In this document: piece after piece, positions 1 to 37,960 of the stretch
How positions within the stretch are numbered: position 1 is the stretch's first letter
How the letters are laid out: every line of letters starts with the position of its first letter
DNA from: Lachnospiraceae bacterium
GTDB lineage: Bacteria > Bacillota > Clostridia > Lachnospirales > Lachnospiraceae
Assembly (NCBI GenBank): GCA_017387565.1
Contig: JAFOEY010000002.1
Span: 1 to 37,960, forward strand
Length of the DNA stretch: 37,960 nucleotides
Reading direction: 5' to 3'
Position numbers and translations under genes: made by a program
The notes under the pieces: generated by a model
The model's database searches: none
Told to the model about the DNA's origin: nothing
Seen by the model: only the letters and a program-made list of their open reading frames with translations

Positions 1-224
1 TGCAATTGGAATTCAGTGAGTGAACTTGTTCACGAGCCTGTATTCCAATTTCGCAATCGTCCTTTCAATCCCAGTCAAAATCAACTTGGCTAATTTTAAC
101 CGTTCTTTCTTTACTGTTTTTGGTTTGTCTCTTTCGAGACGCTCTGAAATTTTCTCTTGGAATTTTTCAGGGTTGCATTGCTGTTTAGTTTTCAAGGTTC
201 TGTGCGTTCTCTCGACGCGCAACG
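1..224 (-). other. 5' leader of a probable rRNA operon (16S off the left edge)
   Basis: Read on the minus strand, the DNA after the strong promoter at 230-258 contains TTGAAAACTAAACAG (181-195). This boxA-like sequence is common in Firmicutes rRNA leaders and spacers. No convincing protein gene fits: the 81- and 83-codon frames here lie on opposite strands and lack a ribosome-binding site. The 16S gene itself does not appear in the window, so the leader must be at least about 220 nt long. Seen: promoter and the boxA-like motif. Inferred: that 16S rRNA follows to the left. Confidence 0.6.
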
Positions 225-229
225 ATGTT

Positions 230-258
230 ATAATATCACTATCGTTTTCTTTCGTCAA
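230..258 (-). promoter_or_regulatory. Strong rRNA-type promoter with phased A-tracts upstream
   Basis: On the minus strand TTGACG (253-258) is followed by 17 nt and TATTAT (230-235), a near-consensus vegetative promoter pointing left. Immediately upstream (263-296) are four T/A tracts of 6-7 nt spaced about 9-10 bp apart. This resembles an UP element or curved DNA, as is usual for rRNA promoters. Nothing else fills the interval between this promoter and the lipoprotein gene's end at 366. Confidence 0.7.
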
Positions 259-365
259 GCACTTTTTTTAACTTTTTTCATTTTTTTGCATTTTTTGCAA
301 AAAATGCATTAACCCAAAGATTGAACTTTAAAATATACATGCACAGCTTTGGATATAAGTCATAC

Positions 366-1112
366 CTACAACAACTTCGTTTTTAATGTCTGACCGTTGC
401 ACTTTATATAAAGATTCAACGCATTGACATCAACACAGTCTTCTTCTTTTAACTCCATTAGTAACACGGTATCAACCGATTCACCGGGCTGAATTTCACC
501 GTTAAATACAGAAAAATCTTCCGTAAACAAAGTTGACATGATGCTGTGATAATCTCCGTCATTGAAAGAAACTTTAAAACGGGCATTTGTCGAAAAAACA
601 TCTGCACTTCTTACTTCCGAAGTCTGATTAGAAAGGCCAAGATGAACAACAGCCAGTTTACAGCCTTCCGTGGCCGTAGTTGCAAAATATAAATCTTCAC
701 CGTCTTTGGGGTACTGATCAAGATATTCTACTCCATTATAAGAAATCGAAATTTCATCGAGTCCTAAAAATTCAGCCGGATTCACATAAGTAACGGTTTC
801 TACGCTGCTTTGTCCCTCTGATTCTTTTGCCTGCTCTTCTTCCTGCTTTTTTGCTTCCTTTTCTGCTTCTAAAGCAGCCAGACGTTGTGCTTCTTCCTGA
901 ATTTGCTTTTGCATCTGTTCTTCTTGTTTGAGTTGCTCCTGATTGAGCAATTTGGTCTGGTACCCGGAATCGTACTTTAATAAAAGTGTAGCGGCATAAT
1001 TAGAAACCATTGCACTTTCTTCTTCGGACATCTCGGGGATTTCATTTCCGCAACCGGTCATAGTAAATATGAAGATACAAATTAAGAAAAGAAAACAAAA
1101 CCGCTTTCTCAT
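366..1112 (-). CDS. Putative lipoprotein with charged coiled coil
   Basis: The 248-residue protein begins with a basic, hydrophobic signal sequence and a lipobox ending at Cys21 (MTGC), so it is probably exported and lipid-anchored. Residues about 55-105 are Gln/Glu/Lys-rich and look like a coiled-coil or flexible stalk. The C-terminal 130 residues look like a beta-rich, DUF4352-like extracellular domain, but I cannot assign a family firmly. It starts 49 nt after the histidine kinase stop, with a GGAGG ribosome-binding site, so it is probably the last gene of the mntP-kinase transcript. Function is unknown; a role in sensing or in envelope homeostasis with the kinase is inference from position only. 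Confidence 0.75.
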   Translation of the reverse strand: MRKRFCFLFLICIFIFTMTGCGNEIPEMSEEESAMVSNYAATLLLKYDSGYQTKLLNQEQLKQEEQMQKQIQEEAQRLAALEAEKEAKKQEEEQAKESEGQSSVETVTYVNPAEFLGLDEISISYNGVEYLDQYPKDGEDLYFATTATEGCKLAVVHLGLSNQTSEVRSADVFSTNARFKVSFNDGDYHSIMSTLFTEDFSVFNGEIQPGESVDTVLLMELKEEDCVDVNALNLYIKCNGQTLKTKLL

Positions 1113-1161
1113 ACGTTCCTCCGTTTCGGCTACAGCCTTTTATGAATAATTCATTTTATCA

Positions 1162-2631
1162 TTATTTCATCGGCAATTCAAACCAAAATTCCACGCCGTT
1201 ATCATAATTGCAGACGCCATATTCCTGGTGAATGGAATCCATAATTGCTTTTACAATCGATAACCCAACTCCACTGCCACCATATTCACGGGTTCGTGCC
1301 TTATCAACCTTAAAAAACTTTTCAAATAAATGTGGCAGGGCATCTTCCGGAATCCGCTCTCCGGTATTAAACACAGAAACACGGACAACATCTTCTTTTT
1401 CTACGACATCAATCCGAATTTCATTTTCATTGGCAAGATGATTTAAGGCGTTGGAAAAATAATTCATCAAAACCTCTTCCACCATAAACTCATCACTCCA
1501 GACATAGATAGGACGAGACGGCGAAAACATCACCTTGGCATTGTGCTGCTTGATCAAAATGTCGGAATTGGAAATGTAATTCTCAATCAGTTCACAAATA
1601 TCAAAACGTTCCATATTGACCACATCATTTCCAAATTCCAGTTGGTTTAAGGTAAGCAGCTTTTTGACCATATCATTCATTTTATTGGATTCATCGATAA
1701 TGACATCACAATAAAAATCTCTGCTTGCCGGATCCTCATCATTGATTTCTTCCTTTAAGCCTTCCGCATATCCCATAATTAAAGCAAGCGGTGTTTTTAA
1801 CTCGTGAGAGACATTGGACAAAAATTCCCTCCGCATTTCATCAATTTGTTCTTTTTTCTCAATATCTTTTTGCAGTTCATTATTGGCGGTCTTTAACTCC
1901 GATATCGTTTTTTCCAGTTTATCGGATAAAGCATTCATATGCTGACCGAGAACACCGATTTCATTTTTTTCATTTCCGTCGTAATGTACTTCAAAGTCCA
2001 ATTCAGCCATACGTTTGGATATTTCAGTCAGGGACAATATGGGATTGGTAATTCGTTTCGTGATAATCATAATGACAATGGCACTGATGATAATCGTAAA
2101 AACACATGCATAAGCAAAGAAACGATTGGATATCAAAACACTGTCGTGAATACTCTGAACGAGAGAACGTGTCATAAATAAATTCCCATTATCCAAAGTT
2201 CCCCACATCTGGATAAAGCTCAATTCACTTTGCGGCACGCGCGCAATTTCTAAAACATAGTGCTCATTCTCTTTTAAAATCTTATGATCTTGGTACTTGT
2301 TTGAAAAAACGCGGTCCAATAATGCTCTCAACAGCACATCCGATTCCGAACCGGCAGATTGAATCAATTTAGAATCGGCATCAATGACAATCACATTAAT
2401 ATTATAAATTGCGCTAAGCTGTTGCAATTCTTCCTCAAAATCTTCACTTTGAATACTGCCATCTGAAGATGCCGTATTGATGATCTGGTAAGACTTCAAC
2501 AAAACCTGCTGTTTATTATAAATGTAATAACGTTCCAAAAACGTACTGTTTAAAAACAAGCAAAGAAGTAAGGTGCCCGCCATAATAATCAAAAATGCCG
2601 ACAAAATCTGTTTTCGAATCGAATGTTTCAT
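1162..2631 (-). CDS. Membrane sensor histidine kinase
   Basis: The 489-residue protein has a first membrane segment at about residues 10-30, an extracytoplasmic sensor region of about 140 residues, and a second segment at about 171-192. A HAMP linker, a coiled coil, the dimerisation/phosphoacceptor motif SNVSHELKTP (His276) and a C-terminal HATPase with an N-box (NYFSNALNH) and a G-box (GGSGVGLSIV) follow. It should autophosphorylate and pass phosphate to a response regulator, most likely the one at 3533-4207. It begins 20 nt after the mntP stop with a GGAG site, so it should be co-transcribed with mntP downstream of the manganese riboswitch. The signal is unknown. Confidence 0.93.
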   Translation of the reverse strand: MKHSIRKQILSAFLIIMAGTLLLCLFLNSTFLERYYIYNKQQVLLKSYQIINTASSDGSIQSEDFEEELQQLSAIYNINVIVIDADSKLIQSAGSESDVLLRALLDRVFSNKYQDHKILKENEHYVLEIARVPQSELSFIQMWGTLDNGNLFMTRSLVQSIHDSVLISNRFFAYACVFTIIISAIVIMIITKRITNPILSLTEISKRMAELDFEVHYDGNEKNEIGVLGQHMNALSDKLEKTISELKTANNELQKDIEKKEQIDEMRREFLSNVSHELKTPLALIMGYAEGLKEEINDEDPASRDFYCDVIIDESNKMNDMVKKLLTLNQLEFGNDVVNMERFDICELIENYISNSDILIKQHNAKVMFSPSRPIYVWSDEFMVEEVLMNYFSNALNHLANENEIRIDVVEKEDVVRVSVFNTGERIPEDALPHLFEKFFKVDKARTREYGGSGVGLSIVKAIMDSIHQEYGVCNYDNGVEFWFELPMK

Positions 2632-2651
2632 AATCAGTCTCCATTAATGAA

Positions 2652-3239
2652 TTAAAAAAAGATTCCTTTGATAAAAATTTCCAATCCAATTAAAATCAAG
2701 ATTACGCCACCTAAAATTCCGGCGCGGTCTGCAAATCTGGTTCCAAACTTTTTCCCTATCTGTAAACCTGCCATACATATGATGAAAGTCACAATGGCAA
2801 TAATCAAAGAACATACAAATGCCATAAGCAATCCATATCCGGTAATCGTAAATCCGACGGACAAGGCATCAATCGAAGTAGCAATCCCCTGCATAATCAA
2901 AACAGAAAAAGAAAGTTTTTCACCATTTTCCTCATCCTCATTTCCTTTGATTGATTCCCACAACATTTTGCCTCCGATATAAAGGAGCAAAAGCAAGGCA
3001 ATCCAAGGTATCAGTTTCTCAAACGATTGGAAAATCTGAACAAAGGAATGCACACAAACCCATCCAATCATAGGCATAAGAAACTGAAAAAATGCATAAA
3101 CACCGGCAATTAAGCACATTCGCTTAACTTTCATCCGGTTTTCATGTAAGCCGTTTGCCAAAGACACCGAAAATGCATCCATGGCAAGTCCAACTCCCAA
3201 TAACACACTGTTAAAATAAAATAAAAAGTCCCATTCCAT
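2652..3239 (-). CDS. mntP: Manganese efflux pump MntP
   Basis: The 195-residue, six-helix membrane protein has the two repeated family motifs: GLAMDAFSVSLANG near residue 17 and GIATSIDALSVGF near residue 118. The membrane-embedded aspartates are those of the MntP (YebN/DUF204) family, which exports Mn2+. A yybP-ykoY riboswitch directly upstream supports the manganese role. Length is typical. The gene lies between the response-regulator and kinase genes of one two-component system, an unusual interruption. Confidence 0.95.
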   Translation of the reverse strand: MEWDFLFYFNSVLLGVGLAMDAFSVSLANGLHENRMKVKRMCLIAGVYAFFQFLMPMIGWVCVHSFVQIFQSFEKLIPWIALLLLLYIGGKMLWESIKGNEDEENGEKLSFSVLIMQGIATSIDALSVGFTITGYGLLMAFVCSLIIAIVTFIICMAGLQIGKKFGTRFADRAGILGGVILILIGLEIFIKGIFF

Positions 3240-3283
3240 TATCTATTCCTCGTTTCCTATTTCGTCAGAGAAAAAGAATCGAT

Positions 3284-3325
3284 AAAAAAAGACTCAAGAC
3301 AGCACAAAAAGCACTGTCTTAAGTC
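3284..3325 (-). terminator. Riboswitch expression-platform terminator
   Basis: Transcribed leftward, the arms at 3311-3325 and 3291-3305 form a hairpin of about 15 bp (including G-U pairs) with a U5 loop. Seven uridines (3284-3290) follow. The 5' arm overlaps the conserved end of the aptamer, as expected for a riboswitch that prevents termination when Mn2+ is bound. It controls mntP and probably the kinase gene behind it. Confidence 0.85.
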
Positions 3326-3411
3326 TCATCATTTAAAATACTACCGGGCTTTCAACCAGTATGTCGATAGTACTATACATGTAAAATGTACCGATTACTC
3401 CCTCTTGACGA
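3305..3411 (-). promoter_or_regulatory. yybP-ykoY manganese riboswitch (aptamer)
   Basis: The minus strand contains the conserved features of this Rfam class in order: GAGGGAGTA (rc of 3396-3404), ACATACTGG followed by GCCCGGTAGTA, then ATGAGACTTAAGAC leading into a terminator. It starts almost exactly where transcription from the promoter at 3417-3445 should begin. The class binds Mn2+ and usually turns on mntP or P-type ATPase genes. Here mntP is immediately downstream. The call rests on motif reading, not on a covariance-model search. Confidence 0.88.
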
Positions 3412-3416
3412 AGATA

Positions 3417-3445
3417 ACTATATCATTTTTCGTGCATAATATCAA
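3417..3445 (-). promoter_or_regulatory. Promoter of the mntP riboswitch transcript
   Basis: On the minus strand TTGATA (3440-3445), 17 nt, then TATAGT (3417-3422) form a near-consensus vegetative promoter. The predicted start lies at about 3410, at the 5' edge of the aptamer. It separates mntP-kinase transcription from that of the response regulator. Confidence 0.75.
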
Positions 3446-3532
3446 GGAATTGTTTAAAATATGAAAAGGATTTAAAATTATTAAAAAAAAACAAATTAAT
3501 TGAAATATGAATTGAATTATTCATTCAGATTC

Positions 3533-4207
3533 TTATTCGAATTTATATCCCAATCCCCATATCGTCTGTATATGCTCTCCACTGCTTCCCATTTTGCTGC
3601 GCAATTTTTTGACATGTGTGTCAATCGTACGGGCATCCCCAAAGTAATCATAATTCCAGACATGATTTAAAATCACTTCTCTGGATAAGGCTATTCCCTT
3701 GTTTTCCATAAAATAAGTCAGCAATTCAAACTCTTTGAAACTTAAATCGATAGGTTGTCCGTCAACGGTAACAATATGTGCAACCTTATCCAATCGAATA
3801 CCGGAATACTCTAGAATATTCTCTTCCACAGCACCGGGATTGCTTCTGCGAAGCACGGCTTCCACCCTGGCAACCAAAATCTTGGGGCTGAACGGTTTTA
3901 CAATATACTCATCTACTCCAAGTTCAAATCCTTTTAATTCATCTTTTTCATCTGCTTTAGCCGTCAGCATAATAATCGGAACCTTGGAAAAGTTTCTGAT
4001 TTCTTTACAAACAGCCCATCCATCCATTTTGGGCATCATGACATCCAGTAAGATTAAGGCTATATCTTTATTTTCAAAAAAAATATCCAGCGCCTTTTCC
4101 CCATTTTCGGCTTCCATCACTTCAAAGTCTGCCCTGCTCAAAAAATCTCCGACTAATTTACGCATTCTGCTTTCATCATCAACAACTAAGATTTTTGTTT
4201 TATTCAT
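3533..4207 (-). CDS. OmpR/PhoB-family response regulator
   Basis: The 224-residue protein has an N-terminal receiver domain with the acidic pair DD10-11, phospho-acceptor Asp55 (LLDVMMP), the Thr of LTAKAD and Lys104. A C-terminal winged-helix DNA-binding domain ends in TIDTHVKKLRSKMG...TIWGLGYKFE. It is the probable partner of the kinase at 1162-2631, although mntP and its riboswitch lie between them. An AGGTGAAG site precedes the ATG. Target genes are not known. Confidence 0.93.
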   Translation of the reverse strand: MNKTKILVVDDESRMRKLVGDFLSRADFEVMEAENGEKALDIFFENKDIALILLDVMMPKMDGWAVCKEIRNFSKVPIIMLTAKADEKDELKGFELGVDEYIVKPFSPKILVARVEAVLRRSNPGAVEENILEYSGIRLDKVAHIVTVDGQPIDLSFKEFELLTYFMENKGIALSREVILNHVWNYDYFGDARTIDTHVKKLRSKMGSSGEHIQTIWGLGYKFE

Positions 4208-4285
4208 AATGAAACTTCACCTCATAAATCATGCATTTATTTGAACTTTTTACATTAACTTCTTTGAGTATAGGGCATAAATATG

Positions 4286-4900
4286 TTAATTTTGTGAATT
4301 CTCATCCGAAATTCCAAGTTCAGCTTCTTTTTCCCGTATTTTATTTTCACGTTCGGTTAATTGCTGTTCCCATTCTGCATATTGATTCAGTATAGCCGAT
4401 TTATAATTCAATATGGTAGGATTGTTGCCTGTCATGGAGATTGCAAACATCAAAATCACCATACAAAAAAGTACAACACAAAGAATCGTTCGTTGTCTGC
4501 ATGATTTTTGAGCTTTTTCTGTTTTTATTTTCTCTGTTTGAATCTTTTGCTCTGCATCTTTTTTCAGTTTTTCTTTTAAAGCTTCAAATTCAGCTGCATT
4601 TTGACTACTTTTGTCTTTTAGTATGGACTTTGTATACAAAACCGGAATCGGGGCTTCAGTTTCCTTTAACACACCCTTTGAAATCAAATAATTCCGAACG
4701 TTTTTTAAATAGGTTAATCCTATCTGTGTCTCAAAAATATTTTGTTCCACAGCCTTTATGTATACAGCTTTTACAGCCGCCAGATTATTTTCATCTATTT
4801 TGGAATGCAGGGCATTTACCTTTGCCAGCTCCTCATTTGCAATTTTTGCATCTTCCGGATTTTGAAATTCATATCCGTCAATCACAACTTTTTGTTCCAT
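4286..4900 (-). CDS. Hypothetical single-pass membrane protein
   Basis: The 204-residue protein is not recognised as a known family. It has a soluble helical N-terminal part, a Lys/Glu-rich coiled coil at about residues 105-135, one strong membrane segment (about 139-156) and a charged helical tail. The fact that it starts 38 nt after the degV stop suggests one transcript. Its orientation and function cannot be read from sequence. Confidence 0.7.
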   Translation of the reverse strand: MEQKVVIDGYEFQNPEDAKIANEELAKVNALHSKIDENNLAAVKAVYIKAVEQNIFETQIGLTYLKNVRNYLISKGVLKETEAPIPVLYTKSILKDKSSQNAAEFEALKEKLKKDAEQKIQTEKIKTEKAQKSCRQRTILCVVLFCMVILMFAISMTGNNPTILNYKSAILNQYAEWEQQLTERENKIREKEAELGISDENSQN

Positions 4901-4938
4901 AACTTCTCTCTCTGCAGGAATCCTGCCACAATCCGCAA

Positions 4939-5808
4939 TTAACGACTTTCACCCCGGAAAAACAAAGCAACAACTCCCGGACCGGTATGTGCGCCGATTG
5001 TCGGTCCGACATAATTGATTAAAAAGGAATCAAATCCAAATTTCTCTTTTACCAGATCTGCTACATACTGTGCGTCTTCGAGACAGTCTCCATGACTGAT
5101 AAAAATAGTCTGGTCTTCCTCTTTATAAGAACCTATTTTTTGTTCCATCACATGAACCAGCTCTTGTAAAGATTTTTTACGGCCACGGACTTTGCCAATA
5201 TTAATCAAGCGGCCTTCATCATCCACATGTAAGATTGGTTTTACCTTTGCAAGTGAACCCAATATGGCTGTTGCCTTACTAACTCTTCCGCCTCTGTGCA
5301 GATGAAACAAATCATCTACCGTAAAAATATGTGAAAAATGCAGGTAGTTTTGTTCCAAATCATCTGCAATTTCATCCATACTCTTACCCTCATTTTTCAT
5401 TCTGACGGCATAATCCACCATCAGACCCTGACCTAGCGATGCTGATTTGGAATCTATCACGCGAATATGGGCATCCGGATTCTTCTCCCTGATCTGCCAT
5501 GCAGCAAGTGCCGTACTGCTGTATGTCCCACTCAATTCGGATGAAAAGGAAATGCATAAAATGTCGTTACTTCTTTTTAATAATTTTTCAAACATCTGCA
5601 ATGCATCGTTGACCGTTACCTGCGAGGTGGTCGGCATGCTCCCATTGCGCATGGTATCATAAAATTCATGCTCATCCATGGGAGAATACCAGTTATATAA
5701 TTTTCCATCCACAATATAACCTAATGATAACAACTCAATTTTGTTTTTTTCGATATAATCAGCAGGCAGGTCCGACGCTGTATCTGTTACAATAATAAAA
5801 TCTTTCAT
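4939..5808 (-). CDS. DegV-family (FakB-like) fatty-acid-binding protein
   Basis: The 289-residue protein begins with the family start IVTDTASDLP, carries the TTSQVT motif near residue 60, and has the conserved HRGGRVSKATA and a C-terminal VGPTIGAHTGPGV. DegV proteins bind a fatty acid in a cytoplasmic pocket, and FakB members present it to the kinase FakA. No fakA gene is visible here, so the exact lipid role is open. A typical AGAGGA ribosome-binding site and a promoter at 5849-5878 lie upstream. It probably leads a transcript with the membrane protein at 4286-4900. Confidence 0.92.
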   Translation of the reverse strand: MKDFIIVTDTASDLPADYIEKNKIELLSLGYIVDGKLYNWYSPMDEHEFYDTMRNGSMPTTSQVTVNDALQMFEKLLKRSNDILCISFSSELSGTYSSTALAAWQIREKNPDAHIRVIDSKSASLGQGLMVDYAVRMKNEGKSMDEIADDLEQNYLHFSHIFTVDDLFHLHRGGRVSKATAILGSLAKVKPILHVDDEGRLINIGKVRGRKKSLQELVHVMEQKIGSYKEEDQTIFISHGDCLEDAQYVADLVKEKFGFDSFLINYVGPTIGAHTGPGVVALFFRGESR

Positions 5809-5848
5809 TCAGTATTCCTCTTTATCAAATTTTTTTCTAATTTCACAA

Positions 5849-5878
5849 TTTATATGCTTATGAAATTTTCATGTTCAA
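5849..5878 (-). promoter_or_regulatory. Probable promoter of degV
   Basis: On the minus strand TTGAAC (5873-5878), an 18-nt spacer and TATAAA (5849-5854) form a plausible vegetative promoter about 40 nt upstream of the degV start codon. The spacer carries an imperfect palindrome (ATGAAAATTTCAT) that might be an operator, but this is only a suggestion. Confidence 0.5.
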
Positions 5879-5984
5879 TCACAGTCATGTTTTCAACAAT
5901 ATAATTGTAAAGAAGATTATTTTTGATTTGCATACCAAATCTTGGATTATTTTAACATATATTACTACATAATGGCAATCTGTG

Positions 5985-7448
5985 TTATTTTTTTGAATCT
6001 TTTAACCTCCTTCGGATAAAACGATGACCAAGTTGTCGTAATCTTAACGGCAACAGTGGGAAAACATAACTGTCACCTGAAATGGTTTTATTAAATATTA
6101 ATGCCACAATAAGAACAATTATTCCGGCAATATAACCATATAAACCAAACATCGCGGTTAAGATCAGGCTTATGATACGCATAAACTTTAAAGCATATGA
6201 CAATTCATAACTAGCCTGTGTATAATTTGCTATGGCTACAAAAGCCATGTAAAGCATAACTTCCGAATTAAACCATCCGCTTTTAACCGAAAATTCCCCT
6301 AATACCAATGCCGCCATGACACTAAGCGGTGTACTGAGCATGCTGGGTGTGTTAACGGCAGCAAGTTTCAAGCCGTCAATCGCCAGTTCCAAGATCAAAA
6401 ACTGCCAGATCAAAGGAATATTGATGGTATCCGCAACCATAATAAATTCAAAACCATGCGGTATAAATCTGGGCTCCTGCATAAACAGTAAAAACGTAGG
6501 AGTCATAATATAAGTTAAAATTGCAATGATAAATCTGGTCAGCCTTAGATACGTTCCCGTAATGGGCGGAAAATAATAGTCGTCTGCTTCCTCAATCACA
6601 TCAAAAATACTGGTTGGCATAATCATGGCCGAAGGAGAATTATCCACAAGAATAATAATATTTCCCTCTAGCACCTGTGCTGCCGCTGTATCCGGCCTTT
6701 CCGTATATTTAAACTTCGGGAACGGATTCCACCATACCTTTTTATATAAACACTCTGCAAGACTTTCCTGATTCATGGTGAGTGCATCCACCTGGATGTT
6801 TTGTATTCTTGTCTTTACCATATCTAACAGATTATGGTCTACTCTGGATTCCATATAACAAATGATAATATCAGTTTTTGACGTTTGACCGGCATTCATC
6901 ATTTCTACACGTAAATCCTCGGAACGGATTCTTCTTCGAATTAAAGCGCTGTTAAGAACAACGGTTTCCACAAATCCATCCTTTGAACCGCGCAATACTT
7001 TATCCTTTTCCGGTTCAGCAACCGATCTTGATGGATAAGTTCTTGCATCAATCAAAAATACCTTATCATAACCGTCAACGATGAGTACAAATACTCCCGA
7101 AAGTAAGAAATAGACAATATCTTTCCAGCTGTTACTCAAATCCACTTCGACATACGGCATAAATTTTTTAGAGAATTCATGCGCATTATCAGGCATTTCT
7201 TTTGGCGGAATATCCATAAAACCTTCTAACATTTTCTGCATCAATTCATCTTTACAAAGTCCATTGATAAAATACATGCATGCCTTTTTTCCACCGATAT
7301 CAAACACTCTGTAAATAATATCAAAATTATCATCGACACTCAGTCTTTTATTCAGATACAACATATTTTCATTAAGATCCCGAGATACATGATATTGCGT
7401 TTTCGGGATTGTCATTTCTTCCTGGGCAGGAAACATTCTTTTTTTCAA
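5985..7448 (-). CDS. spoVAF: GerA-family spore germination protein, SpoVAF-like
   Basis: The 487-residue protein has an N-terminal soluble half with the GerA-type region (about 45-270) and a C-terminal half with several membrane helices ending in a basic tail. The junction motif VDNSPSAMIMPTSIF is closer to SpoVAF than to canonical GerA A-subunits. It should sit in the spore inner membrane and act in germination. The chosen start is TTG at 7448, because AAAAAGGAG lies 9 nt upstream; the next ATG (four codons in) would be 21 nt away. That ribosome-binding site is part of the terminator stem after dut, an unusual arrangement. No other gerA/spoVA genes are adjacent. SpoVAF versus orphan GerA A-subunit is not settled. 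Confidence 0.82.
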   Translation of the reverse strand: MKKRMFPAQEEMTIPKTQYHVSRDLNENMLYLNKRLSVDDNFDIIYRVFDIGGKKACMYFINGLCKDELMQKMLEGFMDIPPKEMPDNAHEFSKKFMPYVEVDLSNSWKDIVYFLLSGVFVLIVDGYDKVFLIDARTYPSRSVAEPEKDKVLRGSKDGFVETVVLNSALIRRRIRSEDLRVEMMNAGQTSKTDIIICYMESRVDHNLLDMVKTRIQNIQVDALTMNQESLAECLYKKVWWNPFPKFKYTERPDTAAAQVLEGNIIILVDNSPSAMIMPTSIFDVIEEADDYYFPPITGTYLRLTRFIIAILTYIMTPTFLLFMQEPRFIPHGFEFIMVADTINIPLIWQFLILELAIDGLKLAAVNTPSMLSTPLSVMAALVLGEFSVKSGWFNSEVMLYMAFVAIANYTQASYELSYALKFMRIISLILTAMFGLYGYIAGIIVLIVALIFNKTISGDSYVFPLLPLRLRQLGHRFIRRRLKDSKK

Positions 7449-7450
7449 TT

Positions 7451-7500
7451 AAAAAAACTCCTTTTTCAAAACCATTTTCTATAGTTTTCCAAAAAGGAGT
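7451..7500 (-). terminator. dut terminator overlapping the SpoVAF-like RBS
   Basis: On the minus strand ACTCCTTTTT (7491-7500) pairs perfectly with AAAAAGGAGT (7457-7466). An inner AAAAC/GTTTT stem extends the pairing, and seven T follow (7451-7457). It is a good intrinsic terminator for dut. The 3' arm contains the GGAG that serves the TTG start at 7448, so read-through RNA would hide that ribosome-binding site. Confidence 0.8.
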
Positions 7501-7521
7501 CTTTCTTATGCAGTTATTTCA

Positions 7522-7959
7522 TCAATTTGTTCCGGTACTTCCGATTCCACCACGATCTTTTCCTTCTAGCCGGTCTACTTCCTCAAATTGAATTGTCGGC
7601 TGGTGTTTTTCAATCCGGAATTGACAAATTCTGTCATTTACCTCAATGACAGTATCTCTCAAGGCATAAACAGGCATATAAAACCAGTCATTGGGACCGC
7701 AATAGGTTTCATCCACGATTCCGCAATGATTCGTCTGGATAATCCCAAAATTTTTAAATGTGGAGCTTCTCGGAACAATATGTGCCTCATACCCTTTTGG
7801 CAGTTTCATGGCAACACCAAGATGAATCAGACGAAATTCTCCTGCTTTCATCTCCACATGCTCACTGCTTCGAAGATCAATCCAATCCGATTTTCCATCG
7901 ATATATTCCAATCTTTTAATCTCATCATTCAGATATTGAATTTGTATTTTTTCGCTCAT
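7522..7959 (-). CDS. dut: dUTP diphosphatase
   Basis: This 145-residue protein is a trimeric-type dUTPase, hydrolysing dUTP to dUMP and PPi to keep uracil out of DNA. Motif 2 (PRSSTFKNFG, 63-72), motif 3 (GIVDETYCG, 80-88), motif 4 (DRICQFRI, 109-116) and the C-terminal P-loop-like motif 5 (DRGGIGSTG, 135-143) are present. Motif 1 is less canonical. Length is normal. A terminator follows at once. A 153-bp repeat element separates it from nrdG, so it may have its own promoter even though both act in dNTP metabolism. Confidence 0.92.
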   Translation of the reverse strand: MSEKIQIQYLNDEIKRLEYIDGKSDWIDLRSSEHVEMKAGEFRLIHLGVAMKLPKGYEAHIVPRSSTFKNFGIIQTNHCGIVDETYCGPNDWFYMPVYALRDTVIEVNDRICQFRIEKHQPTIQFEEVDRLEGKDRGGIGSTGTN

Positions 7960-8000
7960 AGTTTACCTTCTTTTTTCTATCATTATCTGTATTAATAATA

Positions 8001-8153
8001 TGATACCAGGGTCAAAAGGTCATACATTTTATGCACGCATGAAAAAGTATGACTTTGGGACCCGCAAAACATGAGATAGTAGTCCGATTAGGGCGGATTT
8101 CGATTGTTTACGGATTGCGAGAGCACAAAGTGCGTAGCAATCCGGTGGTATCA
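8001..8153. repeat. Intergenic repeat copy A (TGATACCA...TGGTATCA)
   Basis: The 153-bp element is bounded by a perfect 8-bp inverted repeat, TGATACCA (8001-8008) and TGGTATCA (8146-8153), with TA on both outer flanks. Inside are two hairpin modules. The first pairs GGGTCAAAAGGTCATAC with an imperfect complement, GTATGACTTTGGGACCC. The second has a GGATTGC/GCAATCC stem. Parts of the same modules recur at 16385, 16941 and 27588. It encodes no protein and resembles a MITE or a REP-like element. It ends 6 bp from the nrdG stop codon. Confidence 0.7.
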
Positions 8154-8159
8154 TATAAA

Positions 8160-8669
8160 TTACGCATAATCGCCGCAATGTAAAATCGGAACAGATATAT
8201 CATCCTGCTTTAGTGTCTTTTTCACATCGATGACACGCTGGTTGCTGCTTCCTTTCCACTGTAGCTTCGGATCACGTAAATCGATCATAAATTCGCCGTC
8301 CACTAAAACATCCACATATTGCATGAGAGGATAATTCATGACATTTTCCCATACATCTCCGGTATACAGCCAAATGGTTTTATCGGGATATTTTTCATGA
8401 ATTTCCTCCATCAGATTTTTCACATCCAGTCGGTTCGCAGGATGCAAAGGATCTCCACCGGAAAATGTAATTCCGGAAATATATGATTTATCAAGCTGTG
8501 CAAAGATTTCTTGCTTTGCGGCATCATCAAATAATAGTCCTCCGTTCAAATCCCATGTGATTGGGTTTTGACATTCTTTACAACAATGATCGCAGCCGGA
8601 GACCCACAAAACGACACGAAGTCCGTCACCGTTTAGCATATCATCTTTTGTAATGTTATGATAACGCAT
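8160..8669 (-). CDS. nrdG: Anaerobic ribonucleotide reductase activase
   Basis: The 169-residue radical-SAM enzyme uses a 4Fe-4S cluster and S-adenosylmethionine to install the glycyl radical on NrdD. The cluster motif CxxxCxxC is at Cys26, Cys30 and Cys33 (SGCDHCCKEC), and GGDPL, the SAM-binding GGE-like motif, is near residue 97. It starts 18 nt after the nrdD stop, with a GAGGGG ribosome-binding site, so the two genes form an operon. Confidence 0.95.
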   Translation of the reverse strand: MRYHNITKDDMLNGDGLRVVLWVSGCDHCCKECQNPITWDLNGGLLFDDAAKQEIFAQLDKSYISGITFSGGDPLHPANRLDVKNLMEEIHEKYPDKTIWLYTGDVWENVMNYPLMQYVDVLVDGEFMIDLRDPKLQWKGSSNQRVIDVKKTLKQDDISVPILHCGDYA

Positions 8670-8687
8670 GAATCTTTTTCCCCTCTC

Positions 8688-10874
8688 TTACATGGATTTC
8701 CTTTCGGCAATTTCAGCCATTTTGGCATCACTTAGTCTCGTATCTCCATGTACGCGTGAATAAGCAAGATAACCGTTCATACGGTCAATTTTTGTCAAAT
8801 TGCGGCTTCCGCATTTCGGGCAGACATCCATCTCAAGCTCCTGATGTCCGCAGTCATCACAATATGCCAAAGACAAATTAACCCCTTCATAAAATCCCAT
8901 ATCCATGGCTCTTCTGATCAAAGTCTTAATTGCTTCCTTGTTGTAATCAATCGGATATTTCACATACTGGATTTTACCGCCGTTTGCCATTTCCCAGAAA
9001 CGGTATTCCAAATCCTGCTTTTCAATGGGCGTAATATCTTCGCTGACATGACAATGGAAACTGTTACTTACATATTCTTTATCGGATACGCCTTCTACAA
9101 TGCCGTATTTTGCCCGGAACTGTTTTACCTGAAGACCACACAGATTTTCGGCTGGAGTACCGTAGATAGCATATAAATTGCCGTCTTCTTCTTTGAATTC
9201 CTGAACCTTTTTATTGATGTGGTCCAATACTTCCAGTGCAAAAGCACCGTCTTCAACCAGGGATTTTCCGTTGTATAATTCCTGCAATTCATTAAAAGCC
9301 GTAATACCAAAAGATGCGGTTGCTGATTTTAAAATCGGTTTGATTTTGTCATGCAGCTGCAGATTACCGCCCAAAAATCCGCCTTCACAATAAGCCAACG
9401 GATTGGTGGACGCACGCATCTCGCCCAAATAAGCATAGGTACGGATATGAAGCTGACGAATCAAATTCAGATAATAGTCAAGCACTTCATAAAAATCTTT
9501 ACTCTCCTGACGAGACTTTGCCAAAATCATGGGCAAGTGTAGAGAAACCGCACCGATATTAAAACGACCGACGAAAATTGGTGTATCGTTATCATCCGCC
9601 GGATGCATACCGCCTCTTTCATACCATGGTGATAAAAATGCACGACATCCCATGGGTGAGATTACCTTTCCATACTGTTTATACATGCTGGCAATATAGC
9701 CCTTACCGGTTAAGCTCAGCCAGTCGGGATACATCGTCTTTGCGGAACATTCCACACCAGCTTCGAAAACATCCTCGAGCTCTTTTCCGGGACCATGAAG
9801 ATTCTCATCATATAAAAAGACAATTTTAGGGAATAAAACAGGCTTTTTACATTCTTTTTTGCCTTGCCCGTTTTTACGGACATTTAACATGATAATCGTT
9901 CCCATCTTTGCAAATCGTCCGGTTCCGATACCTGCTGTTACGGTAATAAACGGATAGTCTCCACGGCTGCTTGCCACCGTATTGAATTTATATTCCCATC
10001 CCTGGAAGCCCTGTTCAAATTCTTTTTCCACATCAGCTAAAGCCTCTGCTTCCGCTTTTTCGCGGTCGATACCAAGACGTACATATTTATCAATTGCTTT
10101 TTTATAGGATTTTTCTGCATACGGCTCTAATATTTTATCAACCTCCGGCACGGTAAAACCACCGTACTGCTGACTTGCAGCCGAAAGAACAATATCACCG
10201 ATAACATCAAACGCAACATCCAACGTTTTGGGTTCGTTGTACCAGATATTGCCCATTTCAAATCCGCCGGTCAATACATTGGCAACATCAAACAGACAAC
10301 AGTTCATGGTATCACGACGTGCAGACATATCATGAACATAAATATATCCGTCACGGCATGCCTGAATCTCTTCGGTAGTCATAAAGAATTTCTGATATAA
10401 TTCCTTGTTAAACTGGTTAAATATCAAACTACGCTTTGTGGATACCAGCGCACTGTCTGTATTTGCATTTTCTTTATCACCAATATACATAATGGACTGA
10501 CTCTTTTTATATACATCATCCATCATGCGGACAAAATCCTGCTTATAATTACGGTAATCGCGATAACTTTTTGCAACAATCGGTTTTACCTGTTCCAAAG
10601 CACTCTCGACAATATTGTGCATAATCGGGATCGGAATTTCATCCTGCTCCAGTTCATCGACCTTTTCCACTACATAACGACAAATTCTGTCCTTTTCTTC
10701 ATCATTAAATTTAGTTAATGCGCGATATGCACTCTTACCAACGGCATTGATTACCTTTTGGACATTAAAATCTTCTTTACTGCCATCTTTCTTTATCATC
10801 TTAACAGGTAATTGGGTTTTATAAATAGACCCGTAATCAATGTCATTTGTCTGTTTTAATAATTCTTCACTCAT
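8688..10874 (-). CDS. nrdD: Anaerobic (class III) ribonucleoside-triphosphate reductase
   Basis: The 728-residue glycyl-radical enzyme reduces NTPs to dNTPs without oxygen. An N-terminal ATP-cone domain (from about residue 22, KKDGSKEDFNVQKV) gives allosteric control. The C-terminus carries a four-cysteine zinc site (C672, C675, C685, C688) and the glycyl-radical loop RMNGYLAY with Gly701. The length is typical. It is followed by nrdG and preceded by a strong promoter with an NrdR box. This supports strictly anaerobic or facultative growth. Confidence 0.97.
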   Translation of the reverse strand: MSEELLKQTNDIDYGSIYKTQLPVKMIKKDGSKEDFNVQKVINAVGKSAYRALTKFNDEEKDRICRYVVEKVDELEQDEIPIPIMHNIVESALEQVKPIVAKSYRDYRNYKQDFVRMMDDVYKKSQSIMYIGDKENANTDSALVSTKRSLIFNQFNKELYQKFFMTTEEIQACRDGYIYVHDMSARRDTMNCCLFDVANVLTGGFEMGNIWYNEPKTLDVAFDVIGDIVLSAASQQYGGFTVPEVDKILEPYAEKSYKKAIDKYVRLGIDREKAEAEALADVEKEFEQGFQGWEYKFNTVASSRGDYPFITVTAGIGTGRFAKMGTIIMLNVRKNGQGKKECKKPVLFPKIVFLYDENLHGPGKELEDVFEAGVECSAKTMYPDWLSLTGKGYIASMYKQYGKVISPMGCRAFLSPWYERGGMHPADDNDTPIFVGRFNIGAVSLHLPMILAKSRQESKDFYEVLDYYLNLIRQLHIRTYAYLGEMRASTNPLAYCEGGFLGGNLQLHDKIKPILKSATASFGITAFNELQELYNGKSLVEDGAFALEVLDHINKKVQEFKEEDGNLYAIYGTPAENLCGLQVKQFRAKYGIVEGVSDKEYVSNSFHCHVSEDITPIEKQDLEYRFWEMANGGKIQYVKYPIDYNKEAIKTLIRRAMDMGFYEGVNLSLAYCDDCGHQELEMDVCPKCGSRNLTKIDRMNGYLAYSRVHGDTRLSDAKMAEIAERKSM

Positions 10875-11000
10875 AACCTCATAACTCCCTTTTCATAGCT
10901 TTTTATAATGATCTCACATCTTTTCATTCTATATTCAGTGCCTATCAATGCTTGTCACATAAGCTTTTGCACCATAATCTTGTTTCTCTTCATCACACAC

Positions 11001-11016
11001 ACACAATATCTTGTGG
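11001..11016. promoter_or_regulatory. NrdR box upstream of nrdD
   Basis: ACACAATATCTTGTGG matches the palindromic NrdR consensus (acaCwAtATaTwGtgt) at 14 of 16 positions. It lies just downstream of the nrdD promoter, about +8 to +24 of the predicted start, where a bound repressor would block transcription. NrdR represses ribonucleotide reductase genes when dATP is high. Only one clear box was found; a second partner box is usual. Confidence 0.75.
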
Positions 11017-11030
11017 TGCGTGCAAATAAA

Positions 11031-11059
11031 AGTATATCGAAAGAAAATATCAGTGTCAA
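11031..11059 (-). promoter_or_regulatory. nrdDG promoter
   Basis: On the minus strand a perfect TTGACA (11054-11059), 17 nt and TATACT (11031-11036) form a near-consensus vegetative promoter. The predicted leader is about 150 nt and carries the NrdR box near its start. I saw no other structured element in the leader. Confidence 0.8.
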
Positions 11060-11096
11060 CCAAAAGGAGACATTTCTATACTCAAAAAAGTATACA

Positions 11097-11134
11097 AAAA
11101 AAAGTAATGATTTTGTTAAAAATCACTACTTTTT
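11097..11134 (-). terminator. Terminator after the aminotransferase gene
   Basis: Reading leftward, GAAAAAGTAGTGATTTT and its near-complement AAAATCATTACTTTTT form a stem with one mismatch and a very short loop, followed by a T-run (A at 11097-11103 on the plus strand). It isolates the aminotransferase gene from the nrdD promoter. Confidence 0.75.
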
Positions 11135-11149
11135 CATTGACCGAAACGA

Positions 11150-12313
11150 TTAAACCAAAATCCCGCTTTCTTTTACTTTTGAAACAGCCTCATTTATGGT
11201 TTCAACAGGTAACACCAGTGCAAAACGGACATGCCCTTTTCCCAATGAGCCGAAACTGCTTCCCGGCGTACACAACACTCCGGTCTTTTCAAACAGTTCT
11301 TTTACGAATTCCACATCATCCTGATAATTCGGCGGAATTTTTGTCCATGCAAACATCGTTCCTTCACTTCTTTCAAACGGCCATCCAATATTGGTAAATC
11401 CGTCACACAATGCATTGCGTCGCTCTTCATAAGCTTTACACTGCTCTTTTACAAAATCATCCGGTCCCGTCAGGGCAGCCACGGCACCGATTTGTACCGG
11501 TAAAAATGTACCGTAGTCAATTTGACTCCGCAATCTTTTAAATGTCTGAACCAATTCCTTATTGCCTACCAAAAAGGATACTCTGGCACCGGTATAATTA
11601 TAGGATTTCGAAAGTGAATAAAATTCTGCACCTACTTCCTTTGCTCCTTCATAGGATAAGAAAGAGCGTCCTTCTTTGCCATCATATACGATGTCGGAAT
11701 ATGCATTATCATGTAAAACAATCACATCATATTTCTTCGCCCATGCAATCAATTCATCATAAAACGATGCCGGTGCACATTTGCAGACCGGATTTAGCGG
11801 ATATGAAACAACAATACATTTTGCCTTTTTTGCGATTTCTTCATCAATATCTGACAAATTCGGCAGATATCCTTTTTCTTCAATCAAATCGTATGTAACA
11901 ATTTTTGCACCTGCCAAAGACGGACCAAATGTAAATACCGGATATCCCGGATTTGGAACTAAAACAATGTCACCGGGATTGCATAATGCAAGAGCGATAT
12001 GTGCAAATCCTTCCTGTGAGCCATATAAAGATGTGATTTCATCTGCATTCACATCGACATGATATCTTGTCTTAAAACGGGCTTTTACCGCATCAATCAG
12101 CTGTGGGATATCTTTTAAGGAATACTTATAATTTTCGGGCTCCATTGCCGCCTTTGAAACAGCTTCCATAATATAATCAGCCGGTTTAAAATCAGGTGTA
12201 CCTACAGAAAAATTATAAACCGTTTCTCCTTCTGCTTCCTTATTCGCTTTCATTTCATTTAATACTTGAAAAATACCTTCTTCATAATCATTCATTCGAT
12301 CCGAAAATTTCAT
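11150..12313 (-). CDS. Class I/II PLP-dependent aminotransferase
   Basis: The enzyme has the fold-type I aminotransferase signatures NPGYPVF, the cofactor-binding D/Y of HDNAYSDIVYDG, the PLP-lysine motif SLSKSYNYTGARVSF and a C-terminal substrate-carboxylate Arg (GHVRFAL). It resembles the aspartate/alanine or LL-diaminopimelate aminotransferase group; the substrate cannot be decided. The frame is open from 12340, but AGAGG lies inside it, 10 nt before the ATG at 12313. I therefore start with MKFSDRM, giving 387 residues. It stands alone, with a terminator after it and a tandem repeat before it. Confidence 0.85.
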   Translation of the reverse strand: MKFSDRMNDYEEGIFQVLNEMKANKEAEGETVYNFSVGTPDFKPADYIMEAVSKAAMEPENYKYSLKDIPQLIDAVKARFKTRYHVDVNADEITSLYGSQEGFAHIALALCNPGDIVLVPNPGYPVFTFGPSLAGAKIVTYDLIEEKGYLPNLSDIDEEIAKKAKCIVVSYPLNPVCKCAPASFYDELIAWAKKYDVIVLHDNAYSDIVYDGKEGRSFLSYEGAKEVGAEFYSLSKSYNYTGARVSFLVGNKELVQTFKRLRSQIDYGTFLPVQIGAVAALTGPDDFVKEQCKAYEERRNALCDGFTNIGWPFERSEGTMFAWTKIPPNYQDDVEFVKELFEKTGVLCTPGSSFGSLGKGHVRFALVLPVETINEAVSKVKESGILV

Positions 12314-12382
12314 TGACATCGTACCTCTTTTCATTTGCATAGATTATACAAATAATTCTGTTATTATTTCTGCATTTATCTG

Positions 12383-12522
12383 GTTTTTATTTCAACATGT
12401 TATCCGTTTTCTATTTCAACATGTTATTCGTTTTTATTTCAACATATTATCAGTTTTTCGTCTTTACATATTATGTCTTTTCATTTATACATATTACCAC
12501 TTTTCATTTTAACCCGTTAAAC
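12383..12522. repeat. Degenerate 22-24-bp tandem repeat, six units
   Basis: Six units (12383-12405, -12429, -12452, -12476, -12500, -12522) share a core like GTTTTTATTTCAACATGTTA, well conserved in the first three and decaying rightward. The 64-codon plus-strand frame across it reads as low-complexity Phe/Tyr and has no ribosome-binding site, so I treat the stretch as non-coding. It fills most of the 281-bp gap upstream of the aminotransferase gene. Confidence 0.8.
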
Positions 12523-12555
12523 ATTTTTCAAATTATAATAAGCATGACATTAATA

Positions 12556-12578
12556 AAGGACGCTGTGTCTGCGTCCTT
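12556..12578. terminator. Hairpin after the small membrane protein gene
   Basis: AAGGACGC (12556-12563) and GCGTCCTT (12571-12578) form a perfect 8-bp stem with a 7-nt loop. On the minus strand it is followed by TATTAAT, a poor U-tract. It is therefore a probable but weak terminator, 17 nt past the stop of the gene at 12595-12774. Confidence 0.55.
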
Positions 12579-12594
12579 AAGTGTTATTTAAGTG

Positions 12595-12774
12595 TTACGA
12601 TTCTGCAATTTCATTTTGCTCTATTGCCGCTTCACTTTGCAGTGCTAATTTTGCATCTTTCTTTTTACGCATCGTGATACCGATTGCAATCGCGATTGCA
12701 CAAAGAACTACAACAATAGCAAAAACCAATACATATGATAAAAAAGAATTTACAAATAAAATCAGATTGTTCAT
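12595..12774 (-). CDS. Small single-pass membrane protein, unknown
   Basis: This 59-residue protein consists of one long hydrophobic helix (about residues 10-34) followed by a basic MRKKK stop-transfer sequence and an acidic, Glu/Ala-rich cytoplasmic tail. The start at 12774 is chosen because AAGGAG lies 6 nt upstream; a longer frame from 12798 has no such site. The layout resembles small OadG-like subunits but no partner decarboxylase genes are near. Function unknown. Confidence 0.65.
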   Translation of the reverse strand: MNNLILFVNSFLSYVLVFAIVVVLCAIAIAIGITMRKKKDAKLALQSEAAIEQNEIAES

Positions 12775-12825
12775 ATAAATCTCCTTAAGTTTGTCCAAAT
12801 CATCTTTTAATGACTACCCAATATT

Positions 12826-13305
12826 TTACAACGACTCTACGCAATCGTCAAGCAGATTGCCCCCATCCGCAGCCGTGGTAGCAAGTGTATCGCATCTTTC
12901 GTTTTCCGGGTGCCCATCATGCCCTTTCACCCAATGAAAAGTCACAGTGTGCTGCTCTTTTGCTTTCAAAAGCCGTTTCCATAAATCAATATTTTTAACC
13001 GCCTTCTTCTGGCTGTTTTTCCAGTTGTTCTTTAACCACGAATCAATCCAATGCTGATTAAATGCATCGATGACATATTTGGAATCAGAATATAAATCAA
13101 CCTCACAAGGACGATTTAATGCTTCCAGTCCGATGATGACAGCCATTAATTCCATCCGGTTATTGGTTGTTTTCTTGTATCCGGCCGAAAACTCTCTTTC
13201 ATGAAGCTTTCCTGTCGGATCTACGTATTGTAAAATGGTTCCATATCCACCCGGACCATCCGGATTACCTCTTGCTGCACCATCCGTATAAATTGTTACT
13301 CGCAT
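12826..13305 (-). CDS. rnhA: Ribonuclease HI
   Basis: The 159-residue enzyme degrades RNA in RNA-DNA hybrids. The catalytic acids are in the expected motifs: Asp8 ([10 protein letters not shown]), Glu52 (NNRMELMA), Asp74 (YSDSKYV) and Asp139 (ENERCDTLA). The basic handle region ([16 protein letters not shown]) and the [13 protein letters not shown] loop are also present. Its start overlaps the end of the MutS-like gene by 10 nt, implying translational coupling. An RNase HII gene is at 33.6 kb, so both types are present. Confidence 0.95.
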
Positions 13306-14999
13306 GCTAATTCTCCCGCTAAAGCATTGGCTTTTTTCGTAATTTCTTCATCAAAGCCAAATGCTTCCAATAATTTAATTGCATTTCTACCTTTTGAAGG
13401 ACCCTTTGTAAGTATATATGGAAATGTTATTGTCTTGTCAACTATGGTTTCCTCAAAATGATAGTTATCATATATTTCCTGTAAATAAACCGTCAGTTCC
13501 CGATCATGAGTCGCCGCAAAACATAATACACGTTCTTTACAAAGCGCCTTTAACAATTCTGTACTGGCACCAATTCTTTCTGCCGTATTCGTTCCTCTTA
13601 AAACCTCATCAATCGTACATAAAATCGGAATCGTTGAAGTCTTAGCTGCATCAAAAATACGTTTCATGGATTTAATTTCAACAATAAAATAACTGTCGCC
13701 TTCTTTTATACTATCCCGTAATGCCATGGATGAATAAATCCGAAAAAACGAGCCGTTATATTCATCTGCACAGACGGTATGAATCGATTGTGCCAAAAGC
13801 GCATTGCAGGCGACTGTTTTTAAAAATGTTGATTTACCGGATGCATTCGATCCTGTCAACAGCATGCAGTTATTTTGATGAACATCATTTTTTACGGCAT
13901 CCGGAATCAATGGATGAAAGATTTGTTTCGCATAATATTGTGGTCTACTATCTTCATTCTCAAACAATGGAATACAATATGTTGATATCGCATTACGGTA
14001 ATAAACAACGCTGATACAGGCTTCTATTTCACCCATGATTTCCATCAGTTCAATAATATGCTCTCTTTTATCTTTCACGATATGAATCATAGAATAAAAT
14101 TTCATCATATCAAAATGAAAAATCATTTTAAAATAGGTCATAATGAGTTGACCAATATCTCCTGCACCGGTTGTCGCCCCCTGATCTAATGCTAATGCCG
14201 AACCTCGCATAAAGGATTGAAATATCTTTTTGCATTCCTTAATCAGATTCAGTTCATCCTGAAACTCTTCATGAAAAGAAGCCGGCAAAGCATGAAGGGA
14301 ATCGGTTGCCTTCAATATCCGCACAAAGTAAGCCACACTTTCAAAATAGGGTTCAATCTTGGCTTTTTTCGTAAAATATTGAAAGCCATGATAAATCATA
14401 AATGCAATGGAAACGTAAATACACATCGTATTAACGAAAATACCCAATAATAGTGTTGCAACGATAACAAAATCAATCACCCAATCCGAAATGCACCGGC
14501 TGTTTTCCAATACATCTAAAAAATCAAAATACTGATAAATCGTATATTTCCCTGTTTTACCAACCTTTGACATAATCAGCTGATACTTTACACATTCATC
14601 TTTATGATTCTGTAAATAATCATAATGCTTCTCTCTTTTTACTAATTGCGAATCAGAGAGTTCCGGAATGCGAAGCCAACGATACAATGCATCTTCTCCA
14701 ACCGATGAAACCGCATAATCCATTGACTGAAATATGCGATCCATATCCAAATCGTTCCAGGTAATATCATCAATCACAAACAAATCATCTGTTTGACTGC
14801 TGTGTTGTTTGCGATATTCAACACTCTGCATTAAAGTTGAAAACCGATTATCCGGATAACTCTTATTAGGAAAATTTCCAAAAAGTTCTTTTCTTTTCTT
14901 GTACAGCCATATTTTACTCTTATGCTCTTCGATTATCCCATATATAAATATAAAAAGCACAATTATAAAAGCTACGGCAAAAAATGCAATATATTCCAA
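13296..14999 (-). CDS. Membrane-anchored MutS-family ATPase
   Basis: The 567-residue protein ends in a MutS-type ATPase domain: Walker A GSNASGKS (383-390), the Walker B-like [16 protein letters not shown] and the ATHD motif. Unlike mismatch-repair MutS it lacks a DNA-clamp N-terminus. Instead it has a hydrophobic segment at residues 1-22 and a paired hydrophobic stretch at about 174-204. It belongs to the small MutS-related group of unknown role, probably attached to the membrane. The start is TTG with a weak ribosome-binding site. It lies between the amidohydrolase (27 nt upstream) and rnhA (10-nt overlap). Confidence 0.85.
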
Positions 15000-15026
15000 A
15001 ATTAATTATCTCTACTTTCTGTTTAA

Positions 15027-16334
15027 TTAGCTCTCTTCATACAGTCGTTTTGATATTTTTTCACATTCCTCATATACATCTTTTGAAGAAACACCAATAT
15101 GAAATTGACCATCTTCATAGAGAATTTTTCCGTTAATCATGGTCATTTTCACATTCTGCTTGCTACCGGCATAGACAATGTTTTTGGGTATATTATGGAT
15201 TGGCTGCATATTCGGCTGATTGAGATCAATCATAATAATATCCGCTTTGGAACCAACAGATAATGTTTCACAGTCACTCCATCCCATAGCCTTTGCTCCA
15301 TTGACGGTAGCCATCTTTAATACGTCCAGTGCATCTACACTGGATGCATCATTGTCTCTGTACTTGGCAAGTCCGGTAACCAAAAACATCTCTCTAAACA
15401 TATCCAGACAATTATTGCTTGCAGGTCCGTCTGTTCCGATAGCAACCGGAATCTCTTTTTTCAGAAATTCGGAAATCGGACAAATTCCACTTGCCAGTTT
15501 TAAGTTGGATGCCGGATTGGTAACTGCAATTAAATTGCGTTTTTTCATAATCTGATAATCAGCTTCAGACATATGAACACAATGATAACCACCGCCGCCA
15601 TAGTCAAATATTCCCAATTGATCAAATAAAACGGTGGGTGTAACTCCATAACGTTCCACGCACTCTTTAACTTCTAATGCCGTTTCGGAATTATGCATGA
15701 AAACAGGTGCCTGATATTTGTGTGCCAATGCACTGATATCCTGTAACAATTCTTTGGAACAGGTATATTCTGCATGAAATCCCATCATAAAGGATGATAA
15801 TTCATTTTTACCATTCAAAACCTGAATGCGCTTCTCCAATTCTTCTAAAGACGGTCCGAACTTATTAATTCCACTCACCTGAACATTACGCATTCCGCAA
15901 TCATTAAATGCATCCTGAATTGCATATGGATCCAGATACATTTCCATAACGCCGGTAATACCACTGGTCAAATACTCCAATACAGCAAGTTTCGTTAATT
16001 GATAGACATCATCATAATCCATTTTTGCCTCAATCGGAAAAATCTGCTTGTTTAACCAATCCTGCAAAGGCATATCATCGGCATAAGAACGCATCAAAGT
16101 CATGGCAGAATGTGTATGTGCATCTTTAAATCCCGGCATCAAAACATTGCCTTTACAGTCTATTTCGCGATCCCAAATAACCGGTTCAAAATTGTTTTCT
16201 TTAAAAACCTTTTCCTGATCAAGCCCATCACCCACATAAATGATGGTGTTTCCCTGAACCCAAAGTTCTCCTTCTATCACTTTTATCGGTTCTTCCATAG
16301 TTATAATTCTTGCATTATAAAAACGTATATTCAT
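15027..16334 (-). CDS. Amidohydrolase, MTA/SAH deaminase-like
   Basis: The 435-residue enzyme has the amidohydrolase metal motif HTH (His73/His75 in DAHTHSAMT), the third and fourth histidines in GFHAEYT and FMHNSE, and the catalytic Asp in IGTDGPASNN. The pattern is that of the MtaD/SsnA group, which deaminates 5'-methylthioadenosine, S-adenosylhomocysteine or related adenosines. Position beside cytidine deaminase and purine nucleoside phosphorylase suggests nucleoside salvage. Substrate is inferred. The ribosome-binding site is AGAGGA, 6 nt before ATG. A repeat element (16385-16453) lies upstream. Confidence 0.88.
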   Translation of the reverse strand: MNIRFYNARIITMEEPIKVIEGELWVQGNTIIYVGDGLDQEKVFKENNFEPVIWDREIDCKGNVLMPGFKDAHTHSAMTLMRSYADDMPLQDWLNKQIFPIEAKMDYDDVYQLTKLAVLEYLTSGITGVMEMYLDPYAIQDAFNDCGMRNVQVSGINKFGPSLEELEKRIQVLNGKNELSSFMMGFHAEYTCSKELLQDISALAHKYQAPVFMHNSETALEVKECVERYGVTPTVLFDQLGIFDYGGGGYHCVHMSEADYQIMKKRNLIAVTNPASNLKLASGICPISEFLKKEIPVAIGTDGPASNNCLDMFREMFLVTGLAKYRDNDASSVDALDVLKMATVNGAKAMGWSDCETLSVGSKADIIMIDLNQPNMQPIHNIPKNIVYAGSKQNVKMTMINGKILYEDGQFHIGVSSKDVYEECEKISKRLYEES

Positions 16335-16384
16335 ATGATTCCTCTCGTAATGTCTCTAATAATTATTTAATTTCATTAAAAATA

Positions 16385-16453
16385 TGATATCAGGGTCAAA
16401 AGGTCATACTTTTTATACTCAAAATACCTTTTGCCCTCAACATCATAATATCA
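16385..16453. repeat. Intergenic repeat copy B
   Basis: The 69-bp element starts TGATATCAGGGTCAAAAGG, nearly identical to the left module of copy A (8001). It closes with CCTTTTGCCCTCAACATCA and ATATCA, giving an imperfect hairpin over its whole length. The right end recurs in copy C at 16959-16985. It lies between cdd and the amidohydrolase gene, upstream of the latter. Confidence 0.65.
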
Positions 16454-16505
16454 TCACTTTATAACTGACATGCAAATCCAACAAATACACAAAAAAGATT
16501 TGTGA

Positions 16506-16928
16506 TTAATTCAGACTTTCCGGTCCAAATGATTCAGGCAAAAGCTGTGCTAATGTCCATTCTTTATAATCATTCACACCGGTAGCAACCACAACTGTCA
16601 TTCCATCGGGATTGGAAAATTCACGCAAAACCTGTCTGCAAATTCCACACGGAAAAGCATAATCTGTAACAGCCTGATTTTTCTTACCGCCGACAATGGC
16701 AATTGCTAAAAATGAAGTATGTCCCTCACTGACTGCTTTGAATACAGCCGTTCTCTCCGCACACATCGTAGCTCCGTAGGAAGCATTTTCAATATTACAT
16801 CCGGTATATATGGCCTGATCTGCACATAACAAGGCAGCACCGACTGCATATTCCGAATACGGGGAATAGGACTGCATCCTGGCTTCAAATGCCAGATGAA
16901 TTAATTGTTTCCTCAGTTTATCATCCAT
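16506..16928 (-). CDS. cdd: Cytidine deaminase
   Basis: The 140-residue enzyme deaminates cytidine/deoxycytidine to (deoxy)uridine. Zinc ligands and the proton shuttle are Cys56 and Glu58 (MCAERTA), Cys94 and Cys97 (PCGICRQ), as in the homotetrameric CDA family. Length is slightly above the typical 130-136. It lies between the phosphorylase and the amidohydrolase in a salvage cluster. Its ribosome-binding site GGAG (16939-16942) lies at the edge of repeat copy C. Confidence 0.95.
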   Translation of the reverse strand: MDDKLRKQLIHLAFEARMQSYSPYSEYAVGAALLCADQAIYTGCNIENASYGATMCAERTAVFKAVSEGHTSFLAIAIVGGKKNQAVTDYAFPCGICRQVLREFSNPDGMTVVVATGVNDYKEWTLAQLLPESFGPESLN

Positions 16929-16940
16929 CTTTACATCACT

Positions 16941-16994
16941 CCGTTGGTATCATAGGGCAAAACACCTTTTTGCCCCCAACATCATCAATATAAT
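16941..16994. repeat. Intergenic repeat copy C
   Basis: CCGTTGGTATCA (16941-16952) equals the right end of copy D at 27616-27627. It is followed by a GGGCAAAA...TTTTGCCC hairpin and CCAACATCATCA, which match the right half of copy B. It fills the gap between the purine nucleoside phosphorylase stop and the cdd start. Confidence 0.6.
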
Positions 16995-16995
16995 G

Positions 16996-17820
16996 CTATA
17001 CAAACTTTTTGACCGATGCGGTTAATAGCTTTTTAAACTTGGGAGCCGCATCATTGGCTGCCTGTTGTACCTCGTCATGTGTAAGCGGTGTCGGACTGAT
17101 ACCGGCTGCAAGGTTGCAAACACAGGAAACGCCACAGATACGCATTCCACAATGATTGGCGGCAATCGCTTCAACTACCGTTGACATACCGACTGCATCT
17201 GCTCCCAATACGGAAGCCATACGAATTTCTGCAGGTGATTCAAAAGAAGGTCCGGTAAACTGAATATAAACCCCTTCCCGCAAATCAATATCATTTTCTT
17301 TTGCTGCTATTCTGATTTTATCCTGCAACTCTTCATCATATACATGACTCATATCCGGAAAACGGGTTCCAAGCTTGTCCAAATTCGGCCCAATTAAAGG
17401 ATTTGGTACAAATGTGGAAATGTGATCGGTAATCATCATCAGTGTTCCGGCAGAAAAACTCTTGTTAATTCCGCCTGATGCATTGGTTAAAAACAATATC
17501 TCAGCACCCAGAAGATGCATCAGTCTTGTCGGTAAAACGACATCGGAAATATCATATCCTTCATAATAATGAACTCGGCCTTTCATACATACAACCGGTA
17601 CGGAATCCACATAACCAAAAATAAATTTTCCCGCATGTCCCGGTACGGTAGAAACCGGAAAACCTTTTATTTCACTGTAATCAATTTCAGCAACAACCTC
17701 AATACCGTCTGCATAATCTCCAAGACCGGAACCTAACACAATAGCAACCTTTGGCACAAAATCTGTTACCTTTCTGATACTCTTTAAACAATCCTCTATT
17801 TTGTCATAAGTTTTGCTCAA
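16996..17820 (-). CDS. punA: Purine nucleoside phosphorylase (trimeric type)
   Basis: This enzyme cleaves (deoxy)inosine/guanosine with phosphate to base and (deoxy)ribose 1-phosphate. Family motifs include the phosphate loop VLGSGLGD, the PGHAGKF histidine loop, GRVHYYEGY, the LTNASGGIN stretch and the specificity region with CNLAAG. I start at TTG 17820 because AAGGGG lies 8 nt upstream. The ATG at 17838 has no ribosome-binding site. That gives 274 residues, typical of the family. It leads the salvage genes cdd and the amidohydrolase. The symbol could equally be deoD/pnp. Confidence 0.92.
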   Translation of the reverse strand: MSKTYDKIEDCLKSIRKVTDFVPKVAIVLGSGLGDYADGIEVVAEIDYSEIKGFPVSTVPGHAGKFIFGYVDSVPVVCMKGRVHYYEGYDISDVVLPTRLMHLLGAEILFLTNASGGINKSFSAGTLMMITDHISTFVPNPLIGPNLDKLGTRFPDMSHVYDEELQDKIRIAAKENDIDLREGVYIQFTGPSFESPAEIRMASVLGADAVGMSTVVEAIAANHCGMRICGVSCVCNLAAGISPTPLTHDEVQQAANDAAPKFKKLLTASVKKFV

Positions 17821-17901
17821 AAAAAACACCCCTTCCATGCTATAAAAGTTTTATTCATAAAGACAGCTTGATTGATGAAATCTCTGTCACACGATAAAAA
17901 C

Positions 17902-17910
17902 ATTATAGCA
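17902..17910 (-). promoter_or_regulatory. Extended -10 promoter for the salvage genes
   Basis: On the minus strand TGCTATAAT is a perfect extended -10 element about 80 nt upstream of the phosphorylase start. No good -35 is visible 17 nt further upstream, which is tolerated with an extended -10. Confidence 0.55.
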
Positions 17911-17956
17911 CAGAAGGGATATCCAGTTCTATAAAATGTTCATTAAAATAATGTTT

Positions 17957-19429
17957 CTATATGATAATGCAGACAATTCCACCGTTGGTATCATTAACGA
18001 TTTTCTGCATGGAATCCTGTAATTTCAGTTGGCTTTCATCTCCAATCATGGTTAATTTGTTCTGTATACCGTCTTCCACCAACTGTTCAATACTTTTGCC
18101 GAAAATATTGGTCTCCCAAATGCTTCCGTTTTCATTATCAGCAGCTTCAATATAGGAAATCAGATCTTCAGCCTGCTGTTTGGTGCCCACAATCGGAGCA
18201 ATTTCTGTCTCGATATTTGCTTTGATCAAATGAATGGAAGGACTTTCCGCTTTCATTTTTACACCATATTTATTACCATGCTTAATAACCTCCGGTTTTC
18301 CGAGTGTAATTTCATCACGTGTCGGTTTCATGACTCCATATCCCTTTTGTTTCACCATGGTAATCGCCGGAACAACACCTTCATAAGCCTTTGCCGTTTC
18401 ACTCAGTTCTTTCATTTTTTCAAACAACTGGTATTCTGAGTGAATTTCTTCTCCGAGAATATCACTGATTAATTCATAATAGCAGTCATCCGTAATGGTC
18501 ACATCAATTTTAACACTTCCATCTGCCATATTAATGGAATCCGTTTTACACTTCTTTATGTAATCTCCGGAAAGTACAAGCGGTTTATTCACAATATCTT
18601 TCATGCAATGGTATTCATTCATCTTTTCCTTAAGCTGTGCTGTTAAATCCATCTTTAACGGATGGGTGGAAGGAAGCATTTCCACAAATCCCTGCATATA
18701 AAATTCAATTCTGGAGATTGGAAATTCCAATAAAATCTGATATAACAGCGTTTCCATGTCTTCTTTTTTCAACTGTGCCAAGTTCATGGGAAGCGCTGTA
18801 ACCTGATACTTATCAGATAGTTTTTGGGCAAGTAAAACCGCTTCTTCAGACTGCGGTCTTTGTGAATTAACAAGTACAATAAACGGTTTTCCAAGTTCCT
18901 TATATTCCTGTATGGTCCGCTCCGTTGCAGGAATATAGTTTTCTGCCGAAATATCTGTAAAACTGCCATCCGTTGTAACAACAACGCCTATAGTAGAATG
19001 GTCATAGATTACTTTCTGTGTGCCGATTTCAGCTGCCTTGGTAAATGGAATCTCCTCATCAAACCATGGTGTTTTGACCATTCTTTCTTTACCGTTTTCC
19101 ATATGTCCGCTTGCGCCCTCTACCATATAACCGACACAGTCAATCAGACGCACTTTCACATCGACCTGATCATCTAATTTGATGGTTGCTGCTTCCTTCG
19201 GCACAAATTTCGGCTCTGTTGTCGTGATGGTCTTACCTGTCGCAGATTGTGGCAGTTCATCAACCAAAAGTTGTTTTAAATAATCGTCTTCCATATTGGG
19301 AAGCACACATGTATCAATAAATCTTTTAATAAACGTCGATTTTCCGGTCCGAACCGGTCCGCCAACGCCCAGATACAACTCTCCGCCCGTACGTACTTTT
19401 ATATCATTGTATAACTGATCATTGTCCAT
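17957..19429 (-). CDS. spoIVA: Stage IV sporulation protein A (coat basement ATPase)
   Basis: The 490-residue protein is SpoIVA, which binds and hydrolyses ATP to polymerise into the base layer of the spore coat on the forespore surface. The Walker A motif is GGPVRTGKST (23-32). The conserved TITTTEPKFVP region and the LIDCVGYMVEGA GTPase-like G3 region follow. Length is typical. The ATG follows directly on a terminator U-tract, with AAGGGGG 7 nt upstream as ribosome-binding site. A sigma-E-type promoter (19458-19486) lies across that terminator, matching the mother-cell timing known for this gene. Confidence 0.97.
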   Translation of the reverse strand: MDNDQLYNDIKVRTGGELYLGVGGPVRTGKSTFIKRFIDTCVLPNMEDDYLKQLLVDELPQSATGKTITTTEPKFVPKEAATIKLDDQVDVKVRLIDCVGYMVEGASGHMENGKERMVKTPWFDEEIPFTKAAEIGTQKVIYDHSTIGVVVTTDGSFTDISAENYIPATERTIQEYKELGKPFIVLVNSQRPQSEEAVLLAQKLSDKYQVTALPMNLAQLKKEDMETLLYQILLEFPISRIEFYMQGFVEMLPSTHPLKMDLTAQLKEKMNEYHCMKDIVNKPLVLSGDYIKKCKTDSINMADGSVKIDVTITDDCYYELISDILGEEIHSEYQLFEKMKELSETAKAYEGVVPAITMVKQKGYGVMKPTRDEITLGKPEVIKHGNKYGVKMKAESPSIHLIKANIETEIAPIVGTKQQAEDLISYIEAADNENGSIWETNIFGKSIEQLVEDGIQNKLTMIGDESQLKLQDSMQKIVNDTNGGIVCIII

Positions 19430-19479
19430 AAAAAAACCCCCTTGTATATACTTGTAAAATATATGCAGGGGGTTTTTTT
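19430..19479. terminator. Terminator whose 3' arm is the spoIVA RBS
   Basis: A7C5 (19430-19441) and G5T7 (19468-19479) form a stem, extended by an inner TGTATAT/ATATGCA pairing. It can terminate in both directions. For leftward RNA from the VWA gene, the C5 arm comes first, the G5 arm is the spoIVA Shine-Dalgarno and the U7 run ends at the nucleotide before the spoIVA ATG. Confidence 0.88.
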
Positions 19480-19486
19480 ATTATTC
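19458..19486 (-). promoter_or_regulatory. Sigma-E-type promoter of spoIVA
   Basis: On the minus strand GAATAAT (19480-19486) matches the sigma-E -35 (KMATAWW) at all positions. After exactly 14 nt, CATATATT (19458-19465) matches the -10 (CATACAWT) at 7 of 8. The predicted start (about 19451) lies in the loop of the terminator, after its 5' arm. B. subtilis spoIVA is known to be sigma-E dependent. Confidence 0.75.
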
Positions 19487-19496
19487 ATGTAGTTTT

Positions 19497-20705
19497 CTAC
19501 TTTTTCCTCATCAATTCAACCATGGCACGATTTAAACCGTCTATGGATAAAAAGTACATGGGAATAATCGTCTGAATGGCGGTTTCCGCTTCACGCCATG
19601 GTGCCGGCGCCGGTGCCATTTTCGGATTCATCCAGACTATTTTTTTATAATGCTTTTTCATCTGTAAAAGCCATTCCCAACCGGACAATCCTCCGTTGGG
19701 TCCCCGGTAATTTCCGGTTTCTGAATACAGTTCTTCCGGTGCCATAGCCGCATCTCCAATGATTAATACCTTATAATCACTGTCGAGATTTCGGAACATC
19801 CATTCCGTATCCACCCATTCACCGTTTTCACATTCCGGCGTCTTATATACTTTGGAATAAATACAATTATGAAAGTAATAGCATTTAACATCCTTAAAAT
19901 GATTAGATTTATTGACAGCCTTGAATAATTTTGCCATCAAATCCGTATAAGGGATCATGGTACCACCAGAATCCATCAGAAGCAACAGTTTTACAGCATT
20001 CTTACGGGGTTTTTCCATGACAATCTGAAGCATACCTCCATTGTTGCAGGTCTTGTCAATGGTACCATCAATATCTAACTCTGTCTTGGGGACATCCAAA
20101 CGTGTGGAATACTGACGCAACTTTCTAAACGCTGCCATAAACTGTCTGTTATCAATGACCTTATCATGTCTGAAGTCACGATACTTTCTGGCACCGATAA
20201 CTTCAAAAGCACTCTGACCACCGGGAGCCCCTCCGACGCGGATACCGCCGATAAAATTACCGGAATTACCAAATGCGGTTTTACCCATGGTGCCGATCCA
20301 GAAATTACCACCGTTATGTTCACTGTCCTGATCGCGTAAACGTTCACGGAATTTGGTTTCTACCTCTTCTTTATCGACCTGTACGGTATCCTGTTCGGTA
20401 TCCAGCCATTTTTTCTCCTCTTTTTCCAAAAGTGCCTTCATATCTTCGGATTTATCCAGCCACCGCATCATTTCCGCTCCGACTTCCGTATCTTTTTGCA
20501 CGCCTTTGAAATGCTCTTCAAATGCCATGTCAAATTTATCAAAATCGGTTTCGGACTTGACCAAAATACTGCGTGACAGATAATAGAAATCTGTAAGGGA
20601 ACTATGCGCCATCCCCATATTTAACGCCTGTTGTAAGGTCAGCCATTCGGTCAGGGATACATCTAATCCTTTTGCTTTTAACTCGTAAAAGAACTCAATG
20701 AACAT
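19497..20705 (-). CDS. VWA-domain (CoxE-like) protein
   Basis: The 402-residue protein has a C-terminal von Willebrand factor A-like domain. Its metal site is partly degenerate: LLLMDSGGTM has Asp and Ser-x-Gly-Gly in place of the canonical DxSxS. It resembles the CoxE/COG3552 partners of MoxR ATPases. Together they are thought to act as a chaperone pair that remodels or activates a protein or metal centre. The start overlaps the MoxR gene's end by 11 nt, indicating translational coupling. No target gene is obvious; spoIVA follows but is behind a terminator. Confidence 0.85.
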   Translation of the reverse strand: MFIEFFYELKAKGLDVSLTEWLTLQQALNMGMAHSSLTDFYYLSRSILVKSETDFDKFDMAFEEHFKGVQKDTEVGAEMMRWLDKSEDMKALLEKEEKKWLDTEQDTVQVDKEEVETKFRERLRDQDSEHNGGNFWIGTMGKTAFGNSGNFIGGIRVGGAPGGQSAFEVIGARKYRDFRHDKVIDNRQFMAAFRKLRQYSTRLDVPKTELDIDGTIDKTCNNGGMLQIVMEKPRKNAVKLLLLMDSGGTMIPYTDLMAKLFKAVNKSNHFKDVKCYYFHNCIYSKVYKTPECENGEWVDTEWMFRNLDSDYKVLIIGDAAMAPEELYSETGNYRGPNGGLSGWEWLLQMKKHYKKIVWMNPKMAPAPAPWREAETAIQTIIPMYFLSIDGLNRAMVELMRKK

Positions 20706-21507
20706 AATGTTTTACTGTCTCCAAATCTTCATCTTTTTTCACAACTACACCAACAAAAGGTAATGCTTTTTTAATGGTATCCGGATCAATACCGTTAAGC
20801 TGAAGTGCATTAATCCAGTCAATCAACTCGGATGTACTGGGTTTTTTACGAATATCACGAATAGAGCGGATTTCATAAAAAACATCCATAACATTTTTTA
20901 ATAAGTTTTCTTCCACATTGGGATAATGCGTTTTTACAATCTCTTCCATTAAATCCTTGTCCGGAAATTCAATATAATGGAAAATACAACGTCTTAAGAA
21001 AGCATCCGGTAATTCTTTTTCCGCATTAGATGTAATAATCACAATCGGTCTGTGTTTGGCTTTTACGGTACGCTTGGTCTCATGGATATAAAATTCCATC
21101 TGGTCAAGCTCCCATAATAAGTCATTGGGAAACTCCAAATCCGCTTTATCAATTTCATCAATCAGCAAAACGACCTGATCATCTTCTTCGAAAGCCTCTC
21201 CAAGTTTTCCAAGCTTGATGTAGCGGGCAATATCATCAACGCCCTCTTCACCGAACTGACCGTCATAAAGACGCTGAATGGTATCATACATGTAAAGACC
21301 ATCCTGCGCTTTTGTCGTTGACTTAATATTCCAGATAATCAATTTTTTCCCTAAGGAATTGGCTACCGCTCTTGCTAACATGGTTTTACCGGTACCGGGC
21401 TCTCCTTTGATTAACAACGGCTTTTGTAATGCAATTGCCACATTCACACTGGCAAGCAATTCATCACTTGCTACATAATCGGTCGTTGACTGAAAATTGT
21501 TTTCCAT
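20695..21507 (-). CDS. MoxR-family AAA+ ATPase
   Basis: The protein has Walker A GEPGTGKT, Walker B VVLLIDEIDKAD, sensor ITSNAEKELPDAFLRRC and the MoxR lid. The frame is open to 21603, but AAAGGAAAC lies 4-8 nt before the ATG at 21507 (MENNFQS), so I use that start, giving 270 residues. MoxR ATPases work with VWA proteins, and one is encoded directly downstream with an 11-nt overlap. The role is unknown. Confidence 0.9.
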   Translation of the reverse strand: MENNFQSTTDYVASDELLASVNVAIALQKPLLIKGEPGTGKTMLARAVANSLGKKLIIWNIKSTTKAQDGLYMYDTIQRLYDGQFGEEGVDDIARYIKLGKLGEAFEEDDQVVLLIDEIDKADLEFPNDLLWELDQMEFYIHETKRTVKAKHRPIVIITSNAEKELPDAFLRRCIFHYIEFPDKDLMEEIVKTHYPNVEENLLKNVMDVFYEIRSIRDIRKKPSTSELIDWINALQLNGIDPDTIKKALPFVGVVVKKDEDLETVKHYVH

Positions 21508-21575
21508 ATCTGTTTCCTTTCTATCTCCATGGTATTTTTCTCTCATTTTGCACACACCAAACAGTTCACATCCGT

Positions 21576-21604
21576 TTGCAATGCATTTAATTACATGATA
21601 CAAT
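21576..21604 (+). promoter_or_regulatory. metF promoter
   Basis: TTGCAA (21576-21581), a 17-nt spacer and TACAAT (21599-21604), with TG one base before the -10, form a good vegetative promoter 46 nt upstream of the metF start. No S-box or other riboswitch is seen between it and the gene. Confidence 0.7.
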
Positions 21605-21649
21605 AAGACCGTTTGAAAGACAAGAAAAAAGGATGTATGGAGTTAGATT

Positions 21650-22507
21650 ATGAGTACTTATTCTGAGAAAAAAAAGGCAGTCATTTCCTTTGAGGTATTT
21701 CCTCCCAAAAAAGATGATGAATTTGAAGGCGTCTATGCCGTATTGGATAAATTGAGTGAATTACATCCCGAGTTTATCTCCGTTACTTACGGTGCCGGCG
21801 GAAGCCGTTCCAAAAAGACGGTAGAGATTTGTGATTATATTCAGAACAAACTGGGAATCCTTTCACTGGCCCATCTAACCTGTGTCGGCAATAAAAAAGA
21901 AGATATTGACGCCGTATTAAACCAGTTAACCGAAGCCAATATCAATCATATCCTCGCACTCCGCGGAGATCGTCCCGCTTATATGAGCGACGAGCAATAC
22001 GAAAGCCGTGACTTTGCCTATGCCAGTGAGTTAATCCGTTATATCAAATCTAAGGAAACCGAATTTCATATTGCAGGTGCCTGCTATCCGGAAAAACATT
22101 TTGAAGCTATGAGTAAACGTGCCGATTTGGCAAGATTAAAAGAAAAAGTGGAATGTGGATGTGAACATCTCATCACACAGCTTTTTATGAACAATGATGT
22201 GTTTTATGAATTTCAGGAAAACTGTCTGGCAAACGGCATAACCGTTCCTATTCATGCCGGAATCATGCCGATTACATCCGTAAAACAGGTTGCAACCAGT
22301 ATTTCCTTATCCGGTACCTCTATTCCAAAAGCATTTTCGGATCTTGTAGCCAGATACGGGGAAAATCCTGAGGATATGCGAAAAGCCGGTATCGATTATG
22401 CCATCAGACAAATTATGGACTTACAGGAATATGGTGCTGACGGCATCCATATTTATTCCATGAACAAACCAAAGACAACCGCCGAAATTGTTGATGCAAT
22501 AAAATAA
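21650..22507 (+). CDS. metF: Methylenetetrahydrofolate reductase
   Basis: The 285-residue TIM-barrel flavoprotein reduces 5,10-methylene-THF to 5-methyl-THF for methionine synthesis or, in acetogens, the methyl branch of CO2 fixation. Seen are SFEVFPPK near residue 13, FISVTYGAGG, HLTCVG, LALRGDRP and the C-terminal HIYSMNKP. Length is typical. It is one of two plus-strand chromosomal genes and has its own promoter. It sits between the MoxR gene (divergent) and gpsA (convergent), with a perfect palindrome after it. Confidence 0.95.
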   Translation: MSTYSEKKKAVISFEVFPPKKDDEFEGVYAVLDKLSELHPEFISVTYGAGGSRSKKTVEICDYIQNKLGILSLAHLTCVGNKKEDIDAVLNQLTEANINHILALRGDRPAYMSDEQYESRDFAYASELIRYIKSKETEFHIAGACYPEKHFEAMSKRADLARLKEKVECGCEHLITQLFMNNDVFYEFQENCLANGITVPIHAGIMPITSVKQVATSISLSGTSIPKAFSDLVARYGENPEDMRKAGIDYAIRQIMDLQEYGADGIHIYSMNKPKTTAEIVDAIK

Positions 22508-22588
22508 CATAACCTAATTTTCTGATTTATGTACAAACACCCTGTCGACGCCTCAATTTATTAATCAACATTTTTTGAGATATAGAAA

Positions 22589-22632
22589 GTCGTCCTTACA
22601 GAAAATGATATATCATTTTCTGTAAGGACGAC
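22589..22632. repeat. 44-bp perfect palindrome between metF and gpsA
   Basis: The two 22-nt halves, centred between 22610 and 22611, are exact reverse complements, starting GTCGTCC and ending GGACGAC. It lies between convergent genes, so a bidirectional terminator is the simplest reading. Neither side has a proper T-tract directly after the stem. Confidence 0.85.
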
Positions 22633-22646
22633 ATACATCCCCATTA

Positions 22647-23657
22647 CTAGTCCCAAGTTAATGTACTTGCTTCACTTCTCTTATCACGGAACATCAAATC
22701 CTTTACAGCTTCAGAAGCAGCTTTTCCGTTAAATAAAATATCATTTACCTCTTCTACAATCGGCATGGATATATGATATTTCTGTCCAAGACCATAGGCG
22801 GCTTTTGCAGAATAGACACCTTCTACCACCATTTTTACTTCTGCCATCGCTTCTTCATAGGTGTAGCCCTGACCAATAAGCTGACCGGCCTTACGATTAC
22901 GTGAATGCTTAGAAGAACATGTTACAATCAGATCGCCAATTCCGGTTAATCCGGTAAAGGATTCGAGTTTACCGCCCATAGCCACACCGAGCCTTGCAAT
23001 CTCAGCAATTCCACGTGTAATCAAAGCTGCCTTTGTATTATCACCGCAACCCAATCCGTCTGCCATTCCGGCAGCCAAAGCAACTACATTTTTTAAAGCT
23101 CCGCCCAATTCTATTCCTAAAATATCAGGGCTTGTGTATACTCTTAAAACATCTGACATAAAAGCATTTTGAATATATTCTGCTGTTTCTTTTGTCTTTG
23201 CGCCGGCAACCAAAGTCGTAGGCATATCTTTGCCGACTTCTTCCGCATGGGACGGACCGGATAGAACGGCAACGGTTGCCTGTGGGATTTCCTGTTCTAT
23301 AATATCAGTCAATGTCATATAGGTAACATCTTCAATTCCCTTTGCCACATTGACAATCAACTGTCCATCTTCCACAAAAGGAGCCATAGATTTGGATGTG
23401 CTGCGTGTAAACGGAGAAGGAACTGCTAAAATCATCATTTCTTTTCCTTTGATTGCCTTCTCCAAATCCGTGGTAAAAAGAATGGTATCCGGTAACTTTA
23501 CTCCCGGAAGCTTTAATTCATGTTCTCTTTTTTCATTGAGCATCTGAATCTCATCTTCCATAATCGACCATACCGTAACATCATGTCCATTTTTTGACAA
23601 AGCTCTTGCCAAAGCTGTGCCCCAGCTTCCGGCACCAATCACACTATAGTTTCCCAT
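22647..23657 (-). CDS. gpsA: Glycerol-3-phosphate dehydrogenase [NAD(P)+]
   Basis: This cytoplasmic enzyme makes sn-glycerol 3-phosphate from dihydroxyacetone phosphate for phospholipid synthesis. The NAD-binding GAGSWGTALA, the catalytic-region GALKNVVALAAGMADGLGCGDNTKAALITRG and the GLGDLIVTC-like GIGDLIVTC are clear. Two ATGs are adjacent (23660, 23657). GGAGG lies 3 and 6 nt upstream respectively, so I use the second. Its product is the substrate of plsY, encoded upstream. Confidence 0.96.
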   Translation of the reverse strand: MGNYSVIGAGSWGTALARALSKNGHDVTVWSIMEDEIQMLNEKREHELKLPGVKLPDTILFTTDLEKAIKGKEMMILAVPSPFTRSTSKSMAPFVEDGQLIVNVAKGIEDVTYMTLTDIIEQEIPQATVAVLSGPSHAEEVGKDMPTTLVAGAKTKETAEYIQNAFMSDVLRVYTSPDILGIELGGALKNVVALAAGMADGLGCGDNTKAALITRGIAEIARLGVAMGGKLESFTGLTGIGDLIVTCSSKHSRNRKAGQLIGQGYTYEEAMAEVKMVVEGVYSAKAAYGLGQKYHISMPIVEEVNDILFNGKAASEAVKDLMFRDKRSEASTLTWD

Positions 23658-23797
23658 CATAAACCTCCGTTTTTTATTCTACTTCATACCCTTTTACTAT
23701 TATTTATATTTTTCTTGTAAAATTTCTATATTTATACCTTTTTTGTTTCTACAATATCAGATTTTATTAATCTTGTTTTCTTATACAATTTTTCAAA

Positions 23798-24496
23798 TTA
23801 TTCTTGCTCAATTTTTTCTTTCGCAACTGTTTCTTGATCCGGTGTATCTAACTTATTTTTCTTTGTCAGATAGGTCTTTCTTTCATTTCCGTGTATCAAC
23901 CGTCCAATGTTTCCTCTATGACGATAGAATGCCATAACCATCATCAGAATTGCAATGATGTATAATTCCATACAATGCGCAGATGACATATGAAGCATGC
24001 CCATCTGACCTTCCACAATCATTACAACCACAAAAGCTATGTACATTAACAAAGAACCAAGTGAAACATAGTGAGTGATAAAAAACGTAAGAAAGAACGT
24101 ACCTGCAACACCTAAGAAGGACCACAAGCCCATTCCTACTGAAATACCACCGGTGGCCATAATACCTTTTCCGCCTTTAAATCCCATATAAAACGGGAAG
24201 TTGTGCCCAAGTACAACTCCAACACCGACATACATACGTAAAAGCGGCTCTATTTGTGCGTAGGTACCATTTCGGAACAAAAAATATACTGCAACCATCG
24301 GAACAATGGCTTTAACGGCATCCATCACAAAACAAATTGCGCCTGCCTTTTTTCCCATAACACGTAAGGCATTGGTCGTACCGGAATTCCCGCTTCCATG
24401 TTCCCGAATATCAATCCCCTTCAGCTTGCCTAAAATAAATGCTGTCTGAATCATACCGAAACAATAGCCGACAATCACACATAATACACGAATCAT
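23798..24496 (-). CDS. plsY: Glycerol-3-phosphate acyltransferase PlsY
   Basis: The 232-residue integral membrane enzyme transfers acyl from acyl-phosphate to glycerol 3-phosphate. The motifs HGSGNSGTTNALR and GHNFPFYMGFKGGKG, typical of PlsY, are present, with about six hydrophobic segments. A hydrophilic C-terminal tail of about 30 residues is longer than usual. The gene lies between der and gpsA in the order known in many Clostridia. A degenerate tandem repeat separates it from der. Confidence 0.95.
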   Translation of the reverse strand: MIRVLCVIVGYCFGMIQTAFILGKLKGIDIREHGSGNSGTTNALRVMGKKAGAICFVMDAVKAIVPMVAVYFLFRNGTYAQIEPLLRMYVGVGVVLGHNFPFYMGFKGGKGIMATGGISVGMGLWSFLGVAGTFFLTFFITHYVSLGSLLMYIAFVVVMIVEGQMGMLHMSSAHCMELYIIAILMMVMAFYRHRGNIGRLIHGNERKTYLTKKNKLDTPDQETVAKEKIEQE

Positions 24497-24519
24497 TTTA
24501 TTTGTCCCACTTTCCTATT

Positions 24520-24676
24520 CATACTAAACTTTAATCAATACGATAAAACTTAACTAATACTGTAAACAATAACTGATATTTTAAACTATATCGGACACTG
24601 CAAACCATACTGATGCTACAAGCCATATCGGATACTGCAAACCATACCGATAACTGTAACTACTGATACTGTAAAA
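24520..24676. repeat. Degenerate 18-bp tandem repeat, about nine units
   Basis: Units resembling ACTGATACTGTAAACC recur about every 17-19 bp from 24520 to the base before the der stop codon. The best-matched pair is TATCGGACACTGCAAACC and TATCGGATACTGCAAACC, 36 bp apart. No frame across it looks like protein. It fills the whole plsY-der gap. Confidence 0.75.
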
Positions 24677-26017
24677 CTACTGCGTATCTTTTTCTTTTCG
24701 CTCCCGGATAATGAAATGCAAAGGGGTTCCTCTAAAACCAAATGCCTGACGGATTTGATTTTCAATATATCTTTGATACGAAAAATGCATCAGATATTTT
24801 TCATTAACAAAAATCACAAACGTCGGGGGTTTCACGGAAACCTGTGTAATGTAATACAAACGAAGTCTTTTTCCTTTATCCGTCGGTGGCTGCTGCAGTG
24901 CAACCGCTTCCATCATGATCTCATTCAATACACCCGTCCCCACACGAAGTGTCTGGTTTTCGATTACCATTTCAATGGTCTCATACAGTTTATTCAAACG
25001 TTGTCCGGTTTTTGCAGAAATAAAGATAATTTCCGCATACGGCATAAAAGAAAGCGTATTTCTGACATTTTCCGTAAAGCGGTATATGGTTTTGTCATTT
25101 TTTTCAACCGCATCCCATTTATTGACTGCTACGATAATACCCTTCCCACGATCATGTGCAATTCCCGCAATTTTGGCATCCTGTTCCGTAACACCTTCTT
25201 CGCCGTCAATGACCAAAACAACTAAATCCGCTCTTTCAACTGCACTTACCGTACGGATAATCATATATTTTTCCAGTTCTTCTTTTATCTTATTTTTACG
25301 TCGCAGTCCGGCCGTATCAATGAAAATATATTCTTTTCCATTGTATTTTACCACTGTATCCACCGCATCTCTGGTGGTGCCTGCTATATCAGAAACAATC
25401 AGACGGTTTTCACCAATCAATTTGTTGATAATAGAGCTTTTACCGACATTGGGCTTTCCGACAATGGCGATTTTTGGTCTGTCATCCTCTTCTTCCTGTG
25501 CATTCTCTTGGGGAAACAAAGCAACCACTTCATCCAAAAGATCACCAAATCCCATCTGGTTTGCAGCGGAAATGGCATGCGGATCACCAATTCCAAGATT
25601 ATAGAATTCATAGACATCCGGCATCATTTTTTCAAAATTGTCTACTTTATTTACCACAAGCAGAACCGGCTTATGACTGCGTCTTAACATATCCGCAACT
25701 TTGGCATCAGAGTCCTGAAGTCCCTGTTTGACATCTACCATAAATAAGATGACATCCGCCGTATCAATGGCAATTTGTGCCTGTTCACGCATTTGCGAAA
25801 GAATAATATCCTTGCTGTCCGGCTCAATACCACCGGTATCAATCAGTGTAAAATTATAGTTTAACCACGAAACATCCGCATAGATACGGTCTCTTGTAAT
25901 TCCGGGTGTATCTTTTACAATGGAAATCTTTGATCCTGCCAGCGCATTAAACAATGTGGACTTTCCGACATTGGGACGACCAACAACAGCCACAATTGGT
26001 TTCACATTTTTACTCAT
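24677..26017 (-). CDS. der: GTPase Der (ribosome assembly)
   Basis: The 446-residue protein has two tandem GTPase domains: G1 motifs GRPNVGKS (about residue 13) and GKPNVGKS (about 187), each with DTAG/DTGG and NKxD motifs (VNKVDN, VNKWDA). A C-terminal KH-like domain follows. Der acts in 50S ribosomal subunit maturation. Length and layout are standard. It lies beside the DUF512 gene, plsY and gpsA. Confidence 0.97.
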
Positions 26018-26142
26018 ATTTACATATCATCCAATTATCTGAAATCGTAACTGGATTTTCCTTTCTTACTGATTTCACTAACATATCTATCCAATCACGT
26101 GAGTGTTGAAATCAAATTTAACCACTCACCGATTGTATATAG

Positions 26143-26198
26143 ATTGCTATATTGCCACATTACAACATTGCTACATTGCTACATTGCTACATTGCTAC
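26143..26198. repeat. 8-bp tandem repeat (ATTGCTAC), seven units
   Basis: Seven 8-bp units run without gap from 26143. The last four (26167-26198) are perfect copies of ATTGCTAC; the first three differ at one to three bases. It ends 13 bp beyond the stop codon of the DUF512 gene. Perfect short units can change number by slippage. Confidence 0.9.
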
Positions 26199-26211
26199 TC
26201 AATTCTCGTAA

Positions 26212-27552
26212 TCAAATGTTCAAAATAGAAGCTACAAAATCCTGTCCGCTTGATTTTACAATATCCACCTTAACTTGTAAAGTTTCTTCAAGCTCCGGCA
26301 CGGTTATATCATCCAGAAAATAGTTTTCACCACTTCTTAAAATATTTTGAGGAAGCAATAGTTTTTCACCTAATGAAAGATCTTTAAGCTGTGCAATCAG
26401 ATCCTGTCCGGTTAACAATCCGGATACTGTAATTCGTTCTCCAAAGAAATCATTGCGGATTGCAACCACCTGCAAATCCAGATTGTCAAATGCTTCCATC
26501 ATTTGCTCTGCCATATCTAAAATCGTCTGATATGCAAGCTTTCCTGTTGCCAGGGTTATTCTCCGTTTTGATAAAGTTTCTGTTTTTTTCTGATAAGCAG
26601 GGTTCTTTTTTGCCTCACAAAGTGCCTGTGCAAATTCATTTTTTAACAGTGTCAGCATACCGACACCGTTTTCCAATTGAAGATACCCATCATATCGTTC
26701 TTCCTTTGGCAACTCTTCCTCTGCCAAAAGATACCACTCATCCGAAGCATGTATAAAATGCGTTCCATACTGTTCGTACATCGTATTCTGCCATTTGTGA
26801 ATGGTCTCTAAAACCTCTTTTGCATCTTCTTTTGTAAAAGGTTCCAACGGATAAAGACCATCCCGGTATTTGGACAATCCGACCGGTACGACGGAGACAC
26901 TTTGCAGATAGGGATGGTACTGAATCAACTGTTCGATACTGAATTCGAGTTCTTGTTTATCATTGACCCCTTTACATAGAACAATCTGACCGTTCATTTC
27001 AATTCCGGCATCATAAAATAACTGTACCTTTTTTAATGCCTCTCCGGCAAACCGATTGTGAAGCATCTTACAACGCAATTCCGGATTCATGGTCTGGAAA
27101 GAGATATTAATCGGAGCAAGATGGTATTTGATAATACGATCAACATCTTTATCGCTCATATTCGTCAATGTCACATAATTTCCCTGTAAAAAAGAAAGCC
27201 GCGAATCATCATCCTTAAAATACAAAGTATCCCGCATTCCTTTGGGCATCTGGTCAATGAAACAGAAAATACATTTATTATGACAGGAACGATACTCATC
27301 CATCAGACCATTTTCAAATTCAATCCCCAAATCTTCCTGTTCATCCTTATCAATCTCTAAAAGCCACTCTTCACCATCCGGCTTTTTAATCAAAACTTCA
27401 ATATACTCATCCTGTATCAGATACTGATAATCAAAAATATCTTCAATTTCTTCATCATTTATTTTTAATAAAATATCACCCGGCTCAATTTCCATCTCCC
27501 AGGCAATACTATCTTTTTCAACTTTTTTTACGATATGTTCCATTTTTTTCAT
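26212..27552 (-). CDS. DUF512 radical-SAM PDZ-containing protein
   Basis: The 446-residue protein begins with a PDZ-like domain (to about residue 75), then carries a radical-SAM-type cluster motif CHNKCIFC and FIDQMPKGMR, followed by the C-terminal DUF512 region. It belongs to the family often labelled Fe-S oxidoreductase related to NifB. The reaction is unknown. Its location directly upstream of der is conserved in Clostridia. The start codon at 27552 has AAGGAT about 10 nt upstream. Confidence 0.88.
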   Translation of the reverse strand: MKKMEHIVKKVEKDSIAWEMEIEPGDILLKINDEEIEDIFDYQYLIQDEYIEVLIKKPDGEEWLLEIDKDEQEDLGIEFENGLMDEYRSCHNKCIFCFIDQMPKGMRDTLYFKDDDSRLSFLQGNYVTLTNMSDKDVDRIIKYHLAPINISFQTMNPELRCKMLHNRFAGEALKKVQLFYDAGIEMNGQIVLCKGVNDKQELEFSIEQLIQYHPYLQSVSVVPVGLSKYRDGLYPLEPFTKEDAKEVLETIHKWQNTMYEQYGTHFIHASDEWYLLAEEELPKEERYDGYLQLENGVGMLTLLKNEFAQALCEAKKNPAYQKKTETLSKRRITLATGKLAYQTILDMAEQMMEAFDNLDLQVVAIRNDFFGERITVSGLLTGQDLIAQLKDLSLGEKLLLPQNILRSGENYFLDDITVPELEETLQVKVDIVKSSGQDFVASILNI

Positions 27553-27587
27553 TACATATTTATCCTTAATACTATAATGATACCAGG

Positions 27588-27650
27588 TTTACGAAAGCAC
27601 ATAGCGCATAGCAATCCGTTGGTATCAGGGTTCAAAATACATTTTATCAA
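27588..27650. repeat. Intergenic repeat copy D (permuted)
   Basis: A 40-bp unit begins TGATACCAGG, continues with a TTTACG...AGCAATCCG module like the right part of copy A, and ends TGGTATCA (27620-27627). It is followed by GGGTTCAAAATACATTTTAT, which resembles the left module of copies A and B. The modules are thus in permuted order. It lies between the divergent DUF512 and prs genes. Confidence 0.65.
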
Positions 27651-27720
27651 TAAGATCATTTTATAAAAAACAGTATACCCGTTTTTGTCATTTTCCAGCA
27701 TTTATTTTACTAGAATTTCC

Positions 27721-27749
27721 TTGACGTGTCACTATCAGAATGATAAATT
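27721..27749 (+). promoter_or_regulatory. prs promoter
   Basis: TTGACG (27721-27726), a 17-nt spacer and TAAATT (27744-27749) form a good vegetative promoter about 42 nt upstream of the prs start. No PurR-box or riboswitch was recognised. Confidence 0.7.
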
Positions 27750-27790
27750 AAGTACGAAAGAAAATGAATGACATCTTACGGAGGATAGCA

Positions 27791-28975
27791 ATGCCTAATT
27801 TAGCCGCACTCGAAAATGCCATGCCGGTAGCTCCGCTTAAAATTATCGCTACAGACAGCTGCATGGATTTTGCAAAAAAAGTAAATGATTATCTGGTAGA
27901 ATTTCGTGCAAATACCAATTGTGATTTAAAAAATAATCCTGCGTTTCAGGAATATGCCGAAGACAACTATATTCTGGATGCAAAATGTCCGCGTTTTGGT
28001 TCCGGCGAAGGCAAAGCTGTTTTAAACGAATCGGTTCGCGGAAAAGATTTGTTTATTATGGTCGATGTATGCAACCACAGTCTTACCTATACAGTAAACG
28101 GATTAGTCAATCATAAATCTCCGGATGATCATTATCAGGATTTAAAAAGACTGATTGCCGCATGCAACGGAAAAGCACATCGTATCAATGTTGTGATGCC
28201 ATTTTTATATGAAGGCCGCCAGCACAGACGTAGCGGTCGCGAATCTTTAGACTGTGCTTATGCATTAAAAGAATTAAGCGATATGGGTGTTCGCAACTTT
28301 ATCACCTTTGATGCACATGACCCTCGTGTTGCCAATGCAGCTCCCTTAAACGGATTTGATAATTTCACACCCCCTTATCAATTCATCCGTTCTCTGTTAA
28401 AACACGAAAAAGACTTAATTATTGATAAAGAACATATGACTGTCATCAGTCCGGACGAAGGTGCACTGGATCGTGCCGTATACTTCTCTTCCGTTCTGGG
28501 TGTCGATACCGGTATGTTTTATAAACGTCGTGACTATTCCAAAGTAGTAAACGGAAAAAACCCCATTGTTGCTCATGAATTTTTGGGTGATAATTTGAAA
28601 GGCAGAGATGTTGTTGTTATCGATGATATGATTGCTTCCGGTGGAAGTATGATTGATACCGCCAAACAGATTAAACAAATGGGAGCCAAAAGGGTCTTTA
28701 TCTGCTGTACCTTCGGATTATTCACAGAAGGCTTTAAAGCTTTTGATAACGCCTATGAAAAAGGTTATTTTGACCGGGTTGTATGTACCAACCTCACCTA
28801 TCTTCCACCTGAAGTATATGATAAGCCTTATTTTGTGGAAGCTGATATGAGTAAGTTTACCGCCAGCATCATCGATTTCATGAATCATGATCTTTCTATG
28901 GGAAATGTACTGACTCCTACACAGAAAATTCAGGAAGTATTAAAGACCTATAACGAAAAAGGAATTATTGAATAA
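27791..28975 (+). CDS. prs: Ribose-phosphate pyrophosphokinase
   Basis: The protein makes PRPP from ribose 5-phosphate and ATP for nucleotide, His and Trp synthesis. Seen are FDAHDPR (catalytic/ATP region), MFYKRRDYSKVVNG (flexible catalytic loop) and the PRPP-binding loop VVIDDMIASGGSM. The frame is open from 27764, but GGAGG sits 6 nt before the ATG at 27791 (MPNLAAL). That start gives 394 residues, about 75 longer than the classical 315-320, with extra sequence in the N-terminal half. It is a divergent PRPP synthetase. Confidence 0.92.
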   Translation: MPNLAALENAMPVAPLKIIATDSCMDFAKKVNDYLVEFRANTNCDLKNNPAFQEYAEDNYILDAKCPRFGSGEGKAVLNESVRGKDLFIMVDVCNHSLTYTVNGLVNHKSPDDHYQDLKRLIAACNGKAHRINVVMPFLYEGRQHRRSGRESLDCAYALKELSDMGVRNFITFDAHDPRVANAAPLNGFDNFTPPYQFIRSLLKHEKDLIIDKEHMTVISPDEGALDRAVYFSSVLGVDTGMFYKRRDYSKVVNGKNPIVAHEFLGDNLKGRDVVVIDDMIASGGSMIDTAKQIKQMGAKRVFICCTFGLFTEGFKAFDNAYEKGYFDRVVCTNLTYLPPEVYDKPYFVEADMSKFTASIIDFMNHDLSMGNVLTPTQKIQEVLKTYNEKGIIE

Positions 28976-28979
28976 AAAT

Positions 28980-29004
28980 AAAAACCACCAAATTGGTGGT
29001 TTTT
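28980..29004. terminator. Bidirectional terminator between prs and pgeF
   Basis: AAAAACCACC and GGTGGTTTTT form a perfect 10-bp stem around AAATT, with a T-rich tract after it on the plus strand and an A-rich tract before it. It can therefore serve both prs (+) and the pgeF transcript (-). Confidence 0.9.
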
Positions 29005-29048
29005 ATTTATTCACCCTTTTCAGATTTGTGCCCTTGAAAAGGGGGTAT

Positions 29049-29960
29049 CTATTTTATCATTAAGAATGCTCCAAGATTTCCTCTTTTTCCCTGTGAGGCC
29101 CGGTGCGAAAACAAATATTGCGGATTACAACAGGTACAAATATCTGTCACCTCAATATGTTCATCCAAAACTCCGGCCTTTAACAAAGTATAATAACATG
29201 CATTCCAAAGATTTAACTGATATTTTCCGTTTTCCTTTTTTGTATATAATTTCTTTTCCATTCCATCCGGATATCCACAATCTGACCCTGATGACGCATC
29301 CGGTAAAAACACTTTTTGAAATTCTATTATCACATCTTCGCTGACTTCATAACAATCCTGACAAATGGAAGGTGCAATCGCCGCATAGATATCTTTGGGA
29401 TCCGAACCATAGGTCTGCTCCATTTTACGAACGGTTTTTAGTCCGATTTCCAACACCGTTCCCTTCCAGCCGGAATGACATAAGCCAATAGCTTTATGCA
29501 CCGGATCTATCAAAAAAATAGGAACACAATCTGCGTAAAAGGTAGAAAGAGCCAGCCCCGGAACATTGGTAATGAGCCCATCTATATCATGATACGGCAA
29601 GGGTTTGGTTAAACCGTTTCCCTCATCCGCTTTTGTAACAACATGAATATGGTCTGTATGCGTCTGATCGGATAACACAAACTGCTTTAGTGAAATTCCC
29701 AATATCTTTGCAATTCTTGAAAAATTTTCTAAAACAGCACTTCTTTCATCTCCTCTTGTAAAACTCAGATTCATAGATGAAAACATGCCGTTGCTAACCC
29801 CGCCGATGCGGGTTGAAAACAAATGGGAGAAACCCGATAATTGTTCCAGATTATGAAATGTCAGATATTCCACACCGTCATCTTTATGTTGTATCATCGT
29901 CTGCACTTTTCTATCTTTCCGGATGACCGGAAAAAAATCATTTTCAGTATTCAAATTCAT
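29049..29960 (-). CDS. pgeF: Multicopper-oxidase-fold protein PgeF/YfiH family
   Basis: The protein has the laccase-domain family signatures: STRIGGVSNGMF, DQTHTDHI, YADCVPIFL, GLCHSGWKGT and CQDCYEVS. The family, once called polyphenol oxidase, includes enzymes active on purine nucleosides and one linked to peptidoglycan-editing. The exact role is uncertain. The frame is open from 29978, but GGAG lies 6 nt before the ATG at 29960 (3 nt from 29963), so I use that, giving 303 residues. Confidence 0.9.
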   Translation of the reverse strand: MNLNTENDFFPVIRKDRKVQTMIQHKDDGVEYLTFHNLEQLSGFSHLFSTRIGGVSNGMFSSMNLSFTRGDERSAVLENFSRIAKILGISLKQFVLSDQTHTDHIHVVTKADEGNGLTKPLPYHDIDGLITNVPGLALSTFYADCVPIFLIDPVHKAIGLCHSGWKGTVLEIGLKTVRKMEQTYGSDPKDIYAAIAPSICQDCYEVSEDVIIEFQKVFLPDASSGSDCGYPDGMEKKLYTKKENGKYQLNLWNACYYTLLKAGVLDEHIEVTDICTCCNPQYLFSHRASQGKRGNLGAFLMIK

Positions 29961-30078
29961 CATATGCTCCATCTTCATTCAAGTCATTTACACTATTTGT
30001 TCTATCTCTCTTTTTACAAGTACAGTTCAAAAAATTTAATATTCCACTCACAGACTGTATACCAACATAATCACAAGC

Positions 30079-30438
30079 TTATGTCATACAAAATGGAAAA
30101 GCATCTTTAATCCATGTAATTTTGTCTCCACAGATGGCTATAACATCAAATCTGCAGGGGTGATTCAGCGGAATATTATGAAACGAATAATAAAACAACG
30201 CAACTCTGCAAATCTGCTTTTGTTTATTTTGTCCCACTGCTTCCTGCGGAAATCCCTTGGAATGATTTTTACGATACTTTACTTCAAAAAAAAGTAAAAC
30301 ACCATCCTTACTCCCAACAATATCAATTTCGCCCTGTCTGATACGAAAATTACGCTGTAAAATCAAAACCCCATGTTGTTTCAAATAGTTACAAGCCATA
30401 TCTTCATAGATATTTCCAATTTTTCTGTCATTCTGCAT
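30079..30438 (-). CDS. yraN: UPF0102 nuclease-like protein YraN
   Basis: The 119-residue protein has the Holliday-resolvase-like/endonuclease fold pattern of this family: GNIYEDMACNYL, then REGEIDIV-like RQGEIDIVG and FFEVKYRK. The invariant Glu/Asp/Glu-x-Lys are present. Function is unproven, but a role in DNA processing is assumed. The gene is commonly close to rnhB, as here. Confidence 0.92.
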   Translation of the reverse strand: MQNDRKIGNIYEDMACNYLKQHGVLILQRNFRIRQGEIDIVGSKDGVLLFFEVKYRKNHSKGFPQEAVGQNKQKQICRVALFYYSFHNIPLNHPCRFDVIAICGDKITWIKDAFPFCMT

Positions 30439-30494
30439 ATCTTTTCTCTATGCAAAATCTCTCCGTTCCCCAAATGATAATAAAATAATTTTTC

Positions 30495-31289
30495 TCATCC
30501 CATACCATTAAGCACTAACAATTTAATCAGATATAAAATAAATAAATGCACAGGATAAAAGAAATAAAATACGTATTTTAATTTCAGTCCTCTTTCTCCA
30601 TTATATCTGCTGACGAAATATACATCTGCAAAACTGGTAATCTCCAACAACTGTCCAAGAGTCAATGTAATACAGCCCGCAAGCATGGATGCAACATTTG
30701 ATTTTTTCCGAAAAACATACATCAGAACAATCGTTGCTACGCCAAGTGCTCCGTAGTCGGTACGCAATAATGAAGCCACAACAAGGCCCAACAAAAGGAT
30801 AGGAAGTCTCGTATACCATTTCTTTGTCTGATTCAGTCCCCAGATTGTCAACAGACCCAAAAACAAAGTAAAATAAACATTCTGATAAGAAAACTCCGGC
30901 AGATAATTGTCTGTTAATCCCAAAGCCAAATCAAACGGTATTTCAGAAATCAATGCAAATAGAAATAACCGAGAGGCATAACGCGTTCTGCTTTTTGTGT
31001 AAAAGAAACCTTCCACCAGCAAAAAGCAAAACAACGGAAATCCCAATCGACCAATCAATCGCATGACCATATCTATAACATAAATCACTTTTGTCACTGT
31101 GGTTTCTGTAGGTGCCAGGACAAACATATTGGTCATACGATTATAAAAGCCAATATTTGATAAATATCCATCCAGAACGACTGCAGCAATGTGATCAATC
31201 AACATTGTAACAATTGCAATAATTTTTAAGGTACTTCCCGGTATCCCCTTTTTTATCTGTTCTGTATTAACATTCTGTTCTAAGCTCAT
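30495..31289 (-). CDS. TraX-family membrane protein
   Basis: The 264-residue polytopic protein begins SLEQ... and soon carries STLKIIAIVTMLIDHIAAV, the family motif, with GRLGFPLFCFLLVEGFFYTKS and about seven or eight hydrophobic helices. TraX of the F plasmid acetylates pilin, but chromosomal homologues in Clostridia have no proven target and may be acyltransferases. It appears inserted in the ylqH-yraN stretch, with a repeat-rich gap before it. Confidence 0.85.
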   Translation of the reverse strand: MSLEQNVNTEQIKKGIPGSTLKIIAIVTMLIDHIAAVVLDGYLSNIGFYNRMTNMFVLAPTETTVTKVIYVIDMVMRLIGRLGFPLFCFLLVEGFFYTKSRTRYASRLFLFALISEIPFDLALGLTDNYLPEFSYQNVYFTLFLGLLTIWGLNQTKKWYTRLPILLLGLVVASLLRTDYGALGVATIVLMYVFRKKSNVASMLAGCITLTLGQLLEITSFADVYFVSRYNGERGLKLKYVFYFFYPVHLFILYLIKLLVLNGMG

Positions 31290-31373
31290 TTTACTTTTCC
31301 TTTTTCCTTTTTTTCATAAATATTGATGCAACTCTATTTTAGTTCGTAGATATTGCAACAATATATATCACAA

Positions 31374-31500
31374 TCATTTTCCATTGAATTTTCCATTGCT
31401 TTTTTCATCCATTCATTTTTGTAAATGCTTTTTTCATAGATGCATTTTCCAATTTTACACTTTATCAATACATTTTCATTGATGTATTTCATTTATACAT
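31374..31500. repeat. T-rich degenerate short repeats
   Basis: The 225-bp gap between traX and ylqH contains imperfect recurrences of a 13-16-bp unit like ATTTTCCATTGAT (for example TTTTCCATTG twice, CTTTTTTCAT twice, ATTTTCATTGAT). No gene, terminator or clear promoter was seen in the gap. Confidence 0.5.
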
Positions 31501-31514
31501 ATCCCATTCAAGTT

Positions 31515-31808
31515 CTATGTATTCTTTGCATCCATTTTTGCCTTAATTTTGTCCATCCGGTCTACAAATACCAGGATTTCTGCAACAACTTCATATAACT
31601 CAACCGGAATTAAATCACCGATTTCCAGTTTTGACAACGTTTGGGCAAGATCATCATCCCGGTGAATTGGCACATCAGCTTCTTTTGCTTTTTCTATAAT
31701 TCGTTCTGCCAATGCTCCGGTTCCGGAAGCAATTACTTTAGGCGCATCTTCATTTGGATCATAGGATAAGGCTATAGCCTGTTTTGTTTTTTTCTTCTTT
31801 TCCTCCAT
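31515..31808 (-). CDS. ylqH: FlhB C-terminal-domain-like protein (YlqH)
   Basis: The 97-residue protein resembles the cytoplasmic C-terminal domain of FlhB/EscU export-switch proteins without the membrane part: AIALSYDPNEDAPKVIASGTG, then the region around IHRDDDLAQTLSKLEIGDLIPVELYEVVAEILVFV. The self-cleaving NPTH motif of full FlhB is not present. Here it follows ylqG by 11 nt, as in B. subtilis. Function is unknown; a free-standing modulator of flagellar-type export has been suggested. Confidence 0.9.
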   Translation of the reverse strand: MEEKKKKTKQAIALSYDPNEDAPKVIASGTGALAERIIEKAKEADVPIHRDDDLAQTLSKLEIGDLIPVELYEVVAEILVFVDRMDKIKAKMDAKNT

Positions 31809-31819
31809 GCTGCCACCTC

Positions 31820-33607
31820 TTATGCTCTTGCATCAAATGAAACCTTCGAGATCGGGACACTTCCCTGTCCAAGCTGTTTTTCCATTTCCTGTATCACGGA
31901 AGTCTCTTCTTCTTTTACCGATACCGTCGCCTGCAACGTATAACCACGTTTTTCTAATCGTTCATTTAATAAAGCGATATTCTGCTCAAGAAAATCCAAA
32001 ATCGAATCATCCTGAACTTTAAAATTCGTAGATACTTTTTCATTTTGCATGGTCACATAACAGTCCACGCTTCCTAAATGCTCCATATCAAGATGCAGAT
32101 ATGCACTCACCGAGCCGTCCTCTGATGCCAAATTCTTTTTATTGGTATAAACGTATAAATCACCGTTTGCATTGCTGCCACTCATTTTCAGGGGTATCTG
32201 TACATAGGCAAAGGTCTGGTTTAATTGATTCATAAAATCAATATTTTGAGATAATTGATTTGTTTTTTGTGTTAAGGAAGCTTCTTTTCCCAATACCGCC
32301 TCTGCCAATTGTGCCAACTTGGAAGTCTGAAGACGCAACTGTTCATAAAACGATTCCATTCTGTCTTTATTTGCAACTTCTTCCGGTTTTAACAGCCATT
32401 GCTCTTCCAGTTTATTTTGCAACAGCTTTCCGATTGACGGTTCAGAAAGAATTTTTGCATCCAGTTGTTTATTCTGTAGTAAGTCCGATACCAGTTTTAA
32501 TACATCCTTTGCACTCTGATTTTCAGTTTTTCCCAATGTCTGCAACAAGCGGTTTATCTGTTCATCCAAGCTGCCATCCACCGGTTTGCCGCCTGACAGA
32601 TTTCCATCCACCGGTTTGCCATCGGATAATATATTCTCTATCAGTTTGCCATCCGCCATTTTTCCATCTTCCTGTTGATGGTTCAAAATAGACGGATCTT
32701 TTAAATGTTCAATAATCTGTTTGAAAACATCCCTAAGCAGGGACTGATCTAATGAATCTGATGCATTGGCTTGTTGTACGACGGAATCCATTTGTTGCAT
32801 ACTGCCGGATGTATCTTTTGAAATGATCTCTTTTCCGCTATCTGTTATAGAATTCGCTGTCTCTTCTTCCATATCTGACAGCAACGTTATCATTTGAGAA
32901 AAAAGAGAGACGGTCGATGAAATATTTTGCTTTGAGATGCCGGAAAATATATCCGAAAAATCCTTTGTAATATCCTGAATGCTTCCCAACAACTGATGAT
33001 TCATCATCTCATAAGAACGTAAAGATTCTGCATTCATTTCATTGATGGCTAAATTCATCTGGGAAAGTCTTACAATCATCCCGCTATCCAGATTGGGATT
33101 GGATACCACCGACCGATACATTGCCTGCAAAGAACCTTTATCAATCCCCATTCCATGCTCCATCATCTGGGTTACCATAGAAACTGAGCTTTCATTTATG
33201 GGTAAGGAAGCCGCCTGCAATGCTTTTTCCACGCTGGGACTGGAAACCATGAAATTTGTAAACAATGGGCTTAGCGTAACCTGATGGTTAAAATTGGAAG
33301 CAACAAAAAAAGAGACCTGACTGCCGGGGTCTAATGTAACGTTTCCTTTTAGTGCTGCCGTTATCACAGATTCATCGGCTAACTGAATCGTAACATTGCC
33401 ATTTTCCACAGAAATGACCTGTCCGGAAATGTTGCTGCCGGGCATCAGATTCATAATAGCACGGGATGAATTAGAAGATACGAGCGCACCAGAAACCAAG
33501 TCATTCGGTACAGCCCCTGAATGACCGGAGTTCGAAATATTCTGATTTGTTATGTTCTGATTTGCCAGATTTTGATTTTGAAACAAACCGGAAAAATTAA
33601 GATTCAT
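31820..33607 (-). CDS. ylqG: FliK-like protein (YlqG)
   Basis: The 595-residue protein has a low-complexity Asn/Gln/Ser-rich N-terminus, a long helical Met/Gln/Ser-rich middle, and a C-terminal domain (AYLHLDMEHLGSVDCYVTM) like the FliK hook-length-control domain. At about residues 318-347 there are near-repeats of DGKxxDGN/S, encoded by an imperfect DNA repeat (about 32565-32670). The order rnhB-ylqG-ylqH is that of B. subtilis, outside the flagellar clusters. The ribosome-binding site AAGGATAGC precedes the ATG. Role unknown. Confidence 0.85.
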   Translation of the reverse strand: MNLNFSGLFQNQNLANQNITNQNISNSGHSGAVPNDLVSGALVSSNSSRAIMNLMPGSNISGQVISVENGNVTIQLADESVITAALKGNVTLDPGSQVSFFVASNFNHQVTLSPLFTNFMVSSPSVEKALQAASLPINESSVSMVTQMMEHGMGIDKGSLQAMYRSVVSNPNLDSGMIVRLSQMNLAINEMNAESLRSYEMMNHQLLGSIQDITKDFSDIFSGISKQNISSTVSLFSQMITLLSDMEEETANSITDSGKEIISKDTSGSMQQMDSVVQQANASDSLDQSLLRDVFKQIIEHLKDPSILNHQQEDGKMADGKLIENILSDGKPVDGNLSGGKPVDGSLDEQINRLLQTLGKTENQSAKDVLKLVSDLLQNKQLDAKILSEPSIGKLLQNKLEEQWLLKPEEVANKDRMESFYEQLRLQTSKLAQLAEAVLGKEASLTQKTNQLSQNIDFMNQLNQTFAYVQIPLKMSGSNANGDLYVYTNKKNLASEDGSVSAYLHLDMEHLGSVDCYVTMQNEKVSTNFKVQDDSILDFLEQNIALLNERLEKRGYTLQATVSVKEEETSVIQEMEKQLGQGSVPISKVSFDARA

Positions 33608-33617
33608 AACGCTATCC

Positions 33618-34376
33618 TTATAAAAAATTGCTTATAAACGTTTTTCTATGTATCTCACAAGGACCATGCTCTTTTATCGCCGCAATATGCTTTGCACTTC
33701 CATAACCTTTATTGGATGCAAAATCATATTGTGGATATTTTTTAGCCATTTCCTCCATGAAACGATCCCTTGTTACCTTAGCAACAATGCTTGCCGCACC
33801 GATGGATATACTCTTTGCATCGCCTTTAATAATCGGAACCTGTCTGATATCCACTTTTGGTATCGTAACTGCATCATTTAATAATATATCGGGTTTTACA
33901 CCCAATTTATCAATAGCCTGGCGCATAGCTTCATAAGTTGCATTCAAAATATTGATTTCATCGATTCTCTTCTCCGATACAAAACCAATTCCGACTGCAA
34001 CGGCTTTTTCCATGATTTCATCATAGAGCATATCCCGCATTTTCGCCGAAAGTTTTTTGGAATCATTGATATACTTGATTTTACAGTCTTTGGGAAGAAT
34101 AACCGCTCCCGCAACAACCGGACCGGCTAATGGACCACGTCCGACTTCATCAATTCCACAAATCAGACCATATTGCCCATATTCCCGTTCATACTTTGAT
34201 ATTTCTTCCAAACGGGCATATTCCTTTTCTATATCAGCCATCCTTTTACAAGCCTGACTGCACAAAGAAATTACACCACTTCTTAAATCCGAACTGTATG
34301 TTTCTACAAAATCTGCCAGTTCTTCATCTTTGCAATTTTTTAATTTTTCTTTGATATCCCCGATTTTTTCGCTCAT
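33618..34376 (-). CDS. rnhB: Ribonuclease HII
   Basis: The enzyme removes ribonucleotides from DNA and RNA-DNA hybrids. The type II core is clear: CGIDEVGRGPLAGPVVAGAV (catalytic Asp-Glu near residue 76), then NDSKKLS, the LLNDAV acid, the SIAAASIVAKVTRD-like SIGAASIVAKVTRD, and YDFASNKGYGSAKH. The helical N-terminal extension of about 70 residues is the form seen in B. subtilis RnhB. AGAGG lies 5 nt before ATG 34376, which I prefer over the longer frame from 34400. Confidence 0.95.
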   Translation of the reverse strand: MSEKIGDIKEKLKNCKDEELADFVETYSSDLRSGVISLCSQACKRMADIEKEYARLEEISKYEREYGQYGLICGIDEVGRGPLAGPVVAGAVILPKDCKIKYINDSKKLSAKMRDMLYDEIMEKAVAVGIGFVSEKRIDEINILNATYEAMRQAIDKLGVKPDILLNDAVTIPKVDIRQVPIIKGDAKSISIGAASIVAKVTRDRFMEEMAKKYPQYDFASNKGYGSAKHIAAIKEHGPCEIHRKTFISNFL

Positions 34377-34435
34377 ATGTACCTCTGTTATATTAAGCAA
34401 ATTTTTTCAAATATATCCAGCTGCAATTTTTATAA

Positions 34436-34501
34436 AATCATTTTCTCATCAGCATTTCAATTTTGCCAAACAATTTTTCTCATCAAATCATTTTGCCAAA
34501 C
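34436..34501. repeat. Imperfect direct repeat between sip and rnhB
   Basis: Two units (34436-34471 and 34472-34501) share TTTTCTCATCA and ATTTTGCCAAAC, with a small deletion in the second. The 149-bp gap is otherwise AT-rich, and no terminator or gene is visible. Confidence 0.65.
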
Positions 34502-34525
34502 CGTTTTTTCTTTATTATTCTATTT

Positions 34526-35059
34526 TTATTTTATCAGACCTATTTTAGTAAATGGATATATCCGAAGAAAAGCTTTTCCTAAAATCTGACTTCTTTTTAT
34601 GTTTCCGACACTGACAAAACGACTATCGGAACTGTCATTTCGATTATCACCCATGACAAAATACTCATCATCCTGCAAGGTAATTCCATCAATTGCCATT
34701 CCCGGGTCTTTTATGATTTCTTTACCGTATCCTTCTTCTAACAGAACATCATTGATATAGACCTCACCTTTCTCATCAATTCGTACAGTCTCTCCCGGCA
34801 AACCAATTACCCTTTTAATATAATATGTTTTATCTGCATACTGATATGGAAAGACAATCACATCAAACCGCTTAGGAGCATGGAAACGATAAGAAATCTT
34901 GTCGACGAATAAATTATCGTTATCCGACAATGTCGGTTCCATGGAATGACCCAATACAATGGTTCTTTGCCCCACATATTTAACTACTAAAAGAGACAAA
35001 ACCAGAATTATCAGAATATAGAGACTAAAATCCAGTATATTTCTAAGTATTTTTTTCAA
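34526..35059 (-). CDS. Type I signal peptidase (second copy)
   Basis: The 177-residue protein has one N-terminal membrane segment (about 10-28) and the Ser-Lys dyad: Ser39 in GHSMEPTL and Lys82 in YYIKRVIG, followed by GDNRNDSSDSR. It cleaves signal peptides outside the membrane. The start is TTG, one nucleotide after the rbgA stop, with its ribosome-binding site AGAGG inside the rbgA end. A second, longer signal peptidase flanks rbgA on the other side. Confidence 0.94.
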   Translation of the reverse strand: MKKILRNILDFSLYILIILVLSLLVVKYVGQRTIVLGHSMEPTLSDNDNLFVDKISYRFHAPKRFDVIVFPYQYADKTYYIKRVIGLPGETVRIDEKGEVYINDVLLEEGYGKEIIKDPGMAIDGITLQDDEYFVMGDNRNDSSDSRFVSVGNIKRSQILGKAFLRIYPFTKIGLIK

Positions 35060-35060
35060 T

Positions 35061-35903
35061 TTATTCAGGCCTCTCCAAACTTATTCTCATAATACGACCG
35101 CTTCTAAAATCATCCAGTAAAAAAGAAGCTGCTTTGTCTAAATCGAGCTCATCACCTTTTTTATAGCATTTGCGAAACTCCGCAATCTGCGTTAAAACCG
35201 TTATCCCATCTGTCATTTCTGCAATTTCATATCTTGCCTGCAATGCATTCGGATAGTTCTTTTTCAGATAATCCAGTAATTCCAAAGCCAAATCCTGAAT
35301 ATTTAATATTTCATCATTAATAGAGCCGATAAAAGCAAGCTTTTTACCAACTTCCTGATCTTCAAATTTTGGCCATAAAATTCCGGGAGTGTCCAACAAT
35401 TCCAGTGTTTTACTCAATCTGATCCATTGTTTCCCCTTTGTTACGCCGGGTTTATTTCCGGTCTTTGCACATGCTTTTTTTGCAAACGAATTAATAAATG
35501 TGGACTTTCCGACATTGGGTATTCCTACAACCATGGCTCTGACCGGTCGGTTTTGTATGCCACGTCTTCTGTCTCGTTCAATTTTTTCTTTACAGGCATC
35601 CTGGACAATACCATTAATCGCCTTCATGCCATCACTTGTTTTGGAATTTAAAGAAAGCACATGGTAATTCTTTTCTTCAAAGTATTGTTTCCACAATTCC
35701 GTACATGCGGGATCTGCTAAATCCGCTTTGTTTAACAAAATGATTCTGGCTTTATTTTTACTAAGTGTATCAATATCCGGATTTTTACTGGATAATGGAA
35801 TTCTGGCATCAACCAGTTCAATAACCAGATCAATTAATTTGATATTTTCCTCCATCATCCTTTTGGCTTTTGTCATATGCCCGGGATACCACTGATAATT
35901 CAT
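35061..35903 (-). CDS. rbgA: Ribosome biogenesis GTPase RbgA (YlqF)
   Basis: This circularly permuted GTPase is needed for late 50S assembly. The motif order is permuted: NKAD (G4) comes first, then GIPNVGKST (G1) and DTPG (G3). The N-terminus WYPGHMTKAKRMM and the C-terminal ANTAR-like helical domain are typical. Length 280 is normal. It lies between two signal peptidase genes downstream of rplS, a variation of the conserved rplS-rbgA-rnhB order. Confidence 0.96.
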   Translation of the reverse strand: MNYQWYPGHMTKAKRMMEENIKLIDLVIELVDARIPLSSKNPDIDTLSKNKARIILLNKADLADPACTELWKQYFEEKNYHVLSLNSKTSDGMKAINGIVQDACKEKIERDRRRGIQNRPVRAMVVGIPNVGKSTFINSFAKKACAKTGNKPGVTKGKQWIRLSKTLELLDTPGILWPKFEDQEVGKKLAFIGSINDEILNIQDLALELLDYLKKNYPNALQARYEIAEMTDGITVLTQIAEFRKCYKKGDELDLDKAASFLLDDFRSGRIMRISLERPE

Positions 35904-35918
35904 ATAATTTCCTCACTT

Positions 35919-36506
35919 CTACTTTTCCATTAATCCCATGCCGAGACGATCAGATGCCATATGAAACCATACTTTTCCAACAATTGCATCTTTCTTTACC
36001 GGTCCGATATTGCCGGACCGGCTGTCCTCACTGCTGTTAATATTATCTCCGATTACAAAATATTCATCATCTTCGAGTGTCAGCTCATTTTCCAAAATAC
36101 CGGCATCCGCAATCTTATCTAACACAACTCCATCATATGCTTCTCCGTTTACATATAAAATTCCACCACGAATCACAAGAGAATCTCCGGGCGTTGCGGC
36201 AACACGTTTAATATAGTAATGCGTATTCTGATTGCCGTTTGGCCAGAAAACAACCGTATCCCCTACTTTGGGCGAAAGCAACTTATAAATAAAGCGATTT
36301 ACCAGTACTTCCTGTCCGTTGTATAATGCCGGTTCCATGGAAACACCCAGCATACTGGTTTTCATGCCGACAGAATACACGAGAACAAAAGCAACCAGAA
36401 CAGATGCTGCAATTAAAAATACATAACTCCAGATTTCCCTGACAATGCCTGCACTAATTTTTTTCTTTTTCTGATGAAAACTTAACCCTTTTTTTCTTCT
36501 TGACAT
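35919..36506 (-). CDS. lepB: Type I signal peptidase
   Basis: The protein has a Lys/Arg-rich cytoplasmic head, one membrane segment and the catalytic dyad Ser56 (GVSMEPAL) and Lys100 (HYYIKRVA), with GDNINSSEDSR as box E. The frame extends to 36536, but AGAGG lies 8 nt before the ATG at 36506 (MSRRKKG), so I use that, giving 195 residues. It follows rplS after a partial terminator. Confidence 0.94.
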   Translation of the reverse strand: MSRRKKGLSFHQKKKKISAGIVREIWSYVFLIAASVLVAFVLVYSVGMKTSMLGVSMEPALYNGQEVLVNRFIYKLLSPKVGDTVVFWPNGNQNTHYYIKRVAATPGDSLVIRGGILYVNGEAYDGVVLDKIADAGILENELTLEDDEYFVIGDNINSSEDSRSGNIGPVKKDAIVGKVWFHMASDRLGMGLMEK

Positions 36507-36547
36507 AAAAAAGTCCTCTGCATCATTATACTTCATGCAAAATCAAA

Positions 36548-36573
36548 GGGACAAGTACTTTCGTATTTGTCCC
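36548..36573 (-). terminator. Terminator or attenuator after rplS
   Basis: On the minus strand GGGACAAATAC, GAAA-type loop and GTACTTGTCCC form a stem with one mismatch, followed by TTTGATTTT. The interrupted U-tract suggests partial termination, letting some transcription continue to lepB and rbgA. Confidence 0.7.
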
Positions 36574-36584
36574 CGAATTCTGAA

Positions 36585-36932
36585 CTATTTAACTAATTCT
36601 TTAACTTTTGCTTTCTTTCCTACTCTGTCTCTTAAGTAGTAAAGTTTTGCACGTCTTACTTTACCCTGTCTAACAACTTCAACTTTTTCAACATTGGGTG
36701 AATGTAAGGGCCATGTTTTTTCAACTCCTACACCGTTAGAAGTTTTTCTTACTGTGAAAGTCTCACGATTTCCGCCGTTCTGTCTTTTAATAACAGTTCC
36801 TTCAAAAATCTGAATTCTTTCACGGTTTCCTTCTTTGATCTTGCCGTATACCTTAACAGTATCACCGACAGAAAACTGAGGTACTTCTGCTTTTAACTGA
36901 GCAGCTTCGATTTCTTTAATGATATCGCTCAT
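36585..36932 (-). CDS. rplS: 50S ribosomal protein L19
   Basis: The 115-residue protein matches bacterial L19 over its full length: [52 protein letters not shown] and the basic [18 protein letters not shown]. It lies at the 30S-50S interface. It heads the operon toward lepB and rbgA and has its own promoter and a possible autoregulatory leader. Confidence 0.98.
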
Positions 36933-36951
36933 TGTGTTTATCTCCTTCCGT

Positions 36952-36990
36952 ATTGGATGTTCTTAATACGATCTGTAACAGAGGACCATC
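36952..36990 (-). promoter_or_regulatory. Possible L19 leader RNA
   Basis: The 5' UTR of rplS carries GATGGTCC-TCTGTTAC...AAGAACATC, which can close into a GATG/CATC stem with an internal loop. The order resembles the L19 autoregulatory leader described in Firmicutes. I compared it from memory only. Confidence 0.45.
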
Positions 36991-37008
36991 TCTTTTCACA
37001 ACGTGAAT

Positions 37009-37037
37009 AGTTTAGCATAGTAAGAAAAGAAATGCAA
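37009..37037 (-). promoter_or_regulatory. rplS promoter
   Basis: On the minus strand TTGCAT (37032-37037), a 17-nt spacer and TAAACT (37009-37014) form a plausible vegetative promoter about 75 nt before the rplS start codon. Confidence 0.65.
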
Positions 37038-37151
37038 CTGATTTTTCAATTATTATTTACATTCGTGCGTTTTACTATAAAGTTACAATTTTTTTGAGGG
37101 AAAAAATTGAAGTCGTTCATAGTAAACAAATTAAGAAAAGAGGTATGTGTT

Positions 37152-37472
37152 ATGAAAGTAAAAGTTTTAGGAATTTCTAGTTATGAAAAGGAAGGTCAGA
37201 AATATTTTAACGTGTATGTGGCTACTCCTTTTTCAGATCGTATGTTAGAAGCTGGCGCCCAGGGTGTTCAGGTTAAAGCTATTTGGTCCTCTGCTAATCA
37301 GGTTGATTTCTCTGGTGTTAATCCGGGAGATTATTTGGATTTAGTTTATGAGCCCGGTTTTCAGGATAAGGCTACTCTTGTTTCATTTTCTCCCCTTACA
37401 ACTCCTTTTAATCAGCGCATTGAAGGCATTTTATCTGATAACTCTAATGCTGCTGATAAACCAAAAAAATAG
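37152..37472 (+). CDS. Putative phage ssDNA-binding protein
   Basis: The 106-residue protein (MKVKVLGISS) has alternating beta-strand-like segments, few helices, and a flexible Asn/Ser/Lys-rich acidic-then-basic tail. This fits a small OB-fold, gene V-like ssDNA-binding protein of filamentous phages or small plasmids. It is a fold-level guess, not a motif match. AGAGG lies 9 nt before the ATG at 37152; the frame extends to 37107 without a better site. By my count 58 of 106 codons end in T, unlike the chromosomal genes to the left but like ssDNA-phage genes. It is the first plus-strand gene after rplS and may mark the edge of an integrated element. Confidence 0.6.
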   Translation: MKVKVLGISSYEKEGQKYFNVYVATPFSDRMLEAGAQGVQVKAIWSSANQVDFSGVNPGDYLDLVYEPGFQDKATLVSFSPLTTPFNQRIEGILSDNSNAADKPKK

Positions 37473-37474
37473 TT

Positions 37475-37528
37475 TATAAAGGTGTTCCCCTTTATATATC
37501 CCTATGGGTTCCCTCAAGCCCATAGGGA
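37475..37528. repeat. Two tandem perfect hairpins
   Basis: TATAAAGG (37475-37482) pairs with CCTTTATA (37489-37496) around a 6-nt loop. Two nucleotides later TCCCTATGGG (37499-37508) pairs with CCCATAGGGA (37519-37528) around a 10-nt loop. Only AACTTTTATA follows, so terminator function is uncertain. In ssDNA phages such paired hairpins can also be intergenic replication or packaging signals. Confidence 0.75.
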
Positions 37529-37558
37529 AACTTTTATAGATTGATAAGGAGATTATTT

Positions 37559-37804
37559 ATGACAGTAAAGGATATTTTAGATTTATGCGATTCATCTACC
37601 GGTGTTAGTCTTTATTATTTAAACGGAGCTTGTAAACCTATTTATTTATTTCATGGTTCTTCTTCTGATGTTCCTGTTGATTTAATGGATAAAATTGTTC
37701 ATGGTCTTTGCCCTGTATCTTCTGATCATACTTTAGGAACTTTGGTTATAGATCTAACTGATTATGATTTATTGAATGGGGTGGTTAGAAATGAAAATGA
37801 TTGA
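37559..37804 (+). CDS. Small acidic protein, element-borne, unknown
   Basis: The 81-residue acidic protein (MTVKDILDLCD) is not recognised. It is compact, with alternating hydrophobic strands and Asp-rich turns, no membrane segment and no signal peptide. AAGGAG lies 7 nt before the ATG. Codons end mostly in T or A, as in the preceding gene. Its stop overlaps the next gene's start by 14 nt, implying coupling. The next protein begins with a similar DFLDL pattern, so the two may be distant paralogues. Confidence 0.65.
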   Translation: MTVKDILDLCDSSTGVSLYYLNGACKPIYLFHGSSSDVPVDLMDKIVHGLCPVSSDHTLGTLVIDLTDYDLLNGVVRNEND

Positions 37805-37960
37805 TTTTTTAGATTTAATTTCTGATGCAGAATTTTTGGTTATTGTATTTGATGCTTCGGATGTTTTCAATGGTTATTTATTCATGGGTTATAAAGATGA
37901 ATTAACCAGTGAATTTATTGAAGAAAATTCTGATCTTAATGTTATTCATGTAATGCCAGC
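37791..37960 (+). CDS. Partial gene for a small acidic protein (runs off edge)
   Basis: From the ATG at 37791, with GGGGTGG 6 nt upstream, an open frame of at least 56 codons runs to the end of the window. It begins MKMIDFLDLISDAEFLVIV and is acidic with hydrophobic strands. The first residues and the strand pattern resemble the preceding 81-residue protein. The T-ending codon bias continues. It is incomplete and no function can be given. Confidence 0.6.
   Translation, partial: MKMIDFLDLISDAEFLVIVFDASDVFNGYLFMGYKDELTSEFIEENSDLNVIHVMP

Follow-up and report, generated by a model that had tools for sequence, protein, structure and literature searches.

The leader of spoIVA in this Lachnospiraceae bacterium appears to be a promoter set inside a terminator, an arrangement that would insulate the gene against transcription reading through from the gene upstream; we put the probability of this reading at about 0.78. 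The window, that is, the whole stretch of 37,960 nucleotides that was analysed, carries this leader on its minus strand, where about 50 nt would serve at once as terminator, promoter, Shine-Dalgarno (SD) sequence and spacer. The parts of the leader, the difference in folding between long and short transcripts, the covariation of the arms in relatives and the dependence on the neighbouring gene were all computed, and overall they point to a real and conserved leader, functionally suggestive of read-through silencing fused with a terminator.

According to the mechanism that we propose, polymerase coming from the upstream gene would transcribe both arms, the hairpin would form, and most transcription would end at the U-tract before the ATG; in read-through RNA that escapes, the SD is locked in the stem of the computed fold. 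In the mother cell, polymerase carrying sigma-E would use the -35 and -10 boxes that flank the 5' arm and start inside the hairpin. Because the 5' arm is then not transcribed, the sporulation RNA would escape both termination and masking, leaving its SD free. Termination is, we infer, the better-supported half of this mechanism, because the T-run and the hairpin vary together; masking of the SD in vivo would follow from the geometry and would silence RNA that escapes termination, and by comparison alone the two halves cannot be separated.

Architecture of the spoIVA leader

The leader lies between spoIVA and a co-directional upstream gene (Table 1). The first-pass annotation had described a C5 arm and a G5 arm, had taken the latter for the spoIVA SD with a U7 run directly before the ATG, and had placed the C5 arm in the spacer of a sigma-E-type promoter. 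Re-reading of the minus strand returned exactly the same arm coordinates, the SD and the U7 run were found as described, GAATAAT, 14 nt and CATATATT with C5 in the spacer were confirmed base by base, and the identity of spoIVA is borne out by a profile match above the curated cut-off. Sigma-E promoters have a -35 box and a CATAnnnT-type -10 box at a fixed spacing. The string GAATAAT-14-CATATATT is of this type, and the resemblance to the motif suggests that the leader is used by sigma-E. PMC517825 gives 12 ± 1 bp between longer blocks for sigma-E promoters, and has sigma-E turning on B. subtilis spoIVA and SpoIIID turning it off. In another member of the Lachnospiraceae, C. phytofermentans, transcription starts have been mapped in cultures grown on sugars, plant polymers and corn stover (PMC5171806); spoIVA is not mentioned in the portion of that source that was covered.

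The promoter string is unique in the 2.9-Mb genome. A looser pattern, CATANNNTN{8,38}GGRGGN{4,11}ATG, gave 41 rows in the same genome (18 for the reversed pattern), among which, by eye, only spoIVA (7 T) and one other site (L130 on G000:C26, 6 T) have at least six T directly before the ATG. No 5' arm is visible at L130, and spoIVA is the only gene found with such a leader in its own genome.

Table 1. Features of the spoIVA leader and the flanking genes, in window coordinates
Feature	Position	Strand	Basis
spoIVA, downstream gene, 490 aa	17957..19429	-	TIGR02836, 598 bits (curated cut-off 460)
spoIVA start codon ATG, abutting the U-tract	19427..19429	-	sequence
U7 tract: terminator-like tail and SD-to-ATG spacer	19430..19436	-	sequence
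G5 (AAGGGGGU): spoIVA SD and 3' arm of the hairpin	19437..19441	-	sequence; paired in the folded long RNA
Predicted transcription start region, in the loop or inner 3' stem	19449..19453	-	inferred, 5-9 nt past the -10
-10-like CATATATT, sigma-E type, within the hairpin	19458..19465	-	sequence; relatives with similar boxes
Promoter spacer, 14 nt, equal to the 5' arm of the hairpin (A7 C5 TG)	19466..19479	-	sequence; folds with the SD arm
Sub-parts of the spacer: A7, C5, then TG	A7 19473..19479; C5 19468..19472	-	sequence
-35-like GAATAAT	19480..19486	-	sequence; family consensus GG[AC]ATAA at the same spacing
Terminator-like hairpin over promoter spacer, -10, SD and U-tract	about 19428..19481	-	RNA fold
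Co-directional upstream gene, VWA-like in the first-pass annotation	19497..20705	-	NF041121 match far below cut-off
AAA ATPase gene (MadB-like, below cut-off), upstream of the VWA-like gene	20695..21603	-	profile match

Folding of long and short transcripts

Folding of both transcripts, which the first-pass annotation had proposed as a check, gave the expected difference. The long minus-strand RNA forms one hairpin (-27.6 kcal/mol, z -6.5) whose stability none of 200 shuffles reached, and this stem, with its C5/G5 core followed directly by U7, has the form of an intrinsic terminator; two RNAs begun inside the hairpin are no more stable than shuffles (z +0.90 and +0.67). A generic promoter and terminator scan of the window, confined to loops of at most 8 nt, did not report the hairpin, and an Rfam scan of 18500-20500 returned four matches at E<=1, none of which reached its gathering score. 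Across family leaders, the SD is paired with a probability above 0.8 in 88 of 107 long RNAs and in four of 98 short ones, the mean pairing being 0.86 in long, 0.42 in short and 0.68 in shuffled RNA. By folding, then, the SD is paired only in RNA derived from upstream, as proposed for sigG of B. subtilis.

Pairing probability was dropped as the sole evidence: even when the upstream sequence is dinucleotide-shuffled, a G-rich SD finds a partner in 45% of trials, and a single fold therefore carries little weight. The length of the helix, permutation of the arms and the class of the neighbouring gene were considered as well. It is the conservation of the leader design in relatives that goes beyond chance.

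Conservation across the Lachnospiraceae

SpoIVA was matched in eight of the nine genomes of the genus that were searched (its own genome counted) and in 103 of 150 genomes of a family sample. Of 580 relatives in a scan of named genomes, the best 80 are mostly titled Lachnospiraceae, the nearest among these 80 being Lachnospiraceae bacterium isolate RGIG8498 with a SpoIVA identity of 100%. Leaders could be read in 107 genomes, one for each, eight from the genus and 99 from the rest of the family; two loci without a start region (G050, G128) are not among them. A position table of the leaders with pairing of at least 0.7 gives the -35 consensus GG[AC]ATAA at a near-constant distance from the -10, and the conservation of the letters of the -10 is partly built in, as the program that picks it seeks CATA.

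The cross-genome comparison of arms, -35 and -10 that the first-pass annotation had called for shows the two arms covarying: the arms, which are the promoter spacer and the SD, vary between genera yet remain complementary, and the -35 holds its position. SD and 5' arm form an unbroken helix of 5 bp or more in 79 of the 86 leaders that lie behind a co-directional gene without a separate terminator, and in none of the other seven; the 79 comprise 73 distinct arm pairs. With their own partners the arms of the 86 leaders form helices of 8.47 bp on average, compared with 5.71 bp when the 5' arms are permuted, and none of 10,000 permutations reached 8.47. This permutation test supersedes a ranking of swapped arms in short windows, which was weak (the cognate arm was best or tied in 22 of 107). 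An alignment of 52 standard leaders (A1) misaligns arms of differing register.

Variants of the arrangement were seen by eye. In L033 and L011 the 5' arm lies farther upstream, which puts the promoter in the loop. In L239 (1905-1975) there is an upstream terminator instead, with a -35-like GCATATT in its loop and a T-run that abuts the -10; L239 and L242 thus present an alternative weave, in which a -35-like box sits in a terminator-like loop, the T-run is next to the -10 and the SD is left free.

Dependence on the neighbouring gene

An insulator would be needed only where a co-directional neighbour threatens read-through, and this is where the design appears to be kept; behind a separate terminator or beside a divergent gene it falls to chance level. 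Counting an SD as paired when it pairs with sequence upstream of the -10 at P>=0.7, pairing is found in 79 of the 86 leaders that follow a co-directional gene and lack a separate terminator, in three of the eight that have such a terminator and in two of the ten beside a divergent gene (Fisher tests, ignoring kinship: 1.9e-6 for co-directional against divergent, 6.6e-4 for co-directional against separate terminator). As shuffling of the upstream segment gives 45%, 39% and 23% pairing in the co-directional, separate-terminator and divergent classes, chance is exceeded in the first class only. Unbroken helices of 7 bp or more occur in 71/86, 2/8 and 2/10 of these classes, compared with 17%, 21% and 7% of shuffles. 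The last 8 nt before the start hold on average 5.19 T in the 86 co-directional leaders and 2.70 in the ten divergent ones (P 7e-5).

Assignment of the neighbours required some care. Calls by the longest ORF alone proved unreliable owing to antisense ORFs, which also misled blast-based callers (kept for L275 only). All 14 neighbours first called divergent were checked against Pfam. Ten were confirmed, with matches to Fe hydrogenase, homocysteine methyltransferase, HAD hydrolase, PTS, cation efflux, LysR, MTHFR, radical SAM (weak), chloride channel and a GH85 C-terminal domain; the four without a Pfam hit, three of which are paired, were reassigned to the 86 co-directional leaders (L071, L089), to the eight with a separate terminator (L087) or to the unclear cases (L012). 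Without this reassignment the counts, by a slightly different measure, are 80/86 and 6/14 (P 3e-5). Most co-directional calls stand on ORF length, six having been checked with Pfam (L020, L021, L032, L038, L097, L100), and three leaders with an unclear neighbour (L040, L046, L012) were excluded from the two-by-two counts on the 107.

The first-pass annotation had held that related genomes keeping the promoter without the hairpin would speak against its reading. Such leaders do occur, 21 of the 107 being unpaired, and most of them fit an insulator: eight have a divergent neighbour and five a separate terminator, 13 in all that are as the insulator predicts, while seven are co-directional and one is unclear. 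An example from the same genus is L005, where a divergent metF (MTHFR) adjoins spoIVA and the C arm and U-tract are degraded, G5 and a -10-like CATATCTT being kept. Among the seven co-directional exceptions, a stem with a T-run that the script had missed was seen by eye upstream in L021, L032 and L091, and none in L020, L050, L088 and L100. Exceptions of the other kind are L109, which has a divergent neighbour yet a strong hairpin, and L075, whose neighbour is also divergent and whose pairing of 0.90 comes about by another pairing. The parts, coordinates and logic of the first-pass reading are supported, and the comparison adds that the design extends through the family and is found at further sporulation genes.

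A second set was drawn from 75 named loci, of which a duplicate and a locus with too little upstream sequence were dropped, leaving 73 (L230-L234, repeats of the first set, were not used). Pairing at P>=0.7 is found in 65 of the 73. A simple ORF caller named 14 neighbours divergent, 11 of them at paired leaders; Pfam confirmed a divergent gene at L298, L281, L285 and L287, of which L285 (0.73) and L287 (0.94) are paired and the others unpaired, and homology gave one at L275, which has no pairing. A co-directional gene was found with Pfam at L245, L253 and L295, and some 565-590 nt away at L259 and L309; there were no Pfam hits on either strand at L276 and L288, and none on the minus strand, the only one scanned, at L266 and L268. 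As the simple caller is unreliable and few divergent neighbours are Pfam-confirmed, the second set confirms the frequency of the pairing and not its association with the neighbour.

In the window, metF is separated from spoIVA by the VWA-like and MadB-like AAA ATPase genes (19497-21603), a pair that is absent in L005. By eye, the gap before spoIVA in L003 and L004 holds short ATGAATCATG-like repeats at about 1370-1450, which the window does not have.

The same leader at other sporulation genes

In relatives, the leader is also found before spoIIID, cwlD, spoIID, sipL, yabP, cotS, sigK and others. The pattern CATANNNTN{8,38}GGRGGNNTTTTN{0,4}ATG has matches in 68 of 100 family genomes, and 29 of the 30 loci listed for it were re-found. 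Five of the 29 have a helix of at least 9 bp between SD and upstream sequence, before spoIVA (L207), a D-Ala-D-Ala carboxypeptidase (L208), an amidase weakly like CwlD (L209), a ClpP-family protein (L219) and a membrane protein that looks SpmA-like (L206); the SpmA/SpmB-like proteins of L206 and L312 had no Pfam or NCBIfam match at 1e-5. A helix of 8 bp is present at three (spoIVA at L205, CotS at L221, and L204), and shorter ones lie mostly before genes that do not look like sporulation genes (e.g., galE), and also before YabP (L216, interrupted stem).

Arm-specific patterns, each searched in 150 genomes, were found in 57 genomes for CCTC...GAGG and 61 for CCCC...GGGG. Of 60 loci listed, 58 were re-found, and 34 have an ORF of at least 45 aa beginning within about 14 nt of the T-run. 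Eight of these are spoIVA and 15 others match models named for sporulation, nine above the curated cut-off (sigK, five spoIIID, one cwlD, ylmC/ymxH and cotS) and six below it (four cwlD, dpaA and yqfC). Two more, a D-Ala-D-Ala carboxypeptidase (L330) and a protein with SpoIID and peptidoglycan-binding domains (L345), are cell-wall proteins likely to have a role in sporulation. The remaining nine are galE, a TIGR04086 membrane protein, an M23 peptidase, a VanY-type carboxypeptidase, two without assignment (L343, L371) and three ORFs of 50-53 aa without a match. The control with a permuted -10, TACANNNT, was found in 17 of 150 genomes, and eight of its 23 rows are really GCATACA sites; among five other ORF-bearing sites, the three scanned gave no sporulation family (the other two ORFs have 46 and 54 aa).

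Further cases were picked by hand: SpoIID, a SipL-domain protein, and a SpoVAD cut by the end of its stretch, where GAATA lies 18 nt upstream of CATACTA, a spacing and sequence that we take to be sigma-G-like. For the 30 best loci of each of two genes, which were not hand-picked, pairing was found in 20 of 30 for spoIIID and, more weakly, in eight of 27 for cwlD (three of its 30 had no usable start), both counts being without a shuffled control. In the own genome, the spoIIID (L420, 0.67) and cwlD (L460, 0.27) leaders are below the pairing threshold. A separate site, L211 at about 1500 on the minus strand, has by eye a CobQ-like gene with its SD under a hairpin downstream of CATAnnnT; this hairpin is possibly the expression platform of a riboswitch unrelated to sporulation.

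These distributions make it fairly likely that the Lachnospiraceae reuse the leader as an insulator across the mother-cell, and partly the forespore, regulon, gaining it behind a vegetative gene and losing it when the neighbour changes. The design would probably evolve easily, because an SD with its U-rich spacer already makes up one half of a terminator, the 3' one, and the other half can come from the unconstrained promoter spacer. If so, the silencing of scattered sporulation genes that lie behind other genes would be explained without any dedicated space. Its sequence would also provide a rule by which sporulation genes could be recognised in gut bacteria that have not been cultured, neighbour orientation would serve as a natural experiment on what selection keeps in leaders, and synthetic biology would gain a compact insulator.

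Precedents and alternative explanations

Hiding the ribosome-binding site of read-through RNA has precedents. In the transposase gene of Tn10/IS10, as in the spoIVA leader, read-through RNA folds over the start region and RNA from the proper promoter does not have the 5' arm; to our knowledge, this system of a mobile element, unlike the spoIVA leader, makes no use of a terminator or a developmental switch. In late genes of phage T4 such as e and soc, the ribosome site is buried in a hairpin of the early RNA, and a late promoter inside that hairpin yields translatable RNA; this serves the timing of phage genes, and we know of no fusion with a terminator or dependence on neighbour orientation there. 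Intrinsic (rho-independent) terminators share with the leader a G+C-rich stem core followed by a U-tract; the leader differs from them in having a promoter, SD and start codon built in. The closest precedent is B. subtilis sigG, like spoIVA here a sporulation gene behind another operon: according to PMC5942855, translation of its read-through RNA would be blocked by a large hairpin, which cannot form in the PsigG RNA, and misexpression of sigG without four dampening features, of which the large hairpin is not one, harms growing cells. The word "terminator" does not appear in the main text of that source, and the spoIVA leader is unlike sigG in its U-tract, its 5' arm that is the promoter spacer, its dependence on neighbour orientation and its recurrence at other genes. 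No published description of a sporulation promoter inside a terminator was found among titles and abstract openings, in a search that covered the subscription literature thinly. What is new, then, is the fusion with a terminator, the neighbour-dependent conservation and the reuse across a regulon; the translational half already has precedents.

Two of the alternatives keep one half of the proposed mechanism and discard the other. The hairpin could be only the terminator of the upstream gene, overlapping promoter and SD by chance in a compact genome and with no role for masking of the SD; U-tract and hairpin both track neighbour orientation, and a terminator upstream of the promoter can replace the hairpin (in the separate-terminator class and in L239), as this explanation would have it. 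We nevertheless consider it unlikely, since 79 of 86 leaders, almost every one from a genus of its own, pair their SD with the 5' arm, though a terminator could sit elsewhere, and since the same kind of overlap recurs at other genes. Conversely, the hairpin could act on translation as at B. subtilis sigG, hiding the SD of read-through RNA, with termination incidental. The SD is indeed paired in the long RNA and freer in the short one, and sigG provides the precedent (PMC5942855), but masking needs no U-tract, and yet the T content drops together with the hairpin when the neighbour is divergent, which makes termination as a mere by-product rather improbable.

The other alternatives place the function elsewhere. 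An inverted repeat might be a DNA operator, for example for SpoIIID, which binds and shuts off spoIVA in B. subtilis (PMC517825); arms that differ between genera but remain complementary (73 distinct pairs in 79 leaders), and a presence that tracks neighbour orientation, make this very improbable. An SD-sequestering hairpin with a U-tract also resembles an expression platform, and the leader might be a riboswitch or attenuator on RNA started upstream, although promoter-like elements lie inside the hairpin and no Rfam family reaches its gathering score in 18500-20500; we give this little credence.

Leaders outside the family

Outside the Lachnospiraceae, 54 spoIVA leaders were read in further families of the same order and class (the first-listed loci, with family members removed). 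Of these, 10 (19%) have a helix of at least 7 bp, compared with 4% of shuffles, which is above chance; U-tracts are rare, with a mean of 2.81 T in 8 (n=54).

The searches also turned up interrupted sporulation genes. In nine genomes outside the family (G217, G190, G175, G256, G264, G327, G401, G287 and G355), spoIVA is split at about residue 402-411, its halves lying 6 to 90 kb apart or on separate contigs, which looks like a recurrent skin-like intervening element. Likewise, at G032:C52, G036:C12 and G063:C158, two parts of spoIIID (about residues 1-45 and 27-83) lie some 3.5 to 17 kb from each other, which looks like an excisable element in a sporulation gene; G032 has an additional, more distant full copy of spoIIID. 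At G128:C109:36949-36994 there is a hairpin of the same type that matches in both directions, and SpoIVA aligns there for residues 153-490 only, with one stop.
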